NCBI GenBank assembly: GCA_019218415.1
Contig: JAHUUL010000002.1
Span: 186,001 to 250,000 of the forward strand
Direction: 5' to 3'
Source of the DNA: Dermabacteraceae bacterium TAE3-ERU27
GTDB taxonomy: Bacteria > Actinomycetota > Actinomycetes > Actinomycetales > Dermabacteraceae
DNA: 64,000 bases
Every line of letters begins with the position of its first letter. The first letter of the stretch is position 1. The position numbers and the translations under genes were made by a program. Positions 1 through 64,000 of the stretch are shown piece after piece. The notes below the pieces were generated by a model. The model was not told the origin of the DNA. It worked only from the letters and a program-made list of their open reading frames with translations, and made no database searches.

Positions 1-1
1 C

Positions 2-352
2 GTGGCCGACGGTGGCGCGGGCGTAAAACCGCAAACCCTGCTCACGGTTTTGGAAGAGCTGCGCAACGCCGGCGCTGAGGTAGTGCAGCTCAACAGCGTG
101 CGTATCGTTGCCTCCTCTTCGATCACGGGCAAGCCCGGTCAGATCGTGGTGGATGGAAAGACGCTAAAAGCGCCCTACGAGTTCCGTGTGATAGGCCCGT
201 CCGACGTTATCGATCCTGCCCTGAAGATCCCCGGCGGAGCCGCGGACACGGTCGCTTCCGACGGCGGTGACCTGACGGTGTCGCAGCTCGACAACGTCAC
301 GATTAACGCGGTTGTACCTCCGAGCGAGTTCCAGCACGCGAAGAGCAAGTAG
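2..352 (+). CDS. DUF881 family protein, C-terminal part (cut by window edge)
   Basis: The reading frame is open to the left edge, so only the last ~116 residues are present. The visible part (T-L-L-T-V-L-E-E-L-R-N-A-G-A-E-V-V-Q-L-N, then an I-V-V-D-G-K stretch and a P-P-Y/F-type beta segment) matches the C-terminal region of the DUF881/YlxW family. These are single-pass membrane-anchored proteins of unknown function in Gram-positives, often close to division genes. It is followed 120 bp downstream by garA on the same strand. In mycobacteria DUF881 genes also sit next to garA, which supports the assignment. The N-terminal membrane anchor lies outside the window. Confidence 0.8.
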   Translation: MADGGAGVKPQTLLTVLEELRNAGAEVVQLNSVRIVASSSITGKPGQIVVDGKTLKAPYEFRVIGPSDVIDPALKIPGGAADTVASDGGDLTVSQLDNVTINAVVPPSEFQHAKSK

Positions 353-472
353 GAATCTTTCCCAAAACTGAGTAAAACCTAGCCGCAGGTGGCCTCTGAC
401 GGTCAGAAAACCTCTCCGGGCATGACAAAATGGAGGGGTATCTAATGTGCGCACGAGCGGAGGGACTAGGAA

Positions 473-922
473 ATGAACTCCCACGAACAGGCGAGCATGC
501 CTGACCCCACCCTCGATCAGACGAGCGTCTTCAAGGCGATCTCTGCGGAGGACTTTGCAGAAGACCAGGTTATCGGTCTTAGTCAGCAGGATAAGCAGGC
601 GATTTCTGCGCTCCCGGAATCCTGCGCGCTACTAATCGTGCGTAAAGGCCCGAACATGGGCGCCAGGTTCCTGCTCGATGCGGAAAAGACCGTCGCCGGT
701 CGGCACCCCAACTGCGAAATCTTCCTGGACGATGTCACTGTTTCCCGCCAACACGCCGCTTTCCTGCGCGATGCTGACGGGTTCGTGCTGCGCGATCTGG
801 GTTCGCTAAACGGCACCTACGTCGGTAACGACCGCGTGGACGAGGTGCGCTTGAGCGCGGGCCAGGAAATTCACGTCGGTAAATACCGCCTGACCTTCCA
901 CCCCGCAGTAGCGGAGAACTGA
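473..922 (+). CDS. garA: FHA-domain protein GarA/OdhI
   Basis: A 149-residue protein with a short N-terminal tail and a C-terminal FHA domain (about residues 50-145) containing the G-R-H, S-R-Q-H and N-G-T phosphothreonine-binding signatures. The tail has D-Q-T-S-V-F-K, close to the E-T-T-S-V-F-R motif of mycobacterial GarA and corynebacterial OdhI; T17 is the likely kinase target. In that family the unphosphorylated protein binds and inhibits 2-oxoglutarate dehydrogenase and related glutamate enzymes, and phosphorylation makes the FHA domain bind its own tail. The start is backed by GGAGGG about 8 nt upstream. It precedes two MerR-type genes, as in mycobacteria, although gcvH, which precedes garA there, is absent here. 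Confidence 0.92.
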   Translation: MNSHEQASMPDPTLDQTSVFKAISAEDFAEDQVIGLSQQDKQAISALPESCALLIVRKGPNMGARFLLDAEKTVAGRHPNCEIFLDDVTVSRQHAAFLRDADGFVLRDLGSLNGTYVGNDRVDEVRLSAGQEIHVGKYRLTFHPAVAEN

Positions 923-929
923 GCCGGCC

Positions 930-1604
930 TTGGCTGCCTCCGCCCTAGCTTCCCCCGGCGGCGCGCCCGGCAGGTTCTCGATCGGTCAAGTGATCGGGAT
1001 GCTGCGGGAAGAGTTTCCCACCCTACGTCCCTCCAAGCTGCACTTTTTGGAGTCTCAGGGGCTGATATCGCCCTCGCGGACGGAAGCGGGATACCGTAAA
1101 TATTCCCGTGCCGACGTGACCCGTTTGCAGTTCATTCTGCGGGCACAGCGTGACTGGCGCTGGCAGCTTTCGATGATTGCGGATCATATAGAAAAGCACG
1201 GCTGCGAAGATGGTCAGGTAACCAGCATCGCCGCTCATCGCGCTCCCGTTAGGCTGAACGCGGCCGAGCTTCGTTCCCGTGCGCAGCTAGACGAGGCGCT
1301 GCTAGAGGAGCTTTTTTCCTACGGTTTTCTCGATCCCCAGGCGGCGTTCTACGGCCAGTCGGACCTTGATCTGGCAGTTGCTGCACGCAAACTTGCGGAC
1401 GAGGGGCTGCATCCGCGGCATCTCACCCTGGTACGTACCGCGGTGGGAAGACACGCTCACCTGGTGCATAGCGTTTCTTTGCCCCATGAAATGCGTAAAG
1501 CGCCGGAAGCCAAAGAGCAGGCGAAGCAGATGACGCAAGAGCTGGCGGAATCGCTAATCACCATCTATTCCGCGCTACTTAGGGACGAAGTCTCTAAGTA
1601 TTAG
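930..1604 (+). CDS. ftsR: MerR-type transcriptional regulator FtsR
   Basis: A 224-residue MerR-type regulator. Residues ~15-80 form the winged helix-turn-helix (F-S-I-G-Q-V-I, then L-R-P-S-K-L-H-F-L-E, then G-Y-R-K-Y-S). It corresponds to the regulator directly after garA in actinobacteria (Rv1828 in M. tuberculosis, FtsR in Corynebacterium, an activator of ftsZ). The TTG start at 930, 7 nt after garA ends, keeps the conserved N-terminus; no closer ATG does. The tight spacing suggests co-transcription with garA. The C-terminal ~100 residues are the effector or dimerisation part and show no metal-binding cysteine cluster. The role in division-gene control is inferred from family and position. 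Confidence 0.85.
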   Translation: MAASALASPGGAPGRFSIGQVIGMLREEFPTLRPSKLHFLESQGLISPSRTEAGYRKYSRADVTRLQFILRAQRDWRWQLSMIADHIEKHGCEDGQVTSIAAHRAPVRLNAAELRSRAQLDEALLEELFSYGFLDPQAAFYGQSDLDLAVAARKLADEGLHPRHLTLVRTAVGRHAHLVHSVSLPHEMRKAPEAKEQAKQMTQELAESLITIYSALLRDEVSKY

Positions 1605-1738
1605 TAGGTGGAAAAGCATCGCAAAATTTTCCCGTAAATACTGGCGTGTCGCCTCTCGTATTTAGCGTGCTATCCAGGTATTCTGGCGGCAGATCCTCAT
1701 TCTTCTTCCCCACTTAGAGGATCCCGGAGGAAAAACAC

Positions 1739-2311
1739 GTGAGCGAGTTCGATTCGTGGTTCGGTAGCGAACCCACTTTTAAAGCTTCGCAAGGCGTTTT
1801 GTTCGGTTCGCAGATCGAACCGGAAGATGCCGCTGAAACGGGCTACCGTGGCCCCGCCGCCTGCAAGGCTGCCGGTATTACCTACCGTCAGCTGGATTAT
1901 TGGGCGCGCACTCACCTGGTTGAACCCAGCATTCGCTCCGCTAGCGGCTCCGGCACTCAGCGTCTTTACGGCTTCCGCGACATCGTGGTTTTGAAGGTAG
2001 TGAAGCGCCTGCTCGATACCGGGGTTTCCCTGCCGCAGATCCGCGTGGCCGTCGAGGCCTTGCGCGAGCGCGGGGTGGAGGACCTCTCCGAGGTCACCCT
2101 GATGAGCGATGGCGCTTCCGTCTATGAATGTGCCGACGCAGACGAGGTCTTCGACCTCGTACAGGGTGGACAGGGCGTATTCGGCATTGCCGTTGGTCGC
2201 GTGCGCCGAGAAGTAGAGTCTTCCCTGCTCGAATTGCCCAGCGTTACCGCGGAAGAAACCAGCGCTAACGATGAGCTCGCGGCGCGCCGCAAGGCTCGCA
2301 TGAGTGGCTGA
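1739..2311 (+). CDS. MerR-type regulator, second member of the garA cluster (Rv1830-like)
   Basis: A 190-residue protein with a MerR helix-turn-helix at about residues 38-110 (Y-R-G-P-A-A-C-K-A-A-G-I-T-Y-R-Q-L-D-Y-W, then R-L-Y-G-F-R-D-I-V-V-L-K). It starts with GTG, preceded by GGAGGA at ~1724-1729. The Y-R-G-P segment and the order after garA and ftsR match the second MerR-type gene of the mycobacterial garA cluster (Rv1830). The bifunctional-nuclease gene that lies between the two regulators in mycobacteria is missing; only 134 bp separate them. The tail is acidic and without recognisable ligand motifs. Target genes cannot be read from the sequence. Confidence 0.8.
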   Translation: MSEFDSWFGSEPTFKASQGVLFGSQIEPEDAAETGYRGPAACKAAGITYRQLDYWARTHLVEPSIRSASGSGTQRLYGFRDIVVLKVVKRLLDTGVSLPQIRVAVEALRERGVEDLSEVTLMSDGASVYECADADEVFDLVQGGQGVFGIAVGRVRREVESSLLELPSVTAEETSANDELAARRKARMSG

Positions 2312-2326
2312 CATAAGCCTTTCTGG

Positions 2327-2365
2327 CGGGCCGTCCGGGAAGAACCGGCGGCCCGTTACTTTTTT
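2327..2365 (+). terminator. Rho-independent terminator after the garA-merR cluster
   Basis: Arms CGGGCCG (2327-2333) and CGGCCCG (2349-2355) are followed by TTACTTTTTT. It lies 16 bp after the second merR gene ends. Confidence 0.7.
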
Positions 2366-2374
2366 AGACATAGC

Positions 2375-2404
2375 AAAGCCGCCCCAGATAATTGGGGCGG
2401 CTTT
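2375..2404. terminator. Bidirectional terminator between merR and parA
   Basis: A perfect 12-bp inverted repeat (AAAGCCGCCCCA, 6-nt loop, TGGGGCGGCTTT) between two convergent genes. A/T runs flank both sides. It most probably ends the minus-strand parA transcript and backs up the first terminator. Confidence 0.75.
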
Positions 2405-2415
2405 CCTATATCTAT

Positions 2416-3255
2416 TTAGGCTTCGCTGTCGGGACGAACCCGGCTTACGGGTTCCTCACCAAAACGTTCGTCGCGGTTCTTCAGCACGGTATCCAGGAGC
2501 TGATCGAATTGCGCGGACAGCGCCGGGCCGCTCGCCCCTTGATACCTATGCAGCGGCACGGCAGAACCCTGCGCCTGCTGGAGTCCCACGCGCTCTTCGA
2601 TCACGGGATTAACGATCATTTCCTCGCCGTAGCGTTCGCGCAGCTCATTGAGGCGGAAAGCGTGTTCCACTGAACGAGGGCGGAAACGGTTCACCGCGAT
2701 CCCCAGCAGCTCTAGCTCCGGGGCGTGGCCCTGCTCGCGCAGTTCAGAGATCAGCTTAAATGCGCGATCCGCGGCCGACACGGCATAGATGCCGGGCTCG
2801 CTTACCACCAGTGCACTGTCGGAAGCGGTCAGTCCCATCTGGGTTAGACCGTTCAACGAAGGCGGGCAATCGATCAGCACCAGGCCGTATTCGGTGCGGC
2901 GCTTCATGAGCGCTTCACGCAAGCGGCGAAGCGTCCGCGCGGTGGGAGTGGGGGAATCCAGGCGGCCGGAGCGGAAAGAACCTGGAATCATGTCGAGTCT
3001 GGTTTCGCTCTCCAGCGCCCACGGGGTAGGCCGAATCGCGCGCTCAATGGTTTCGGTGCGTGCAGATGCCACGACCTCGGCAACGTCCAGGCCATCCACC
3101 TGGCTACCTAGCAGGCCAAGGGTCGTATCGCCCTGCGGATCCAGGTCGAGCACCAGGGTGTCTATACCCCTGTGCAGGGCAGCAGAAGCAAGGCCGAGGG
3201 TGACGGACGTCTTGCCGACACCACCTTTGAGGGAACAAACGCTCAGAGTGAACAC
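2416..3255 (-). CDS. ParA/MinD-family ATPase (orphan)
   Basis: A 279-residue deviant Walker-A ATPase: K-G-G-V-G-K-T at residues ~10-16, the D-L-D-P-Q-G-D switch motif at ~38-44, and V-L-I-D-C-P-P-S (Walker B) near 127-134. Such proteins form ATP-dependent dimers on DNA or membranes to segregate plasmids, chromosomes or large protein complexes. No parB or centromere-like repeats lie next to it, so this is probably not the chromosomal parAB locus. It is encoded alone, between the garA cluster and a divergent gene pair. The short tail is rich in R and E. What it positions is unknown. Confidence 0.85.
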   Translation of the reverse strand: MFTLSVCSLKGGVGKTSVTLGLASAALHRGIDTLVLDLDPQGDTTLGLLGSQVDGLDVAEVVASARTETIERAIRPTPWALESETRLDMIPGSFRSGRLDSPTPTARTLRRLREALMKRRTEYGLVLIDCPPSLNGLTQMGLTASDSALVVSEPGIYAVSAADRAFKLISELREQGHAPELELLGIAVNRFRPRSVEHAFRLNELRERYGEEMIVNPVIEERVGLQQAQGSAVPLHRYQGASGPALSAQFDQLLDTVLKNRDERFGEEPVSRVRPDSEA

Positions 3256-3323
3256 TGCTCTACTCTACCTTTTCGATTCGTAGGGATGTACGCGACACGG
3301 AACCTTTTTGTGTGCGCATAACG

Positions 3324-4352
3324 TCACGCCAGATCGGTGATCGCACGCGCGATAGCTAGAGAGGGATCTACCTCGGGTGCTTTGGGTGCGGGTGTTGCGG
3401 GTCGCGCGGACAGCGGGGCTTTGCTTTCCAGGTCGTAGCGAACGATGCCGTAGCGTTCCCAGAAATTCTCTACCCAGTCGGGGGCTTTGCCGGCATAAAC
3501 GGACCAGGAGGGAAGCCCTAGAGCAGCGGCTTCCACGATGCCGGTGGAGAAAACACCCGCTACCGGGGCCGCCAGCTCCTGCAAACCGATTCGGCGCTTG
3601 TCCATACGCATTCCCTTACGCTCCCAGAGGGCATGTTGCAGCCGGGATAGCTTGTCTATCTCCGAGGGGTGCGGGCGGTAAGTCGCTCCGGTCGCTCGCC
3701 AAAACGCTTCGGTAGAAGCCGCGAGGGAGCGGCGCGGTAGTTCCGCGCCGTGTAGCTGCCCCAGGAAATAGGGGGTGTCTACGTCTGCGAGTGCCGCCCG
3801 TGGCTTCTGACTTGCCGCGTAAATCAGCTTAGATCCGACAACCGTATGAGTTATGTCTTTTCTGCCACTAGCCCAGAAATTTGCATCCTCGTCACTGAAG
3901 GCAAGTAGATGGGTATCCCGCGGCAGGGGAGGCGCGTAGGGAGTAAGCAGCCCGTGCTGCACAACAATAAACGGGATTCCAAAAGAGTCCGAAACCTCTT
4001 TTGCGTATTTTCCGACAGGTAGGAATGTTCCGAGACCTACAGCACATTTAGGTGAAAGTGATTTTATGTCTCCACAAAATTCTTTCCATTCAGGCCCAAG
4101 ATTCAGCTCCTCCGGAGCCAAGACAAGAGTTGATCTATCGGTGTGCGCAAGGAAAGAAAGGTTCGCTGCAACACTAGACGGAGTTGTTGCCTCAAGTGCT
4201 ACAATAATTTCGGGATTATCTCCCCTTATGTAAAGTTTCGGAGATGGCGAGGCTTTGCGCCTGGTTTTTAGAAGCTTTTTAATCCTACGTAAAGTCGAAC
4301 TTCGATCTTGCCATTTTTGCCAGGCAACTAAATCTTCGCTGTATACCAGCAT
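3324..4352 (-). CDS. GT-B-fold, capsule/teichoic-acid-transferase-like protein (uncertain)
   Basis: 342 residues with no signal peptide and no membrane segment. The C-terminal half has the layout of nucleotide-sugar or CDP-glycerol transferases of the GT-B fold: R-P-H-P-S-E (~residues 226-231), then G-V-F-S-T-G-I-V-E-A-A-A-L-G-L-P (~266-281), the usual HPxE and donor-site S-T/E patterns. A Q-H-G-L motif near the middle fits the same fold. The substrate is unknown. The start codon lies only 21 bp from the divergent methyltransferase start, and the 5' half is clearly more AT-rich than the 3' half. The family assignment rests on motif pattern only and could be wrong in detail. Confidence 0.55.
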   Translation of the reverse strand: MLVYSEDLVAWQKWQDRSSTLRRIKKLLKTRRKASPSPKLYIRGDNPEIIVALEATTPSSVAANLSFLAHTDRSTLVLAPEELNLGPEWKEFCGDIKSLSPKCAVGLGTFLPVGKYAKEVSDSFGIPFIVVQHGLLTPYAPPLPRDTHLLAFSDEDANFWASGRKDITHTVVGSKLIYAASQKPRAALADVDTPYFLGQLHGAELPRRSLAASTEAFWRATGATYRPHPSEIDKLSRLQHALWERKGMRMDKRRIGLQELAAPVAGVFSTGIVEAAALGLPSWSVYAGKAPDWVENFWERYGIVRYDLESKAPLSARPATPAPKAPEVDPSLAIARAITDLA

Positions 4353-4373
4353 TTTTCCTCCCGAGGAGAATGA
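4353..4373. promoter_or_regulatory. 21-bp divergent intergenic space with back-to-back Shine-Dalgarno sites
   Basis: TCCTCCCGAGGAG is nearly palindromic and gives GGAGG to the leftward gene and GAGGAG to the rightward GTG. There is no room for either promoter, so both must lie inside the opposite coding sequence. Confidence 0.75.
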
Positions 4374-5411
4374 GTGACTAAAATAGCTTTAGAAATACTG
4401 TCAGGATGCGTTGATGACGTATTTGAGGAACTTTACGAATCTTTTGGAGACTCTCTTATACTATCAGCCGGTGACACCGAGATACTTCTGTCGTTAGAAA
4501 CACCTCTATCCAGAAAACACATCATTAAACTTCGCTCCCTGCGCACCGTGGTTGCCGCCTATGTAGTGGCCACTTTTCCCGTACAGCGGCCCCGTGAGCT
4601 CTTGGCGACGCAGCGGATTAATCAGCTGGCGGAAACAATAGCGACCCTGCGCACCACTAAGCCCAGGCCGCAGCCTAACTTCACCTCGCTGAGGCTTTCG
4701 GCAGCGGGGGCGGATTCTCCGGAAATGGTGCGTTTCGTGCAGGAATTGGGGGAGGCCTGCGGCCTGTCCCCGGAGGAAGACGGGGATCTTCTGCTGCGGG
4801 TGAGGCGCTCAGAAGCAGGTTGGCAAGTGCTGATGAGGATTACGCCTCGCCCCCTGGCTACGCGCCCCTGGCGCAGCGAAAACTATCCGGGAGCCCTTAA
4901 CGGAACGATCGCAGCCAGCATCATGCGGCGCATGGACGTGGGGGAGGAGAACCAGCTCCTGGATCTCACCTGCGGGACCGGCACCCTGCTGATAGAACAG
5001 CTGCATTTGGCAACGCCAAAACGCTGCGTCGGCGTCGATCTGAACCCCGCCGCAATCCAGATCGCACAGGTTCATCAGCGCCAGGCAAAGCGCAAGGGGA
5101 AAATCGAATGGCTCTGCGCCGACTCCACCCAGTTGAATATAGAGGGAGGCTTTGATCGCATCGTCTGCAATCCCCCCTGGGGCACCCTGGTGGGTGAGCA
5201 CGAGGCAAACCTAGACCTCTACGCCGCGTTACTGGAAAAGGCGGCGCAGCTGGCCGCCCCGAACGCCCTATGCGGCATTCTCAGCCACGAAGTTAGGCGC
5301 ACGCAACGGGTGATCGCCGGCCAGACCGCATGGGAGCAGGTAGGGGAGCACCGCTACTTCCAAAAGGGGCATCACCCGCGTCTGTTTACACTGCGTCTGC
5401 GGGCAAATTAG
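4374..5411 (+). CDS. SAM-dependent methyltransferase of the RlmL/Trm11-like N-methylase type
   Basis: 345 residues. The N-terminal ~130 residues resemble a poorly conserved THUMP-like or specificity domain. From ~185 there is a Rossmann methylase with D-L-T-C-G-T-G-T-L (motif I), G-V-D-L-N (motif II) and the catalytic N-P-P-W-G typical of enzymes that methylate exocyclic amino groups of guanine in tRNA or rRNA (Trm11/Trm14/RlmL group). The target is probably RNA but cannot be specified. The start is GTG; the overlapping ATG at 4370 runs into a stop after three codons. The first ~150 bp are AT-rich like the neighbouring divergent gene. Its 3' end overlaps the convergent TIGR03085-like gene by 26 bp. 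Confidence 0.75.
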   Translation: MTKIALEILSGCVDDVFEELYESFGDSLILSAGDTEILLSLETPLSRKHIIKLRSLRTVVAAYVVATFPVQRPRELLATQRINQLAETIATLRTTKPRPQPNFTSLRLSAAGADSPEMVRFVQELGEACGLSPEEDGDLLLRVRRSEAGWQVLMRITPRPLATRPWRSENYPGALNGTIAASIMRRMDVGEENQLLDLTCGTGTLLIEQLHLATPKRCVGVDLNPAAIQIAQVHQRQAKRKGKIEWLCADSTQLNIEGGFDRIVCNPPWGTLVGEHEANLDLYAALLEKAAQLAAPNALCGILSHEVRRTQRVIAGQTAWEQVGEHRYFQKGHHPRLFTLRLRAN

Positions 5412-6024
5412 TTGCTGACGTAAAAAGGTAGGCAAGATCTTTAGAACTGGTCTCGATCCTGACCAGTGAGGCGTCTCGCCTACCAAATACCCAGAGAAGC
5501 AGTTCTGAGGGCAGGCCGTAAACACGCACGCTACCTTCTCCCTTGCCTGCGATCCGGATGCCTCCGTGCTTTCCGGCCACGAGGATTACCTCCGCGCGCT
5601 CTTGCAACCTAAGCCTGGCCAGCGTACGCAAAGGGCGCATCAGCTGCGATTCCTGTATGCCGCTGAGTTCTCGTCTCTGCCATCCGGGGTGCGCCCTGCG
5701 CACGTCCTCATGGTGCACGAAGTATTCCGCGGTGTTGAAAAATGTGTCCAGGCAAGAGAGGAAGGGGAACCCGCCGTAGCGGAAAGCATCCACCTGTTCT
5801 TGCCAGGGCTTATTCCGCCAGCGGCGCAGCGCCCCGGCGGCTCCGGGAAACTTTTCCCCCAGCAGCAGATAGGGTTTACGTTCGCGCAGGTAAAGGTGTT
5901 CCAGCAGGTCTGCGGTGTCCCATCCGGCGCAGAGCGTCGGGCGCTGCGGGCCAACTTTCAGCAGGGCATCGGCCAGTGCGTAGCGTTCGCTCCTAGCCAA
6001 TGTCTCATGCCGCAGTGGTCTCAT
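5386..6024 (-). CDS. TIGR03085/DinB-like metal-binding family protein
   Basis: 212 residues resembling the actinobacterial TIGR03085 branch of the DinB/mycothiol-dependent maleylpyruvate isomerase fold. Seen: an N-terminal helix with L-A-R-S-E-R-Y-A-L-A-D-A-L, then L-C-A-G-W-D-T-A-D-L-L-E-H-L, whose H is a usual metal ligand, and V-H-H-E-D-V-R-R-A, supplying the His ligands. No function is established for this branch. Some relatives use mycothiol, which this organism should make (mshC is at 54.9-56.1 kb). It is convergent with, and overlaps by 26 bp, the upstream methyltransferase gene. Confidence 0.75.
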   Translation of the reverse strand: MRPLRHETLARSERYALADALLKVGPQRPTLCAGWDTADLLEHLYLRERKPYLLLGEKFPGAAGALRRWRNKPWQEQVDAFRYGGFPFLSCLDTFFNTAEYFVHHEDVRRAHPGWQRRELSGIQESQLMRPLRTLARLRLQERAEVILVAGKHGGIRIAGKGEGSVRVYGLPSELLLWVFGRRDASLVRIETSSKDLAYLFTSATNLPADAV

Positions 6025-6059
6025 AGCGCCATGCTAGGGCCGACGCCACGGGACCTTCG

Positions 6060-7085
6060 TTAAAGCCATTTCTTATATTTGAAGATCAGGTACAGGCCGA
6101 GGGAGAGCGCCAACATCAAAAGCAGCGACATCGGATAGCCGTAGCGCCAATGGAGTTCTGGCATGTCCACAAAGTTCATGCCGTATATCGATCCGATAAG
6201 CGAGGGGGTAAACAAAATCGCAGCCCAGGAGGATATTTTCTTCGCCGCCTCGGCCTGATCGAGGGATGCCTCGGTCATCCGCTTCATCTCTTCGTTCTGC
6301 TGTTCCGAGACAAGGGCGGAGTGCACGGTAAGCGCGTTTTGTAGCGAGGTGCGCTGGTTTTCAGCTCGTTCCACGATCCGGATGGCGTGGTCTTGCACAT
6401 CCCGAATAAGTCTGTTTAGTTCGACGTCAAGACTGTATTTTTGGGCACCGCGCAACAGCGCATCGCACATCGGCACGATAGGTCGCGCCGCACGCAGCAC
6501 ATTGGTGATCTCTCCCGACAGTTCATAAATACGTTGAGCCACGCCCGGTGCACGCGCGAATAGTTCGACCTCGATCTCGTCTATGTCGTTTTCGAGTCCG
6601 TTCGTCACGGGAAGATAGCCGTCTACCACCACGTCCATTAGCGCCCAAAGCATCGTCTGCGGGCCGCTCAGCAGGCCAGATTCGGGGGAGAGTTCTCGCG
6701 GGAGGCGATCGAGTCTTCTAAACCACGGGTAGTAGGTGTTGCGGGAGACTGTGATGAAGAAGTTTTTCCCGACGAAAATGTCTATCTCGCCGACCGTTAC
6801 CTCCTCGGCCGCGTCGTTGTACGCGGTGGGGCGCAGCACGCAAAAAAGCGTTTCGCCGTAGCGTTCCAACTTTGGGCGCTGATGACCTTCACGGGCGTCT
6901 TCGATCGCTAGCTCGTGCAGATCGAACGCGTCGGCCAATTCTTCAAGCTCGGCGTTATCGGGCGCCGTCAAATGCAGCACGGCAGTCTTTCCGGGCTCCG
7001 TTAGCAGCCTGCGGGCCTCCGCGAAGCTCCCGCATTCGACGCCGCTGCCGTCGGGATTCATTACTCGGTTTAGGACTGTACTCAC
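6060..7085 (-). CDS. corA: CorA-family magnesium/cobalt transporter
   Basis: About 341 residues from the chosen start. There is a long soluble N-terminal funnel domain, helical from the middle on, and two C-terminal membrane helices. The signature Y-G-M-N-F sits at the end of the first helix, followed by a periplasmic loop P-E-L-H-W-R-Y-G-Y-P and the basic tail Y-K-K-W-L, the standard CorA plan for Mg2+ uptake as a pentamer. The frame is open up to a TTG at 7154, but family similarity begins near S-T-V-L-N-R-V, so the GTG at 7085 is preferred; neither has a strong ribosome site. It diverges from the Tat-leader gene at 7521. Confidence 0.88.
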   Translation of the reverse strand: MSTVLNRVMNPDGSGVECGSFAEARRLLTEPGKTAVLHLTAPDNAELEELADAFDLHELAIEDAREGHQRPKLERYGETLFCVLRPTAYNDAAEEVTVGEIDIFVGKNFFITVSRNTYYPWFRRLDRLPRELSPESGLLSGPQTMLWALMDVVVDGYLPVTNGLENDIDEIEVELFARAPGVAQRIYELSGEITNVLRAARPIVPMCDALLRGAQKYSLDVELNRLIRDVQDHAIRIVERAENQRTSLQNALTVHSALVSEQQNEEMKRMTEASLDQAEAAKKISSWAAILFTPSLIGSIYGMNFVDMPELHWRYGYPMSLLLMLALSLGLYLIFKYKKWL

Positions 7086-7520
7086 CACACCAGGGTAGAG
7101 GGTGGGGTAACGCAGGTACACCAGCACGAGTCGAGTGGACGGGGAGGCTCCCAAACATTCACTTTACATAACATACATTATCGGCGTAGGCCAGCCGGCC
7201 AAGAGGTGGTAGGGGTTACAAAAAATAGATAACTGATAGAAATCTGGGAAAAGGCGGAGAAAACCCCGGAAATTTGCGCGAAGATAATCTCTCGCACACC
7301 CCTCGACGGACACAAAACAACAGTCCGGATGTGGCGTAAAAGTTACGCCGACCTGGGCATTTACTGGAATTAGGCAGCAATTTTTCAGGTTATTTACAGG
7401 CTGCGTGTGACATCCGATAAAAGGCTGTTTTGTTGCGCAGGTTTTGCGTGATTCGACCGTATATTTACGAATACACCACTGTGTGAACGTAACGCTCACG
7501 CAAGCACTGAAGGGAACTCT
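7086..7520. other. AT-rich divergent intergenic region
   Basis: 435 bp between corA and the Tat-leader gene. It is much richer in A/T than its surroundings and should carry both promoters. Seen: a perfect inverted repeat GGCGTAA-AAG-TTACGCC at 7333-7349, and a quasi-palindrome GTGA-a-CGT-a-ACG-c-TCAC at 7483-7499 just before the ribosome site of the plus-strand gene. A 111-codon minus-strand frame here lacks coding character. Confidence 0.6.
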
Positions 7521-8276
7521 ATGACCACTCCTGTAAGCCGTAGGACCGTAGCCAAGGGCGCCGCCTGGGCTGTTCCTGCATCTGTTATAGCCGCGAGCGC
7601 CCCTGCTTACGCAGCTTCAAGCGCCCCCGTGGGCGTCGTTTGCCGACTCTTTTTCGGCAGCGGTGGCGTTAATGCTCAGCGGACCGCTTTACATCTGGGG
7701 CTCAAGTCTGATTCAAAGACTGTGCCGGCGGGGACTGTTGTGAAATGGACCGTTACGAGCCCTTCCGGAACTCTTCGAGTTCCGCAGCTGAATAACAGCG
7801 GCGGCTCCACTGACGCTTGGACCATAGGTTACGAAGGTGGCCTGTCCAAGGGGGATACCGCTTCCTCGATCACCGTAGTCCTCACCGTGAATAAGGAAGT
7901 TAAGCTTTCTGACGTTGCCTGTGTTACCACTATGCTCTGGAGTGATTCCACTTCGGATCCTAACGTAAGGCCGAAAACTCAGATTTATGTGAACAGCTCT
8001 AGTAAAGGTGGAACCGCTGGCCTTTCGTTCCTGGTTCCCACTCGACAGGGCACGCGAAACACTACGCCTACTACTTTCCTTGAGAAGCGGGGAGAGCAGA
8101 GCACCTATCCTCCGGTTCGCTACTCCGCAGTCGGTGGTAAGACAGGCAATCAGGGCCCTCGGGGTCCCGTGTGTGGCCCCGGCGGAAATAATACCTCAAC
8201 CCTCTACCCGGATGGAGTATGCAAGAAGCTATCGTTTAGAGGTGGGGAAGAAGAACTTCCTTCTTACTCTGCCTGA
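7521..8276 (+). CDS. Tat-exported protein of unknown function (leader family member A)
   Basis: 251 residues. The N-terminus V-S-R-R-T-V-A-K-G-A-A-W-A-V-P is a twin-arginine signal followed by an alanine-rich hydrophobic core and an A-Y-A-A cleavage site near residue 34. The mature part (~217 residues) is rich in S, T, G and V with predicted beta character, contains four cysteines and has no LPXTG or C-terminal anchor, so it should be released or held non-covalently. No known domain is recognised. AAGGGA precedes the ATG. The same leader recurs in the genes at 8456-9232 and 60051-60776, but the mature parts are not obviously related. Composition is more AT-rich than in housekeeping genes. Confidence 0.8.
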   Translation: MTTPVSRRTVAKGAAWAVPASVIAASAPAYAASSAPVGVVCRLFFGSGGVNAQRTALHLGLKSDSKTVPAGTVVKWTVTSPSGTLRVPQLNNSGGSTDAWTIGYEGGLSKGDTASSITVVLTVNKEVKLSDVACVTTMLWSDSTSDPNVRPKTQIYVNSSSKGGTAGLSFLVPTRQGTRNTTPTTFLEKRGEQSTYPPVRYSAVGGKTGNQGPRGPVCGPGGNNTSTLYPDGVCKKLSFRGGEEELPSYSA

Positions 8277-8292
8277 TAGAACACTTAATAAA

Positions 8293-8334
8293 ATATGGGG
8301 TCTTTTAATTTTGCTAAATTAAAAGACCCCATAT
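8293..8334 (+). terminator. Strong terminator hairpin after the Tat-leader gene
   Basis: A perfect 19-bp inverted repeat (8293-8311 and 8316-8334) with a TGCT loop, followed by GTTTTA. It begins 17 bp after the stop codon. Confidence 0.85.
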
Positions 8335-8399
8335 GTTTTAAACCTAGTGAAAAGGTTAAGAGAAAATACTAGTCTTACCTAGATTTCTCTAATCAAAAT

Positions 8400-8437
8400 C
8401 CCCTTCCAAGGAGAGAGAAGGTGCTCCTTGGAAGGGG
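8400..8437 (-). terminator. Terminator hairpin for the minus-strand Tat-leader gene
   Basis: 13-bp arms CCCCTTCCAAGGA (8400-8412) and TCCTTGGAAGGGG (8425-8437). On the minus strand it is followed by a T-rich stretch (GATTTTGATT). It lies 18 bp after the end of that gene. Confidence 0.75.
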
Positions 8438-8455
8438 AAAATATTTGTTAGAGCG

Positions 8456-9232
8456 TTAGCACTGATGCCAGTTAGGGATACTTGCGGGAGGCAAAACAGA
8501 CCTACCTCGGCGACGCGGCAGCTTATCAGAGCTGGGTAGAAGACCGCGGCGGAAGGTTACGCAACGCTTAAAGTTGCGATGCTGCTGCTTACCGCCCTGC
8601 TTGTACGTGACATCGACGTCGCGCTCCATGCAGTTCATGATGTCGGTAGCGCACGTGTAGCTATTCCTGTTTTGGAAGTATGCGTACCAGCCTATGTTGC
8701 CCACCAGGTAAAGGCGGCTTCCTACAAGACGGGTCTCACCGGTAAACCTCATCTCGTAAAGGGTAAAGCTCCTCCCCTGTCGATCCGTCTTCCTACCTGC
8801 ATAGGTTGGCTTGGACCAGCCGTAGTTACGGCCGTACTTTTCGTAGGGGCGCCACTCGAGGGGATGTGTCTGTACATCATCATCCTTCACCCAGAGGGTG
8901 AGTTTAGCGTTTTCGATGCGGGTTTCCGCGGTCGCATCGTCCACCCACAGGCCGTTATCGTTTTCGCTATTCGGGTAGTAACGAGTCGCCTCCGGCGAGG
9001 TGACACGCAGGGTTCCGCTTTCGATACAGCCATAGCCGCTCGTGCGTACCTAATCCCAGTTCATGTAGACCCAGCCATTGATGCTCAGGTTCTTATCCGG
9101 ATCCGTGGAAGAAACTAGGGCGGGCGCCTGTGAGGCAAGCACCATAGCGGGAGCCGCCCAGGCCGCCCCCTTAGCGATACTGCGCCTGCTCAGTCTCACC
9201 TCATTTGTAGAACTATCCGGGGATACCATCAC
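8456..9232 (-). pseudogene. Tat-leader protein gene interrupted by an in-frame amber codon (family member B)
   Basis: The frame opens with L-S-R-R-S-I-A-K-G-A-A-W-A-A-P, a twin-arginine leader nearly identical to that of the 7521 gene. After 60 codons it meets TAG (9050-9052). The same frame then runs 35 codons with no start codon, and a further 162 codons, to a normal stop at 8456: 259 codons in all with one interruption and no shift. The downstream part (W-V-D-D-A-T-A-E-T-R, W-R-P-Y-E-K-Y-G-R-N-Y-G-W, several cysteines, C-terminal W-H-Q-C) reads as a plausible secreted domain of unknown function. Possible readings: recent nonsense mutation, sequencing error, or stop-codon readthrough. GGAGATGTGTG precedes the ATG. 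Confidence 0.75.
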
Positions 9233-9375
9233 ACATCTCCTTTCCCATCGGCCCCCATGGCCGTAGTTAGTTAGAAAGGTAGTTGTGTTAGTTGATGGTT
9301 AGCTGCGAGTTTGCGGCAGATCTCCTTAGTTGTGTCAGAAAAGTGTATTGACTAGCGCTAATCGAACACTAACCG

Positions 9376-10668
9376 TTAGGCGGTTTTGCTGCCTAAACGT
9401 CCCACCAGAATAAACATTGTGACGCTCACCATAGCTCCCGCGCACATGACTATCGCCATCGGTAGCGAGGACTGATTACCGGCCACGCCCACCAGCGGAG
9501 AGGCGAACGAGGCCGAGAAAGAGAACCCGAGGCCGAGCAGGGCCGAGGCCGTGCCTGCGACGTCCCTGGCGCGAGAAGACGCAAGAGCCGCACCATTACC
9601 GAAGATGAAGCCCTGTGCCGGAACTGCCAGCAGGAAACCGGGGAGCACAAACCAGGCGGAGGTGCCGTTAAACGCCCCCACCAGCAGGAGAAGCGAGCCC
9701 GCGCTAGACATGGTTAGTCCGATCCTGATCAAAGAGCGCGGAGGAACACTGCGATTTAGGCGGGCAGACAGCAGCGACATCGACATCAGCCCCATCGCAT
9801 AGCAGGCGAAGATTAGCGAATAGGCACTCGCGCTAAAGCCAAGCATGTCCTGCACGACGAACGACGATGCGGATACATAAGCCATGAGGGTCATCGCGGA
9901 GAATGCGTTAACTAGCAGGTATCCCAGGTAGTCGCGCCGACCGAAGAGAATGCGACAGTTATTGAGGAAAGTGCGCATCCCTCCCCCGTGCCGCCTATGC
10001 GGCGGAAGCGACTCCGGGATGAGGAAGATGATCCCTATGAGGCTGATCAAGCTCATGCCTACGCTGACATAGAAAACGTTTCGCCAGTAACTGAACTCGA
10101 TGATTATGCCGCCGACGATGGGAGCGATTATCGGGGCGATACCGTTCACACCCTGCATGATGTTCATGAGCCGGAAAAGCTCCGGCCCCTCGGTCATGTC
10201 TATCAGCACAGCCCGGCCGAGCACCATGCCGAACCCTCCCCCGATCCCCTGCAACATGCGGAACCAGAGAAGCGCGGTGATGTTGGGAGAGAACGCGCAC
10301 CCCAGCGAAGCTAACAGGCAGACGAAAATGCCCGTTAGCAGCGGCTTACGCCTGCCGAAACGGTCCGATAGCGGACCCGCCACAATCTGGCCGACGGCCG
10401 TGCCGATAAAGAAAGAGGTCATGGTGAACTGCAGCAGAGACTGGGTGGTGTTTAGCTCTTCCTTGGCGACCGGAAAGGCCGGTATATAGGTATCGATCGC
10501 GAATGGCGCCACGGCAGACAGCGTGGTCAGCACGGCGATCATCAGCGCGGTGATCTGTTTCTGGTTTTGTTTGCGCTGCGCCTTATTCGGGTGGCACTGC
10601 ACGGTACCGTCTACCACTACCGGGATGCCGCCGGTCACTGTGGGAACTTCTGGAACTTCCTGCGGCAC
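9376..10668 (-). CDS. Bcr/CflA-type multidrug efflux MFS transporter
   Basis: 430 residues with 12 predicted membrane helices. The MFS signature G-P-L-S-D-R-F-G-R-R-K-P lies between helices 2 and 3. P-F-A-I-D-T-Y-I-P-A-F-P in helix 1 is the hallmark of the Bcr/CflA group of proton-driven exporters (bicyclomycin, chloramphenicol and other drugs). The N-terminal ~38 residues before helix 1 are an extra polar tail, so a shorter start is possible. It diverges from the MMPL gene across a 185-bp gap. The Tat-leader gene B lies 143 bp downstream on the same strand. The substrate cannot be deduced. Confidence 0.88.
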   Translation of the reverse strand: MPQEVPEVPTVTGGIPVVVDGTVQCHPNKAQRKQNQKQITALMIAVLTTLSAVAPFAIDTYIPAFPVAKEELNTTQSLLQFTMTSFFIGTAVGQIVAGPLSDRFGRRKPLLTGIFVCLLASLGCAFSPNITALLWFRMLQGIGGGFGMVLGRAVLIDMTEGPELFRLMNIMQGVNGIAPIIAPIVGGIIIEFSYWRNVFYVSVGMSLISLIGIIFLIPESLPPHRRHGGGMRTFLNNCRILFGRRDYLGYLLVNAFSAMTLMAYVSASSFVVQDMLGFSASAYSLIFACYAMGLMSMSLLSARLNRSVPPRSLIRIGLTMSSAGSLLLLVGAFNGTSAWFVLPGFLLAVPAQGFIFGNGAALASSRARDVAGTASALLGLGFSFSASFASPLVGVAGNQSSLPMAIVMCAGAMVSVTMFILVGRLGSKTA

Positions 10669-10853
10669 GTTTTTCCCGGCCTAGGACATACCTCTCCTCA
10701 TGCTTAAACGGTGCTGGTGCGGGCACTAATTACTGCACGATCCTACGCCTCCAGGAGCGTTGTGCGGGGGGCTTTGCCCCTCTTTCACACCTGCCGTTTT
10801 AACGCTGCCGTTGTTACCCTTGGGGGAATAGTTAGCGCGTGATCGGAGCCTTG

Positions 10854-13385
10854 ATGTCCTCCCTGCTCTTTCGCCTCGGTCGGTGGTGCGCCCGTCACGG
10901 TGGTGCAACGCTGGCCGCCTGGGGCTGTGCCATCCTGCTCTTGGCGGGAAGCGTATTCCTGTTCGGTGGAAAGCTCGCGAACGATTACACCATTCCCGGC
11001 ACCGAAGCCCAGCAGGGCATAGACACCCTGGCCACCCGGTTACCCGAAATGGCGGGAGCCAGTGGCGAGCTGCTCTTCACCTCCAACGACGGCCCGGTGA
11101 CCGCTGATCGGGCGCAGATCGAATCCGCTCTGGAAGAGGTTAAGGCGCTGCCCGACGTTGCCGCCGTCAGCGATCCCTTTGGCGAAGGCGCGCCTATCAG
11201 CAAAAGCGGTAACTCGGCGCTGGCGCAGGTGCAGCTCCGACAGGGTTTTGCCGACGTCTCCCCCAAGACGGTGAAGGCGCTGCAGCAGATAGCCGCTAAA
11301 AACAGCGCGGACGGCCTCAAATTGCAAGTGGGCGGACGTATCCTTGCGACCTCGGAGGTAAAACCCTCCCTCAGCGAAGCGATCGGCCTGGTAGCTTCGC
11401 TGCTGGTGTTGGTACTCACCCTCGGTTCTCTGCTCGCCGCCGGTATGCCCATTCTGGTGGCCCTCACCGGGGTCGCCGTATCCATGCTCTGCATCTTCCT
11501 GCTCGCCGGTTTTATGGATGTTGCTACCAGCACCCCTAGCGTGGCCGTCATGCTCGGCCTCGCGGTGGGTATTGACTACTCCCTGTTTATCCTTTCCCGC
11601 CACCGTTCCCACCTCGCGGAAGGGATTTCTCCCGACGAAGCCGCCGGCAGGGCCATAGGCACAGCAGGCGGCGCGGTAGTGTTCGCGGGCCTGACCGTAA
11701 TCGTGGCGTTGCTCGGCCTGAGCGTGAGCGGTATTCCGTTCCTGACCCTACTGGGGGTAGCTGCCGCGCTGGCGGTCGCCGCCGCCGTGGTGGTCTCTTT
11801 GACCCTGCTACCCGCCCTGCTAGGTTTTGCCGGGAGCAGGCTGCAGCCCAAGAGGCGCAAAGATAGCGCCCCCTCCCCCGCCAACCGTTTTTATGCCGCC
11901 TGGGTTGGTTTCACCACCGGCAAACCCTGGCTCACGATACTTGCCTGCCTGCTGATCGTGACCGCGCTGGCCCTACCGGCAAAAGATCTGCGGCTCGGCC
12001 CGCCGGACAACGGCTCTCTGCCCGCAGAAAACACCGCACGTCAGGTATTTGATGCCATCGATAAAGATTTTGGCCCCGGCTATAACGGCCCGCTGGTAGT
12101 AACCGCCGACATCATCAACAGCACCGACCCGCTAAAGCTGGTGGCTGACCTCAAGGAGCGCGTCTCCGCCGTACCGGGGATCGCCCATATCCAGTTGGCC
12201 ACCCCGAACCGAGGGGCCGATCTGGCCGTGGTGGTGGCGATACCGGAAACGGGCCCGAGCACGCGGGAGAGTACCGACCTGGTGCACCGCATCCGCGCCC
12301 AGGCTCCCGGCTGGGAAAAGTCCCTGGGGCTGCGCGAGGTGCTGGTCACCGGCGCTACCGCGCAAACCATCGACATGACGGAGCGCCTCACGAAAGCACT
12401 GGTGCCGTTCGGCATCATGGTGGTGGGCCTTTGTCTGCTGCTGCTGAGCATCGTGTTCCGTTCCCTCTGGGTGCCGGTTAAGGCGGCCGCAGGCTATCTG
12501 CTCTCCCTGGCGGCCGCTTTCGGCGTCACCGCGATGGTGTTCAGCTACGGCTGGGGCGCGTCCCTGCTCGGGGTGCATTCCACGAACCCGATCAACCCCT
12601 TCATGCCGATCATGGTGATGGGTGTCCTGTTCGGCTTAGCCATGGACTACGAGGTGTTCTTGGTCAGCCGAATGCGCGAAGAATACGCACACGGCCGCCC
12701 CGAACCCGTGCGGGGTGGTTTCCGCGCCAGCGCCGCCGTGGTTACGGCCGCCGCGCTGATCATGGTGAGCGTGTTCATCACCTTCGTGCCCGAGTCCGCC
12801 TACGAAGTGCAACCCATCGCGCTGGCTCTGGCCGCAGGTATTTTGGTGGACGCCTTCCTGGTGCGCATGAGCCTGGTGCCCGCGGTCTTGACCGTGCTCG
12901 GGGAACGCGCCTGGCGTCTGCCCGGTTGGCTCCCCCTGCCCCGCGTGGACATCGAGGGAGAGGGCCTGGAACGCTACCTCGAGCTTTCCGACGGTCCGGA
13001 AATTAACCTGCGTGAGCTGAACGTTCCCGGCGGTTACGTTTCTCTTGCGGCAAACCCGGGAGACGTTATCGCGCTGTCGGACCTGCCCTCCCCCGCCCGG
13101 CGAAAACTCGCCCTGGTACTCACGGGGCGTGCCCAGGGTAGCGGGGACGGGCTGCTGTTTGAACATTCGCTATCCGCCTACCCCGCGCAGGCGCGCGCGC
13201 TCATCGGGGCGGATTTTGAGGCATGCCTGGCAGCGCCAAAAGGTTGCGTGGTGGTGGGAGACTTCACCGCCCAGCAGGCGCAGGCGCTCGCCGACAAACA
13301 ACTTTGCGTTTTGCAGCTAGGGACCGCGCACGGCGGACCCGTAGTCAGCCCGAGCTTTAAGGAAGACCATGAAAACCTGGCGTAG
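10854..13385 (+). CDS. MMPL/RND-family transporter with an unusual C-terminal cytoplasmic extension
   Basis: About 843 residues: two repeats of membrane helices with large extracytoplasmic loops. The family motif occurs twice, G-L-A-V-G-I-D-Y-S-L-F-I-L-S-R and G-L-A-M-D-Y-E-V-F-L-V-S-R, as in MmpL/YdgH exporters of lipids or other hydrophobic compounds driven by proton flow. After the last helix (~residue 690) a ~150-residue soluble tail reads P-G-D-V-I-A-L-S-D-L-P-S-P-A-R-R-K-L-A-L-V-L, reminiscent of the Walker-A region of an ABC ATPase without its glycine-lysine core. The ATG at 10854 (GGAG 6 nt before) is preferred over the in-frame GTG at 10839. The last 17 bp overlap the next gene. Confidence 0.85.
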   Translation: MSSLLFRLGRWCARHGGATLAAWGCAILLLAGSVFLFGGKLANDYTIPGTEAQQGIDTLATRLPEMAGASGELLFTSNDGPVTADRAQIESALEEVKALPDVAAVSDPFGEGAPISKSGNSALAQVQLRQGFADVSPKTVKALQQIAAKNSADGLKLQVGGRILATSEVKPSLSEAIGLVASLLVLVLTLGSLLAAGMPILVALTGVAVSMLCIFLLAGFMDVATSTPSVAVMLGLAVGIDYSLFILSRHRSHLAEGISPDEAAGRAIGTAGGAVVFAGLTVIVALLGLSVSGIPFLTLLGVAAALAVAAAVVVSLTLLPALLGFAGSRLQPKRRKDSAPSPANRFYAAWVGFTTGKPWLTILACLLIVTALALPAKDLRLGPPDNGSLPAENTARQVFDAIDKDFGPGYNGPLVVTADIINSTDPLKLVADLKERVSAVPGIAHIQLATPNRGADLAVVVAIPETGPSTRESTDLVHRIRAQAPGWEKSLGLREVLVTGATAQTIDMTERLTKALVPFGIMVVGLCLLLLSIVFRSLWVPVKAAAGYLLSLAAAFGVTAMVFSYGWGASLLGVHSTNPINPFMPIMVMGVLFGLAMDYEVFLVSRMREEYAHGRPEPVRGGFRASAAVVTAAALIMVSVFITFVPESAYEVQPIALALAAGILVDAFLVRMSLVPAVLTVLGERAWRLPGWLPLPRVDIEGEGLERYLELSDGPEINLRELNVPGGYVSLAANPGDVIALSDLPSPARRKLALVLTGRAQGSGDGLLFEHSLSAYPAQARALIGADFEACLAAPKGCVVVGDFTAQQAQALADKQLCVLQLGTAHGGPVVSPSFKEDHENLA

Positions 13386-16131
13386 CCTGCTCGTAGCTTT
13401 CACGATTACCGCCCTACTGGCGGTGGTGGCGATGTCCTCGCTATCCCCACGCACCAACACGTTGCAGGAAATTCCTGCCGCGGTAGTGAACCTTGACGAG
13501 GGCACCACCCTGACGGTGGACGGCAAGGAACAGTTCGTGCCCTTCGGTAGGCAGCTCACCGCCGCGCTCACCCAGCCGGAAGACGACTCGGCCGATTCTT
13601 TCAAGTGGACGATCGCTACCGATAAGGAGGCCCGGAAAGGCTTGAGCGACGGCCGCTTCCTGGCCGTGGTGATCATTCCTAAAGACTTCTCGCAGCGCCT
13701 CGGCACATTGGGCACACCGCAGGCGCAGAGGGCCGAAGTGCAGGTGCTCACCCGCGATAGCGATGGTCCGATACCGGGGCTGGTTGCACCGGTGATCGCC
13801 CGCGCAACGACGGGCGAGGTCGGGGACGACCTCACTAAACGCTACCTTTCCCGCCTCTACCTCGGCTTCGGGGAGATGAAGGAAGGCCTGCAGCAAGCCG
13901 CCGACGGCGCGGGCGAACTCGCAAACGGCCAGAACGAACTGGCTAACGGTCTGCAGCAGGCAAAAGACGGCAGCAAAAACCTGGCGAACGGTCTTTCCGA
14001 GGCCAGCGCCGGCGCGCGCCGCCTGGCGGAGGGGAACCGGCAGGCCGCAGAAGGCGGGCAACAGCTAGCTGCGGGGAATCACCAGGCCGCCGACGGGGCG
14101 CAGCGTCTAGCGGAAGGCACCGGGCAGATCGCGCGGGGGCAGCAGGAGCTGGTAGCCGGAAGCAAGAAACTGGCCGACGGTGGGCAGCAGCTTTCCGCGG
14201 GGGCAAAGCAGACCGCCGAGGGCCAGCAGCAGCTGGCGAACGGCCTCGTGGGGGCGGCCGACGGCGCCCAGCAGCTGGCGCAGCAAACTCCGGCCCTCGC
14301 TGACGGTGCCAAGCAACTTTCTGAGGGTAGTAACCGCCTCGCTGCGGGGCAGCAGCAGCTGGCAGAGGCAGTCGGCGGGAGCAAGAACTCCCCCGGTCTT
14401 TTGCAGGGCGCTGACCGCCTGGTGGCAGGCTTCAACGGCACGCAGCAGCAGCCCGGCCTCACCCCGTCGGCACAGCGTCTCGCGCAGGGACAGGAACGTC
14501 TCGCGCAGGGGCTGACGCAACTGCAGGGAGGAATAACCGGCTCCCCTCAACGTCCGGGTCTGATCGCGGGCACAGAGGGCGTCGTGGCGGCCAGCGACGG
14601 CCTCGCGCATATCTTCAACGGCTCAGGTTCCCCCCAGGATCCGGGGATGCTCACGCTGCTGCGCGGAGCCGCCCAGCAGTGTCTGGCCAGCGCTGGCGAT
14701 CCGGCGCGGGAATGCGCCCAGGTACAGGGGGCACTGGCATACGCGGAAAAGGCCAATGCGGTGATAGGTGACGCACAAAACCCACGCAGCCTGGTGGGCG
14801 GTGCCCGTGCGGTAAATCAGGGCTTGCACGGGGTTGCGGGCGCGCTCGAAGGAAATAAACAGCAACCGGGCCTGGTGCCTGCCGCTAAGCAGCTGGTGCA
14901 GGGGTCGGAACAGTTGGCGGGCGGAATCGCGCAAACCGGGGAGGGAACCCGACAGCTACGCGAGGGAATTGCCCAAACCGCGGGCGCTGCCCAGCAGCTC
15001 GCTAACGGCAGCGAAACGCTGGCGCAAAACACCACCCGTCTGGCCGACGGCAGCCAAAAGCTGGCTGCCGGTACGCAGCAGCTTTCCGACGGTGTTAAGC
15101 AAAGCGCCGACGGCGCCCAGCGGCTCGCGGACGGAAACCGCCGCTTGAGCGGGGCAGCCGAGCAGCTGGCCGACGGCCAGCGAAAACTATCCGGCGGCGC
15201 CCAGCAGTTGGCGCAGGCGCAGCAGGAGGCCAGCCAGGGCGCACGCCAGCTGGCCGATGGCCAGCGAGAGCTTGCCGCAGCGAGCGGCAAGCTGGCCGCG
15301 GGACAGTCCCAGTTGGCCGACGGCGGTAAGAAGCTGGCTACCGGTGTGGACGGTGCCGCTGCGGGCGCGGAGAAGCTCTCCCACGGTGTGGGCGGCGCCG
15401 CCGACGGCGCGGAGAAGCTCGCTGACGGCAGCGAGAAGCTAGCTACCGGCCTGCGCGAAAGTAGCCAGCAGGTTCCCAGCTACACCGAGCAGCAGCAGGA
15501 ACAGATGAGCGCCATGGCTGCGCAGCCTATCTCGGTACAGGACGCGGCGAAGAAGTCGAGCGGCACGGCGTTCGTTTACGCCGCACTGCTCGCTACCCTG
15601 GCGGGGGTCGCGGTGTTGAGCATCATGCGTCCCAGCCTGAATCAGCGCCTGCTCGACTCCGCCGCCCCGATGGCGCGCGTAGCGGCAAGTTCGCTGCTTA
15701 GCCGGGCGTTGGCTGCCGCGGGGATCGCCCTGTTTGCTTTCCTGGTGGTGCAGCTGTGGCCCGGCGGGGTGCAGCGCCCGCTGGCGTTCCTCGCGGTGCT
15801 CATGGTGGGTGCTGTCACGCTGGCTCTGCTCGTGCAGGCGTCTTTGCTGCTTGCGGGCAGGCGTCTAGGCGGCGCGCTCATCGTGTCCCTGCTCCTGGTG
15901 GACCTGGCGCTTGTGCGCGGGGTGCTGCCGCTGGCCGCTGCTCCCGGCTGGGTGGCCTCCCTGGCGCAGGCGCTGCCGCTTTCCCAGTTCCTCGCTGCCG
16001 CGCAGGAATCCGCCGTGGGCGGACCGCTGCGCATCGCGGGGCTGCTGGTGTGGCTCGCACTGGCCGTGGCGGTGGGGCTGCTGGCGGCGCGCAACGCGCG
16101 CCTGCGCCTGCCGGAGCCGGAGCTTATTTAA
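13369..16131 (+). CDS. YhgE/Pip-type membrane protein with long A-D-G/Q-L-A repeats
   Basis: 920 residues. One N-terminal membrane helix (~10-30) leads to an extracytoplasmic domain starting with the YhgE/Pip signature (P-A-A-V-V-N-L-D-E-G, then G-R-F-L-A-V-V-I-I-P-K-D-F). A very long coiled-coil region (~170-705) is built from 7-residue units of the pattern (A/A-D/N-G-x-x-Q/K-L), broken by five P-G-L/M-containing inserts. Five to six C-terminal helices follow. Relatives include phage-infection protein Pip, YhgE and the type VII secretion component EsaA; no ESX genes are visible here. It overlaps the MMPL gene by 17 bp, so the two are probably translated together and may form one envelope machine. 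It converges on the TrmH-type gene with an 8-bp overlap. Confidence 0.85.
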   Translation: MKTWRSLLVAFTITALLAVVAMSSLSPRTNTLQEIPAAVVNLDEGTTLTVDGKEQFVPFGRQLTAALTQPEDDSADSFKWTIATDKEARKGLSDGRFLAVVIIPKDFSQRLGTLGTPQAQRAEVQVLTRDSDGPIPGLVAPVIARATTGEVGDDLTKRYLSRLYLGFGEMKEGLQQAADGAGELANGQNELANGLQQAKDGSKNLANGLSEASAGARRLAEGNRQAAEGGQQLAAGNHQAADGAQRLAEGTGQIARGQQELVAGSKKLADGGQQLSAGAKQTAEGQQQLANGLVGAADGAQQLAQQTPALADGAKQLSEGSNRLAAGQQQLAEAVGGSKNSPGLLQGADRLVAGFNGTQQQPGLTPSAQRLAQGQERLAQGLTQLQGGITGSPQRPGLIAGTEGVVAASDGLAHIFNGSGSPQDPGMLTLLRGAAQQCLASAGDPARECAQVQGALAYAEKANAVIGDAQNPRSLVGGARAVNQGLHGVAGALEGNKQQPGLVPAAKQLVQGSEQLAGGIAQTGEGTRQLREGIAQTAGAAQQLANGSETLAQNTTRLADGSQKLAAGTQQLSDGVKQSADGAQRLADGNRRLSGAAEQLADGQRKLSGGAQQLAQAQQEASQGARQLADGQRELAAASGKLAAGQSQLADGGKKLATGVDGAAAGAEKLSHGVGGAADGAEKLADGSEKLATGLRESSQQVPSYTEQQQEQMSAMAAQPISVQDAAKKSSGTAFVYAALLATLAGVAVLSIMRPSLNQRLLDSAAPMARVAASSLLSRALAAAGIALFAFLVVQLWPGGVQRPLAFLAVLMVGAVTLALLVQASLLLAGRRLGGALIVSLLLVDLALVRGVLPLAAAPGWVASLAQALPLSQFLAAAQESAVGGPLRIAGLLVWLALAVAVGLLAARNARLRLPEPELI

Positions 16132-16933
16132 GCGCTGCCTGGCGTTGCCAGAACACGACGGCGCTGGCCGCCGCCACGTTTAGGGAATCGACCCCGCCCG
16201 CCATCGGAATGATCAGGTGCGAATCGACCCCGGCTAGCGTGGCGGGCTTCAGCCCGTGCCCCTCGCTGCCCAGCACGAACGCCACCTTTTCCTGCTCTCC
16301 CAGGGGCGCTTCATCCAGCGGCAAAGCCGTGTCGGTGAGCGCCAGCGCATAGCTGGTAAAACCGTTCTCTCGCAGCGTCTGCAGGCCCTGCGGCCAGGCC
16401 TCAAGCCTGGCCCAGGGAACCTGAAACACCGTGCCCATGGAGACGCGAATGGCGCGGCGGTAGAGCGGATCCGCGCAGCTCGGCGTCACCAGAACGGCGT
16501 CTACCCCGAGCGCGGCAGCGGAACGAAACATTGCGCCCACGTTCGTGTGATCGACGATGTCCTCCAAAACCGCCACCGTGCGCGCGTTTTGCAACAGTTC
16601 TTGCGCCGACGTGGGCAGCGGCCTCTGCATCGCGGCTAGGGCTCCCCTGTGCAGGTGAAAACCGGTGATCTGCTCAAGCAGTTCCTCGGCCCCCACGTAC
16701 ACGGGGGCGTCGGGGAAACGTTCGTAGAGGGGAGCAAACTTTTCCAGCCAGCGCGGGGAAGTCAGGAAGGAGCGCGGAACGCAGCCACCCGCTATCGCGC
16801 GGCTGATCACGTTGAAGCTTTCGGCCATGAACAGGCCGCGTTCCGGCTCCATGCGTGCCCGCAGCTTAACGTCCGTCATGCGGACGTAGTCGTCTAGGCG
16901 GGGGTCATCGGCCCCGCTTATTTCTACCAGCAC
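16124..16933 (-). CDS. SpoU/TrmH-family RNA 2'-O-methyltransferase
   Basis: 269 residues. There is an N-terminal substrate-binding domain (~1-100, with V-K-L-R-A-R-M-E-P-E-R-G-L-F-M-A-E) and a C-terminal SPOUT knot with the three family motifs: D-H-T-N-V-G-A-M-F-R (~132-141), F-V-L-G-S-E-G-H-G-L (~219-228) and I-P-M-A-G-G-V-D-S-L-N-V-A-A-A. The enzyme transfers a methyl group from SAM to a ribose 2'-OH in rRNA or tRNA; the exact nucleotide is not predictable. It lies 6 bp downstream of the ABC ATPase gene, probably in one transcript. Confidence 0.88.
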   Translation of the reverse strand: MLVEISGADDPRLDDYVRMTDVKLRARMEPERGLFMAESFNVISRAIAGGCVPRSFLTSPRWLEKFAPLYERFPDAPVYVGAEELLEQITGFHLHRGALAAMQRPLPTSAQELLQNARTVAVLEDIVDHTNVGAMFRSAAALGVDAVLVTPSCADPLYRRAIRVSMGTVFQVPWARLEAWPQGLQTLRENGFTSYALALTDTALPLDEAPLGEQEKVAFVLGSEGHGLKPATLAGVDSHLIIPMAGGVDSLNVAAASAVVFWQRQAALK

Positions 16934-16939
16934 GATGCT

Positions 16940-17737
16940 TTAGCGTGCCGACAAGGCGCGCGCGGACCAGCGGCCCTCTTCGCGGTTAACCACCAGCGGC
17001 AGCCCGAAGGCGGCGGTCAGGGTAGATGAGGTCAGCGCCTCCGCGATCGGTCCCGCGGAAACGATCTCCCCGTCGCGCAGCAGCAGCGCGTGCGTGTAGG
17101 CGGGCGGGATCTCCTCCAGGTGGTGGGTCACCAGCACCGTTACCGGGGTCGCCGGGTCCGCGGCCAGCGTGCCGAGCGAGCGCACCAGTTCCTCGCGGCC
17201 GCCCAGGTCCAGCCCGCTCGCCGGTTCGTCGAGCAGCAGCAGTTCCGGGTCGGTCATCATGGCGCGCGCCGACAGCACCCGTTTGCGTTCCCCGGAAGAA
17301 AGCGTGCCGTAGGTGCGCTCAGCCAGGTGTTGCACGTCGAACGCGCGCAGCAGCTGCATGGCGCGTTCCTCGTCATCCCCCTCGTACCCTTCTCGCCAGC
17401 GGCCGGTGACGCCGTAGCTGGCGGTCATTACGGCGTCGAGCACGCGCTCGTCGGCAGGCAGGGACTGCGCCAGTTCCTGGCTGGCGATGCCGATCAGCGG
17501 GCGCAGTTCGAACACGTCCTGTTGGCCGAGCTTTTCTTCCAGCAGGGCGACCTCGCCGCTGCTCGGATGCAGCCTGCCCGCAAGCAGGGAGACGAGGGTG
17601 GATTTACCGGCCCCGTTGGGGCCTAGCACTACCCAGCGTTCCCCCTCGTTGAGGGTCCAGTTAATGCCGCGCACCAGGAACTTTCCCGAACGGCGGACGG
17701 AAACATCGCGTAAAGCTGCAACCTCGACCATGGCCAC
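16940..17737 (-). CDS. Stand-alone ABC-type ATPase
   Basis: 265 residues, a complete ABC nucleotide-binding domain: G-P-N-G-A-G-K-S-T (Walker A, ~39-47), L-S-S-G-E-R-K-R-V-L-S-A-R-A (signature), L-L-L-L-D-E-P-A-S-G-L-D (Walker B), and the H-H switch in V-T-H-H-L-E-E-I-P. No permease or binding protein lies next to it. Its layout resembles the ModF/YjjK-like single-domain actinobacterial ATPases often encoded beside TrmH-type methylases. Role unknown: it may serve a transporter encoded elsewhere, or act without a membrane partner. Confidence 0.85.
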   Translation of the reverse strand: MAMVEVAALRDVSVRRSGKFLVRGINWTLNEGERWVVLGPNGAGKSTLVSLLAGRLHPSSGEVALLEEKLGQQDVFELRPLIGIASQELAQSLPADERVLDAVMTASYGVTGRWREGYEGDDEERAMQLLRAFDVQHLAERTYGTLSSGERKRVLSARAMMTDPELLLLDEPASGLDLGGREELVRSLGTLAADPATPVTVLVTHHLEEIPPAYTHALLLRDGEIVSAGPIAEALTSSTLTAAFGLPLVVNREEGRWSARALSAR

Positions 17738-17764
17738 GAGATTACACCCGTTTGGGTGTCTTCC

Positions 17765-18955
17765 CTAGGAGGCTCGGCAGACTCCGCGGTAAACCTCCAT
17801 GGTGCGTTCGCCGATGGCGCGCCAGGAGAAGTGTTCCGCGGCGCGCCTAATCGACGCTTCGCCCATACGCTTGGCGCGTTCCGGGTCACTCACCATGTCA
17901 CTCATCACCGCCGCGAGGTCGGCTACGTAGCGCTCGGGATCGACCGGGGTACCGGTGCCGTCCTCCACCTGTTCGATCGGCACTAGCAGGCCGGTTTCGC
18001 CGTCGGCCACTACCTCCGGGATGCCGCCCGTGGCGGTGCCCACCACGGGAATGCCGCAGGCCATGGCCTCCAGGTTCACGATGCCGAGGGGCTCGTAAAC
18101 GCTGGGGCAAACGAAAGTGGTGGCGTGGCTAAGCAACTGGGTGAGTTCGTGGCGCGGCAGCATTTCGGAGATCAGGAACACGCCCTCGCGCTCCTTTTGC
18201 AAAACGCCCACCAGCTCGTCTACCTCGCGGGCGATCTCGGCCGTGTCGGGCGCCCCGGCGCAAAGCACCAGCTGCACATCGCGCGGCAGTTCGCGGGCGG
18301 CCCGCAGCAGGTAGGGCAATCCCTTCTGGCGGGTGATGCGGCCGACGAAGATGATCGTGGGGGCATCGGGATCGATGCCGTAGCGGGCGTGTACCTCACG
18401 GAGCGGGTTCGGCTGCCACTTCTCCAGGTCGATGCCGTTGTGCACCACGTGCACGCGCGCCGGGTCCACGCCGGGGTAGGAACGCAGGATGTCTCGGCGC
18501 ATACCGCCAGAGACCGCGATCACGGCGTCAGCCGCCTCGTAGGCCGTTTTTTCGATGAAAGAGCTAACGCGGTAGCCGCCGCCCAGCTGCTCCGCCTTCC
18601 AGGGGCGCAGCGGCTCCAGCGAATGCGCGGATATTACGTGGGGAACGCCGTGCAGCAGCTTCGCGGTGTGACCGGCAAAGTTCGCGTACCAGGTGTGCGA
18701 ATGCACCAGATCGGCGCCGGCGCAGTCGTTCGCCATCCCTAGGTTCACGCCCATGGTTTGCAGCGCGGCGTTGCTATCGCCCAGCGTTTCGGGGACCGGA
18801 TAGGCGGTGACCCCGGCTTCTTCGCGGGGGGCTCCGAAGCAGCGCACACGCACGTCGGCCAGCTCGCGCAGCACGGCACTGAGTTCCGCCACGTGTACTC
18901 CGGCCCCGCCGTAGATTTCCGGCGGGTATTCCTTGCTGAGAATGTCGATCCGCAC
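17765..18955 (-). CDS. glgA: GlgA-type glycogen/maltose-1-phosphate synthase (GT5)
   Basis: 396 residues, a GT-B glycosyltransferase beginning K-E-Y-P-P-E-I-Y-G-G-A-G-V-H-V-A-E-L with the donor loop typical of glycogen synthases. The second half has V-G-R-I-T-R-Q-K-G and the E-P-L-G-I-V-N-L-E-A-M-A nucleotide-sugar site. Actinobacterial members of this size (also called GlgM) use ADP-glucose to make alpha-maltose-1-phosphate or to extend glucan. The GTG start has GGGGAG upstream. It is divergent from glgC, which makes the ADP-glucose substrate; 122 bp separate the starts. Confidence 0.9.
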   Translation of the reverse strand: MRIDILSKEYPPEIYGGAGVHVAELSAVLRELADVRVRCFGAPREEAGVTAYPVPETLGDSNAALQTMGVNLGMANDCAGADLVHSHTWYANFAGHTAKLLHGVPHVISAHSLEPLRPWKAEQLGGGYRVSSFIEKTAYEAADAVIAVSGGMRRDILRSYPGVDPARVHVVHNGIDLEKWQPNPLREVHARYGIDPDAPTIIFVGRITRQKGLPYLLRAARELPRDVQLVLCAGAPDTAEIAREVDELVGVLQKEREGVFLISEMLPRHELTQLLSHATTFVCPSVYEPLGIVNLEAMACGIPVVGTATGGIPEVVADGETGLLVPIEQVEDGTGTPVDPERYVADLAAVMSDMVSDPERAKRMGEASIRRAAEHFSWRAIGERTMEVYRGVCRAS

Positions 18956-19063
18956 GCGGGACTCCCCTTCGTCGTCACTGCCTGTGCCCTACAAGCTAGG
19001 TTCCACACTAACGATAAATTGCTGCACCGGGACTTGTTTGGTGTGACGTGGGGCACCGAAGGG

Positions 19064-19080
19064 TCTATCCTGGATACATG
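19064..19080 (+). promoter_or_regulatory. Possible -10 element and leaderless start for glgC
   Basis: TATCCT at 19066-19071 ends 6 nt before the ATG at 19078, and GTGACG (19043-19048) lies 17 bp further upstream as a weak -35. No Shine-Dalgarno sequence is visible. This suggests transcription may start at or next to the A of ATG. Confidence 0.4.
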
Positions 19081-20319
19081 GTTGCCAAGAAAGTACTTGC
19101 CATCGTCCTCGCCGGCGGGGAGGGCAAACGCCTCATGCCCCTCACGGCTGACCGCGCCAAACCCGCCGTGCCTTTCGGCGGCATGTACCGCCTGATTGAC
19201 TTCGCGCTTTCCAACGTGGTTAATTCCGGGTATTTGCAGGTGGTTGTGCTGACCCAGTACAAGTCGCATTCGCTGGATACCCACATCGCGCGCACCTGGC
19301 GTTTCAGTGCGCAGCTGGGTAACTTCGTGGCTCCCGTGCCCGCCCAGCAGCGCATGGGCAAGCACTGGTATCTGGGGTCTGCCGATGCGATCTACCAGTC
19401 GCTAAACCTGCTGGTGGACGAGAAGCCCGACTACGTTGTGGTGGTTGGTGCCGATCACGTCTACCGCATGGACTTCTCCCAGATGGTGGAACAGCACATC
19501 GCCTCCGGTAAGAGCTGCACCGTGGCCGCGATTCGTCAACCGATCGAAATGTCCGATCAGTTCGGCGTCATCGAAACCACCGCGGAAGATCCCGAAACGA
19601 TCAAGCGTTTCGTTGAGAAGCCGAAGGAAACAGCCGGTCTACCCGATGACCCCACCCAGGTTCTCGCCTCCATGGGTAACTACGTGTTCACCACGGAGGC
19701 CCTGGTAGACGCCGTCACCCGCGACGCGGAAGACCCCGATTCGGTGCACGACATGGGCGGCAACATCGTGCCGTTCTTCGTGGAAAAGAACGATGCGGGC
19801 GTCTACGACTTCATCAAGAACGACGTTCCGCATTCGACCGACCGCGACCGCAACTACTGGCGCGACGTCGGCACGCTGGACGCCTTCTACGACGCGCACA
19901 TGGATCTGATCTCGATCCACCCGATCTTCAACCTGTACAACCAGGAATGGCCGGTTTACACCGCGCATCGCAACGTGCCGCCCGCCAAATTCGTGCACGC
20001 CGGTCCGGGGCGCATGGGGCAGGCGGTCGATTCGATCATCTCCCCCGGGGTCGTGATCTCGGGTGCCAGCATCTCTAACTCGGTGGTGGCGCCGAACTGT
20101 CGCTTCCATTCCTGGACCACGGTTTCCGACTCGGTAATCATGGATAACGTTCAGGTGGGTAGGCACTGCCAGATCCACCGGGCGATCATCGATAAGAACA
20201 TCGTGGTTCCGCCGCGCACCCAGATCGGCCTGGATCCGGAAAAGGATCGCGCACGCGGCTTCACGGTCACCGATTCCGGTATCACCGTGGTTGGCAAGGG
20301 AACCGTGATTACCCCCTGA
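19078..20319 (+). CDS. glgC: Glucose-1-phosphate adenylyltransferase
   Basis: About 413 residues. The N-terminal nucleotidyltransferase motif [10 protein letters not shown], with [14 protein letters not shown], is diagnostic. F-V-E-K-P follows near residue 180, and a left-handed beta-helix occupies the C-terminal ~120 residues ([11 protein letters not shown], then [13 protein letters not shown]). It makes ADP-glucose from glucose-1-phosphate and ATP, the committed step to glycogen, and is usually allosterically controlled. The ATG at 19078 is preferred to an in-frame upstream start at 19048 because family similarity starts right there. Divergent from glgA. Confidence 0.95.
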
Positions 20320-20343
20320 GCTAACGCAGCGAAGCAGATAAAC

Positions 20344-20386
20344 AAATAAATGAGGGAGACCCGAGCCGGGTCTCCCTCATTTATTT
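20344..20386. terminator. Bidirectional terminator between glgC and fabI
   Basis: A perfect 19-bp inverted repeat (AAATAAATGAGGGAGACCC, loop GAGCC, and its complement) sits between convergent genes. A-rich and T-rich ends suit both directions. Confidence 0.85.
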
Positions 20387-20431
20387 ACCGTTTCCCCGCT
20401 CTTACTTACGGGGCAACGTTTACTGCTCTGT

Positions 20432-21199
20432 TTAGACGCCCATCGCGTGGTAGCCGCCGTCGGCAAACACGATCTGCCCGGTGGTGGCGGGGAACCAATC
20501 AGAAAGCAGGCCGACGCAGGCGCGGGCGGCGGGCTCCGCGGTGGTGGCGTCCCAGCCGAGAGGGGCGCGTTCGGGCCAGCCGCCCTCCATCTTTTCGAAG
20601 CCGGGGATGGAACGCGCGGCGGTGGTCTTCACGGGGCCGGAAGAAACCAGGTTTACGCGCACACCCTCGGCTCCGAGATCGCGCGCCAGGTAACGGCAGG
20701 TGGCCTCGAACGCGGCCTTGGCGACGCCCATCCAGTCGTAGACGGGCCAGGCGTGGCTGCCGTCAAAGGTCAGGCCGACCACGGAGGAGCCCTCTACCAG
20801 CAGCGGGCGACAGGCCACCGCGAGCGCCTTCAGCGAGAACGCCGAGGTCTGGAGCGCCACCGAAACGTCCTCCCAAGACGCCTCGAGGAACTTGCCGCCC
20901 ATAACGCTCTGCGGGGCGAAGCCGATGGAGTGCAGCACACCGTCTAGGTGATCTACGTGTTCGCGCACGCGATCTGCGAGGCTCTCCAGGTGTTCGGGGT
21001 CGTTCACGTCCAGTTCGACCACCGGAGCGGGCTTGGGCAGGCGCTTGGCGATCACCTGAGTAATCTTCATCTGCCGCCCGAACGAGGTCAGCACGACCTC
21101 CGCGCCCTGTTCCTGGGCCAGGCGCGCAACTTCGTACGCGATCGAGGTCTGGGTGAGAACACCCGTGATCAGAAGCTTTTTTCCGGCCAACATAGACAT
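20432..21199 (-). CDS. fabI: Enoyl-ACP reductase (InhA/FabI type)
   Basis: 255 residues, an SDR enzyme of the enoyl reductase branch. T-Q-T-S-I-A-Y-E-V-A replaces the usual glycine motif in the NAD-binding loop, H-S-I-G-F-A-P is present, and the active-site Y-D-W-M-G-V-A-K-A-A carries the Tyr-x6-Lys pair. It reduces trans-2-enoyl-ACP in the last step of each fatty-acid elongation round; homologues are targets of triclosan and isoniazid adducts. AGGGAGG lies 8 nt before the ATG at 21199. fabG lies upstream on the same strand with ~125 bp between, so a joint operon is likely. Confidence 0.93.
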   Translation of the reverse strand: MSMLAGKKLLITGVLTQTSIAYEVARLAQEQGAEVVLTSFGRQMKITQVIAKRLPKPAPVVELDVNDPEHLESLADRVREHVDHLDGVLHSIGFAPQSVMGGKFLEASWEDVSVALQTSAFSLKALAVACRPLLVEGSSVVGLTFDGSHAWPVYDWMGVAKAAFEATCRYLARDLGAEGVRVNLVSSGPVKTTAARSIPGFEKMEGGWPERAPLGWDATTAEPAARACVGLLSDWFPATTGQIVFADGGYHAMGV

Positions 21200-21323
21200 G
21201 CGGCATACCTCCCTAAAAGGTTATTCCCCCGCCACTGTATCCCCGGTTTCGGGTTACTGTCCGGTTACCCGAATTTGCCAGCAAATGTCTTTTCGGGCGT
21301 GTCGCGGGGCGATTTTTACTGTT

Positions 21324-22037
21324 TTAGTGGCCCATGCCCAGGCCGCCATCGACCGGAATCACGGCGCCGCTGATGTACGCCGCGTCGGGACCGGCTAGGA
21401 AAGCAACGGTTTTAGCCACCTCCTCCGGGGCCGCGAAACGCCCCGCCGGAATGCTCTTCAGGTACTGTTCGCGGGTGGCTGCGGGAAGCTGCGCGGTCAT
21501 GTCGGTATCGATAAAGCCAGGGGCGACCACGTTCGCGGTGATGCCCTTTCCTCCCAGTTCGCGGGTCAGGGAACGTGCCATGCCGACCAGGCCCGCTTTC
21601 GCGGAGGCGTAGTTGATCTGACCGGGCGATCCGTACAGGCCGACCACTGAGGAGATCAGCACGATCCTCCCCTGCTTCTTGCGCAGCATGCCGCGGATTG
21701 CCCGCTTCACGCAGCGGAAAGGCCCTGTCAGGTTCGTGTCCAGCACGTTTGCAAACGATTCCTCGCCCATGCGCAGCAGCAGCTGATCATCGGTGATGCC
21801 TGCGTTGGCCACCAAAACCTCTACCGGGCCGTGCGCCTTTTCAACCTCTGCGAAAGCCTCGTCGAGGGAGGCCGGATCGGTAACGTCGGCGCGCACCGTG
21901 AGCGCCCCTGCCGGGCCTCCCTCGCCGGAACGGCTGGTGACCGCGACCAGATCGCCGCGGGAAATGAACTCTTCCGCGATCGCGCGGCCGATGCCGCGGT
22001 TGCCGCCGGTGATAAGGATGCTGCGGGGCGTTGTCAT
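21324..22037 (-). CDS. fabG: 3-oxoacyl-ACP reductase
   Basis: About 237 residues, a classical SDR: G-G-N-R-G-I-G-R-A-I-A (cofactor loop), N-A-G-I, L-I-S-S-V-V-G (catalytic Ser), Y-A-S-A-K-A-G-L (catalytic Tyr and Lys), and a C-terminal I-S-G-A-V-I-P-V-D-G-G-L-G-M-G. It performs NADPH-dependent reduction of 3-oxoacyl-ACP. An open frame extends 12 codons further up, but the ATG at 22037 (M-T-T-P-R-S) fits the family start. It pairs with fabI downstream, a common actinobacterial fabG-fabI arrangement. Confidence 0.93.
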   Translation of the reverse strand: MTTPRSILITGGNRGIGRAIAEEFISRGDLVAVTSRSGEGGPAGALTVRADVTDPASLDEAFAEVEKAHGPVEVLVANAGITDDQLLLRMGEESFANVLDTNLTGPFRCVKRAIRGMLRKKQGRIVLISSVVGLYGSPGQINYASAKAGLVGMARSLTRELGGKGITANVVAPGFIDTDMTAQLPAATREQYLKSIPAGRFAAPEEVAKTVAFLAGPDAAYISGAVIPVDGGLGMGH

Positions 22038-22138
22038 CGCCAGACTCCTTTGGTCAGGTTTGGGTAGTAGCATCGGGGTGTGCTCGTGAGAGACTAGCCG
22101 TTAGTGCTGCTAACTCTAGACATGGGAGGCATATAAAA

Positions 22139-23563
22139 ATGGCTTACAGGTTTAATCCGCCGACTAACTGGGATGTTCCGAAGGACGGCTGGACCCCGCC
22201 TCCCGGTTGGCAGCCGAAGCCGGAATGGGGACCCGCCCCCGAGGGCTGGCAGTTCTGGGTGAAAGACGACGGTCCGCGTCACGCGCCCGTCGCGGCGGCA
22301 CCCCAGGAAGCAGCGCCCACGCAGGAAGTTTCCGCACAGGAAGTTTCCGTGCAGGATTCTCCCGCCCAGGCACGGGTAAGCGCCAAAGATAACGCCGAAG
22401 GTAACCCGGCGCAGGCGAGAGCAGAGGAAAGCCCGGCCCAGGTAACTGCCGAAGAAAATCTTGAGCGGGAAGACGCCGCGCAGGCACGGCCCGCACCTGT
22501 GCAGGAGCAGGCCGCACAGGAAGAGGTAGCTCCCGTGCGAGAAGAAGCGACCGTGCCCGTCGAGTATGCTCCCGTCGCTGCAGGGATCGGCGAACAGGCC
22601 GCGCCTTTGAACGATGACACCATCGTGATCCTGCCGCTCGATGCGGAAAAGCCCGCCCCTGCGGAAGCCCACGCGGAAGAGGCGCGGGTAGACGAACCCC
22701 TTAACGAGTCTGCCGCTCCCGCGGAGACCCCCGTCGCCGTGGAAGAAACCGCCCCCGCAGAGGGGCCGTACCTGGAGGAGGCCGCGCAGCCCTGCGCAGC
22801 CCACGCGGAGCAGGAGACGGACGCTGCCGCTGAGTTGGCGGAGCCGGTAGCGCCCCAGGTCGAACCCGCAGCGTCTCAGACCGAGTCCGTAACACCTCAG
22901 GATGGTCCCGCAGCGTCTCATGACGAGCGAGCGGAGGCGGAGGTCGCAGAAGTGACTCCCGTTGCCGAAACCGCAGAAGCGACTCCCGCAGTAGCGGCTC
23001 CGGCGGCCGAGGAAGTTTCCGTACCGGAGGAGGCCGCCGAAGATCAGGCTGCCGGCGAAGAGCGGGCTGCCGCAGATGAATCTTCGGTGGCAGAAGAAGC
23101 CGCAAGCACGCAAGCGCAGGCAAGCGAAGCCGCCCCCGTGGCGCCGGTGCTGGCACCCGTGCAGGAGGCCGCGCCGGTGGCGCAGGCCTTCCCGCTCGAA
23201 GAAACCGATGGCTCTCAGGAACAGCCCGCAGATTTCGCCGCTTCTGATGCGAAGCAGCCCGCCGCGCAGAGCGTGGCTCAGGCATACCCGCAGGCAGCGG
23301 AAAAGGACGCGGAGTACACCTACCCGACCCCGGCTGCGGCGAAGCCGGAAACCACCGCCGTCGATAGCGGCCACAGCCCTGCAAGCGCCGCCGCTGAGTC
23401 CGGTCAGGCCGGCTCCGGTTTCGGGATCGGCCGCCTGCTGCTGATCGTACTTTTGCTGGTTGTGCTTGTGCTGGTGGGACTGGTGTTTTCCGGGGGTATC
23501 GGCGGCTCGCTGTTTTCCGCTAACACCTCCGCGGCAGCCCTGGCTGACGTTCTTGCGCGGTGA
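22139..23563 (+). CDS. Ala/Glu/Pro-rich membrane-anchored protein with an N-terminal W/P motif
   Basis: About 474 residues. The first ~40 residues are a striking Trp/Pro array: N-P-P-T-N-W, P-K-D-G-W-T-P-P-P-G-W, P-K-P-E-W, P-A-P-E-G-W-Q-F-W. Then come ~380 residues of low-complexity A/E/P/V/Q repeats with almost no hydrophobic core, and one hydrophobic helix close to the C-terminus (L-L-L-I-V-L-L-L-V-V-L-V-L-V-G-L-V-F). The topology suggests a long cytoplasmic tail on a single C-terminal anchor. GGGAGG precedes the ATG; upstream codons in frame are not used. No enzyme domain is seen. The next gene starts inside its stop codon (GTGA). Function unknown. Confidence 0.75.
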   Translation: MAYRFNPPTNWDVPKDGWTPPPGWQPKPEWGPAPEGWQFWVKDDGPRHAPVAAAPQEAAPTQEVSAQEVSVQDSPAQARVSAKDNAEGNPAQARAEESPAQVTAEENLEREDAAQARPAPVQEQAAQEEVAPVREEATVPVEYAPVAAGIGEQAAPLNDDTIVILPLDAEKPAPAEAHAEEARVDEPLNESAAPAETPVAVEETAPAEGPYLEEAAQPCAAHAEQETDAAAELAEPVAPQVEPAASQTESVTPQDGPAASHDERAEAEVAEVTPVAETAEATPAVAAPAAEEVSVPEEAAEDQAAGEERAAADESSVAEEAASTQAQASEAAPVAPVLAPVQEAAPVAQAFPLEETDGSQEQPADFAASDAKQPAAQSVAQAYPQAAEKDAEYTYPTPAAAKPETTAVDSGHSPASAAAESGQAGSGFGIGRLLLIVLLLVVLVLVGLVFSGGIGGSLFSANTSAAALADVLAR

Positions 23564-23991
23564 CGGGACAGATTCTTAATCCGCCCCCGTCGTGGCCCGA
23601 ACCGGGGCCCGACGGGGGCTTCCCCCTGCCCGCAGAACAGCTCCCGCCGCCCCCCAGCGGCTGGCGGGTGCAAATTGATCCACAGGAACAGTCCCAGCGG
23701 GTTGACGGCGCGCCGATACAGCTTTCCGAGGAAGTAGCCGCCTCCGGTTCTTTCCCGCCCGCTCCCCCGGCCGAATATCCGGTGACGGTGTACATACCCG
23801 GCGTGTTTAGCGGCGGGGTGGCCGATAGCGCGCTGCACGGTTTTCCGCCCCCTCCGGCACCGCACCCGCGCGCCAAACAGCGCCGCCGCGCCGCTAACGT
23901 GGCGCTAATGCTTTTGGGCGTGAGCGGTATCGTCGCGGCCACCGTCACCTTTACCCTGCTGATTCAGTACGCAAGCAGCGCATTCCAGTGA
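23560..23991 (+). CDS. Small Pro-rich protein with one C-terminal membrane helix
   Basis: 143 residues. The N-terminus has a Trp/Pro motif like its neighbour (N-P-P-P-S-W-P-E-P-G-P, then P-P-P-P-S-G-W). A proline-rich stretch and basic residues R-A-K-Q-R-R-R-A lie just before a single helix (V-A-L-M-L-L-G-V-S-G-I-V-A-A) near the C-terminus. It overlaps the preceding gene by 4 nt (GTGA) and the following one by 4 nt, so the cluster is translationally coupled. No known domain. The shared motif hints that the two proteins bind a common partner or each other. Confidence 0.7.
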   Translation: MTGQILNPPPSWPEPGPDGGFPLPAEQLPPPPSGWRVQIDPQEQSQRVDGAPIQLSEEVAASGSFPPAPPAEYPVTVYIPGVFSGGVADSALHGFPPPPAPHPRAKQRRRAANVALMLLGVSGIVAATVTFTLLIQYASSAFQ

Positions 23992-24407
23992 GTTACGGTT
24001 TCCACTCTCCCGGTGGCGAACCAGAGCAGCCTCGCGTGACGCAGCCGGAACCCGAATTGGGTTCTCCTGTCCCCCGCCGCCGTAGTGAAGAGATAAATCG
24101 CCGCGCCCGCATCTACGCCTGGCGCATGCTGCTGCGTTTCGTTTGTTTCGGGCTGGTAGTGGTGGTTCCCGGCTGGTGGAAACTGGTCTTCGTGGTCGGA
24201 GCCGTGGTTTTGCCGTACGTGGCCGTAGTGGACGCAAACCAGCGCAGCGCCCCCGACGCGGGCAGGCGCGCCCCGCGCGACAACGGTCCGGCGCTGACCG
24301 GGGCGAAGCCCGCGGCGCAGCTTGCCGCCCCCAAAACCGTAATCGACGGAGAGACAACCGAATCTGCCGCGCAGTCGCCGGATAACGCGGGGGCGGCAGA
24401 TCGGTGA
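23988..24407 (+). CDS. DUF3099 family membrane protein
   Basis: 139 residues. A hydrophilic N-terminus is followed by R-R-S-E-E-I-N-R-R-A-R-I-Y and two closely spaced membrane helices (M-L-L-R-F-V-C-F-G-L-V-V-V-V-P-G-W-W-K, then V-F-V-V-G-A-V-V-L-P-Y-V-A-V-V-D-A-N). This matches the actinobacterial DUF3099 family, which is short, has two helices and is often encoded next to SURF1. Function unknown. It starts within the stop of the previous gene and ends over the start of the SURF1 gene. Confidence 0.8.
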   Translation: MSYGFHSPGGEPEQPRVTQPEPELGSPVPRRRSEEINRRARIYAWRMLLRFVCFGLVVVVPGWWKLVFVVGAVVLPYVAVVDANQRSAPDAGRRAPRDNGPALTGAKPAAQLAAPKTVIDGETTESAAQSPDNAGAADR

Positions 24408-25228
24408 TGCGCACTTTTTTGACCCGGCAATGGCTTGGTGCGGTGGTAGCCGTCGTGGTGGCGGTGTGCGTCTGCGCGCTGCTCGGAAACTGGCAGTATC
24501 AGCGCTACGTCGGTAAAAGCGAACGCGCGGAGGTGATCTCCCGCAACTACACGGCCAAGCCTGTTCCGGTAGGCAGCGTGCTACCGCAGCGCAACCGGGT
24601 GCTTACCGACAAACAGGTTTGGCAGAGGGTCACACTGCAGGGGCACTACTGCGCTTCTCCCGGCTGCGTGCTCTACGTCAGGAACCGCCCGCAGGACGGC
24701 GAGGTCGGTTTCTATCAGCTGGTGCCGTTCGTAACCCGCAGCGGCACCATGCTCGTGAACCGGGGTTTCGTGCCCGCTAACGCGCGGCTATCCATTCCCG
24801 CGCGCGAACCCGCGATACCGTCGGGAGAGATCGAACTGACCGGACGGCTGCGCAGGATCGAACCGGAACTTTCCGAGCGCACCAACCCGCCGGGCCAGGT
24901 GCAGTCCATCGCGCCGGGAGAGGTCGCGCAGTCACTCCCCGCGGACACGCAGAATCTTTATACCGGGGCGTACCTGGATATGAGCGAGGAATCCTCCCCC
25001 GCCCCCAACCCGCCCCGCCCCGTGCCGAAACCCGATACTTCCCTCGGGCCGCACCTTTCCTACGCATTCCAGTGGTGGATCTTCGGGCTGTTCTTCCCCG
25101 GCGCGCTAATTTACGCGGGCCGACGCACCCTGCAGGAACAATCCGCCGCCCCGGCAACACCCCGCCCCAAGCCCCGTTCGCAGCGCCGCCGCGACGAAGA
25201 CGAAGAGGACGCCATCCTTGACCGCTAA
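24407..25228 (+). CDS. SURF1-family cytochrome oxidase biogenesis protein
   Basis: About 273 residues with the SURF1 plan: an N-terminal helix (A-V-V-A-V-V-V-A-V-C-V-C-A-L-L-G-N-W-Q-Y-Q-R), a large extracytoplasmic domain with L-V-N-R-G-F-V-P-A near the middle, and a second helix near the C-terminus (Y-A-F-Q-W-W-I-F-G-L-F-F-P). SURF1 proteins help insert haem into cytochrome c oxidase subunit I. A basic, disordered tail (R-P-K-P-R-S-Q-R-R-R-D-E-D-E-E-D) follows. The start is the ATG in TGATG; the GTG 3 nt earlier is equally possible. The TTG of the next gene lies inside its last codons. Confidence 0.85.
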   Translation: MRTFLTRQWLGAVVAVVVAVCVCALLGNWQYQRYVGKSERAEVISRNYTAKPVPVGSVLPQRNRVLTDKQVWQRVTLQGHYCASPGCVLYVRNRPQDGEVGFYQLVPFVTRSGTMLVNRGFVPANARLSIPAREPAIPSGEIELTGRLRRIEPELSERTNPPGQVQSIAPGEVAQSLPADTQNLYTGAYLDMSEESSPAPNPPRPVPKPDTSLGPHLSYAFQWWIFGLFFPGALIYAGRRTLQEQSAAPATPRPKPRSQRRRDEDEEDAILDR

Positions 25229-26021
25229 CACACGGGACTTTCCCCGTTTCTTCACGCCGCGCCGCCCGCGCCTGATCGCGCACCGGGGCTTTAGCCCGGC
25301 GGGATACGAAAACACGCTCACGGCATTTGCCGACGCGCTCGCCGCCGGCGCCGATCTGCTGGAGACAGACTGCCGGGCCAGCGCGGACGGGGTAGCGTTC
25401 ACCACCCACGACGCAACCCTGCTGCGCCTGGCTGGCGATCCGCGCCAGGTTAGCTCCCTTAATTCGCGGCAGCTGGCCGACATCGACCTTGGCGAGGGGC
25501 ACCGGATTCCCACGCTGCGGGAGGCGCTTACGGCTTTTCCGAACTCTCCCTTCAATATCGACGTGAAAGACGCTCACGCGGCTTTGCCCGTGGCGCACGC
25601 GATCGCGGCCGCAGACGCCGCCGAGCGGGTGTGCCTGACCGGTTTTTCGGCCGCTCCCGCCCGGATCGCCGCGCAGACCGTCCAGCGTCTCACGGGGAAA
25701 CGGGTGGTGCGCGCGCCCTCGCTAACCACGGTAGCCGCGTTGCGTGCGGCTCTGGCGGCCCGCGCCCCCAGGTCCGTGCTGGCTAGGCTGCTGGCCCCCT
25801 ATCAGGCCTTGCAGATACCGGAAATCTACGGCCCCATCCGCGTGGTTACCCCGCGCCTCCTGGCGGCGGCGCACACGCTCGGGCTGGAGGTGCACGTGTG
25901 GACCGTAGATGAGCGATCCGACATGGAACGCCTGCTTGAGATGGGCGTTGATGGTATCGTTACTAATCGCGCCGATTTGCTTTCGGGCGTACTGGCAGCA
26001 ACAGGAAGGCGAGATATATGA
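25218..26021 (+). CDS. Glycerophosphodiester phosphodiesterase family protein
   Basis: 267 residues, a TIM-barrel GDPD enzyme: L-I-A-H-R-G-F (catalytic His, ~20-26), Y-E-N-T-L-T-A-F, L-L-E-T-D-C-R and T-H-D (metal ligands and second His), N-I-D-V-K, and the C-terminal V-H-V-W-T-V-D plus G-V-D-G-I-V-T-N. These enzymes hydrolyse glycerophosphodiesters to glycerol-3-phosphate and an alcohol. There is no signal peptide, so it acts in the cytoplasm, probably in phospholipid turnover. The TTG start at 25218 overlaps the SURF1 gene and has a purine-rich site upstream. Confidence 0.88.
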   Translation: MTANTRDFPRFFTPRRPRLIAHRGFSPAGYENTLTAFADALAAGADLLETDCRASADGVAFTTHDATLLRLAGDPRQVSSLNSRQLADIDLGEGHRIPTLREALTAFPNSPFNIDVKDAHAALPVAHAIAAADAAERVCLTGFSAAPARIAAQTVQRLTGKRVVRAPSLTTVAALRAALAARAPRSVLARLLAPYQALQIPEIYGPIRVVTPRLLAAAHTLGLEVHVWTVDERSDMERLLEMGVDGIVTNRADLLSGVLAATGRRDI

Positions 26022-26368
26022 GCAGCCGCAGCCTACGGGGTACGCGCCTGGGCTCCCTCAGCATGGAGACCGACGATAACGTCCTGGCAGCCCCCCGCCA
26101 AGAGACTTTTTACGATTGCCCGAACGGCCACGTCATCGTGCTGCCGTTCTCTGTAGAGGCAGACATTCCCGCGCTCTGGGAGTGCCGCTGCGGTCAGTCC
26201 GCGGTACTGCGTGACCACGAAAAGCCGGAGCAGAAGGAAACCAAGCCGCAGCGCACCCACTGGGACATGCTGCTCGAGCGCCGCAGCGAAGAGGAGCTAC
26301 AGGTGCTGCTCGATCAGCGCCTGGACCTGCTACGCAAGGGCAAGCTGCACTCGGACCGCACCATCTGA
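26018..26368 (+). CDS. rbpA: RNA polymerase-binding protein RbpA
   Basis: 116 residues with the family pattern: a basic N-terminal tail (R-S-L-R-G-T-R-L-G), the core F-Y-D-C-P-N-G-H-x7-F with W-E-C-R-C-G, and a C-terminal sigma-interaction helix T-H-W-D-M-L-L-E-R-R-S-E-E-E-L. RbpA is an actinobacterium-specific subunit that binds RNA polymerase and the principal sigma factor and stabilises the open promoter complex. It overlaps the preceding gene by 4 nt and is last in the plus-strand cluster; a strong hairpin follows. Confidence 0.96.
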   Translation: MSSRSLRGTRLGSLSMETDDNVLAAPRQETFYDCPNGHVIVLPFSVEADIPALWECRCGQSAVLRDHEKPEQKETKPQRTHWDMLLERRSEEELQVLLDQRLDLLRKGKLHSDRTI

Positions 26369-26398
26369 GAAGCACTACGAACTTAATTTTTGGTTATA

Positions 26399-26434
26399 AA
26401 GCGAGGCCCCGGATCGTTATCCGGGGCCTCGCTT
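26399..26434. terminator. Bidirectional terminator after rbpA
   Basis: A perfect 16-bp inverted repeat AAGCGAGGCCCCGGAT / ATCCGGGGCCTCGCTT with a CGTT loop, between rbpA and a convergent broken gene. On the plus strand no long T-run follows. Confidence 0.8.
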
Positions 26435-26478
26435 CTGCCTAAAACAATTTTTCGTTTTATTTTCAGAAATTAAGAGGG

Positions 26479-26849
26479 CTACTCGACCGGATTCTGACAG
26501 AGGGTCCAGCCATCTTTCTCCATCTTTTTCTGCATAGAGTTCAGGTACTCAGTAGTTACACCCGTAGGAAGGTTTTTAGGCCAATCAATTATCTTTGAGT
26601 AAACATGCCGCCCTTACCGGCAGTCACCTGCAACACCGAAAGATCTTCCTCAGCTGCGGCGGTCTGGACTGCTGGGGCTGCTGGCGCGGCGTGGGTATCG
26701 CCTGCGCCGGCGCTGGCCTCACGTGGGCCGTTGCCAGCGGCCAGCTGCCATGCGATAACCAGTAGCAGGGCGGCGATAACCGCCAGCAGCGCCGCTATCA
26801 GCAGAAGCTGCGGTTTCTTTCCGGCACTTACGGGTGAGCTATCTGCCAT
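26479..26849 (-). pseudogene. Small single-pass membrane protein, frameshifted near its C-terminus
   Basis: The intact frame gives 86 residues: a short polar start, one helix (L-L-L-I-A-A-L-L-A-V-I-A-A-L-L-L-V-I-A-W, ~15-34) and an Ala-rich tail ending G-G-M-F-T-Q-R. In another frame the next ~40 codons read smoothly as H-V-Y-S-K-I-I-D-W-P-K-N-L-P, T-T-E-Y-L-N-S-M-Q-K-K-M-E-K and D-G-W-T-L-C-Q-N-P-V-E up to TAG at 26479. Removing one base somewhere in 26589-26613 would explain the break: 371 nt plus one base is exactly 124 codons. So this looks like a ~123-residue protein broken by a 1-bp deletion or a sequencing error. Function unknown. It lies 8 bp after fxsA on the same strand. Confidence 0.55.
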
Positions 26850-26857
26850 CCGGGCGA

Positions 26858-27334
26858 CTACCTTTCGATTTCGCGCGGCGGGATCTTTTCCACCTCGACC
26901 ACGATGTCGCCATCCATCACCGTGCCACCGCTCGTGAATGCGGTAAAGCTGTTTGTGTGGCGAGTGTTTTCCCGTACTTTCCTGGTCAGCGCCCGCTGCA
27001 CCGGTGGCAGCAAGAGCAGGCCGCCAGCGGCGGCGGTGATCAGGCCGGGAAAAATAAACAGCAGCGCGGCGGTAGCCGTGAACAGGGGGCGGCCGCGCAC
27101 CGTATCCTCGCCTTTGGCCCCTCCGGACTGCATGCGGGCGGCGAAGGCGCGCAAGCCCGTGATGGCCTGGCCTCCCGCCAGCAGCATGAGGCCGGCACCG
27201 ATAACCCAGCCGAGCACGATGAGCAGCAGCACCGTGCCGAAGCCCCAGGCACGGCCCACCAGGAACAGCACCACAACCTCGAGCACCCCGAGCGCGATCA
27301 GCAGCAGGGGCAACCGTTCACGTATGAAACTCAT
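26858..27334 (-). CDS. fxsA: FxsA-family membrane protein
   Basis: 158 residues with three to four hydrophobic helices near the N-terminus (L-L-L-I-A-L-G-V-L-E-V-V-V-L-F-L-V, then T-V-L-L-L-I-V-L-G-W-V-I-G-A, then A-A-L-L-F-I-F-P-G-L-I-T). The F-I-F-P-G-L-I-T segment, followed by G-G-L-L-L-L-P-P-V-R-like residues, is the FxsA signature. The E. coli founder affects exclusion of phage T7 by the F plasmid; its normal cell role is not known. It sits downstream of ppm and lnt on the same strand, as in several actinomycetes. Confidence 0.85.
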   Translation of the reverse strand: MSFIRERLPLLLIALGVLEVVVLFLVGRAWGFGTVLLLIVLGWVIGAGLMLLAGGQAITGLRAFAARMQSGGAKGEDTVRGRPLFTATAALLFIFPGLITAAAGGLLLLPPVQRALTRKVRENTRHTNSFTAFTSGGTVMDGDIVVEVEKIPPREIER

Positions 27335-27343
27335 GCCTAAAGC

Positions 27344-28096
27344 CTACGCTGCGGCCCGGTGAAACAGGCCCTTTATCCCCCAAAGCGTAACGCGCAGCAG
27401 GGCTTCTCCCACGATCTGCGGGCTCATCTTTGAGCATCCCGCACGCCGTTCATCAAAATCTATCGGCACCTCGCTAACCCGCTGCCCGGCCCTAACGGCG
27501 CGGCTAACCATATCCACCTGGAAGCAATAGCCCGCCGAAGCCACCTCCACCAGCGGCAAGCCGGAGAGAGCCCCGGCCCGCCAGGCACGAAATCCAGAGG
27601 TGGCGTCCCGCACCGGCAGGCGCAGCAGGAAGGCCGCGTAAAGGTTTGCAAAGCGGGAAAGCAAACGCCTATGCAGCGCCCAGTCGTGCACCGCTCCGCC
27701 GGGAATCCAGCGGGAGCCGAGCACCAGATCCGCTCCCCCGGCTAGCCCCTCCAGCAGGCGCGGCAGTTGGCAGGGACGGTGCGAAAGGTCGGCATCCATC
27801 TGCACCACGGTGTCAGCGCCGCCTTGCAGGGCCCGCGCAAAACCGGCCAGGTAGGCGGGGCCCAGCCCCTCCTTGGCCTGCCTGTGCAGCACCTGGACGG
27901 CATCATCTGCGGCGGCAATTTGCTCCGCGAGCTTGCCCGTGCCGTCCGGGGAGGCGTCGTCAACCACCAGGATCTGCGCCTCCGGGCAGGCCTCGCGGAC
28001 ACCGGCGATCATGCGCGGCAGATTGCGCGCCTCGTTATAGGTGGGGATGACCACCGTGATTCGCGCAGCCGGGGCCGTTACGGGGGTTTCGGACAT
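27344..28096 (-). CDS. ppm: Polyprenol monophosphomannose synthase (GT2)
   Basis: 250 residues, a soluble GT-A enzyme: V-V-I-P-T-Y-N-E-A-R-N-L at ~14-25, V-V-D-D-A-S-P-D-G-T-G, the metal-binding Q-M-D-A-D-L-S-H and G-S-R-W-I-P-G-G, then R-D-A-T-S-G-F-R-A. It transfers mannose from GDP-mannose to polyprenyl phosphate, giving the donor for protein mannosylation and lipoglycans. It lies directly downstream of lnt (1-bp gap). In M. tuberculosis the two activities are fused in one protein (Ppm1); here they are separate adjacent genes. Confidence 0.9.
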   Translation of the reverse strand: MSETPVTAPAARITVVIPTYNEARNLPRMIAGVREACPEAQILVVDDASPDGTGKLAEQIAAADDAVQVLHRQAKEGLGPAYLAGFARALQGGADTVVQMDADLSHRPCQLPRLLEGLAGGADLVLGSRWIPGGAVHDWALHRRLLSRFANLYAAFLLRLPVRDATSGFRAWRAGALSGLPLVEVASAGYCFQVDMVSRAVRAGQRVSEVPIDFDERRAGCSKMSPQIVGEALLRVTLWGIKGLFHRAAA

Positions 28097-28097
28097 T

Positions 28098-29648
28098 CTA
28101 GGTATCTTCGCGTCTTTCCCTGCGGGAACGCCCCGCCCTGCCCGTGAACGCGTAGAGCAAAACCAATCCCGCTCCCCACAGGGATACCAGGTACGGGTAG
28201 CTGCCCGCCCGCACCGCCGGGGTGATCACCTGCGAGAGCGGCACGGTGGTATCTATCCAGCCCGACCGGTAATGGCCGAGCCTGCCGAGCTCGCGGCCGT
28301 CCGGGCCGTAGACGCCGGATTCGCCGACCGTGGAGGCGTGCACGAAGCTGCGGTGGGCGATACGGGCAAAAATGCGAGACATGGCGAGCTGCTGCACGCT
28401 CTGATCGGAGCGCCCGAAGCTACCGTTGTTGGTCGGCACAACTATTACCTGGGCGCCGGAAAGAACCGACTGTTGCACCAGCGATTCGTAGGCGACCTCG
28501 AAACAGATCAGCGCGCCGACGTCGGGCCGGGCGGAGGTAAAGTGCGCGGGCTTCTTGCCGGGAAGCATGTCGGTGCCGACCTGCTCCACGAGCGGGCTGA
28601 CCTTTTCAAAAAACGCCCTATCCGGCACGTACTCGCCGAAGGGGACGGGCTTTTGTTTGCGGTAAACGTCCACCGCCGAGCGTCCCGGCAGCCAATACTG
28701 CAGCTCGTTATAGCGGTAACGATCGTTTTGCACGTAATGGGGCACCCCCACCAGCACCGGGCTGCCCACCTCATCCACCACGGCCTGCACCTTGGCGTGT
28801 GCGCGCGGCGAGGCGTCGAGGTCTATATCGCTCGCATTCTCCGGCCACACCACGAGTGTGTTGGCGTCCGGCGCGGGCTTTGCCTGCCGCAGCCAACGCC
28901 TGGTGGTATCCACGTGGTTGTCCAGGAACTGGCCGTGGTAGAGGCCGAAACCGTTGGATTCCTCGGGAATGTTGCCCTGGATCGCCACCACCCGCAGCGT
29001 GGCCTTTTCTACCGGCAGCTGCGGGGCGTAACTGGCGGCCAGCGCAAGGGCGATGGCGAGCAGCAGCGGCGGCGCGCTGCGCCTGGCAAGAGCCGACGCC
29101 AGCAGGTTTCCGAGCAGCGCCAGCAGCAGCGCGAAGCCCGCCATGCCGATATAGGGCGCGGCGGCCGCAAGCGGGGAGTCCGCCTGCGAGAACCCGGCGC
29201 TCCCCCAGGGAAAACCGCCGTAGGGGTAGTTGGCGCGCAGGTATTCGCAGCCCGTCCAGAGAAGCGCCAGCGCGAACGGGGTGAACAGGTTTAGCCCGCG
29301 CCTGCGCAGCAGCAGCGCGGCCGCCACGGCGTATCCGGCAAAAAATACGGCCTGGCTAATGGTGAGCGCGAGCCAGGGCAAAACCGAACCGGTATAGGTA
29401 CCCGCCCAACCGATCAGCAGACCGAAGAAAGTACCGCCCGCGACCAGCCCGTTTAGTGCGGCAAGCAGGTTCCCCCGCCCCAGTAGGGAGAGCGTTAGCG
29501 CTGCCACCCCGAGCGGGTAACACCACCACAGGCCTAACGCGGGAAAAGAGGCGTAAAGCAAATACCCGGCTACCCCCGCGAGGGGTAAAGACAGCGGCAG
29601 CGGGCAGCGCGGCCGCCTCACTTCCCGCGCATTTTCGGCAGGGCTCAT
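28098..29648 (-). CDS. lnt: Apolipoprotein N-acyltransferase
   Basis: 516 residues. There are six or more N-terminal membrane helices, then a nitrilase-like domain with the catalytic set in W-P-E-N-A (Glu), K-Q-K-P-V-P-F-G-E-Y (Lys) and A-L-I-C-F-E-V (Cys), and a last helix near the C-terminus. Lnt adds the third acyl chain to lipoproteins in the membrane. A likely client in this window is the FKBP lipoprotein at 45957-46922. The ATG overlaps the helY stop (ATGA), so it is coupled to the upstream gene. Confidence 0.92.
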   Translation of the reverse strand: MSPAENAREVRRPRCPLPLSLPLAGVAGYLLYASFPALGLWWCYPLGVAALTLSLLGRGNLLAALNGLVAGGTFFGLLIGWAGTYTGSVLPWLALTISQAVFFAGYAVAAALLLRRRGLNLFTPFALALLWTGCEYLRANYPYGGFPWGSAGFSQADSPLAAAAPYIGMAGFALLLALLGNLLASALARRSAPPLLLAIALALAASYAPQLPVEKATLRVVAIQGNIPEESNGFGLYHGQFLDNHVDTTRRWLRQAKPAPDANTLVVWPENASDIDLDASPRAHAKVQAVVDEVGSPVLVGVPHYVQNDRYRYNELQYWLPGRSAVDVYRKQKPVPFGEYVPDRAFFEKVSPLVEQVGTDMLPGKKPAHFTSARPDVGALICFEVAYESLVQQSVLSGAQVIVVPTNNGSFGRSDQSVQQLAMSRIFARIAHRSFVHASTVGESGVYGPDGRELGRLGHYRSGWIDTTVPLSQVITPAVRAGSYPYLVSLWGAGLVLLYAFTGRAGRSRRERREDT

Positions 29649-32398
29649 AGCGCGGGAGCCTCTAGTTCCTGCGCCACTATGCCGCGACGCACCAGCTTTA
29701 TCCCGGCGTCACAGCGCGCGCGCAGCGGCTCAAACGCCCGTAACTGCTGTAGCAGATCGACTATCTGTCGGCACTGGCGCACGAAATCCCCCGCCGTCAG
29801 GTCGCTGCCCTCCAGGGCAAGCGCCAGGTCGGCCCCCTTCGCCCAGCGGAACATCGTCACCGCCACCGCGAGGGTGGGTTCCGGGGTGGTCTCCAGGTGA
29901 CGCTGGCGTTCGTCCCGTTCCAGCTTGCTCCACAGGTTGAGGGCGCTACGGTAGGCGGCAGAGACGCCCGCCGTCGGTGCCGACGGGGCGTGATCCTCCC
30001 GCCGCGAATCGGCGCTCATGCAGGCGGCGAAAGCCACCACCTCGGGGGCGGTGAGCTTGTCCCAGACTCCCCCGCGCAGCGTTTCCGCGAGTAGCAGGTC
30101 GCGTTCGCTGTAGATGCGCTGTAGCAGGCGGCCCGCCTCGGTCGGGGCCAGGTCTTCCCCTTCACCCGCCACGTAACCGCGTTCCGCGAGCAGTTCGCAA
30201 ACCCTGGTGAAGCTCTTGCCGATCGACGAGGTGCGCCCGTCGATGGTGCGGATGATCTTTTCCTGTTCCCGCTTCGTCTTCAGGTAACGTCGCTGCCAGC
30301 GCAGGTGCGATTCCTTATCGGGACAGTCGTGACAGGGGTGCGCACGCAGTTTTTCGCGCAGTTCCTGCAGCAGCGGGTCGCTGGCCGCGCTGGAGGGCAC
30401 CTGCTTATGCGCCTTGCGCACAGCTTTTGCCGGGTCCAGGCCCGGATCGAGCTTCGCGCGGCACCTCGCGGCCAGATCCTTACGCGCCCGGCCGGTAGAG
30501 ACGTCCACCGAACGCGGCAGGCTTATCTGCCCCACCACGGCGGGGGCGGTGGCGAACTCCGTCGGCCCCATCGTGCGTAGCTGCCCCTTCACGCTGAGCA
30601 GCTTCAGGGCGTTATTGTGCCTGCCCAACACCAGGTAGCAGCCAGCGCGTTTTCCGGCACCGACGGCCACCAGCTGGCCGGGCTTGAGACGCGCCACGGA
30701 ATCGTGCAGCAGCTTGCTCTGTTTCAGGGAGCGTTCCCGAGAAAGCGCCTTTTCCCTATCCGCGATCTCCTCCAGCAGCCGTGAATACTCGCGGTAGTCT
30801 CCCCGTTCGCAGGACATCGCCTCCGCGTAGGAATCTGCGGTAGTGCCCAGCTCGCGGGCCTTGCGGGCCAGGCCAACTACCGAACGGTCTGCCTGGAACT
30901 GCGCGAAGGAACTCTCCAGTATCTCCCTGGATTCCGACGGGGTGAGCCTGCCCAGCAGGTTCACGCTCATGTTGTAGGTGGGCCGGAACGCGGAACGCAG
31001 CGGGAACGTGCGGCGCGAGGCGAGCTGCGCCACCGCGGAGGGCGCGATATCGCCGCCCGCTACCACCACCGCGTGCCCTTCCGTATCGATGCCGCGCCTG
31101 CCCGCGCGGCCCGTTAGCTGCGTGTATTCCCCGGGGGTCAGATCCACGTGCCCGATGCCGTTGTATTTGCTGAGCTTGTCCAGCACCACGCTGCGGGCGG
31201 GCATGTTGATGCCGAGTGCGAGCGTTTCCGTGGCGAAAACGACCTTGATCAGGCCCTCGCTGAAAAGTTCCTCCACGATCTCTTTCAGCAGCGGAAGCAT
31301 CCCCGCGTGATGGCAGGCCAGGCCGTGAATGGCGCTGGAGCGGAACGCCCACAGGCGTAGCGCGTCGCGGTCGGATTCGCTCAGGGCCGCCGTGCGGCGG
31401 TCCACGTGCTCGGCGATGAGCCGCTGTTCCTGCGGCGTGGTCAGGCTGAGGCGCATCTGCGCGCAGCGGCTCAGCGCCGCCTCGCAGCCTTTGCGCGAGA
31501 AGATGAAGAAGATGGCGGGCAGCAATCCGGCATCGTCCAGCGCCATGATCGCCTCGGGGCGGCCGGTCGCGCCGCCCGTAATGCGGGGCCTGCCCCGTCC
31601 CCGTTGGCCGTGCCCGCGCGCGCGCCTGGGGGTGCGCAGGAAATCGGGATTGAACTCCAGATCGGGGTTAATCAGGGGCTTGGTGGAGCGATCGGGGCCG
31701 TGGAAGGCCACCGGCTCACCGTCGGCGTCCACAAACACGTCTACCAGTTCCCGCCCGATCAGAACGTGCTGCCACAGCGGTACGGGACGATTTTCGGAAA
31801 CGATCACGCGGGTGGTGCCGCGCACCTCGTTTAGCCAGTCGCCAAACTCTTCCGCATTGGACACGGTGGCCGACAGCGCCACCAGCTTCACCTGCTCGGG
31901 CAGGTGCAAAATGACCTCTTCCCAGACGGGGCCGCGGAAGCGGTCAGCCAGGTAGTGCACCTCGTCCATCACCACGTAGGAGAGGGAATCCAGCGTGGCG
32001 GAACCGGCGTAGAGCATGTTGCGCAAAACCTCGGTGGTCATCACAACCACGTCCGCCTCACCGTTACGGCTTACGTCTCCCGTAAGCAGGCCTACCCGGT
32101 CCTCACCGAGCCATTCGCACAGTTCGCGGTATTTCTGGTTAGAAAGCGCCTTGATCGGGGTGGTGTAAAAGACCTTGCCGCCGTTTTCGCTGGCCAGGAA
32201 GATCGCGTATTCGCCCACCAGGGTTTTTCCGGCTCCCGTCGGCGCGGCAACCAGCACGCTGCTGCCATCCTCGATCGCACGGCAGGCCTTTTCCTGGAAC
32301 TCATCCGGCAGGAAAAGGAAGCGGGAAACGAAACGCTGCCAGGGACTCTTGGCGCGGGCGCGATAACGGGCGTATTTTTCTGCGGCTGATTCGCTCAC
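29645..32398 (-). CDS. helY: HelY-type Ski2-like DEAD/DEAH-box helicase
   Basis: About 917 residues. Motif I A-P-T-G-A-G-K-T, motif II V-M-D-E-V-H-Y, motif III S-A-T-V-S-N and the second RecA domain with G-R-A-G-R-R-G-I-D, then a long C-terminal part (DSHCT-like) typical of actinobacterial HelY. An insert rich in R and G (R-R-A-R-G-H-G-Q-R-G-R-G) occurs near the domain junction. Probable RNA helicase related to Ski2/Mtr4; its cellular role in bacteria is poorly known. The GTG at 32398 is chosen because it overlaps the DAG-kinase stop by 4 nt; the frame is open further upstream inside that gene. Confidence 0.9.
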   Translation of the reverse strand: MSESAAEKYARYRARAKSPWQRFVSRFLFLPDEFQEKACRAIEDGSSVLVAAPTGAGKTLVGEYAIFLASENGGKVFYTTPIKALSNQKYRELCEWLGEDRVGLLTGDVSRNGEADVVVMTTEVLRNMLYAGSATLDSLSYVVMDEVHYLADRFRGPVWEEVILHLPEQVKLVALSATVSNAEEFGDWLNEVRGTTRVIVSENRPVPLWQHVLIGRELVDVFVDADGEPVAFHGPDRSTKPLINPDLEFNPDFLRTPRRARGHGQRGRGRPRITGGATGRPEAIMALDDAGLLPAIFFIFSRKGCEAALSRCAQMRLSLTTPQEQRLIAEHVDRRTAALSESDRDALRLWAFRSSAIHGLACHHAGMLPLLKEIVEELFSEGLIKVVFATETLALGINMPARSVVLDKLSKYNGIGHVDLTPGEYTQLTGRAGRRGIDTEGHAVVVAGGDIAPSAVAQLASRRTFPLRSAFRPTYNMSVNLLGRLTPSESREILESSFAQFQADRSVVGLARKARELGTTADSYAEAMSCERGDYREYSRLLEEIADREKALSRERSLKQSKLLHDSVARLKPGQLVAVGAGKRAGCYLVLGRHNNALKLLSVKGQLRTMGPTEFATAPAVVGQISLPRSVDVSTGRARKDLAARCRAKLDPGLDPAKAVRKAHKQVPSSAASDPLLQELREKLRAHPCHDCPDKESHLRWQRRYLKTKREQEKIIRTIDGRTSSIGKSFTRVCELLAERGYVAGEGEDLAPTEAGRLLQRIYSERDLLLAETLRGGVWDKLTAPEVVAFAACMSADSRREDHAPSAPTAGVSAAYRSALNLWSKLERDERQRHLETTPEPTLAVAVTMFRWAKGADLALALEGSDLTAGDFVRQCRQIVDLLQQLRAFEPLRARCDAGIKLVRRGIVAQELEAPAL

Positions 32399-33336
32399 TG
32401 TTTTTCCAGGCAATCGGCGGTATGTGGGGCGAGCACGTGTACTGCCTGCGGCACCACCTGCACGGTGAGCGGCAGCAGGCAACGAGGCTCGCCGTCTCCG
32501 TGGGCACGCAGCAGGGTGTTATCGCGCAGCGCTACGCTGACGCTTTTGACGCGGCGAACCCTGAACGCCGGGTGCGTTACGTGACTGCCGCGGTAAACCT
32601 TTGGCAGCATCGAGAGCAGGCGTACCCGCCCCAGCCCGGAAACGCTGGCGACCTCAAGTACTCCGTCACGCATGTTGGCCTGCGGCACCAGGTTCATGCC
32701 TCCCCCGAAGAAGGGGGCATTGACGACGCTCAGCAGGGAAGCGTCTACCTCTTCGGGCTCGCCGCCGTCGAAGCTAAGTAGATAGGGCAGATCGCGGAAG
32801 CGGCGGATTTCTTGCGCCGCGGCGATTGCGTAGCGGGAGCCACTACCCTTGCGGCCGGAGTTTGCGCGGGCGGTGACGAGCGCATCAAACCCCAGGCTGA
32901 CGCTGCCGAGGGCCAGTGAGCTGTAGGGGTTCGCCCCGTCGGAGCTAATCTCCATCGCGTCTATCGCGAGCGGCGGCAACGATAGCGATTCCAGCATCAC
33001 CCGGATCGCCTCATCGGGAGAGGCGAGCGGGAGTCCGAGGCTGCGCGCCTGGTCGTTTCCGGTCCCGGCGGGAACTATGCCCAGCCTGACGTCGGTTCCG
33101 GCGACTATCTCCGCGCCGAGGCAAACGGTTCCGTCCCCGCCCACCACGATGAGCGCGGAAAGATCCTCCAGCACGGAAAGCGCCCTAGCCCGCGCAGTCT
33201 TGGCGTTAGGACCGGTTACATCAACAACGGAAAGCCCAGCGAGCCGCAGCAGATTCGCCACGTGCCCGCTGAGCCTCATCGCTCCCCCGCCGGCGGCGGA
33301 GGGATTAACCAGCAGACCGACGCGGAGTCTAATCAC
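32395..33336 (-). CDS. Diacylglycerol/lipid kinase family protein
   Basis: 313 residues with the DAGK catalytic motif V-V-G-G-D-G-T-V (~65-72), P-A-G-T-G-N-D-Q-A-R-S-L-G-L (~92-105) and a C-terminal beta domain ending before L-R-A-H-G-D-G-E-P. It is of the YegS/DgkB type and probably phosphorylates diacylglycerol or a related lipid, recycling it to phosphatidic acid. It overlaps tatC by 8 bp and helY by 4 bp, so it sits in the middle of the tatA-tatC-dagK-helY-lnt string. Confidence 0.88.
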   Translation of the reverse strand: MIRLRVGLLVNPSAAGGGAMRLSGHVANLLRLAGLSVVDVTGPNAKTARARALSVLEDLSALIVVGGDGTVCLGAEIVAGTDVRLGIVPAGTGNDQARSLGLPLASPDEAIRVMLESLSLPPLAIDAMEISSDGANPYSSLALGSVSLGFDALVTARANSGRKGSGSRYAIAAAQEIRRFRDLPYLLSFDGGEPEEVDASLLSVVNAPFFGGGMNLVPQANMRDGVLEVASVSGLGRVRLLSMLPKVYRGSHVTHPAFRVRRVKSVSVALRDNTLLRAHGDGEPRCLLPLTVQVVPQAVHVLAPHTADCLEKQ

Positions 33337-34183
33337 GGCTGATGTCTGACGGCGCGGAGATGTCCTCTACCTCGCCGATATCGCTCACAACGTCCGAGTT
33401 GAGCATGGCTTCGAGGCGGGCATCGCGCTTCTTATCGTTACGGATCGATATGCCCACGGCGATGAAGTAGAAACCGCAGATCGGCATCGCCATGAAGATC
33501 ATGGTGAACGGGTCGGGCGTCGGCACCATAATCGCCGTGAACAGGAAGATCAGGAACACCACCCAGCGCCACGCCTTCAGCATGGTGCGTCCACGCAGCA
33601 CGCCGAGCATGTTGAGCGCCACCAGGAACACCGGCAGGGTGAAGGCAATGCCGAACACCAGCACCGTGCGGATAAACAGGTTCATGTAGGAACCGAAATC
33701 GACGATGTTGGTGAAGTTTTCCGGCGTAAAGCTCATGAACAGAGGCACCGCCTTGCTCATGGCGTAGTAACCGGCGGCGCATCCCATGAAGAAAAGGGGC
33801 ACAGCCGCGCCCATGAAGCCGAGCGCGTACTTACGTTCGTTCTTCTTCAGGCCGGGAGTGATGAAGCGCCAGGCCTCCCACAGTATTACTGGGGATGCCG
33901 CGATCAGCCCGAAGTAGGCAGACATGCGCAGCTTGATATCAAGCGACGTACCTACCCCGGCAAAGTTGGGCTGAGCGTTAAGGTTCAGCTCTTTGCGGGC
34001 AACATCAAACGGTGCCGCGATGGTCTGCAAAACCTGGTCAGAGAAGAACCAACCCACGATGGTGGCTAGCAAAACGGCCACGGCGCAGATCAACAGGCGG
34101 TTACGTGCCTCGAGCAAATGCTCGCCCAGGGTCATTCGCCCTTCCGGGTCCCTGGGCGGGCGCTTCTTCTTCAGGATCGCCAC
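33329..34183 (-). CDS. tatC: Sec-independent protein translocase subunit TatC
   Basis: 284 residues with six membrane helices. The N-terminal R-M-T-L-G-E-H-L-L-E-A-R-N-R-L is the conserved cytoplasmic signal-recognition segment, and F-I-T-P-G-L-K-K-N-E-R-K marks the loop after helix 2. TatC recognises the twin-arginine leader of folded substrates; three genes in this window (7521, 8456-9232, 60051) encode such leaders. The GTG start at 34183 lies 34 bp after tatA. The C-terminal tail (~40 residues) is acidic. Confidence 0.95.
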   Translation of the reverse strand: MAILKKKRPPRDPEGRMTLGEHLLEARNRLLICAVAVLLATIVGWFFSDQVLQTIAAPFDVARKELNLNAQPNFAGVGTSLDIKLRMSAYFGLIAASPVILWEAWRFITPGLKKNERKYALGFMGAAVPLFFMGCAAGYYAMSKAVPLFMSFTPENFTNIVDFGSYMNLFIRTVLVFGIAFTLPVFLVALNMLGVLRGRTMLKAWRWVVFLIFLFTAIMVPTPDPFTMIFMAMPICGFYFIAVGISIRNDKKRDARLEAMLNSDVVSDIGEVEDISAPSDISRD

Positions 34184-34217
34184 TACGGCTACCTTTCCCG
34201 AATCTCTTTAGCGAACT

Positions 34218-34499
34218 TTAGTCGCGGCGGTAACGATCCTCAGCCGCGTCACGGAGGGTGTCTACCGGCTCTGCCGGCTTCACCTTGCGGGCCGCGCGGT
34301 GATCGTATTCGCGCTCATCGTCGTCCTCGTCCTTGTCCTGGCCGATGCCGGACTCGCGCTTGAGTTCGTCAACCTCGGACTTGAAGATGCGCATGGACTT
34401 GCCGAGGTTGCGTGCCAGGTGCGGCAGCTTACCCGCGCCGAACAGCAGAACAACCAGGACAACCATAACTACCCAGTGCCAGGGCTTGAGTGCACCCAT
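34218..34499 (-). CDS. tatA: Sec-independent protein translocase subunit TatA
   Basis: 93 residues: one N-terminal helix ([14 protein letters not shown]), the F-G-A-G-K-L-P hinge, the amphipathic helix [15 protein letters not shown], and a charged tail with D-K-D-E-D-D-D-E. TatA oligomers form the passage for folded proteins. It directly precedes tatC; no tatB is visible. It is downstream of the pafBC locus, with 65 bp between. Confidence 0.94.
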
Positions 34500-34564
34500 T
34501 TCGGTGCTCCTTTCGTAGGCGCCGCCTTCACGGAGACGCGTGATCGACCGCTATTAGCAGTAGT

Positions 34565-35593
34565 TTAGTCGCTCAATGCCGAAAACCGTGCATTAGCGAT
34601 GTCACGTATCACCGCGCGCAGCCGCGGCGGAGACACCGCCTCGGCCTCACCGTCGGCCTCGAAGCAGGCCTCGATAAGCGCCGCCGGAACGGGGTTTGTG
34701 ACCACGGCGATACTATCGCCCTCGGCGGTGACTCCCGCAAGCCTGCCGCCAAAAGCCTCCGCGAACCACCACGCCCCCGGCGCTAAACGCAGCGTCACCT
34801 CATCCAGATCTAGTTGGGCGACCGCCCGCGCTCCGGCCTCCCAGCGGGAGCCGTCGCAAGCCAGACGCAGTTCTTGCAGTTCATCCGCGCATTTAGCGCA
34901 AGCGATGATGCGGTCCAGGCGGAACCTGCGCTCTTCCCGGTTCTCGTGGCAGTAGGCGCGCAGGTAAAGCCTGCCCCGGGAGATGAGCAGTTGCAGCGGG
35001 GTCACCGGGCGCAGGCGGGGAGTCGCCTGCGCGGCCCCCGCAAAGAGCAGGGTGAGTTCTTCGCCGCGGGAAATGGCTTCGTTTATGAGCGGGGCGAGCG
35101 AGCCTTCCTCCGGCGGGGAGGTTTCGCGGCCAGCGGAAAAAGCCGCCTCCCCGCCTTCGCTCAGCGCGCCGGTTCCCAGCAGCGCCATCAGCCCGAGCGC
35201 GAGCTGCTGATCAGCGGGTAATAGGTTCGGCAGCAGGTAGCCGAGCGCTTCCCCGAGGGCGCGGGCCTCGACATCGGTGAAGGCAATCACCTGAGAGAAT
35301 GCACCGACGTTGGCCACCTGCGCCACGCCGCCCTCCCAGGACGCCTCCACCAGGTCCTCGAAACCGTCCGGCGTGCGCTGTCCACACATGTAGAGGGTCG
35401 CTAAATGTTTCTCTACCTGTTCCCGGCTGAGCTGAAAACGCTCCGCCAGGTGCGCCACCTCGACTCGCGGATTGGCGTGCACGTAGGCGGCGAGAGAGGC
35501 CATCAGGGTGACGTTTTCTCCCCCGCCCGGCCGTATCCTGCGCAGCGGCGCGGCGGGTACCTCGCCGTATTCGGGTACCTCGCCGTCCCCCCC
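34565..35593 (-). CDS. pafC: PafC-like WYL-domain half of a PafBC-type regulator (frame-shifted from the PafB half)
   Basis: In this frame the recognisable protein begins near M-A-S-L-A-A-Y-V (possible ATG at 35503; 312 residues to the end). It has a helix-turn-helix (V-A-H-L-A-E-R-F-Q-L-S-R-E-Q-V-E-K-H-L), a WYL domain with the sequence R-G-R-L-Y-L-R-A-Y-C and R-R-F-R-L-D-R-I, and a C-terminal WCX-like domain. The frame upstream of 35503 continues in coding style (G-E-V-P-E-Y-G-E-V-P-A-A-P-L-R-R) back to the C7 run at 35587-35593, beyond which the PafB frame takes over. PafBC is the single-strand-DNA-responsive activator of the LexA-independent DNA-damage response in mycobacteria. See the companion PafB entry. 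Confidence 0.8.
   Translation of the reverse strand, partial: GGDGEVPEYGEVPAAPLRRIRPGGGENVTLMASLAAYVHANPRVEVAHLAERFQLSREQVEKHLATLYMCGQRTPDGFEDLVEASWEGGVAQVANVGAFSQVIAFTDVEARALGEALGYLLPNLLPADQQLALGLMALLGTGALSEGGEAAFSAGRETSPPEEGSLAPLINEAISRGEELTLLFAGAAQATPRLRPVTPLQLLISRGRLYLRAYCHENREERRFRLDRIIACAKCADELQELRLACDGSRWEAGARAVAQLDLDEVTLRLAPGAWWFAEAFGGRLAGVTAEGDSIAVVTNPVPAALIEACFEADGEAEAVSPPRLRAVIRDIANARFSALSD
35554..35593 (-). repeat. 15-bp direct repeat plus seven-base homopolymer at the PafB/PafC junction
   Basis: CGGGTACCTCGCCGT occurs at 35554-35568 and again at 35572-35586 (period 18 bp), immediately followed by CCCCCCC at 35587-35593. On the coding strand this is G7 followed by two G-E-V-P units. 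The site lies exactly where the reading frame must change to join PafB with PafC. Confidence 0.9.
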
Positions 35594-36512
35594 GGTGCAG
35601 CGCGGCGATCCGGGCATAGTTTTCCCGGGCCTTCGCAGCCCAGTCTGTGGGAGCCACCAGATCGCACCAGAGCGGGTTTGCCAACGCCACGGCAAGCGCG
35701 TCCCCGTAGCTAAGCGTTAGCGAAAAACGTTCGCGCGCGGGGCCTACCCCCGCCAGTTCCCGTTCGTGCAGCAACTTGCCGGGAGCGGCCAGAAACTCCA
35801 CCTCGCGTCGCTCCCCGCCCTTTCCCGCGCGATATGCGCGCAGCGCCTGCGCAATATCCTGCCCGGCGAGGCGTTCCTCGCGGGCGTCCCCCTTCACCTT
35901 GGGGCTGGAAACGATGCGGCTGAGGCGGAAAAGCCTCTTCTCCCCCGCCTGTCTGTCGTAGCCGAGCAGATACCAGCGCCCCTCCACGGGGGCCACCTGC
36001 CAGGGCTCAACCAGGCGGGTCTTTGCGCCGCCGCTGCCGGGGCGGCGATAGGAGAATTCGACAGTCTGCGCCTGGGCCGCTGCCGCCAGCAGCAACGCCA
36101 CGTCCGGCGGCTGGTTTTCGTCGGCCACCCGGTAGCGTTCGTTGCTTTCGCGCGGCCCCAGCGCCGCCAGTTTCGCCCGTACCCTGCTGGCCAGAGCGCC
36201 CCTGCCCAGCGTGTCCGCCGCGGCGCGCAGCAGCGGCCATTCGTCCGCGTTCGGCCGCAGGCTATCCGGCCGGGGGGTGACCCGGTAGCGCACCAGGTTT
36301 TCGTCCAGCACGTCTACCAGTTTTTCTATGTTCACGCCGCACTCGTTGAGGGCCTGCTTGTCCCGTTCCAGCGCGCGTTCCCGGCTGGCCGGTTCCCCGC
36401 CGTAGCCGACCATCTCCATCAGCTGCGCCGCGGTGTATCCGCGCCGCGTGCCCGCCAGCGTGAGAAGTAGGTTCGCTAGGCGTTCGATGTCTTTCCTGCC
36501 CGAGTTAGTCAC
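35587..36512 (-). CDS. pafB: PafB-like WYL-domain half of a PafBC-type regulator (runs out of frame at a G7 tract)
   Basis: About 306 residues of authentic PafB: helix-turn-helix (~12-60, R-R-G-Y-T-A-A-Q-L-M-E-M-V-G-Y), WYL domain with R-W-Y-L-L-G-Y-D-R and K-R-L-F-R-L-S-R-I-V, and a terminal W-A-A-K-A-R-E-N-Y-A-R-I-A-A-L-H-R-G-G. After the G7 run the frame contains no stop for 126 codons of non-protein-like sequence (to 35211) while the -1 neighbour frame carries PafC. With six Gs, PafB would read straight into PafC as one protein of 648 residues (34565-36512 minus one base). Fused PafBC proteins exist in some actinobacteria. The GTG start is at 36512; 34 bp separate it from the divergent DUF3866 gene. 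Confidence 0.8.
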
Positions 36513-36546
36513 CTAGCAACCATAACCGGGCAGTAGTCTTTAGAGC

Positions 36547-37689
36547 GTGATTTATTGGGAACGCGGACGGGTAAGCGCTGAAGCGGGCGGCTGGCCCGGA
36601 GTGCAGCGGGTGTGGGTGGAAACGCAGCGGGGGCGCGTCAGGGCGCTCAGCTACCTTGCGCTCACCGGACCGGTGCGCGTGGGTGAAACGGTCGCGCTCA
36701 ACTCTTCCGCGCAGGAACGGGGGCTGGGCACCGGGGGCGACTGCATGATCGTCGCCGTGGAGGGCCGCTCCCCCGCAGATAAGCGCGGCACCGGCCACCT
36801 GGTAAAAGCACGTTACACCCCGTGCCAGGTGATGGTGGATGCCGTGGACGACCCCGACTCTCCCCATCACGAAACGATGGAGCGGGCGGATTCATTGACG
36901 GGCATGCCCGTGGTGGTTGCCGATCTACATTCGGCGCTCCCCGCGATCGTGGCAGCTATCCGGCACGCCGCTCCCCGCGCCCGCATCGCCTATCTGATGA
37001 CCGACGGCGCCGCGCTGCCCGCCTGGTATTCCCGCGCGGCCCGCGAGCTGCGCGAACGCGGCGATATCTGCGCCATCGTCACCTGCGGCCAGGCCTACGG
37101 CGGGGACGTGGACGCGGTGACGCTCCACTCGGGCTTGCTGGCGGCCAGGCATGTCAGCGGGGCCGACGTCACGGTTTGCGTGCAGGGGCCGGGAAATCTC
37201 GGCTCCGCCACCCGCTACGGTTTTTCCGGCGTGCAGGTCGCGGAAGCGATCCACGCCTGCACTGCCCTCGGAGGCAGGCCTATCGGTTCGCTGCGGGTTT
37301 CGGGTGCCGACGCCCGCGACAGGCATCTCGGGCTATCGCATCACTGCCTCACCGCGTACGGTCGGCTGTGCCTTGCCGGTGCCGACCTGGTCGAATACCT
37401 GCCCGCCCCGAACGCCTCTCCCGGCGAAAATCAGCCGGAGGCGGAGCCCGCCCCCGGAAACGAGCCGCTCGCGGAGCGTATCTCGCGCGAGGTGTCGGAA
37501 ATGTTGGCGGCGGCGGCGCAGCGCGGGGTGCAGCACCGGCTGGTGCGCATCGCAGACCCGGATCTGCCCGGCGTGCTCGCAGATAGCCCGGTGAAGCTCT
37601 CCACCATGGGGCGCGGCTACGCGCAAGATCCCTACGCGTTCCTTTACGCGGCAGCGGCGGGTATCCACGCCGCAGCGTCGGTTCAGTAG
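36547..37689 (+). CDS. DUF3866 family protein
   Basis: 380 residues of the actinobacterial DUF3866 family. Seen: N-terminal I-Y-W-E-R-G-R-V, A-L-N-S-S-A-Q-E-R-G-L-G-T-G-G, K-A-R-Y-T-P-C-Q, a middle part with A-Y-L-M-T-D-G-A-A-L-P, T-C-G-Q-A-Y-G-G-D-V-D-A-V-T-L-H-S-G, and G-P-G-N-L-G-S-A-T-R-Y-G-F-S-G. The repeated Gly-rich and D-G motifs suggest an enzyme, but no reaction is known. Genes of this family often lie near pafBC and tatA. It is the only plus-strand gene between 26.4 and 53.9 kb and overlaps the PH-domain gene by 7 bp. Confidence 0.82.
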   Translation: MIYWERGRVSAEAGGWPGVQRVWVETQRGRVRALSYLALTGPVRVGETVALNSSAQERGLGTGGDCMIVAVEGRSPADKRGTGHLVKARYTPCQVMVDAVDDPDSPHHETMERADSLTGMPVVVADLHSALPAIVAAIRHAAPRARIAYLMTDGAALPAWYSRAARELRERGDICAIVTCGQAYGGDVDAVTLHSGLLAARHVSGADVTVCVQGPGNLGSATRYGFSGVQVAEAIHACTALGGRPIGSLRVSGADARDRHLGLSHHCLTAYGRLCLAGADLVEYLPAPNASPGENQPEAEPAPGNEPLAERISREVSEMLAAAAQRGVQHRLVRIADPDLPGVLADSPVKLSTMGRGYAQDPYAFLYAAAAGIHAAASVQ

Positions 37690-38138
37690 GAGTTTCTGTC
37701 CCTCACAAGGGCCTGCAGTTCGCGTGCGCCGCGCAGGGCGTGTTCGCCGTCGCTACGCTGAAACGCCATCATGGCCACGCTTTCGCCGCTGTGCAGGTCC
37801 AGGCGCGCCCAGGCGTCCCCTTCCGGGAAACGGACCGCTTCTATCGCGTGCCAGGGGATTTCCCGGCTGCGCAACAGGTTTTGCACCCGCAGGGTTTCCC
37901 CCGCGCGCACATTCACGTCGGCCTGGCGGTGCGCAAACCAGAAGATGACGCCGCCGAACAGGACCAGCAGGATACGGTCGGTGATCGGAAACCCGAATTT
38001 TCCGCCGTAGGGCATGACTATCGCGGCCACGATCAGGGAAAACCAGACGAAGCCGCCCAAGCCGTAGGCAAACTTCCGGGTCAGGCCGGGACGGTAGGTG
38101 CGTCCCTCTCCCAGGTGCGGCGGATGGGGCAGGCTCAT
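37683..38138 (-). CDS. Bacterial PH-domain membrane protein
   Basis: About 151 residues. Two membrane helices near the N-terminus (Y-G-L-G-G-F-V-W-F-S-L-I-V-A-A-I-V-M and I-L-L-V-L-F-G-G-V-I-F-W-F-A) are followed by a small beta-rich domain (L-R-V-Q-N-L-L-R-S-R-E-I-P-W-H-A-I-E-A-V-R-F-P) characteristic of the actinobacterial PH-like families. Function unknown. The ATG at 38138 overlaps the hisG stop (ATGA), so it is coupled to hisG; upstream codons in frame fall inside hisG and are rejected. Confidence 0.78.
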   Translation of the reverse strand: MSLPHPPHLGEGRTYRPGLTRKFAYGLGGFVWFSLIVAAIVMPYGGKFGFPITDRILLVLFGGVIFWFAHRQADVNVRAGETLRVQNLLRSREIPWHAIEAVRFPEGDAWARLDLHSGESVAMMAFQRSDGEHALRGARELQALVRDRNSY

Positions 38139-38992
38139 ATGCGGCAGGCCTGGATCGCGGTTACCAAAATCGCGCGTGCGCCCACCGCATAAAGCTCGTC
38201 CATGACGCGGTGCGCGCAATCGCGCTCCACCATGGCCCGCACCGCGTACCAGTCGCTGCCGTGCAGCGGGGAGACCGTGGGGGACTCAAACCCGGGGGTG
38301 AGCGCCACCGCGCGTTCCATGTCAGCCGCGGAAACGTCGTAGTCAAGCAGCACGTAGCGTCTGGCCACCAACACTGATTTCAGCCTGCTAATCAGGATCT
38401 CCAGGGTGTGCTGCGCCTCGGCGTCCAGCTTCGCGTCGGGGCTGGCGAACAGCACGGCCTCGCTGTGCATTAGCGCTTCCCCGAAAGGCTCCAGTCCGGC
38501 CGCGCGCAGGGTGGATCCGGTCTCTACGACGTCGGCGATCAGGTCGGCCACGCCCAGCCGGATCGCGCTTTCCACCGCGCCGTCGAGGTGCACCACCTGG
38601 GCGCTCATGCCGCGCTTGCCCAGGAAGTCATCTACCAAACGCCCGTAGCTGGTGGCGATGCGTTTCCCGGCCGCCTCCGAAACGTCGGAAAACTGGCCTT
38701 TGGGCCCCGCGAAACGGAAGGTGGAACGGGCGAATCCGAGCGCCAGCAGCTCGTTTGCCGCCGTGCCGGAATCGAGCAGCATGTCCTGCCCGGTGATGCC
38801 GGCATCCACCGTGCCGGAGCCGACGTAAACGGCGATGTCCCGGGGGCGCAGGAAGAAGAATTCGACCCCGTTGGCCTCATCGACCAATACCAGTTCGCGG
38901 TGAGAGGCGCGCTGGCGATAGCCGGCGTCCCTCAGGAGGGCGGTGGCGGGCTCGGAAAGAGCGCCCTTATTCGGTACGGCGATCCGCAGCAT
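38135..38992 (-). CDS. hisG: ATP phosphoribosyltransferase, long form
   Basis: 285 residues: L-R-I-A-V-P-N-K-G-A-L at the start, D-A-G-I-T-G-Q-D in the active site, D-L-I-A-D-V-V-E-T-G-S-T-L-R-A binding the PRPP phosphate, and a C-terminal ~80-residue regulatory domain expected to bind histidine (long-form HisG needs no HisZ). It performs the first step of histidine synthesis. hisE lies 17 bp upstream on the same strand; the rest of the his pathway is outside the window. Confidence 0.95.
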   Translation of the reverse strand: MLRIAVPNKGALSEPATALLRDAGYRQRASHRELVLVDEANGVEFFFLRPRDIAVYVGSGTVDAGITGQDMLLDSGTAANELLALGFARSTFRFAGPKGQFSDVSEAAGKRIATSYGRLVDDFLGKRGMSAQVVHLDGAVESAIRLGVADLIADVVETGSTLRAAGLEPFGEALMHSEAVLFASPDAKLDAEAQHTLEILISRLKSVLVARRYVLLDYDVSAADMERAVALTPGFESPTVSPLHGSDWYAVRAMVERDCAHRVMDELYAVGARAILVTAIQACRI

Positions 38993-39009
38993 ACTTTGAG
39001 TCTCTGCCT

Positions 39010-39273
39010 TTACAGGTAGCGGTAAATGTCTTGGGGAGTGAGGCCCTTGGCGACCATCATCACCTGTAGGTGGTAGATCAGCTGGGAAATTTCTTCTGCC
39101 TGTTCCTCGCGTCCCTGATATTCGCAGGCCATCCAGACCTCGGCCGCTTCCTCCACTACCTTTTTGCCGATGGCGTGGACCCCGGCGTCCAGTTCGCGCA
39201 CGGTGCCGGAGTTGGCTGGGCGGCGCTGAGCCTTTTCGCTCAGTTCGTTGAAGAGAGTCTCGAAGTCTTTCAC
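39010..39273 (-). CDS. hisE: Phosphoribosyl-ATP pyrophosphohydrolase
   Basis: 87 residues, the all-alpha MazG-like His[10 protein letters not shown] near the start, then [13 protein letters not shown] and [14 protein letters not shown], supplying the Glu/Asp metal ligands. Second step of histidine synthesis, cleaving pyrophosphate from phosphoribosyl-ATP. The hisI domain is not fused to it. The ATG is at 39273 and the RibM-type gene ends 20 bp upstream. Confidence 0.93.
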
Positions 39274-39293
39274 GCCACCCAGCCTAACGCCTA

Positions 39294-40013
39294 CTAGGGA
39301 GTGCGTTCGATACGCGGGTCAGGGAAGTTGGTCTCAACCCGGATCTTTTCGGCCCTAACGCTGTCGCGGTTCACCTTCCACCAGACGAAGAAACCGGTCA
39401 GGGTGAAGGCGCCGTAGAACAGGTACATGAACGCGCTCGCATAGTATCCGGAGGCGATCAGCAGCGGTACGCCGACGATATCGACGGCCACCCAGATCAA
39501 CCAGAACTCGACCCAGCCGCGCGCCATGCCGTAGGTGGCGAGCAGGCTGCCCATGAAGATCCAGGCGTCTGCCCAAACCGGTTCGTAGCTGCCCAGCGCG
39601 CGGAAGATCGGCGTAAGGGCGAAAGTTCCGCCGAAGAGCACGACCAGCATCAGCACGCGTTCGCGGCCCGAAGCCCAGTTCGGTTCCACGGCGTTACCGC
39701 CGTCCCCCGCGCCGCTGTTACGGTGCGCCCGCCAGGTGTACCAGCCGTAAACGGAGGTAATGATGAACATGATCTGTCGGCCCGCCTGACCGAGCAGATT
39801 AACCGGATTCGGGCTACCGAAAATGGCCCCCATGAACACGGTGAAAAGCAGTACGTTGCCGATGATTCCCACCGGCCATGCCCAAACCTTACGGCGCATG
39901 CCGCCGAAAGCGCTGAGCAGGCCGAATAGGTTGCCGAGGACTTCTCGCCAGAGAATGAACTGGCCCCCCGGAAAAGTTACTTTGGCTTCGAAGAGCCACT
40001 GCAGGATGCTCAT
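39294..40013 (-). CDS. ribM: PnuC-family transporter, probably riboflavin uptake (RibM/PnuX type)
   Basis: 239 residues with about seven to eight membrane helices: [11 protein letters not shown] near the start, [12 protein letters not shown] and Y-G-W-Y-T-W-R-A-H, matching the PnuC family. PnuC proteins classically carry nicotinamide riboside, but the branch called RibM or PnuX carries riboflavin in corynebacteria and streptomycetes, and it is under an FMN riboswitch. Such a riboswitch lies in the 5' leader here, so riboflavin is the preferred substrate; this is inference from regulation. A long basic C-terminal tail follows. The start at 40013 is in the riboswitch's ribosome-site hairpin. 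Confidence 0.85.
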
Positions 40014-40065
40014 GTGTGTCCTTTCTTCTCAGAGCAGCAGTGGCTCCGGGACATAGGGACACACA
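40013..40065 (-). promoter_or_regulatory. Ribosome-site-masking hairpin in the ribM leader
   Basis: On the minus strand TGTGTGTCC (40057-40065) can pair perfectly with GGACACACA (40013-40021), which holds the end of the Shine-Dalgarno AAAGGAC and the first base of the ATG. An adjacent hairpin at 40064-40091 (11-bp arms with one G-U pair) may be the switching element. This suggests control at translation. Confidence 0.65.
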
Positions 40066-40097
40066 GGCATACCCGTAGCAGGGCATGCCTGTTGTAT

Positions 40098-40216
40098 ACG
40101 TGCGCCTCCCATCCAGGCTTTAACTGTCGGCACCGGAATTCCACCGGCTCAACCGCACGGGTGCGGGTCGCGGACTATCACCGCCGGCTCGGACTTACAC
40201 CGACCCCGGAGCACGT
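40098..40216 (-). ncRNA. FMN riboswitch (RFN element)
   Basis: On the minus strand the conserved core is plain: G-C-C-G-G-C-G-G-T-G-A-T-A-G-T-C-C-G-C-G-A-C-C segments, then CCGGTGGAATTCCGG, a GACAGTTAAAGCC-type joining region and G-A-T-G-G-G-A-G. The outer P1 helix is ACGTGC (40211-40216) paired with GCACGT (40098-40103). These are the invariant pieces of the FMN aptamer that senses flavin mononucleotide. It sits between rpe and the RibM-type gene and is transcribed toward ribM. Confidence 0.93.
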
Positions 40217-40239
40217 CAACAGGTGTTGACGAAAGCAGT

Positions 40240-40926
40240 CTACGCCAAAGTGTGCACGTGCTTATTCGCCAGGGTGCGCAGCGCCTCAATTTCCTCGTAG
40301 GCGCTGTCGGCCGAATAGACGGCGGAACCTGCCACGAACACGTTTGCCCCGGCCTCCGCGCAGCGCGCGATGGTGTCGCGCTTCACGCCGCCATCCACCT
40401 GGATCGCGACGGGCAGGTTTGCCGCGCTAATCAGCTCGCGCGCCTGCCTAATCTTTTCCAGCATGTTCGCGATGAAAGCCTGCCCACCGAACCCCGGCTC
40501 GACCGTCATGATGAGCAGCATGTCCAGGTGCGGTAGCAGATGGCGCACCGCGTCCAGCCCGGTAGCGGGTCTGATGGCGGCCCCGACCAGCGCGTCCTTC
40601 GCGTGCAGTTCGTTGGCCAGGCGCACCGGCGCGGCGGCGGCCTCCACGTGGAAGGTTACGGACGATGCCCCGGCCTCCGCGTAGGCGGGAGCCCAGCGGT
40701 CGGGGTCCTCGATCATCAGGTGGGTATCCACCGGCACCGGGCAGCGGCGCACAATCTGTTCGACCATCGCCGGCCCGAACGTCAGGTTCGGCACGAAGTG
40801 TCCGTCCATGATGTCTACGTGGGCGTAGTCCGCATTCGCGATCGCATCCAGTTCCTCCCCGATGCGCATGAAATCGCAGTTCAGGATCGAGGGGCTGATG
40901 TGCGTGGCGGAGTGCAGCGCGCTCAT
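40240..40926 (-). CDS. rpe: Ribulose-phosphate 3-epimerase
   Basis: About 228 residues, a TIM barrel beginning [10 protein letters not shown]. The metal ligands are in [18 protein letters not shown] and the terminal I-Q-V-D-G-G-V, with T-V-E-P-G-F-G-G-Q as the phosphate-binding loop. It interconverts ribulose-5-phosphate and xylulose-5-phosphate in the pentose phosphate path. The ATG at 40926 overlaps the rsmB stop by one base (TAATG). An upstream in-frame extension lies inside rsmB and is rejected. Confidence 0.95.
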
Positions 40927-42467
40927 TACGCGTCCTTTCGTAGCAGGCAGATAAACATCGCGTCCGTGCCGTGCACGTGCGGCCAAAGCTGCACACTGTC
41001 GGTGGCTGGCAGATCGATCTCCACGCCGTCAGCCAGGCAGGAGCGCAGCGCCGCCGCCGTATCGAGGCGGGAGACGTCCTTGCGCTTACGCAGCACGTCC
41101 TTCACCACCAGCAGCGTCTCGGCGACGTGCGGGCTACAGGTAACGTATGCGACCACACCGCCGGGAGCGGCGGCGTCCAGGGCGGAGATCAGCAGCTCCC
41201 GCTGCAGGCCGGAAAGCGTGCTGATGTCTCCGGGGCTCTTTCGCCATCGCGCCTCGGGACGCCTGCGCAGCGCCCCCAGGCCGGTGCAGGGAACGTCGGC
41301 CAGCACACGGCTGAAACGACCGGGCATGCGCGAACCGATCTCGCGCCCGTCGGCGGCCTCCACCACCACGTCACAGACGGCCTCTACCAGGCTCGCTACG
41401 GCCTCGCGCACCAGGTCCGCGCGGTGCGGCTGCAACTCCGTGGCCAGCAGGTCGGCGTCGTGCTCCACGGTCAGGCCCGCCAGCAGGGCGCTTTTTCCGC
41501 CCGGCCCCGCGCACAGGTCCAGCCAGTGCGCGTCGTCGGCCTGTACCGCGTCGTCCGCGCCCTGCGCGAGGGTCAGGGCCGCCAGCTGGGAGCCCTCGTC
41601 CTGCACTCCCGCCCGGCCCTGCCGGACGGGGGTGATGCCGCCGGGATCGCCGCCGGGCCAGTGCGCCGCGAACGGCGAAAGCCTGCCCTGCGCGGCACCG
41701 TATTCCTCCAGTTCCGCCAGGTCGCACAGGCCGGGGCGCATAACCAGATCCACGGTGGGGGCGGCGTTCTGCGCCGCCAGCAGCGCCTCCAGTTCATCGC
41801 GGCTGCGCCCGTGAGCGACCAGGGCATCCCCGAGGGCGCGCACGATCCAAGCCGGATGAGAATATTTCATCGCCAGATATTCGACCGGCTGCGCTTGCCT
41901 ATCCGGCAGCACCTCCGCCAACCACTCGTCGAGCTCCTTAGCGCCCACCGCGCGCAGCACGGCATTCACGAACTGGGCGCTGCCCGCGCCGGTAACCATG
42001 CGCGCCAGGCCCACGGTTTCGCTGGTGGCGGCGTGCGGGGCGACCGACATTTCGAGCAGCTGGTAGGCGCCGAGACGCAGCACGTCGCGCACCTTCGGGT
42101 CTACCTCGTCCAGCGGCCGCGAGCAGCAACGCCCGATGATCGGATCGAGCCTGCCGATGGCGCGCAGGGTGCCGTAAAACAGTTCGGTGGCGAACGCCGC
42201 GTCCCTGCCGCTCACCCTGTGGCGGCGCAGGGTCGGGGAAAGCACCAGGTTCGCGTACGAACCGTCCTCGTCAACCGCGCGCAGCGCCTCGTAGACAGCC
42301 AGGCGCGACGGGCTGGTTTCGCGCCTGCGCTCGCTCGGCCGGTTCTCGCTGAATCCTTTACGCGGGCCTCCCCTACCCCGGCTACCGGAACGCTCCCGGC
42401 CGCGATGGTCCCGCTGTCCCTGCCCGCGCGAACGATCGCCGCCGCGGGAATGCCTGTCTTCGCTCAT
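40926..42467 (-). CDS. rsmB: 16S rRNA m5C967 methyltransferase RsmB
   Basis: 513 residues. An Arg/Gly/Ser-rich N-terminal tail (~50 residues) precedes a NusB-like RNA-binding domain (~55-190) and a SAM methylase domain with [13 protein letters not shown] (motif I). The two family cysteines are in D-V-P-C-T-G-L-G (release) and Y-V-T-C-S-P-H (nucleophile). It methylates C967 of 16S rRNA. It overlaps fmt by 4 nt upstream and rpe by 1 nt downstream. The R/G-rich tail is absent from most enterobacterial homologues. Confidence 0.93.
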
Positions 42468-43405
42468 GCTGTTTCATCCTCAAATCTAGGTGCCTCGCCC
42501 AGCCTGGCGCCGCGCGCCCAGTCCGGTGCGGGAAGCGGTTTCTTGCCGGGGGCGGCCACTATTCCCAGCGCCAGGGGCTGATCGGCGGTGCCGACAAAAA
42601 CCGCCTTCTTGGTTATCAGCAGCTCTCCCGGTGCCAGCTCCGCCTCGGCCGGGGCCGGCTTGTCGGCCACGGAAAGCAGCTTTATCCGCTCGCCGCCCAG
42701 CACGGCCCAGGCACCCGGGTTCGGGGCGAAAGCCAAAATGTGCGCGCGCACCCGTGCATAGGGGGCCGCGAAGCTCACGCGCGCCTCCTCCACGCTCAGT
42801 TTCGCCGCGCGGGTTGCTGCCGCATGATCCTGCGGCGTGAAAGTCGCGCTGCCGTCGGCCAGGGAATGCAGGACCCGCGAAAGCAGCGGTGCGCCCTCAG
42901 TTCCGAGCCGGGCCAGGGCCTCACCGGAAGTCTCGAACTCCCCCAGCACCGCCGGCTGGGTGGCGATCACATCGCCGTCGTCCATCCCAACTTCGATCTT
43001 GAAGGCGGTTAAAGCGATCTCCCGCTCCCCCGCCAAGACCGCACGCTGCACGGGGGCCGCGCCGCGCCACTTTGGCAGTTCGGAGAAATGCAGGTTGATC
43101 CAGCCGTGGGTCGGCACCGAAAGCAGGTTCTCCGGCACCAGCAGGCCGTAGGCCACCACCGCTACCGCGTCGGCCGCAAAGGAGCGCACCAGCGCTTCTG
43201 CTTCCTCGCCGCGCAGGGTGCGCGGGGTGTGTACGGGCAGGCCCAGCTCCTCCGCCGCCGCCCGTACCGGGCTGGGGGTGAGCTTACGGCCGCGCCCGGT
43301 CGGGGCGTCGGGGCGCGTCAGCACCGCCACCACCTCGTGTTCGGCCGCGAGCAGGCGCAGGCAGGGGACGGCAATATCTGGGGTTCCGGCAAAAACTATT
43401 CGCAT
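42464..43405 (-). CDS. fmt: Methionyl-tRNA formyltransferase
   Basis: 313 residues: I-V-F-A-G-T-P-D-I-A-V at the start, the formyl-folate site with L-H-F-S-E-L-P-K-W-R-G-A-A-P (canonical L-H-x-S-L-L-P), and the C-terminal beta-barrel domain (~210-313). It formylates initiator Met-tRNA. The ATG at 43405 is 20 bp after priA ends; overlaps rsmB by 4 nt. Confidence 0.95.
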   Translation of the reverse strand: MRIVFAGTPDIAVPCLRLLAAEHEVVAVLTRPDAPTGRGRKLTPSPVRAAAEELGLPVHTPRTLRGEEAEALVRSFAADAVAVVAYGLLVPENLLSVPTHGWINLHFSELPKWRGAAPVQRAVLAGEREIALTAFKIEVGMDDGDVIATQPAVLGEFETSGEALARLGTEGAPLLSRVLHSLADGSATFTPQDHAAATRAAKLSVEEARVSFAAPYARVRAHILAFAPNPGAWAVLGGERIKLLSVADKPAPAEAELAPGELLITKKAVFVGTADQPLALGIVAAPGKKPLPAPDWARGARLGEAPRFEDETA

Positions 43406-43425
43406 GATGCAACCAGTTTATGCGC

Positions 43426-45558
43426 TCAGAAAACCTCGGGCGGATCTATCCTGACCCGCACGGTGTGTTTCGCCTTGCGCGCGCTCCGGGCAGCGGTGGT
43501 AGCCCTCAACGCCGCCAGCAGCTCCGGCGCCCGGACGGGAGAAACCCGCAGCACCGCCCGGTATTCCTCCCCGCAAGGCACCGGGCCGAGCACATCGGTC
43601 CCCTCCGGCAGTTCACATTCACGCACAAACTCGGCCACGGCCGACTGTTCCCCCAGCAGCTCCGCCGCCACCGCATACGGCGGCAGGGCCAGTTCCTGAC
43701 GGGTCTGGGCCACCGCGCGCGCGAAACGCAAAGAATCGGCCAGCAACAGGGACTTCACGGGGGGAAGCTCCGCGTTCGCTACCACCAGCACCCGCCCGCC
43801 CTGCGACGCGGGGCAAACCAGGGAGATCGCGTTGCGCCAGCGGCGCACCGCCTCCACGTCGGCGTCGAAACTACCCCGGCCCAGCAGCGCATCGCCGTCC
43901 AGCAGCACCGCCGCCCGGTAGCTGCCCGCCACCCGCAGCCCCGCAGGTTCCGCACCGGGAGTAGAAACCACCAGGGTGCCGGGGGCAAGCTCCCCGTCCG
44001 GTAGCGGCCCGTCGGCACCCCCCGAAATCAAAAGCTTCGCCTGCGGCAACGCCCGGCGCAGTTCATCCGCCGTGCGCGAACTTCCCGTGCTCAGCGCCCG
44101 CAGCCTATCGCCGTGGCAGAACGGACATTCAAAGCGCTCCACAAGCTGCCCGCAAACGCGGCAGGAAAGGGAACGATTACGCCCCGGCAAAGACAGCGTG
44201 CTGTGGCAGGCGGGGCACAGGGCGCGCTCGCCGCAACGCACGCAGGCCACGGCAGGCAGGTAGCCCGACAGCGGCACCTGCACCAACACCGCCCCGTCGG
44301 CCAACCCCTTGCGTATCACCGCAAGCGCCCGCGAAGGCAACCGGGAATGACCGCTCGGCCCCTCACGTTCGCGCAGGTAGTCGTCCATCAGCTCGATATG
44401 CGGCTGCACCTCGGTACGCGGCCTATCCGGCAGCGGAGACAAAAGCTTCAGGTAACCGGCATCCGCCAAACGCAGGGCGGACTGACTCAGGCTATAGCCG
44501 ACCAGCAACAGCCCCGCCCCGGTGCTGCGCGAATATGCCAGCGCGGTGGTGAGAGCGCTCGGATAGGGCGCGCGCGGCTCACGGTGCAGATCGTCAGCGT
44601 CGTCAAACACCACCAGCAAGCCGAGGTTCTGCACCGGGGCCAGCGCCGCAGAACGATTCCCGATCACCACCCGCACATGCCCCAGCAGCACCCTCAGGAA
44701 AGTCTTGAAACGCTTCTCCGGGCCGTCCGCCGCAAGCAGCGTCGCATACGCGATGCCGGCACCGTCCAAAGCCGCCGCCAAACGGGTCACGTCCCGGGTA
44801 TCCGGGGCCACCACCAGCGCCCCCCGCTCCGCGGGCAGCTGCGCTATCGCCGCGGCCACCACCTCCGGCCAGCCATCCACCGGCTGCAAAGTAAGCGCCG
44901 CACGCGGCACGGGCGGCCCCTCCTGCCCCGCATAGGAAAGAAAGGCCCGCAGGCCGGCGTAATGATCAAGCACCCCGTCGGCAACCGGCGGGGCGGCGGC
45001 GTCAGCAGCGGATTCCCCCGGCAACGCGGCCTCTTCCGCCAACACCGCTTTTTCTGCCCTGGCATGGCGCGGCGGCACCGCCAAGCGCACCACATCCGCG
45101 ACCGTTCCGGCGCTGCGTTCCGCTATCTCCCGGCACGCCGCCAAGACCTGCGGGGAAAGCACCGGCACCTCGGAAACCAAACGCTGCAGCGGAGCCAACC
45201 TGCGTTCCGTCTGTGCCGACTCGCTGCGCGAAACCACAAAACCATCGCACTCGCGGCCGGCGAAACGCACCTTTACCCGGCATCCCGGAGCTGCGGCCTG
45301 CCACTTCTGCGGCACCGCATATTCGAACAGGCGATCCAGGTGCGCCAGCCTGCCCAGCACCAAAACCTGTGCCACCGGTTCGCTCTGCGCAAGCGGAAAC
45401 CCCGCGTCCGTGCGCACCTGCTGCGCTCGCGAAGCCTCGCCCTGCGCGGCATCGGCCCGCTGCTGCGCAGCCGCCTTTTCCGCGCGCGCCAACGCGCCCC
45501 CGCCACCGGGAAAAAGTTCCGGTTGCGGAGGCACGTGCGGCTCTGTCTTATCAGACAA
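43426..45558 (-). CDS. priA: Primosomal protein N' (PriA), actinobacterial degenerate type
   Basis: About 710 residues. An N-terminal 3'-DNA-binding domain (L-F-E-Y-A-V-P, R-V-K-V-R-F-A-G-R-E) comes first, then a helicase-like region, and the zinc domain with eight cysteines (C-V-R-C-G-x4-C-P-A-C, C-R-V-C-G-x7-C-P-F-C). The ATPase motifs are eroded: no G-S-G-K-T Walker A (the region reads L-V-V-A-P-D-T-R-D), and F-D-D-A-D-D stands where D-E-E-H is expected. This matches actinobacterial PriA, which probably loads the primosome without helicase activity. The start is uncertain: TTG at 45558 just after the FKBP stop, or GTG at 45594 overlapping it. Confidence 0.85.
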   Translation of the reverse strand: MSDKTEPHVPPQPELFPGGGGALARAEKAAAQQRADAAQGEASRAQQVRTDAGFPLAQSEPVAQVLVLGRLAHLDRLFEYAVPQKWQAAAPGCRVKVRFAGRECDGFVVSRSESAQTERRLAPLQRLVSEVPVLSPQVLAACREIAERSAGTVADVVRLAVPPRHARAEKAVLAEEAALPGESAADAAAPPVADGVLDHYAGLRAFLSYAGQEGPPVPRAALTLQPVDGWPEVVAAAIAQLPAERGALVVAPDTRDVTRLAAALDGAGIAYATLLAADGPEKRFKTFLRVLLGHVRVVIGNRSAALAPVQNLGLLVVFDDADDLHREPRAPYPSALTTALAYSRSTGAGLLLVGYSLSQSALRLADAGYLKLLSPLPDRPRTEVQPHIELMDDYLREREGPSGHSRLPSRALAVIRKGLADGAVLVQVPLSGYLPAVACVRCGERALCPACHSTLSLPGRNRSLSCRVCGQLVERFECPFCHGDRLRALSTGSSRTADELRRALPQAKLLISGGADGPLPDGELAPGTLVVSTPGAEPAGLRVAGSYRAAVLLDGDALLGRGSFDADVEAVRRWRNAISLVCPASQGGRVLVVANAELPPVKSLLLADSLRFARAVAQTRQELALPPYAVAAELLGEQSAVAEFVRECELPEGTDVLGPVPCGEEYRAVLRVSPVRAPELLAALRATTAARSARKAKHTVRVRIDPPEVF

Positions 45559-45563
45559 CGCTT

Positions 45564-45941
45564 TTAGCGGCGGTGAACCGCCACCAGCTCGCAAACTAAG
45601 ATGAGGTGCTCGCCGGGGGCGATCACCGGGGGTGCGCCGCGCTCGCCGTAGGCGAGGTCGGTCGGGATCTCGAGGCGGCGACGGCCGCCCACCTTCATGC
45701 CCTGCACGCCCTGGTCCCAGCCGGAGATTACCTGGCCGACACCGAGCTGGAAGCGCAGCGGCTCACCGCGGTTGTAGGACGCATCGAACTCTTCTCCGGT
45801 GGAGAACGCCACGCCAACGTAGTGAACGTCCACTACGTCGCCCGCGCGGGCCTCCTCACCGTCACCAACAACCTCGTCCACGATCACCAGATCAGTGGGC
45901 GCCTGGGTCGGAAAATCGATTTCCGGCTTGTTGCAGCTCAT
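45564..45941 (-). CDS. FKBP-type peptidyl-prolyl cis-trans isomerase
   Basis: 125 residues, a single cytoplasmic FKBP domain: V-D-V-H-Y-V-G-V-A-F-S-T-G-E-E-F-D-A-S-Y (~41-60), F-Q-L-G-V-G-Q-V-I-S-G-W-D-Q-G-V-Q-G-M-K-V-G-G-R, and P-T-D-L-A-Y-G. It catalyses isomerisation of Xaa-Pro bonds in protein folding. It follows the lipoprotein FKBP gene by 15 bp, and both follow pafA. Confidence 0.95.
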   Translation of the reverse strand: MSCNKPEIDFPTQAPTDLVIVDEVVGDGEEARAGDVVDVHYVGVAFSTGEEFDASYNRGEPLRFQLGVGQVISGWDQGVQGMKVGGRRRLEIPTDLAYGERGAPPVIAPGEHLILVCELVAVHRR

Positions 45942-45956
45942 TAGCTTCCTTCCGAA

Positions 45957-46922
45957 TTACTTATTGGTTACGGCACCGTCAAAAGAATGTAGCAGGTCTA
46001 CGACGAAAATAAGCGTCTGAACGCCAAGTTGGTGCTGTTTGGGGTCGTTTCCGTAGGCCAGGGCGGGAGGAATCACCAGCAGCAGCTGGCTGCCCACGGT
46101 GGCACCCAGCAGTCCCTTGTCCCAGCCCTGGATAACCTGTCCGCTCCCCAGCTGGAACGAAAACACGCTACCGCGCTGCCAGGAAGAATCAAATTCTTTG
46201 CCGTCCCAGCCCCAGCCGCGATACTGCATGACCAGGGTGTCGCCGTTCTTTACCTGCCGCCCGGCGCCCTTGATCGCGGTGGCTGCCACCAGCTCCTGCG
46301 GGGGCGGGCCCTCGGGCGCACCGGTCAGAATCGGGTTTCCGTCCTCGCCGAGCGTGTACTTCGGCAACTTCGGATCTAGCTTTTCGCTCTTGCCCACAGC
46401 GCGGCCCGGCACCTGTTCGATGACATCGGCCACCTGCACCAGGCTAAGCGGTCCCTGCTGGGTCTCCTGCTTGCCCAGCATGAGCAGGCGGCTGCCCACG
46501 TTTGCGGAGGTGAGGAACTTAAAAGCATCGGGGCCGATGCCCTTTTCGTTGAGCAGCAAAGCTTCGGGAAGCGCGCCCTGCCAGCTGGATTGCAGGACCT
46601 GACCGTCAGCACCGTTCACGAACAGGCTCTTCATGATCGCGAGGCTGCCCGCAGTGAGACGCGCGCCGTCGCCCTTCACCAGCACCTGCGATTCGGGCCG
46701 GGTCACGTCCAGCTGCCCGTCCAGGGTGACCTTGGGTTCCTGCCCGAGGTCTTGAGAAACCTGCACCTTAGCAAGCAGACTCTGCGCGTCGGCGGGTTTA
46801 GCCGGAGCGGGCTGAGCGGGCTGGGAGTCCTTTTTCTTCTCTGTCTCGCAGGCGGCCAGGGTGAGGGCGGCCAGGGGCAGGGGAAGCGCGCGCAGCAGCG
46901 TGCGGCGAGCAAAAATAGTCAT
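45957..46922 (-). CDS. FKBP-type isomerase lipoprotein
   Basis: 321 residues. A signal peptide with R-R-T-L-L-R-A and lipobox L-A-A-C (Cys ~25) is followed by a K/Q/P linker, a degenerate FKBP-like domain (~50-180), and a canonical FKBP domain at the C-terminus (F-D-S-S-W-Q-R-G-S-V-F-S-F-Q-L-G, V-I-Q-G-W-D-K-G-L-L-G, P-P-A-L-A-Y-G). It is expected to be lipid-anchored outside the membrane and to fold exported proteins. The ATG at 46922 abuts the pafA stop. Such FKBP genes regularly follow pafA in actinobacteria. Confidence 0.9.
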   Translation of the reverse strand: MTIFARRTLLRALPLPLAALTLAACETEKKKDSQPAQPAPAKPADAQSLLAKVQVSQDLGQEPKVTLDGQLDVTRPESQVLVKGDGARLTAGSLAIMKSLFVNGADGQVLQSSWQGALPEALLLNEKGIGPDAFKFLTSANVGSRLLMLGKQETQQGPLSLVQVADVIEQVPGRAVGKSEKLDPKLPKYTLGEDGNPILTGAPEGPPPQELVAATAIKGAGRQVKNGDTLVMQYRGWGWDGKEFDSSWQRGSVFSFQLGSGQVIQGWDKGLLGATVGSQLLLVIPPALAYGNDPKQHQLGVQTLIFVVDLLHSFDGAVTNK

Positions 46923-48259
46923 CAGGGCATGAGCCTCTCGGGTTCGTCGGTTAGCTGCGTGATCAGGTCATCCACGGCAGCCGCTTCGTTAGCGAACGGA
47001 TCAGGTAGCATAACCGCTCTTGCGCCCGCACGGTTAATCCGCAGGCTCTTCCAGTCGGCCTGATAATCAATCCCGGCCTGCTGCGCCGCCGTGATGAACC
47101 TGCCGCGCAGGTGCGCCCTGGTGGTGGCGGGCGCGTTATCTACGGCGTGCTGTACCTGCTGCGCAGTGAGCAGCCGACGCAGCGCACCGCGCCTTTCCAG
47201 CGCCGGGGCGATTCCCTGCACCACGTCGTGATAGGCGAGGTCCAGGCGGGCTATATCCGGGTGGTCATAGGACACACCGCGCCGCGCGGCCACCTCCCTA
47301 AACAGCTTCTCCTTGATGGCCCAGTCCAGCTCCGTCTCCACGCGCGTATGATCGCCGCTGCGTACCGCGTCCAACGCCCTCTGCCAGGTGTTGAGCATTC
47401 GTTCGTCGCCGCCGTTCTTGGCCACCTCGTCGAGGTAAATCTGCTGCACGTCCAGCGCCGTCACCGTGCCGCCGTCGCTGAGTTCGATAGGTTCCTGGGC
47501 GCTCAGGTCGCGCGCCACCGCCCGCAGCGTAACGATCGGTTCCCGGAACGCCAGCGTGCGCATGGTGCGGCCCGATTCGATCAGCGAAAGCACGGCTGAG
47601 GTCATCGCGAACTTTAGCCAGGCGGAGGTGTCGGCAATGCTAGAGTCCCCGCTGATCACGTGCAGCCTGCGGTAGAGGGACTCGTCCGCGTGGGGTTCGT
47701 CGCGCGTGTTGATGATCGGGCGGGTGCGGGTGGTGGCCGACGATACGGCCTCCCACAGGTGATCGCTGCGCCGCGAGAAAACGAACTTGCCGTCGATCAC
47801 CCCGCCCGCGCCGGTAACGATCTGGCGGGTAATCAGGAACGGCAGCAGAAGCGACGGCAGTCGCGAAAACTCGCCGCGCCGATCAACCAGGTAGTTTTCG
47901 TGGCTGCCAAAGCTGTTGCCCGCAGAATCGACGTTGTTCTTGAGCAGGTGGATCTTCGCCCCGTCCAGCTCCGAGTTTGCCTGCCGCACGAGGGAGGCCA
48001 TGATTTCATCGCCCGCGCGATCCTGCGCCAGGACCTGCATCGGATCGTCACATTCCGCGCTGGCGTATTCGGGGTGGCTACCGACGTCCAGATAGACGCG
48101 GGCCGCGTTCGCCAAGAAAACATTTGCGCTGCGCGCCCAGGACACGATCGGCTTGAACATCAGCCGCGCCGCCTCCTCGGCCTCCATGGCCCGGCTGCCG
48201 TCGGCACGCACGCAGGAAAGCCCGTACTCGGTTTCCAGGCCCATGATCCTTCGCTGCAT
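46922..48259 (-). CDS. pafA: Pup--protein ligase
   Basis: 445 residues of the carboxylate-amine ligase family: R-R-I-M-G-L-E-T-E-Y-G at the start (metal-binding Glu), the catalytic Asp in Y-L-D-V-G-S-H-P-E-Y-A-S-A-E (~57-70), [10 protein letters not shown], and a C-terminal small domain ending after W-K-S-L. It uses ATP to join the C-terminal glutamate of Pup to lysines of target proteins. pup lies 78 bp upstream with no prcB or prcA between. GGAGGGG precedes the ATG. Confidence 0.96.
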   Translation of the reverse strand: MQRRIMGLETEYGLSCVRADGSRAMEAEEAARLMFKPIVSWARSANVFLANAARVYLDVGSHPEYASAECDDPMQVLAQDRAGDEIMASLVRQANSELDGAKIHLLKNNVDSAGNSFGSHENYLVDRRGEFSRLPSLLLPFLITRQIVTGAGGVIDGKFVFSRRSDHLWEAVSSATTRTRPIINTRDEPHADESLYRRLHVISGDSSIADTSAWLKFAMTSAVLSLIESGRTMRTLAFREPIVTLRAVARDLSAQEPIELSDGGTVTALDVQQIYLDEVAKNGGDERMLNTWQRALDAVRSGDHTRVETELDWAIKEKLFREVAARRGVSYDHPDIARLDLAYHDVVQGIAPALERRGALRRLLTAQQVQHAVDNAPATTRAHLRGRFITAAQQAGIDYQADWKSLRINRAGARAVMLPDPFANEAAAVDDLITQLTDEPERLMP

Positions 48260-48337
48260 GGCTACTCCCCTCCGCCCGCCTGCAAAACGGGCAACAACGG
48301 TGCGCCAGCGGTTCCCGGCGCTTCCCGCGCTAGAAAC

Positions 48338-48523
48338 TCACTGACCGCCCTTTTGCACGAACGAACGCACAAAGACTTCCGAGTTTTCTTCCAGCACCTG
48401 ATCGATCTCGTCCAGCAGATCGTCGGCCCCCTGCGCGGAGGCAAACACCTGCGGGGCGGCGTTTTCCGCTACCGGGGTTTCTTCCCCGTCTCCGCCGTGC
48501 GCGTTGATAAAGCTCTGGCTCAT
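48338..48523 (-). CDS. pup: Prokaryotic ubiquitin-like protein Pup
   Basis: 61 residues, disordered and acidic (D-D-L-L-D-E-I-D-Q-V-L-E-E-N), ending in F-V-Q-K-G-G-Q. The C-terminal Gln must be deamidated to Glu by Dop before ligation. The central helix-forming stretch (~29-50) is the part that docks on the ARC coiled coil. AAGGAG lies 5 nt before the ATG at 48523, favoured over the GTG two codons upstream. Confidence 0.95.
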   Translation of the reverse strand: MSQSFINAHGGDGEETPVAENAAPQVFASAQGADDLLDEIDQVLEENSEVFVRSFVQKGGQ

Positions 48524-48582
48524 GCTCACTCCTTAAAGCGTTTTCTTTCGTTTTCGGTCTCCGCCTCGGCAACTGGCCGACG

Positions 48583-50238
48583 CTATCCCTGCGCGATCTC
48601 TGCCAGGCGGGAAAGCACCGCGTCCACGCCGTCCTCCAGGGGCACCGCGTGCTGCGCGCACCATTCCCGGCTCCCCCATTCGGGGCGCAGGAAGCTGAGC
48701 CTGCGCAGAGCCCCGTCGCTGCCGCTAACGCAGATGCGGTCCCAGCCCGCGCTGTCTACGCTCTCGCGGTAGCGGGAGATCAATTCGCCGCGCAGATAGG
48801 CGCGGGTGGAGGCGGGCGGGGTGGTTACCGCGCGCGCCACTTCGTCGTCACTGAAAAGCGTTCGCAGCCTGCCTGCCGCGGCCAGCTTTGCCGCGAGCGA
48901 ACGCTCCCGGCGCAGATCGCTGAACTGAATATCGATCGCGCGCAGTTGCGCCGCGTCCCAATCCAGGCCGCCCCGCTGGCGGTAGGCCTGCAACAGGTTC
49001 AGCTTCGCGAGCCACTCCACCCGGTCGCTTACCCGCGCGCCGCCGGAGGGCAGGTCCGCCAGGATCTCTCGCCAGTGCGCGAGCACGTCAGCGGTTTCCG
49101 CGTCGGCGCTATCGGCGTGGGCCGAGACTGCCTCCAGGTAGGACGACAGGATTTCCAGGGCAGAAACATCCCCGCCAGCGCGCAGTGGCAGCCGCGCCTT
49201 TAGGGAAAGATCGTGGCTGACGGTGTGCATCGCCGCGACCGGATCCGCCAGCACGATGCGGGGCAGGATCTGCTGCCCGCTGCGATGCTCCCGTTCCAGA
49301 GCGGCCAGCACCAGCGAGGTGATGCCGAGCTTTAGGTAGGTGGCGAACTGGCTGGTGTTCGCGTCCCCCACGATCACGTGCAGGCGACGGTACTCGCTGG
49401 CCAGCGCGTGCGGTTCGTCGCGGGTATTGATGATGGGCCGATTCAGCGTGGTTTCCAGCCCCACCTCGGCCTCGAAAAAGTCGGCGCGGGAAGAAAGCTG
49501 GTAGCCGCTATCCTGTCCCTTTTGGCCGATGCCGACCCGCCCCGCACCGCAGATCACCGGGCGTGCCACAAAGAAGGGCGTGAGCGCGGCAATCACCTCG
49601 GTAAACGGTATCTCGCGCGCCAGCAGATAGTTTTCGTGGGTGCCGTAGGAGGCCCCCTTTCCGTCGGTGTTGTTCTTGTACAGCACCACGGGGGCAACGG
49701 TATCGGTACCCGCGATTACCTCCATCGCGCGGCGCGCGATTTCGTCTCCCGCGCTGTCGTAGAGCGCGGCCTCGCGGGCGGTCATGACCTCCGGGCCGGA
49801 GTATTCCGGGTGCGCGTGATCCACGTAAAGCCTGGCCCCGTTGCGCAGCACGGCGTTAGAGATCGCGTGGCGGTGCGCCCAGTGCAGGGTGGTGTCGGCA
49901 TCCGCGCCCTCGGGCGGACATTCCCGCGCCTGCACCGGCGCGTCCAGATCCACACTGGGGGTGTGCGCGTCGGCCACCTCGTGCGTGAGCTGGGTAGGGT
50001 GCGCGCTGGCGCGCTGCATCTCGAATCCGCGCGCGTCCCGCAGCGGGTTTTCATCACCGTAGTCCCAGCGCACCCGATGCTTTCCCGCCCCTTCCTCGGC
50101 GAGCAGGGCGTAGGCCGCCACCGCATGATGCGAATGGCCGACGGAGGCGCTCGCTCCCTCGCGCGCGCGGGCCGATTCGTCCCGCGCAAGCACGCCGAAC
50201 TCGGTCTCGATGCCCATCACCCGGCGGGTAGTGATCAT
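48583..50238 (-). CDS. dop: Pup deamidase/depupylase Dop
   Basis: 551 residues, a paralogue of Paf[11 protein letters not shown] at the start, [10 protein letters not shown] with the catalytic Asp, [12 protein letters not shown], plus an extra ~50-residue loop near residues 55-105 that marks Dop ([21 protein letters not shown]). Dop converts Pup Gln to Glu and removes Pup from targets. The ATG overlaps the arc stop (ATGA) and pup lies 60 bp downstream, giving the arc-dop-pup-pafA order. Confidence 0.95.
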
Positions 50239-51815
50239 GATTCGTCCTCACTAACTGGTTGTACCCTTTCGGCGAGGCCCCGCAGCGGCCGGATTTCCTT
50301 AATCCGCAGACCGCGCCGCCCGCTCACGCGCGCCCACTCGTCCGGGTGAGCGGCCGAAGGCAAATCCTCGTTCTCCCGGAACTCCGCGCGGACCGCCGCC
50401 AGCGCGTGCGCGCGCGAAACGCCTCCTTCGCCTCCGGCAAGCAGCTCTTTCACCGCGAGCTTCTTTGCCCGATCGACCACGTTGCGCAGCATCGCCCCGG
50501 ACACGAAATGCCTGTAGTAGAGCGTTTCGCTGCTGCCGTCGGAAAGCAGCAGTTCCACGTAGGCGCTGGCCTCGTCCTCGCGGAAAATTTCCTCCACCAA
50601 TAAATCCAGCAGTTCCTCGCGCGGATCGCGCAGCGGCGTGCTGGCGTCCAGGTAAAGCGCGAGGATTTCGCGGGCACCGCGACGGTCCGGGCGCTCCACG
50701 CGAATCTTCACATCCAGCCTGCCCGGGCGCAGGATCGCGGGATCGATCATGTCCTCCCGGTTGGAGGCGCCGATGACGATGACGTTATCGAGGCTTTCCA
50801 CGCCGTCGATCTCGGCCAGCAGCTGCGGCACCACGGTGGTTTCCATATCGGAAGAGAGGCCGCTGCCGCGCGTGCGGAAAAGCGCCTCCATCTCATCGAA
50901 GAAGATGATCACCGGATTACCGGAATCGGCGTGTTCGCGGGCGCTGGCAAACACCTTGCGAATGGCGCGTTCGCTTTCTCCAACGAACTTATTCAGCAGC
51001 TCGGGGCCCTTCACGTTCAGGAAGCTGGCCGACGCCAGCACCTCGCTCACGTCCCTACCCTGCCGCTGCGCGGTACGCACCGCGAGTTCGTGCGCGACCG
51101 CTTTCGCGATCATGGTCTTTCCGCAGCCGGGAGGGCCATACAGCAGCACGCCCTTGGGCGGGCGCAGCCCGTATTCGCGGAACACGTCCTGATGTAGGAA
51201 CGGCAGCTCCACCGCGTCACGGATGGCATCGATCTGTTCGCCCAGACCGCCGATCTGGTCGTAGCTGAGCTCAGGCACCCGCTCAAGCACCAGGTCGGAA
51301 ACCTCGCTGGCGGCGACCAGTTCCAGCGCCAGAGCGCTTTTTACATCCACCAGCACGCTATCGCCGGCGTTGATGCTGAGCCCGGCGAGCCCTCCGCCCG
51401 CTTCCACCAGCCGCTGTTCGTCGGCGGCAAGCTGCACGATCAGCCTGCCGTCCGGCAACTGTTCCACGACGCTTACCACCTGCCCGGTGCGGCTTTGCGG
51501 GCTGAGCGCTACCACCACCAGGCTTTCGCTGAGCATCACCTCGCGGCCGGGACGCAGCTCGGCGCGCTCCAGCTCGGGGTCTATCCGTAGCCGCATCTTG
51601 CGACCGTTGGCGAGCACGAGGGCGGTGTCGTCCTCCCCCGGTCCCAGGTAGATGGCGAAGGTATTGGGGGCCTCGCTGAGCTTATCCATCTCGGCACGCA
51701 GCTCAAGGATCTGCTCACGCGCGGCGCGCAGCGCTTCCGTCAGCTTGTCGTTACGCGCCGCGTAATCCGCGATGGCATCCCGCATCTGGCGGTAGGTCAG
51801 CATCGGCTCCGACAT
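50235..51815 (-). CDS. arc: Mpa/ARC-type AAA+ ATPase of the pupylation system
   Basis: 526 residues: an N-terminal coiled coil (~1-50, which in the family grips Pup), two OB domains (~55-190), and an AAA+ module with G-P-P-G-C-G-K-T (Walker A), N-K-F-V-G-E (pore loop), [10 protein letters not shown] (Walker B) and [16 protein letters not shown]. The C-terminus ends V-S-E-D-E-S. The Q-Y-L-type tail that opens the 20S proteasome in Mpa is absent, and no prcBA lies in this cluster. In Corynebacterium such an ARC unfolds pupylated proteins without a proteasome. The gene is directly coupled to trmI upstream and dop downstream. Confidence 0.93.
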
Positions 51816-52867
51816 TAGCGGTCCCGACCCTGCCTAATGTCTCGCTTAGCGCGGCGCACTTTGCGTGCCGATACTCCGCGTTCCCCCAGGTCTTTTTCGG
51901 TCCATTCGCCGCCGCCACCGCCAAAGCCTTCGTTTTCGGGGCAGTTCAGCTCTGCCTCGTCATGGCTGCCGGGAGCGGGTCGGCGCACCCTGGTGAGGGC
52001 CTGCGTGCCGGGCGCGGTGCGGCGCGCGGTGAGCAGGAAGCCGGTGTGCGCGTTCATGCGGTGGTCCGGGCGAACCGCGAGGCCCTCCAGGTGCCAGGTG
52101 CGCACGAATGATTCCCAGGCGCGCGGCTCCGTGAATTCGCCGTGGTCGCGCAGCGCTTCCACGGTGCGCGACATCTGGGTCACGGTGGCTACATAGGCCA
52201 GGAACAGGCCGCCGGGCACCAGCACCTGCGCCGCGGTTTCCACGCACTCCCAGGGCGCCAGCATGTCCAGCACCACGCGGTCGATGGTGCCGACGCCGTC
52301 TTCCCCGATTACACCGGGAATCTCGGGAGCGTAGTCCTGGAAAGAACCGACGCTCAGGTTCCAGGCGGGGTGTTCGCCGCCGAAGAAGGTTTCTACGTTC
52401 ATGCGGGCGATTTCCGCGAAGTCTTCGCGACGCTCAATCGAGTGCACGCTGCCCTGTTCGCCTACGGCGCGCAGCAGTGCCGTGGTCAGGCCGCCGGAGC
52501 CTACGCCCGCTTCCAGGACGCGGGCGCCGGGGAAGATGTCTCCCCACATGAGGATTTGTGCGGCGTCCTTGGGGTAAACGATTGCGGCGCCGCGAGGCAT
52601 GGAAAGCATGTAGTCGCTGTAGAGGGGGCGCAGGGCCTGGTATTCAGTTCCCTGCGAGTCCTTCACCACGCTGCCGTCGGGCTGCCCGATCAGGGTTTCG
52701 TGCCGCAGCACGCCACGGTGGGAGTGGAACTCTCCGCCTTCTTTGAGGGTGATGGTGTGCAGGCGGCCCTTGATGTCGGAAAGCTGCACCTTGTCCCCGA
52801 TTACGAACGCTCCGGTGCGATCTAGCCGGGCGTTGGTCTCTGGGGGCATATTCGTGGGGTCTTCCAT
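51815..52867 (-). CDS. trmI: tRNA (adenine-58-N1)-methyltransferase TrmI
   Basis: About 350 residues. A small N-terminal beta domain is followed by a Rossmann methylase: [23 protein letters not shown] (~107-130), [18 protein letters not shown]. The C-terminal ~60 residues are an unusual Gly/Arg-rich tail (F-G-G-G-G-G-E-W, then basic). It makes m1A58 in tRNA. The start is uncertain: ATG at 52867, TTG at 52873 or ATG at 52849, none with a clear ribosome site. It is commonly encoded upstream of arc. Confidence 0.9.
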
Positions 52868-52889
52868 GCCCAACAGTTTACGTGCAGGT

Positions 52890-53897
52890 TTACTTGAGGA
52901 AAGAGATCAGGCTCTCTCGTGTGATCAGTCCGTCCGGAGTCGCGGCGGCATCGGCAGCGGTCAGTAAAACCCCGGCGGGGCCGTCCAGGACCGCATCCAC
53001 CAGTTCTTCGCCCGCCAGCTGCGCCGGCACCACCCGGTAGTTGCCGCGCACGCTGGCTACCTGGCTCAGTTGGCACTCGTCGCGTTCCCCCACCGGGACG
53101 GCGGCTGCGGCGGCGGGCACGACCTCGCCTATCCTGCCCTGGGGCAGCAGCACGACTACGGGAAGCGGGCTGGCTAGCGCCCGGCTCAACGGGGCATCCG
53201 CGGGCAGGGCGCACACCGGGGTGGCCAGGCTACCCGCGGTGACTCCGTGTTGCCGTTCCCGCCTGCGCAGGGCGGCCAGGGCATCGCGTGCCCCGCGAAA
53301 AATTACCCAGGCGATTAGCAGCATCCAAAAGACCGAGAAGCCCGCGTTCCCCGCGAGGCCGCGCAGAGCTTCGCGCAGCGCGATGGCTCCCGCCAACGCA
53401 AATCCCAGGTAGGCCACGACGCGGGTGGCCAGGGCATCGCGAAAACGCAGGAAACGAAGCAGCGCACGCAGCGCATAGCCGCCGTCGAGCGGCAGCGCGG
53501 GCAGCAGGTTGAACACGCCCAGGCCGAGATTCACAAAGCCCAACAGGGAGAAGAAGTTTCCGCCCACTCTCGCGCAGGCCCAGCCGATCAGCAGGTTGCT
53601 TGCCGGCCCGGACAGGGAAATCGCTATGTCGAGCCACGGTTTATCCCGGTTTCCCAGCAGCGCGGTGTGGCCTCCCCAGAGATTGAGTTCTATCTCCCGC
53701 ACCCGCAGGCCTCCCGCCCTGGCTACCGCCGCGTGGCAAAGCTCGTGCACCAGCACCGAGGCAAGCACTCCGGCACCGAATGCCGCGTCCAGGAAAAGGG
53801 CCTCTGGCAGGGGCAGCCGAGCGTTAAACGGGTGAATCAGCGCAGCCACGATAACGACCAGCAGCAGGGTTGAGGGGCGAAGCCTAATTTTGGGCAT
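52890..53897 (-). CDS. Site-2-protease-like M50 metalloprotease
   Basis: 335 residues from the ATG at 53897. There are about six membrane helices. The zinc site H-E-L-C-H is in a helix near residue 48, and the second motif is N-L-L-P-A-L-P-L-D-G-G (~residue 126), the hallmark of family M50. G-P-A-S-N-L-L lies between them. The soluble tail (~residues 195-335) looks like a CBS-domain pair, as in Rip3-type actinobacterial members. It should cut membrane-embedded substrates within the bilayer; substrates are unknown. A longer in-frame start is possible but lacks family similarity. Confidence 0.85.
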   Translation of the reverse strand: MPKIRLRPSTLLLVVIVAALIHPFNARLPLPEALFLDAAFGAGVLASVLVHELCHAAVARAGGLRVREIELNLWGGHTALLGNRDKPWLDIAISLSGPASNLLIGWACARVGGNFFSLLGFVNLGLGVFNLLPALPLDGGYALRALLRFLRFRDALATRVVAYLGFALAGAIALREALRGLAGNAGFSVFWMLLIAWVIFRGARDALAALRRRERQHGVTAGSLATPVCALPADAPLSRALASPLPVVVLLPQGRIGEVVPAAAAAVPVGERDECQLSQVASVRGNYRVVPAQLAGEELVDAVLDGPAGVLLTAADAAATPDGLITRESLISFLK

Positions 53898-54001
53898 GCG
53901 GGGAGTTTCCCTACGGTAGATGGGTGTCGCACTAAGTTTACGGCTTTTGCCGAAACCACTCGGTAACGCACAATAGGGGTAAGGGTGCAAGCCGAAAGGG
54001 C

Positions 54002-54808
54002 ATGATGACGCAGACAACCGCTTTCGCGGCATTTACCGGCTGGAACGACGCCTCGGAGTCAGCCTCCGGCGCGCTACGCGCCATTCGTGAGCAGTTTTCC
54101 TGGCAGGAAGTAGCCCGCCTAAACGCAGATAAATATGTTGATCTGCAAATTTCCCGCCCCCAAATTTTCACCGATGATGCGGGCAAGCGCCAGGTCACCT
54201 GGCCAGATACCGTCATTTACCGGGTCGATCCGGGAAACGCGGGAGAGCCTTTTTACACCCTGGAGGGGCCGGAACCGTCCCTGCGCTGGCGTAAATACTG
54301 CCGCAAGCTGTGCTCTCTTTTACGCAAGCAGGGAGTGACCCGCCTGGTCACCTTTGGTTCCCTGCTGGCGGACTGCCCGCACAGCAGACCGCTACCGGTA
54401 AACCGAAATAGCGAATCCCCCGAGCACACCGCGCGCCCCAACAGCTATCAGGGGCCGATCGGCATACCGACGATCCTGCTTAGGCTGGCCGCCGAACGCG
54501 ATTACGAAGCGGTCAGTCTTTGGGCGCGTGTGCCCCACTATCTTTCCCAGGAACAGTGCCCGCCCGCCGCCCTCGCGCTCGCGGAACAGGCGCAGTCGTT
54601 TCTGAGCGTGCCCCTGGATCTGGAGCCGCTGCGTTTAAACACCGCACAGTGGCGAGAAAAGATCACCAACGAGATGGCGCAGAACGAATCCCTGGCCGCC
54701 TATGTTTCCCAGTTAGAAGAGGACTACGACGCGAACCACCCGCTGCAGCAGGCATCGGGAGCCGAGATCGTGCGCGAGGTAGAGCGCTTCCTGCGCGAGC
54801 AGAGCTAA
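54002..54808 (+). CDS. PAC2-family protein
   Basis: 268 residues. The N-terminal A-F-A-A-F-T-G-W-N-D-A-S-E-S-A-S-G-A, a central G-V-T-R-L-V-T-F-G-S-L-L-A-D-C-P-H-S-R-P (~111-130), and Y-Q-G-P-I-G-I-P-T-I-L-L define the PAC2 fold, related to archaeal and eukaryotic proteasome assembly chaperones. The actinobacterial members have no proven function; note that this genome segment has pupylation genes but no proteasome genes. It starts at ATG-ATG (54002/54005) and is followed by a strong terminator. Confidence 0.85.
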   Translation: MMTQTTAFAAFTGWNDASESASGALRAIREQFSWQEVARLNADKYVDLQISRPQIFTDDAGKRQVTWPDTVIYRVDPGNAGEPFYTLEGPEPSLRWRKYCRKLCSLLRKQGVTRLVTFGSLLADCPHSRPLPVNRNSESPEHTARPNSYQGPIGIPTILLRLAAERDYEAVSLWARVPHYLSQEQCPPAALALAEQAQSFLSVPLDLEPLRLNTAQWREKITNEMAQNESLAAYVSQLEEDYDANHPLQQASGAEIVREVERFLREQS

Positions 54809-54821
54809 GTAAAGCGAAAAC

Positions 54822-54855
54822 AAACGGGGCACACGCTACGGCGTGTGCCCCGTTT
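54822..54855. terminator. Bidirectional terminator between the PAC2 gene and mshC
   Basis: A perfect 15-bp inverted repeat AAACGGGGCACACGC / GCGTGTGCCCCGTTT with a TACG loop, between convergent genes and followed by ATTAG. Confidence 0.88.
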
Positions 54856-54872
54856 ATTAGCTCGGGTATAGC

Positions 54873-56129
54873 TCAGGCAAGCCGCAATCCGAGCAGACTG
54901 TCGCAGAGCCGGGCCACGTCTCCAGGCTCGCTGGCGGCACCGCCCTCGGCCTCACCCTCGGCGGCGTGCTTCTGCGCCCAGCTATCCAGCAGGCGCAGAG
55001 CTTTCGGCGTATCCAGGTCGTCACGCAAAGCGCGGCGCACGGCCAGGCAGGTCTCCGGATCGTTCGCGGCTGCGGCCCGGCGATAGTTACCGAGCCGTTC
55101 GCGGGCCCCGGCCAGCATTTCCGCGCGCCATTCCCAGTCCCGTCGGTAGTGCTGGGAAAGCAGCACCAGGCGAATCGCACGCGGGTCTTCACCCCCGGCA
55201 ACGAGTTTGGAAACGAACACCAGGTTGCCGAGCGATTTGCTCATTTTCTCGCCGTCCAGGGCAACCATGCCGACGTGCGCGTAAACACCGGCGAATCCGG
55301 GTTTACCCAGCGCCTTTGCGTGACTGTGGCACATGTCGTGGTGCGGGAAGGCGAGGTCGCTACCGCCGATTTGGACGTCGAAGGGCAGCTCCAACGTGCT
55401 TCCCGCGATGCGCACACAGCCGACGTGCCATCCCGGGCGTCCCGCCCCAAGCTCTTCCGCCTCCCAACTGGGTTCGCCCTCGCGGGCCACCCGCCACAGC
55501 AACGGATCGAACTTGCCGCGCTTACCTGGGCGTTCGGGGTCTCCCCCGCGCTCTGCGAACACAGCCAGCATTTCCTCGCGGGACATCCCGCACACGCCGC
55601 CCAGATCGCCCCCCGCGGAGAGGTCCAGATACCAGTCCCGGTCCCCCTCGTGCAGGGCGTCCTCGGTAGGCACGCGATAGGCGTATCCCGCCTTCGCGAG
55701 CCCCGCCACGATCTCCACGATGCCGGGGATCTCTTCCGAAACCGTGCGATAGCTTTCCGGCGCGATAATGCGCAGGTGCTCCATGTCGGAGGCGAAAAGT
55801 TCGCTCTGTTCGCGCGCCAGTTCCCGCCAGTCGACGCCGGTTTTTGCCGCGCGCTCGAGCAGCGGATCGTCCACGTCGGTCACGTTCTGGGCTGCTTCCA
55901 CCCGCAGGCCGGAGTCCTGCAGCGTGCGCCTTACCAGGTCAGCCGTGTGATAGGTGGCGGCATGGCCCAGGTGGGTCGAATCGTAGGGGGTAATGCCGCA
56001 GGTGTATATGCGCGCTAAGCCGCCCGTTCCCACGATTTCCCGCTTGCTTCGGCTGGCCGTATCGAACAGTCGCAGCGGCTCGCGCAGCGCGGTTTCGGTG
56101 ACTACCTCAGGAGATGACCAGGAACGCAC
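54873..56129 (-). CDS. mshC: Cysteine ligase of mycothiol synthesis (MshC)
   Basis: 418 residues, a class I CysRS-like enzyme: Y-T-C-G-I-T-P-Y-D-S-T-H-L-G-H-A (~42-57) with the zinc Cys and the H-L-G-H, then M-S-K-S-L-G-N motif with K. It differs from CysRS by the G-I-T-P-Y-D stretch and lacks the anticodon domain. It joins cysteine to GlcN-inositol with ATP, so the organism should make mycothiol. The GTG overlaps the uppP stop by one base (TAGTG); GGGAGGAG is upstream. Confidence 0.94.
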   Translation of the reverse strand: MRSWSSPEVVTETALREPLRLFDTASRSKREIVGTGGLARIYTCGITPYDSTHLGHAATYHTADLVRRTLQDSGLRVEAAQNVTDVDDPLLERAAKTGVDWRELAREQSELFASDMEHLRIIAPESYRTVSEEIPGIVEIVAGLAKAGYAYRVPTEDALHEGDRDWYLDLSAGGDLGGVCGMSREEMLAVFAERGGDPERPGKRGKFDPLLWRVAREGEPSWEAEELGAGRPGWHVGCVRIAGSTLELPFDVQIGGSDLAFPHHDMCHSHAKALGKPGFAGVYAHVGMVALDGEKMSKSLGNLVFVSKLVAGGEDPRAIRLVLLSQHYRRDWEWRAEMLAGARERLGNYRRAAAANDPETCLAVRRALRDDLDTPKALRLLDSWAQKHAAEGEAEGGAASEPGDVARLCDSLLGLRLA

Positions 56130-57007
56130 TATTTTGCTCCTCCCGCGAGGGGATCAAGCACGCCGGTAACCAGCAGGAGCAGCAGGAGCAGGCCTGCCGC
56201 GATGCGGTAGATCACGAACGGCATGTAGGAGTTGTGGGAAATGAGCTTCATGAACCAGACGATTACCGCGTACCCGACCACGAAGGAGATCAGGGTGGCC
56301 ACCAAAATCGCGAACAGCGAGGGGTGTCCGGCAGCGATGGCGGCCTGCTGTCCCTCGCAGCTAAGCAGTTGGGGGATCTCCTTGGCGGCCTTGTACAGGC
56401 CGGAGGCGAACACAGCGGGTACGGCGAGCAGGAAGGCGTAGCGGGCCGCCGCTTCGCGTTTGTATCCCATCAGCAGGCCAGCGGTGATGGTGCCGCCCGA
56501 ACGGGAAACGCCGGGAATCAGGGCGAGGGCCTGCGCAAAACCATAGATGATGCCGTGCTTCCAGGTCAGTTCGTCCAGGGTGCGTTCCTGCTTGCCGATC
56601 CTGTCCGCAATCGCCAGGAAGATGCCGAAGACGATCAGCATGGTGGCGGTGATGTAGAGGTTACGCAGGCTGTGGTCGATCTGCTTCTCGAAAGCGAGAC
56701 CCAGCACACCGATCGGAATGGAACCGACGATCACCAGCCAGCCCATGCGCGCATCGGGGTCGGAGTGAGGAATTTTTCCGAGCAGAGACTGCAGCCAGTG
56801 GATGATAATGCGCAGAATGTCGCGCCCGAAGTAGAGCAGCACGGCGGTTTCGGTACCGAGCTGAATGATTGCGGTAAAGGCAGCCCCCGGCTCGCGTCCG
56901 GGCATGAGCAGCTCGCCGACAACTCGCAGGTGAGCGCTAGAAGATACGGGAAGAAACTCCGTTAGGGCCTGAACGAGGCCGAGGATGATGGCGTCAAAAA
57001 TGGACAA
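56129..57007 (-). CDS. uppP: Undecaprenyl-diphosphatase UppP/BacA
   Basis: 292 residues with eight membrane helices. The two active-site segments are [12 protein letters not shown] (~16-27) and [10 protein letters not shown] (~163-172). It removes a phosphate from C55 isoprenyl diphosphate to recycle the peptidoglycan lipid carrier; high dosage gives bacitracin resistance. It precedes mshC, with a one-base stop/start overlap. Confidence 0.95.
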
Positions 57008-57071
57008 GTGCAGCTCCTGGTAGGAAAAACTGTGACTTTCCTACAGTACGACCAGGATGCCCACGCCAGGG

Positions 57072-57395
57072 TTAACGCTCGGTATCGTCCTCGTCACCCT
57101 GCACGTGCTCGACATCATCGTCCAGTTCCTCGATGTCGTCGAGTTCGTCGTATTCCTCGTCGTCCTCGTCGTAGAACTCTTCGTCGTCGTCCGCGGGGGT
57201 GAAAAGCACCAGCGGGGTAGCCTCATCGAACTCGTCGAAAAGCGAGTCATCGTACGCCTCGAAGGCATCGCTGAGGTGTTCTACCGCTGCTTCAACCGCA
57301 GCGTCGTCCTCGCCTCGCTTGGAGGCGCAGGCCTCGTAGTGCCGTTCGAGTGCGGCGATCAGGGTGTTGAGTGCGGCGCGCGTTGCATTGCTCAT
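57072..57395 (-). CDS. Highly acidic small protein of unknown function
   Basis: 107 residues. A helical N-terminus (A-T-R-A-A-L-N-T-L-I-A-A-L-E-R-H-Y-E-A) precedes L-S-D-A-F-E-A-Y-D-D-S-L-F, T-P-L-V-L-F-T-P, and a C-terminal run of Asp/Glu (D-D-D-E-E-F-Y-D-E-D-D-E-E-Y). The N-terminal part resembles a short conserved actinobacterial family, but I cannot name it. It lies 64 bp upstream of uppP on the same strand. The codon pattern and clean start suggest it is a real gene. Confidence 0.65.
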   Translation of the reverse strand: MSNATRAALNTLIAALERHYEACASKRGEDDAAVEAAVEHLSDAFEAYDDSLFDEFDEATPLVLFTPADDDEEFYDEDDEEYDELDDIEELDDDVEHVQGDEDDTER

Positions 57396-57474
57396 GTAAT
57401 CAACTTACCCGATAAAGGGCCTGAGGGGGCACCCTTCCCCCACTTAACGAATCATTACTCATAGCCGGTTTCTT

Positions 57475-57966
57475 CTAGCCGACCAGCATCCCCTGCAATG
57501 GGACTGCCAAAACCGCCCCGATAGGTGGGGCGGAAAGCAGAGCAGGCCCCAGGGGGATACGCGAGTGCCCGCGCAATAGCGATAGCAGCGCCCAGCATCC
57601 CGCCATCGCGACCAACCAAAGAAATCCCGCCAGCGCGGAAAAGGGGCCACCTACCGCCCCCAGCGCCACCACCGCGGGCAAAGCCTTCGCGTCCCCCATA
57701 CCCAGCAGCGACGGAAATACAAGGCTTAGCGTTACCGCTCCGATTCCAGCAAGCAGAGCGACCGCCACCGAGAAGAGGATTAGTGTTCCCACCGCGGGGA
57801 CGGCGAACCAGGAAGCCGCGAGGCAGAGGAAAACCCACAGGTTCAGCGCAAGCACCTGCCTGTTAGGGAGACGGCGCTCCCGCACATCCACAATCGCCAA
57901 CCAGAGAGCGAGGGGCAGATACCCCGCATAGACAAGCAAAGAAAGTGAAAACGGTAGAGCAGACAT
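57475..57966 (-). CDS. Single-domain prepilin peptidase (A24 type)
   Basis: About 163 residues with five to six membrane helices. The two catalytic aspartates are in V-D-V-R-E-R-R-L-P-N (~23-32) and G-M-G-D-A-K (~101-106), the A24 motifs. The N-terminal methylase domain of PilD is missing, as in TadV/CpaA-type short peptidases. No pilus or secretion genes lie next to it, so its substrates must be encoded elsewhere. The ATG at 57966 (M-S-A-L-P-F) is used; an upstream extension is open but weak. Confidence 0.8.
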   Translation of the reverse strand: MSALPFSLSLLVYAGYLPLALWLAIVDVRERRLPNRQVLALNLWVFLCLAASWFAVPAVGTLILFSVAVALLAGIGAVTLSLVFPSLLGMGDAKALPAVVALGAVGGPFSALAGFLWLVAMAGCWALLSLLRGHSRIPLGPALLSAPPIGAVLAVPLQGMLVG

Positions 57967-58023
57967 GGCTAGAGCAAAACAGTTTCCCGCCCCCACCGCA
58001 TGCCGCTGTGCATATCCGTGCGC

Positions 58024-58488
58024 TTAGCGGCCACCGGCGTAACCGTGCTGACGCCAAGCCTCGTAGATCGCGATGGAGGCTGAGTTGGCCAGATTAAGCG
58101 ACCGACGCCCAGGGATCATCGGGATTTTGACCTGCTCGGTGATACGTTCGTGCGCCAGGGCCTCCGGCGGCAGTCCCGTCGGTTCCGGCCCAAACAGCAG
58201 GATGTCACCCTCCCGGTAGGAGACCTCAGAAAAGCAGCGGGTAGCCTGCGTAGTAAAGGCAAAGACGCGCTGCCCTGGCAGGGCGGCAAGCGCCTGCGAA
58301 AAGTCTTTGTGCACGGTAACCACGGCCAGGTCGTGGTAGTCCAGGCCCGCCCTGCGCAGCTTCGCATCTTCAAAATCGAAACAGAGAGGCTCAACCAGGT
58401 GCAGGTTGGCTCCGGTAACCGCCGATAAGCGGATAGCGTTTCCCGTGTTTCCCGCAATACGCGGCTCGTAGAACATGACGTTGAACAT
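58024..58488 (-). CDS. trmL: tRNA (cytidine/uridine-34-2'-O)-methyltransferase TrmL
   Basis: 154 residues, the minimal SPOUT methylase: E-P-R-I-A-G-N-T-G-N-A-I-R-L (~8-21), L-L-F-G-P-E-P-T-G-L-P (~97-107) and the knot I-P-M-I-P-G-R-R-S-L-N-L-A-N-S-A-S (~122-138). It 2'-O-methylates position 34 of certain leucine tRNAs; a tRNA-Leu gene lies 0.5 kb away. The ATG is at 58488. Confidence 0.92.
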   Translation of the reverse strand: MFNVMFYEPRIAGNTGNAIRLSAVTGANLHLVEPLCFDFEDAKLRRAGLDYHDLAVVTVHKDFSQALAALPGQRVFAFTTQATRCFSEVSYREGDILLFGPEPTGLPPEALAHERITEQVKIPMIPGRRSLNLANSASIAIYEAWRQHGYAGGR

Positions 58489-58591
58489 GACTCTAAGTCT
58501 CCCATGACGCGTCCGATTAACGATTCCTCAACAAACGAGAGCTAGAATGGTGACGCAGGCAACGTCGCCCGCAGATTGGAAGGATTCAGAC

Positions 58592-58972
58592 ATGACAGCG
58601 CATTTCCCCGAGGCGGCCGCTGCGGCCGACTGGCTGCGTCAGGTCACCCGACTAGCGTGCGCCGCACGCAGCGAAGGCATCGGCGGTGCGGCCTCTTCCG
58701 CCGCACAAGAACTATTTTCCTTGCTTCGCGACACCGGTACGGATATGCACCAGCGTGTTCTCGCCTGCCAGGACATCGACCTGCTTTCCCTCGCGCTGGC
58801 ATCACTAAGCGATCTCGCTTCCCCTAACGAGCAGTGCACCCAGATACTCGGCCTACTGCGCGCACACATCGGTTCCCTGCGTAATCGGGAGCGCGAATAC
58901 CCGGTGCAGCTGTTCACGCTCGACTGCGTGATTCAACCTACAAAAAGCCCGATTGGCTATTCCCGGATGTGA
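58592..58972 (+). CDS. Hypothetical small helical protein
   Basis: About 126 residues from the ATG at 58592 (141 if an ATG at 58547 is used). Mostly helical by composition: A-A-A-A-A-D-W-L-R-Q-V, S-S-A-A-Q-E-L-F-S-L-L-R, D-L-L-S-L-A-L-A-S-L-S-D-L. No signal, membrane segment or known motif. The in-frame part before 58592 has little conservation character, and GAAGGA lies ~15 nt before that ATG. It lies between trmL (divergent) and the tRNA-Leu gene. Unrecognised. Confidence 0.5.
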   Translation: MTAHFPEAAAAADWLRQVTRLACAARSEGIGGAASSAAQELFSLLRDTGTDMHQRVLACQDIDLLSLALASLSDLASPNEQCTQILGLLRAHIGSLRNREREYPVQLFTLDCVIQPTKSPIGYSRM

Positions 58973-59027
58973 AAAAAGCTCCGCGCCCTGCTAAAGTTAT
59001 ATCTGTTGCCGATGAGGCAGACACCCT

Positions 59028-59113
59028 GTCCGGGTGGCGGAATAGGTAGACGCGCTAGCTTGAGGTGCTAGTGCCCGCTTAAGGGCGTGGGGGTTCAAGT
59101 CCCCCCTCGGACA
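59028..59113 (+). tRNA. tRNA-Leu (anticodon GAG)
   Basis: Acceptor GTCCGGG pairs with CTCGGAC (one G-U), D arm GCG...CGC, anticodon stem CTAGC/GCTAG around loop TTGAGGT (GAG at 59062-59064), a long variable arm as in class II leucine tRNAs, and T arm GGGGGTTCAAGTCCCCC. The CCA end is not encoded in full. It should read CUC and CUU codons. Confidence 0.96.
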
Positions 59114-59119
59114 CAGATT

Positions 59120-59149
59120 AGACCCACACTTCGGTGTGGGTCTTTTTAT
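59120..59149 (+). terminator. Rho-independent terminator after tRNA-Leu
   Basis: Arms AGACCCACAC and GTGTGGGTCT with a TTCG tetraloop, followed by TTTTTATT. It starts 7 bp after the tRNA. Confidence 0.92.
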
Positions 59150-59168
59150 TGCCCGAAAATCCTGGAGT

Positions 59169-59187
59169 TTAGGCGAGGCAAACCTTG
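59169..59187 (+). promoter_or_regulatory. DtxR/IdeR-type iron box
   Basis: TTAGGCGAGGCAAACCTTG agrees with the consensus TTAGGTTAGGCTAACCTAA at 14 of 19 positions, with both AGG and CCT half-sites kept. It lies 87 bp before the siderophore-interacting protein gene, so iron repression of that gene is expected. Confidence 0.65.
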
Positions 59188-59273
59188 TAACAAGATGGCG
59201 GCGTAACTAGCCTGGGGAAAGAGACGGCTAGGCAAAAGCTGCGCCGCAAATTGCCAGACAGAGAGGAACCGGG

Positions 59274-59966
59274 TTGGCTACAGAACTAAAGCGCGGCTTC
59301 CAGGGGGCCGTACTAAAGGTCTTTCGCGCTAGTGACACCGTAGCGACGGTACTGGGTAGTGAAACCCTGGGAAGCTACGTGCGGGTCCATCTACACAGCG
59401 ACGATCTTTTTACGCTCTGCCCGTATCACCCAACCATGTGGCTGCGCCTCTGGTTCCCGCTTAACGGGAAGGGACACCAGCGCGCCTACACGGTGATCGA
59501 GGCCTACCCGGAAAAGGGCGATTTCTCCCTCGATTTCTACCGTCATGAGGGAACAGCAGCGAACTGGGCAGAGAATGCGCAAGCCGGCGATCAGCTGGAA
59601 GTCACCATCATGGGCACAAAAGATCCCCTTCCCGAGCGTTCCCCCGCCAGGTTGCGCCTGATCGGCGATCACGCTTCCCTGCCCGCGCTACGCGAGCTAC
59701 GCCGGGCGCATCCGCAGGCCACGGCACAGATAGCGCTTTTCCCGCCCGCAGAAGCCGAGCTGCCCGGCCTGGAAGAGTTCGCTAAAGACGATCTGCATCT
59801 GTTTGAGCACGATCAGCTCGCCGAAAAACTCACCGACTTCGTAGCGCCGACGGATAGCTCAACCTTCACATGGGTATCACTTGACACCACCCACACCCGG
59901 CAGGCCAAGAAGGCGCTGCGCGGACAGGAGCATTTCGCCCTAGGGTACTGGCTAGCAAGGCACTAG
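59274..59966 (+). CDS. Siderophore-interacting FAD-binding protein (ferric-siderophore reductase type)
   Basis: 230 residues. The N-terminal FAD-binding barrel has R-A-Y-T-V-I-E-A (~73-80) and H-E-G-T-A-A-N-W-A (~99-107), as in the SIP family (V. cholerae ViuB and mycobacterial relatives). The C-terminal domain has L-I-G-D-H-A-S-L-P-A-L (~129-139) and a S-T-F-T-W-V-S-L segment. It should reduce ferric siderophores to release iron in the cytoplasm. No transporter genes are adjacent. The TTG start is preceded by GAGAGGAA, and an iron box lies upstream. Confidence 0.85.
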   Translation: MATELKRGFQGAVLKVFRASDTVATVLGSETLGSYVRVHLHSDDLFTLCPYHPTMWLRLWFPLNGKGHQRAYTVIEAYPEKGDFSLDFYRHEGTAANWAENAQAGDQLEVTIMGTKDPLPERSPARLRLIGDHASLPALRELRRAHPQATAQIALFPPAEAELPGLEEFAKDDLHLFEHDQLAEKLTDFVAPTDSSTFTWVSLDTTHTRQAKKALRGQEHFALGYWLARH

Positions 59967-59990
59967 TCCCCTATTGCGCAGGGAACGCAA

Positions 59991-60021
59991 AGCGGGGGCC
60001 GCCTTACAGGCGGCCCCCGCT
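59991..60021. terminator. Bidirectional terminator between the SIP gene and the Tat-leader gene
   Basis: A perfect 13-bp inverted repeat AGCGGGGGCCGCC / GGCGGCCCCCGCT with a TTACA loop, between convergent genes. Confidence 0.8.
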
Positions 60022-60050
60022 CGCTATGAAGCTAATCCAAACGGATTGAA

Positions 60051-60776
60051 TCAGACGCAGCTTGCCTTGTCGTAGAAGCTGATCGCGGAAACCGTAATAC
60101 CCTGGTTCCCACCCAAACGGCGCTTATTGCTGTAAACGAGAGTGAAGGTCTCAATGCCTTGCTTCGCATTCTTTGCGGTTATCTCCACGTCACCGTCGGT
60201 GTCAACGCCATCCTTGAGCGGACGCTCGTCTCCGCCCCATTCTTTACCGGGTGCTGTCAGTTCAACACCGCCAGTGCTAAGGTTCTTGACCTTTAGGAAC
60301 CCAGAATTAACCGGGGTAGCTTTAACCGGACCCTCGATCTTCACCGAATCAATGTAGTTACGGTCTCTTCCACTATCGGAGTCAATATCCTGAACCATAA
60401 ACTTCATACCATAAAGCGGAGCTGAAGCAGTGAAAACAACTTCTTGGTACTGGTCAAAGTTAGCTTGCTGCCCAATACCCAGACCGCCGTTTCCTCGCCT
60501 GGTCAAGTTACCGTAGGCGCGATCCTTCCCCCGGTTGATATTTGCAGTATGCTTCACAACTTTTACGGTGATAGTGGTACCAGTCACCGGATCCTTAAAC
60601 ACGGCACTCTCCCCCTTAGCGCCACCATCGGTTACGAGCTTCGCAGTACGAAGCTCGCAGGTGGAGGATGCAAGGGCGGGCGCAGCAGAGGCCATAACCA
60701 TCGCGGGGGCGGCCCAGAGTGCGCCGCGGGCGACGCTCCTCCTGCTAACGGTCTTGCTGCTCGAAGAATTTTCCAT
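60051..60776 (-). CDS. Tat-exported protein of unknown function (leader family member C)
   Basis: 241 residues. The N-terminus V-S-R-R-S-V-A-R-G-A-L-W-A-A-P is a twin-arginine leader nearly identical to those at 7521 and 9232, with cleavage near A-L-A-S-S (~residue 37). The mature part is beta-rich: G-T-T-I-T-V-K-V-V-K, F-T-A-S-A-P-L-Y-G-M-K-F-M-V-Q-D-I-D-S-D-S-G-R-D-R-N, D-T-D-G-D-V-E-I. One Cys lies near each end (C-E-L and A-S-C-V), so a disulfide could close the domain. The D-I-D-S-D and D-T-D-G-D segments could bind calcium. No sortase motif. GGGAGC precedes the ATG by 11 nt. Confidence 0.8.
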   Translation of the reverse strand: MENSSSSKTVSRRSVARGALWAAPAMVMASAAPALASSTCELRTAKLVTDGGAKGESAVFKDPVTGTTITVKVVKHTANINRGKDRAYGNLTRRGNGGLGIGQQANFDQYQEVVFTASAPLYGMKFMVQDIDSDSGRDRNYIDSVKIEGPVKATPVNSGFLKVKNLSTGGVELTAPGKEWGGDERPLKDGVDTDGDVEITAKNAKQGIETFTLVYSNKRRLGGNQGITVSAISFYDKASCV

Positions 60777-61103
60777 CGGCTTAATTTGCTCCCTTTATAA
60801 AGTTCAGGTCAGCCCTAACTGGACACTTATACCTATGGGCAAATATACAGATAACTCGCAGGTAAGTTCCATGTTAAAAACAGGAAATATGCACTTACAC
60901 ACAGGAAGCATGCCCGAAGGCACTCCTTTATTGCACCTAGCGAAACGTGCGAATCAGAATTGATTAAAAGTTACTTTTCCGTGACCAAATTTGCTGTTTC
61001 GCCCACACCGATTAATGAGTTACCTGCCGGTAATCGGGCTTACTTCTAGTCTGCAGATGTCTCTCTGGATGCGATAGAAGCTGCTAGTAGCGAGCCAGAC
61101 AGG
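60777..61103. other. AT-rich intergenic region
   Basis: 327 bp upstream of Tat-leader gene C and downstream of aroE. It is markedly A/T-rich and contains no gene-like frame, and should hold the promoter of gene C. No hairpin terminator for aroE is apparent. Confidence 0.5.
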
Positions 61104-61943
61104 CTAGAGCGAGGTACCCGGCAGCAGGGCCCGCAGCCGGGATACCGGAAATTGCCACTTCGCACCGACCATGCTGCGCAGTTGGCCGAGGGCCTGGTGT
61201 AACAGCATCTCTCCCCCGCCTACTACCCGGCAGTGGTTAGAGAAGTGCTCTGCTAGTGGCGCTGGCCAAGGAGCATAGAGGACATCCAGAAAAACCGTGG
61301 AGCTAGGTAGAGCTACCCCGGACATCGCAAAAAGCTCTCTGGTCTGGTGGGCTCCTGCGAGAGGTAGCGTGGAGACCGCAATGTCCGCTTCCTGCATACC
61401 ACCTAGAGAGGAAAGTTCGCAGACATGCACTTGCGCCCCCTTCGCCTCTAGAAATCTTGTAAGGGCAGCGCAGCGCGAGGGGTTGCGCACCGCCACGCTA
61501 ATTTCAGTGGCCCCCAAGCCAAGGCAGGCCGCAGCAGCGGATAGCGCCGTCGCACCCCCGCCCAGGATCAACGCATTGCGCGGTGAGCGATCGGATAGCC
61601 CCGGCCGTAAAGCTTCGGCTATCCCCGCGACGTCATGGTTCTCCGCTCGCCAACGGCCATCCGGTAAACGCAGCAGCGTATTAGCGATACCGAGAGCAGC
61701 CACGGTCTCATCGCTTTCGTCGGCCACCTCAGCAGCCCACGGCTTCAACGGCATGGTCACGGATAGCCCCTGCAGATGTGTCCGTGCCAAGAACTCACCC
61801 GCCTGAGCGGGAGTTGCCAGCTCTATCCCTCGCTCCAGATAGCGGGCGTCGGGCACTCCTGCCAAACGGTAGGCGGTGTTATGCAAGAGCGGTGATAGGG
61901 AGTGCCCGATGGGGCTCCCTATCACCGCATACTCGCGCCTCAC
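61104..61943 (-). CDS. aroE: Shikimate dehydrogenase
   Basis: 279 residues: V-I-G-S-P-I-G-H-S-L-S-P-L-L-H-N (~7-22), the catalytic Lys region L-S-V-T-M-P-L-K (~60-67), I-A-N-T-L-L-R, the Asp in E-N-H-D-V-A-G, and the NADP loop I-L-G-G-G-A-T-A-L-S. It reduces 3-dehydroshikimate. E-N-H-D replaces the common G-x-N-T-D, so the second active-site segment is slightly divergent, but the catalytic Asp is kept. The GTG overlaps the mltG stop by 4 nt. Confidence 0.92.
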   Translation of the reverse strand: MRREYAVIGSPIGHSLSPLLHNTAYRLAGVPDARYLERGIELATPAQAGEFLARTHLQGLSVTMPLKPWAAEVADESDETVAALGIANTLLRLPDGRWRAENHDVAGIAEALRPGLSDRSPRNALILGGGATALSAAAACLGLGATEISVAVRNPSRCAALTRFLEAKGAQVHVCELSSLGGMQEADIAVSTLPLAGAHQTRELFAMSGVALPSSTVFLDVLYAPWPAPLAEHFSNHCRVVGGGEMLLHQALGQLRSMVGAKWQFPVSRLRALLPGTSL

Positions 61944-63088
61944 TTCCGCTTGTTAGCTGCCCAGTTACGCCATTCCTGCACGTTCTTTTCGTGCTCTGCG
62001 GCGGTCTCGGCAAACTTAGTCAGGCCGGTGTCGGTATTCACCGTCACCCAGAACAGCCACTTTCCATCGGCAGGGTTCTGGTACGCCTTCAGCGTTTCTA
62101 CACCGGGGTTACCGATAGGGCCGACCGGCAGCCCGTCGTAACGGTAGGTGTTGTACGGGCTATCAAGCGCTCGCTGCTTCGGTGTGGTGGAGATATTTTT
62201 GATGTTGTTCGCGTAGGCGACTGTGGAGTCAAGCTGCAGCTTCATCGGCACACCGTTAGCCGCACCCGCGCCCGCCAGACGGTTTTCGATAACGCGAGTA
62301 ACCTTCGGGTAGTCCTCCGGGTCGCGCGCTTCCTTCTCCACGATAGACGCGATGGTAAGCGCCTCGTGCCACTTCTCCGGAGAGATATTCAGTTCCTTGC
62401 GCACCGACTCGTTCTTGGCGACCATCATGGTCAAAATGTCCTTGGCAGACATGCCCGGTTCGATGTCGTAGGTGGAGGGGAAAAGATACCCCTCGGCGCT
62501 GTGTGCCGGGTTCTCCGGAACCCCGAGCGCACGGTAATCCTTACCCGCGGCAACAAAGTCTTCTACGGGGATACCGGTCTGCTTCGCCAGGCGCGCGTAG
62601 ATATCGCTGGCGCGCATGCCTTCGGGGATCGTAACGCGTTTTCCGGCCCGCGAATCGGGAGACAGCAGTGCCTGCAGCGCCTGGTCGGAGCTCATTTGCT
62701 TCTTCAGGCGATAGGTACCAGGAGCTATCTTCTGCGCCTCGGGGCTATTCGCAAAAAGCGCGATAAAAGGCTTTGTGGAGGCGATAACGTCTGCCTTCAC
62801 CATGTTCTGGGCGATCTTGGTGCCGGTATCTCCCTTGTGCACCTCGAACAGAACCTCACCTGTCCCCGGACCGGGATAGTCAGACTGTTCGCTGGAGAAA
62901 TTAAAGTTTGTCACCACCCAGCGGTAGCCGTATACGCCGGCAACGCCGATCCCCAGTAGCACGGAAACCACCAGCACCAGCGGCAGTACCGCCTTAAGCA
63001 GGCCACCCTGTCGCCGCGGCGGATTCTTGCTCCTACGCCGCGAGCCGTTCCTACTAGTGCCGGTATTTCCGGAATACGAACGACTCAT
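61940..63088 (-). CDS. mltG: Endolytic murein transglycosylase MltG
   Basis: About 382 residues. A basic, Ser/Arg-rich cytoplasmic tail (~40 residues) precedes one membrane helix (V-L-P-L-V-L-V-V-S-V-L-L-G-I-G-V), a LysM-like region, and the YceG domain with the catalytic Glu in A-S-I-V-E-K-E-A and Q-L-D-S-T-V-A-Y. It cuts nascent glycan strands during peptidoglycan synthesis. The ATG at 63088 overlaps the ruvX stop by one base (TAATG); a longer frame inside ruvX is rejected. The order alaS-ruvX-mltG-aroE is standard in actinobacteria. Confidence 0.94.
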   Translation of the reverse strand: MSRSYSGNTGTSRNGSRRRSKNPPRRQGGLLKAVLPLVLVVSVLLGIGVAGVYGYRWVVTNFNFSSEQSDYPGPGTGEVLFEVHKGDTGTKIAQNMVKADVIASTKPFIALFANSPEAQKIAPGTYRLKKQMSSDQALQALLSPDSRAGKRVTIPEGMRASDIYARLAKQTGIPVEDFVAAGKDYRALGVPENPAHSAEGYLFPSTYDIEPGMSAKDILTMMVAKNESVRKELNISPEKWHEALTIASIVEKEARDPEDYPKVTRVIENRLAGAGAANGVPMKLQLDSTVAYANNIKNISTTPKQRALDSPYNTYRYDGLPVGPIGNPGVETLKAYQNPADGKWLFWVTVNTDTGLTKFAETAAEHEKNVQEWRNWAANKRK

Positions 63089-63570
63089 TATTCTCCTGTA
63101 GTAGCTGAGGGCACGAAAGTATCTCCGCATACCCTACCGGTTGCTCGTTCCGTATCTAGCGCAGTTTGCAGAATCATTACCGCAGCGACCTGATCAACCA
63201 CGCTACGGTGACGACGCTCTTTGCGCCCGGCAGCGTGCAGCGCCTGGTGCGCGGACACCGTGGTGAGCCGCTCATCGACGAGCCTAATCGGGCATTCGTA
63301 TGCGAGTTCGCGCAGTTCATCGGCGAGTTCCTCGCAGAATTCGCGCACTGCAGCGGCCGCTTTGCCGAGCGAACCGTTCAGGCTCCGGGGCAGACCAACG
63401 ATGATCACCCCCGCGTTTTCTTCCACCGCCGCGTCGGCCACCTGACCGACTGCGCTCACGCGGGGAAATGTGGCGATGGGCGTAGCGAGCATCCCATCCG
63501 GATCGGACCGGGCGACGCCGACGCGCGCTGTGCCGACGTCCACCCCGATCCTTACGTAACGCTCACTCAC
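63088..63570 (-). CDS. ruvX: Putative Holliday junction resolvase RuvX/YqgF
   Basis: 160 residues with the RNase H-like fold: R-I-G-V-D-V-G-T-A-R-V-G-V-A (~7-20), I-V-G-L-P-R-S-L-N-G, and D-E-R-L-T-T-V-S-A-H-Q (~117-127), providing the acidic site. Family members are linked to 16S rRNA 5'-end maturation and perhaps junction resolution. The GTG overlaps the alaS stop (TAGTG). Confidence 0.93.
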   Translation of the reverse strand: MSERYVRIGVDVGTARVGVARSDPDGMLATPIATFPRVSAVGQVADAAVEENAGVIIVGLPRSLNGSLGKAAAAVREFCEELADELRELAYECPIRLVDERLTTVSAHQALHAAGRKERRHRSVVDQVAAVMILQTALDTERATGRVCGDTFVPSATTGE

Positions 63571-64000
63571 TACAGCGCAAGTTCGCTCTTGATTGCGGCG
63601 AACGCCTGCGCAACGAGCTGCGGCTCTCCGCCGCCGCCCTGGGCCAGATCGTCCTTGCCGCCGCCACGACCGTTCATGGCCTGGGCGGCCTGCGCCAGGA
63701 GCTTGCCGGCTTTGAGCCCGGCATTGCGCGCCGACTCATTGGTGGCGATGACGAGCGCGGCCTTGCCGTTGCTCTCCCCCGCGACCGCGACAACGGCCGG
63801 GGAGTCGTCTCCCAGGCGGGTGCGCAGATCCATTGCCAGGGTGCGCAGGTCTCCCGCCGCCACGTCGCTGCCCGCGTCATGCGCCAGCAGTCGGGTGCTG
63901 CCGACCGTGACCGCAGTTGCCGCGAGTTCCCCGGCCTGGGCCTGTAGCTGCGCCGCCTTGAGCTTGGCCAGCTCCTTCTCGGTGTCCTTTAGCTTCTGCG
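63570..64000 (-). CDS. alaS: Alanyl-tRNA synthetase, C-terminal part (cut by window edge)
   Basis: The frame is open to the right edge and gives the last ~143 residues: a coiled-coil segment (D-T-E-K-E-L-A-K-L-K-A-A-Q-L) and the DHHA1/C-Ala domain with N-G-R-G-G-G-K-D-D-L-A-Q-G-G-G near the end. That Gly-rich signature is typical of AlaRS termini. The catalytic and editing domains lie outside the window. Confidence 0.94.
   Translation of the reverse strand, partial: QKLKDTEKELAKLKAAQLQAQAGELAATAVTVGSTRLLAHDAGSDVAAGDLRTLAMDLRTRLGDDSPAVVAVAGESNGKAALVIATNESARNAGLKAGKLLAQAAQAMNGRGGGKDDLAQGGGGEPQLVAQAFAAIKSELAL

Follow-up and report, generated by a model that had tools for sequence, protein, structure and literature searches.

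The locus at positions 34565 to 36512 of the window, that is, of the whole 64,000-nucleotide stretch of Dermabacteraceae bacterium TAE3-ERU27 DNA analysed here, raises the question of whether pafB and pafC are two genes or a single gene taken apart by a one-base change at a run of seven G's, and whether such a run could switch the encoded regulator on and off. The genome that contains the window (G000) was compared with its sister (G001), which is the only other genome of the same genus in the comparison, and with further genomes of the family and the order. The PafB frame starts with a GTG at 36512 on the minus strand and continues for 307 codons up to the G7 tract, past which it stays open for another 126 codons to a stop at 35211, giving 433 aa in total. 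The PafC half lies on the same strand in a different frame, shifted by one, with its end at 34565. The original prediction had put the frame change at this tract and PafC in another frame; both statements hold, with the tract at 35593-35587 on the minus strand. The features of the locus and its direct neighbours are:

35592..36512, minus strand: PafB half of the fused pafBC, 307 codons with a GTG start, carrying a WYL domain (PF13280) and 95% identical to the fused frame of the sister
35587..35593, minus strand: G7 tract in the PafB-PafC linker, site of the frame change, absent in the sister
35211..35591, minus strand: out-of-frame tail of the PafB frame, 126 codons and a stop
35572..35586, minus strand: copy of a 15-bp direct repeat that adjoins the G7 tract, an exact repeat
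35554..35568, minus strand: second copy of the 15-bp direct repeat, with a frame-neutral unit of 18 bp; not exact in the sister
34565..35586, minus strand: PafC half with the linker, the PafC helix-turn-helix, a WYL domain and the C-terminal part (PF19187, PF13280, 6SJ9 match)
35501..35503, minus strand: ATG in frame with PafC that might serve as its own start, upstream duplex of -7.5
36547..37689, plus strand: DUF3866 gene, the divergent neighbour of pafBC
33329..34183, minus strand: tatC, downstream of pafBC

Besides tatC, a diacylglycerol-kinase-like gene and a DEAD/DSHCT helicase gene are found downstream of pafBC. The small gene between pafBC and tatC, with its start near 34499, is presumably tatA-like, as judged by eye.

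Both halves of the locus carry a WYL domain (PF13280) that scores above the Pfam cut-off, and the second half is matched by the PafC helix-turn-helix model PF19187 with 62 bits against a cut-off of 32. The same Pfam search gave no helix-turn-helix match in the PafB half, neither in G000 nor in the protein of the sister. A WCX domain was matched weakly, and in the PafC half alone (E 0.03, 15.1 bits against a cut-off of 23.9). Searches with NCBIfam models matched neither the PafB half nor the PafC half, and the plasmid records that were searched gave no match. The PafC half furthermore matches PDB 6SJ9 (E 2.5e-14), the crystal structure of a naturally fused PafBC from Arthrobacter aurescens, which is described among the class C WYL proteins and in which the halves are joined by a linker of 20 residues (PMC6789036). 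The locus shares with this protein the PafC helix-turn-helix, the two WYL domains and a short linker between the halves (20 aa in 6SJ9), but differs from it in that the window assembly has the halves in different frames.

In the sister, a single PafBC frame spans the site, with an identity to G000 of 95% in the PafB half and 91% in the PafC half. It has exactly 648 residues, the length that had been predicted for the joined product of the window. The homologous halves PafB and PafC are thus present in the same order in both species, with an uninterrupted single frame in G001 but not in G000. The fused arrangement is also the rule in the family, as the PafB and PafC matches share one open frame in 41 of the 47 family genomes, where a gene was counted as fused when both matches had the same contig, the same strand and the same open-frame length. 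Among 198 genomes sampled across the order, 93 gave a hit at the strict threshold, and matches that cross the linker in a single frame are found in other families too. Because one open frame spans both halves in the sister and in 41 of the 47 family genomes, the G000 locus is, as far as sequence comparison goes, a single natural pafBC fusion gene of a known kind that is frameshifted in the assembly. This bears out the central proposal that PafB and PafC form one gene, and separate pafB and pafC genes in close relatives, which would have spoken against it, were seen neither in the sister nor in any other of these 41 genomes.

The six family genomes that were not scored as fused are the window genome itself, G044, G046, G029, G028 and G034. 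Halves in different frames are found in G044 and G046, while pafBC of G029 has two breaks, both located elsewhere. No usable match came from G028 and G034 (completeness 88% and 84%). In G044, which belongs to another genus, the frame changes early in PafC and not at a G7 (G044:C1:491271-493470, L023), and its PafB frame is devoid of a long homopolymer. The G044 locus seems to be another split of the fused gene, separate from that in G000, as far as its frames allow one to tell.

Could the two frames nevertheless be read as two working proteins, with PafB ending at 35211 and PafC starting from its own ATG at 35503? Such an arrangement would agree with the one described for most actinobacteria, in which PafB and PafC are separate proteins (PMC6789036). 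However, PafB would then bear a tail of 126 residues, for which the Pfam search gave no match, and the sister has one frame. The length of the tail is not a sign of coding either, and was rejected as such: of 55 loci from relatives (counted with duplicates, and leaving aside a 56th that lacks a stop in its stretch), 14 would have the shifted frame open for at least 126 codons, and an open tail of this size is therefore nothing special. As to the start site, the duplex upstream of the ATG at 35503 (-7.5 kcal/mol, calculated as pairing with the anti-Shine-Dalgarno sequence) is stronger than that of the GTG start of the gene (-5.0), and 39% of 238 longest-frame starts match this value, but so do 16% of 1357 internal ATGs. 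Moreover, a start at this position would, according to the alignment, cut off the front of the PafC helix-turn-helix, and at least 90% of 36 relatives have Leu in the column of its Met. Initiation of PafC at this ATG is hence possible but weak as a candidate, and the arrangement with two functional proteins is very unlikely.

Among the genomes examined for it, the tract itself is found in the window genome alone. The linker of the sister contains a run of four G's flanked by an A on each side, and the linker varies in length and letters among the relatives. In the open frames of 57 loci from 38 relatives (37 fused genomes and G044, out of 46 relatives), no G/C run longer than 6 was found. Neither a repeat tract at the same place nor a conserved slippery site was seen in these relatives. 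The lack of conservation in the sister and the 38 relatives argues against an inherited switch as well as against a programmed shift, and the suggestion that the tract is an inherited hypermutable element is accordingly not upheld. A programmed ribosomal or transcriptional slippage at the G tract, by which the cell would still obtain the fused protein, had been named as an alternative. A run of seven G's can slip in principle, but the site is not conserved: such a tract is lacking in the sister, which needs no shift, and in the 37 fused relatives examined, and all of them are in frame. This explanation is therefore extremely unlikely.

The 15-bp direct repeat next to the tract was likewise thought to be hypermutable. 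It is exact, with copies at 35554-35568 and 35572-35586, just as predicted, and a spacing of 18, and inexact in the sister. As its unit is 18 bp, loss or gain of the repeat cannot change the frame, and the repeat was rejected as a frame switch.

The frame difference could also reside in the assembly instead of the cell, in which case the strain would have an intact fused pafBC and the tract would have been miscalled in a draft of 37 contigs. Homopolymers are a usual site of sequencing errors, although seven bases are a short run by the standards of common sequencing platforms. When 300 kb of the contig of the window were compared with 280 kb of the sister, only 4 of 243 sister genes corresponded to more than one frame of G000. 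Three of these were aligned: two have an internal break (pafBC and a NUDIX-like gene), and the third differs only before its start. The reverse comparison lists 6 of 241 genes, two of which are possibly broken in the sister. Both directions together yield nine distinct genes or frames, one being common to both lists, of which eight were aligned; the ninth (G000:C12:92697-95151) consists of pieces 1.3 kb apart. By alignment, frames of 755 aa and 673 aa in G000 each correspond to two frames in G001, and the rest of the eight comprises three that differ at or near the start and one doubtful frame of 76 codons. With so few of the compared genes affected, indels are rare in both assemblies, and a generally indel-ridden assembly was not seen in the compared sample.

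The NUDIX-like gene (named by eye; G000:C12:177689-178168) has four A's where the sister has three near the start, which places approximately the first 19 codons in another frame. This second short indel in the same sample favours an error at pafBC, and so does the condition of the PafC half, which is without decay. Against an error, just 4 of the 243 compared genes are in more than one frame, with two seen to be broken inside, and of the eight aligned breaks only that of pafBC coincides with a G/C run of at least 6, despite the 32 six-base runs in conserved genes. Those runs were counted in 241 conserved genes of the 300-kb sample (245,451 bases summed), in which there is a single run of seven, that of pafBC. 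In the 300 kb as a whole, three G or C runs of seven were observed against approximately 51 expected from a dinucleotide model that ignores codon structure, and the one in pafBC is the only one of the three inside a conserved gene. Slipped-strand copying predicts a break at the longest tract inside genes, but a base-calling error would fall there too. Overall, a miscalled tract is an unlikely explanation, albeit one that carries some weight.

The age of the change can be approached through the PafC half, which differs from that of the sister at 33 positions; a crude majority rule over distant relatives assigns 14 of these as derived in G000 and 13 as derived in the sister, with 6 unassigned. 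Strong conservation (at least 90% of 36 relatives) is seen in 69 PafC columns, of which G000 keeps 40 and the sister 41. The PafC half thus bears no trace of decay, and therefore the change is recent, or it is an error, or the gene still works somehow. These three readings, with the change taken as very recent in the first, agree with the lack of decay equally well. The PafB half points the opposite way, with 10 differences derived in G000, 3 in the sister and 1 unassigned, the numbers being small. Pairwise dN/dS is 0.067 for PafB and 0.103 for PafC, compared to a median of 0.050 over 189 genes, among which PafC is in the upper quarter. The uneven split in PafB and the dN/dS of PafC hint at looser constraint but give no date.

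The explanation that best accounts for the locus is that it is a natural pafBC fusion which has recently undergone a one-base frame change at the G7 of the linker, most likely by slipped-strand copying, and to this reading a probability of roughly 0.6 is assigned. A synonymous difference in an Arg codon (CGA in the sister, CGG in G000) suggests that shorter G runs may have been joined into a longer one, which would then have slipped by one base. The cell would in that case produce a PafB half that ends in a meaningless tail, and PafC would be scarce or missing. With the loss of PafC, the PafBC-driven induction of repair genes would be weak or absent, while the LexA branch would stay.

The repair equipment of the lineage is compatible with slippage of this kind. 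MutS (MutS_I) was found in none of the three genomes searched, namely the window genome, the sister and G044, whereas 11 of 14 control genomes were positive, and NucS (NucS_C) is present in all three. The NucS of Mycobacterium smegmatis leaves indels of 1-2 bp unrepaired, which its authors tie to phase variation at homopolymers (PMC11551767). A comparable tract is the G7 of glpK in Mycobacterium tuberculosis, which was one base longer in 45 of the 1,031 isolates of one collection (PMC6667613). In both cases an actinobacterial gene is changed by one base at an internal run of seven G's, but the changes in glpK are repeated and independent in many isolates, while pafBC is changed in one genome and the tract is absent in the relatives examined. 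Given that no MutS was found and that NucS is present, slippage is plausible at pafBC and perhaps reversible, as at glpK, and reversion might occur at a raised rate.

The original prediction went further and proposed that slippage could switch repair genes on and off, which would amount to a tract whose length flips PafBC on and off in the population under selection. Such switching is possible, since no MutS was found, NucS of M. smegmatis is blind to indels of 1-2 bp and the glpK G7 is variable, expanding repeatedly in M. tuberculosis (PMC6667613). The lack of decay in PafC is in line with it as well. The proposal obtains no backing from conservation, however, as the tract is not shared: it is missing in the sister, and no G/C run longer than 6 is present in the 57 loci of the 38 relatives, while the other pafBC breaks in the family (G044 and G029) are at different places. 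Nothing in the analysis shows selection for switching, and a selected phase-variable switch is for these reasons quite unlikely. A literature search for Dermabacteraceae and phase variation found nothing. Equally doubtful is a nascent contingency switch on a LexA-independent DNA-damage regulator in a lineage without detectable MutS, by which a subpopulation would lose and regain the whole regulon.

A length difference in an intragenic poly-G tract does exist in the genus. A G12 tract is located inside a frame of 948 codons for an MmeI-type (type IIG) restriction-methyltransferase (G000:C12:465592-465603, L103:2593-2604), and its equivalent in the sister is a G10 (G001:C6:102460-102469, L118:1961-1970), with the gene split between two frames. 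A further one-base difference between the species is found approximately 35 nt upstream of the tract, and relatives of the protein are found in 16 of the 47 family genomes. To judge from these tracts, the MmeI-type gene is likely a phase-variable defence gene in Dermabacteraceae. A literature search for phase-variable restriction-modification with a poly-G tract in Actinobacteria found nothing. This frame difference at a G tract within the genus makes a switch in pafBC less far-fetched, yet the pafBC tract is shorter (7 compared to 10-12) and not shared. Further poly-G tracts are found at contig ends. Two contig ends of the sister have the same sequence with 15 and 14 G's (L116:2171-2185 and L117:2126-2139), which fits a variable tract or a length that the sequencer could not settle, and the extreme ends of contigs of G000 bear poly-G of 20 (L102:2690-2709) and 10 (L105:2512-2521). 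These long tracts at or near contig ends may reflect breaks of the assembly at G tracts or artefacts of the reads.

Should the frame change be real and reversible, the LexA-independent repair response could be lost and regained by slippage, altering the mutation rate and the survival of stress in a subpopulation. Should it be a recent loss or a miscall, the locus calls for caution in annotation, as two genes would be called where relatives have one.

Potential targets of the regulator were sought by scoring sites against the consensus of LexA-independent promoters quoted in PMC5656591. The strict RecA-NDp motif was not matched in G000 or G001. At recA, a RecA-NDp-like site that agrees in 10 of 12 positions is located 60 nt before the start, with the right spacing, in both species (L100). 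A site of this quality is expected by chance in approximately 1% of random sequences of 300 nt, and six sites as good with a full -10 part are found in the 300-kb sample. The recA site is a candidate LexA-independent promoter. Upstream of it, in both genomes, is a LexA-type box. The pup gene is present in G000 (G000:C12:234341-234490, L099) and also in the sister.
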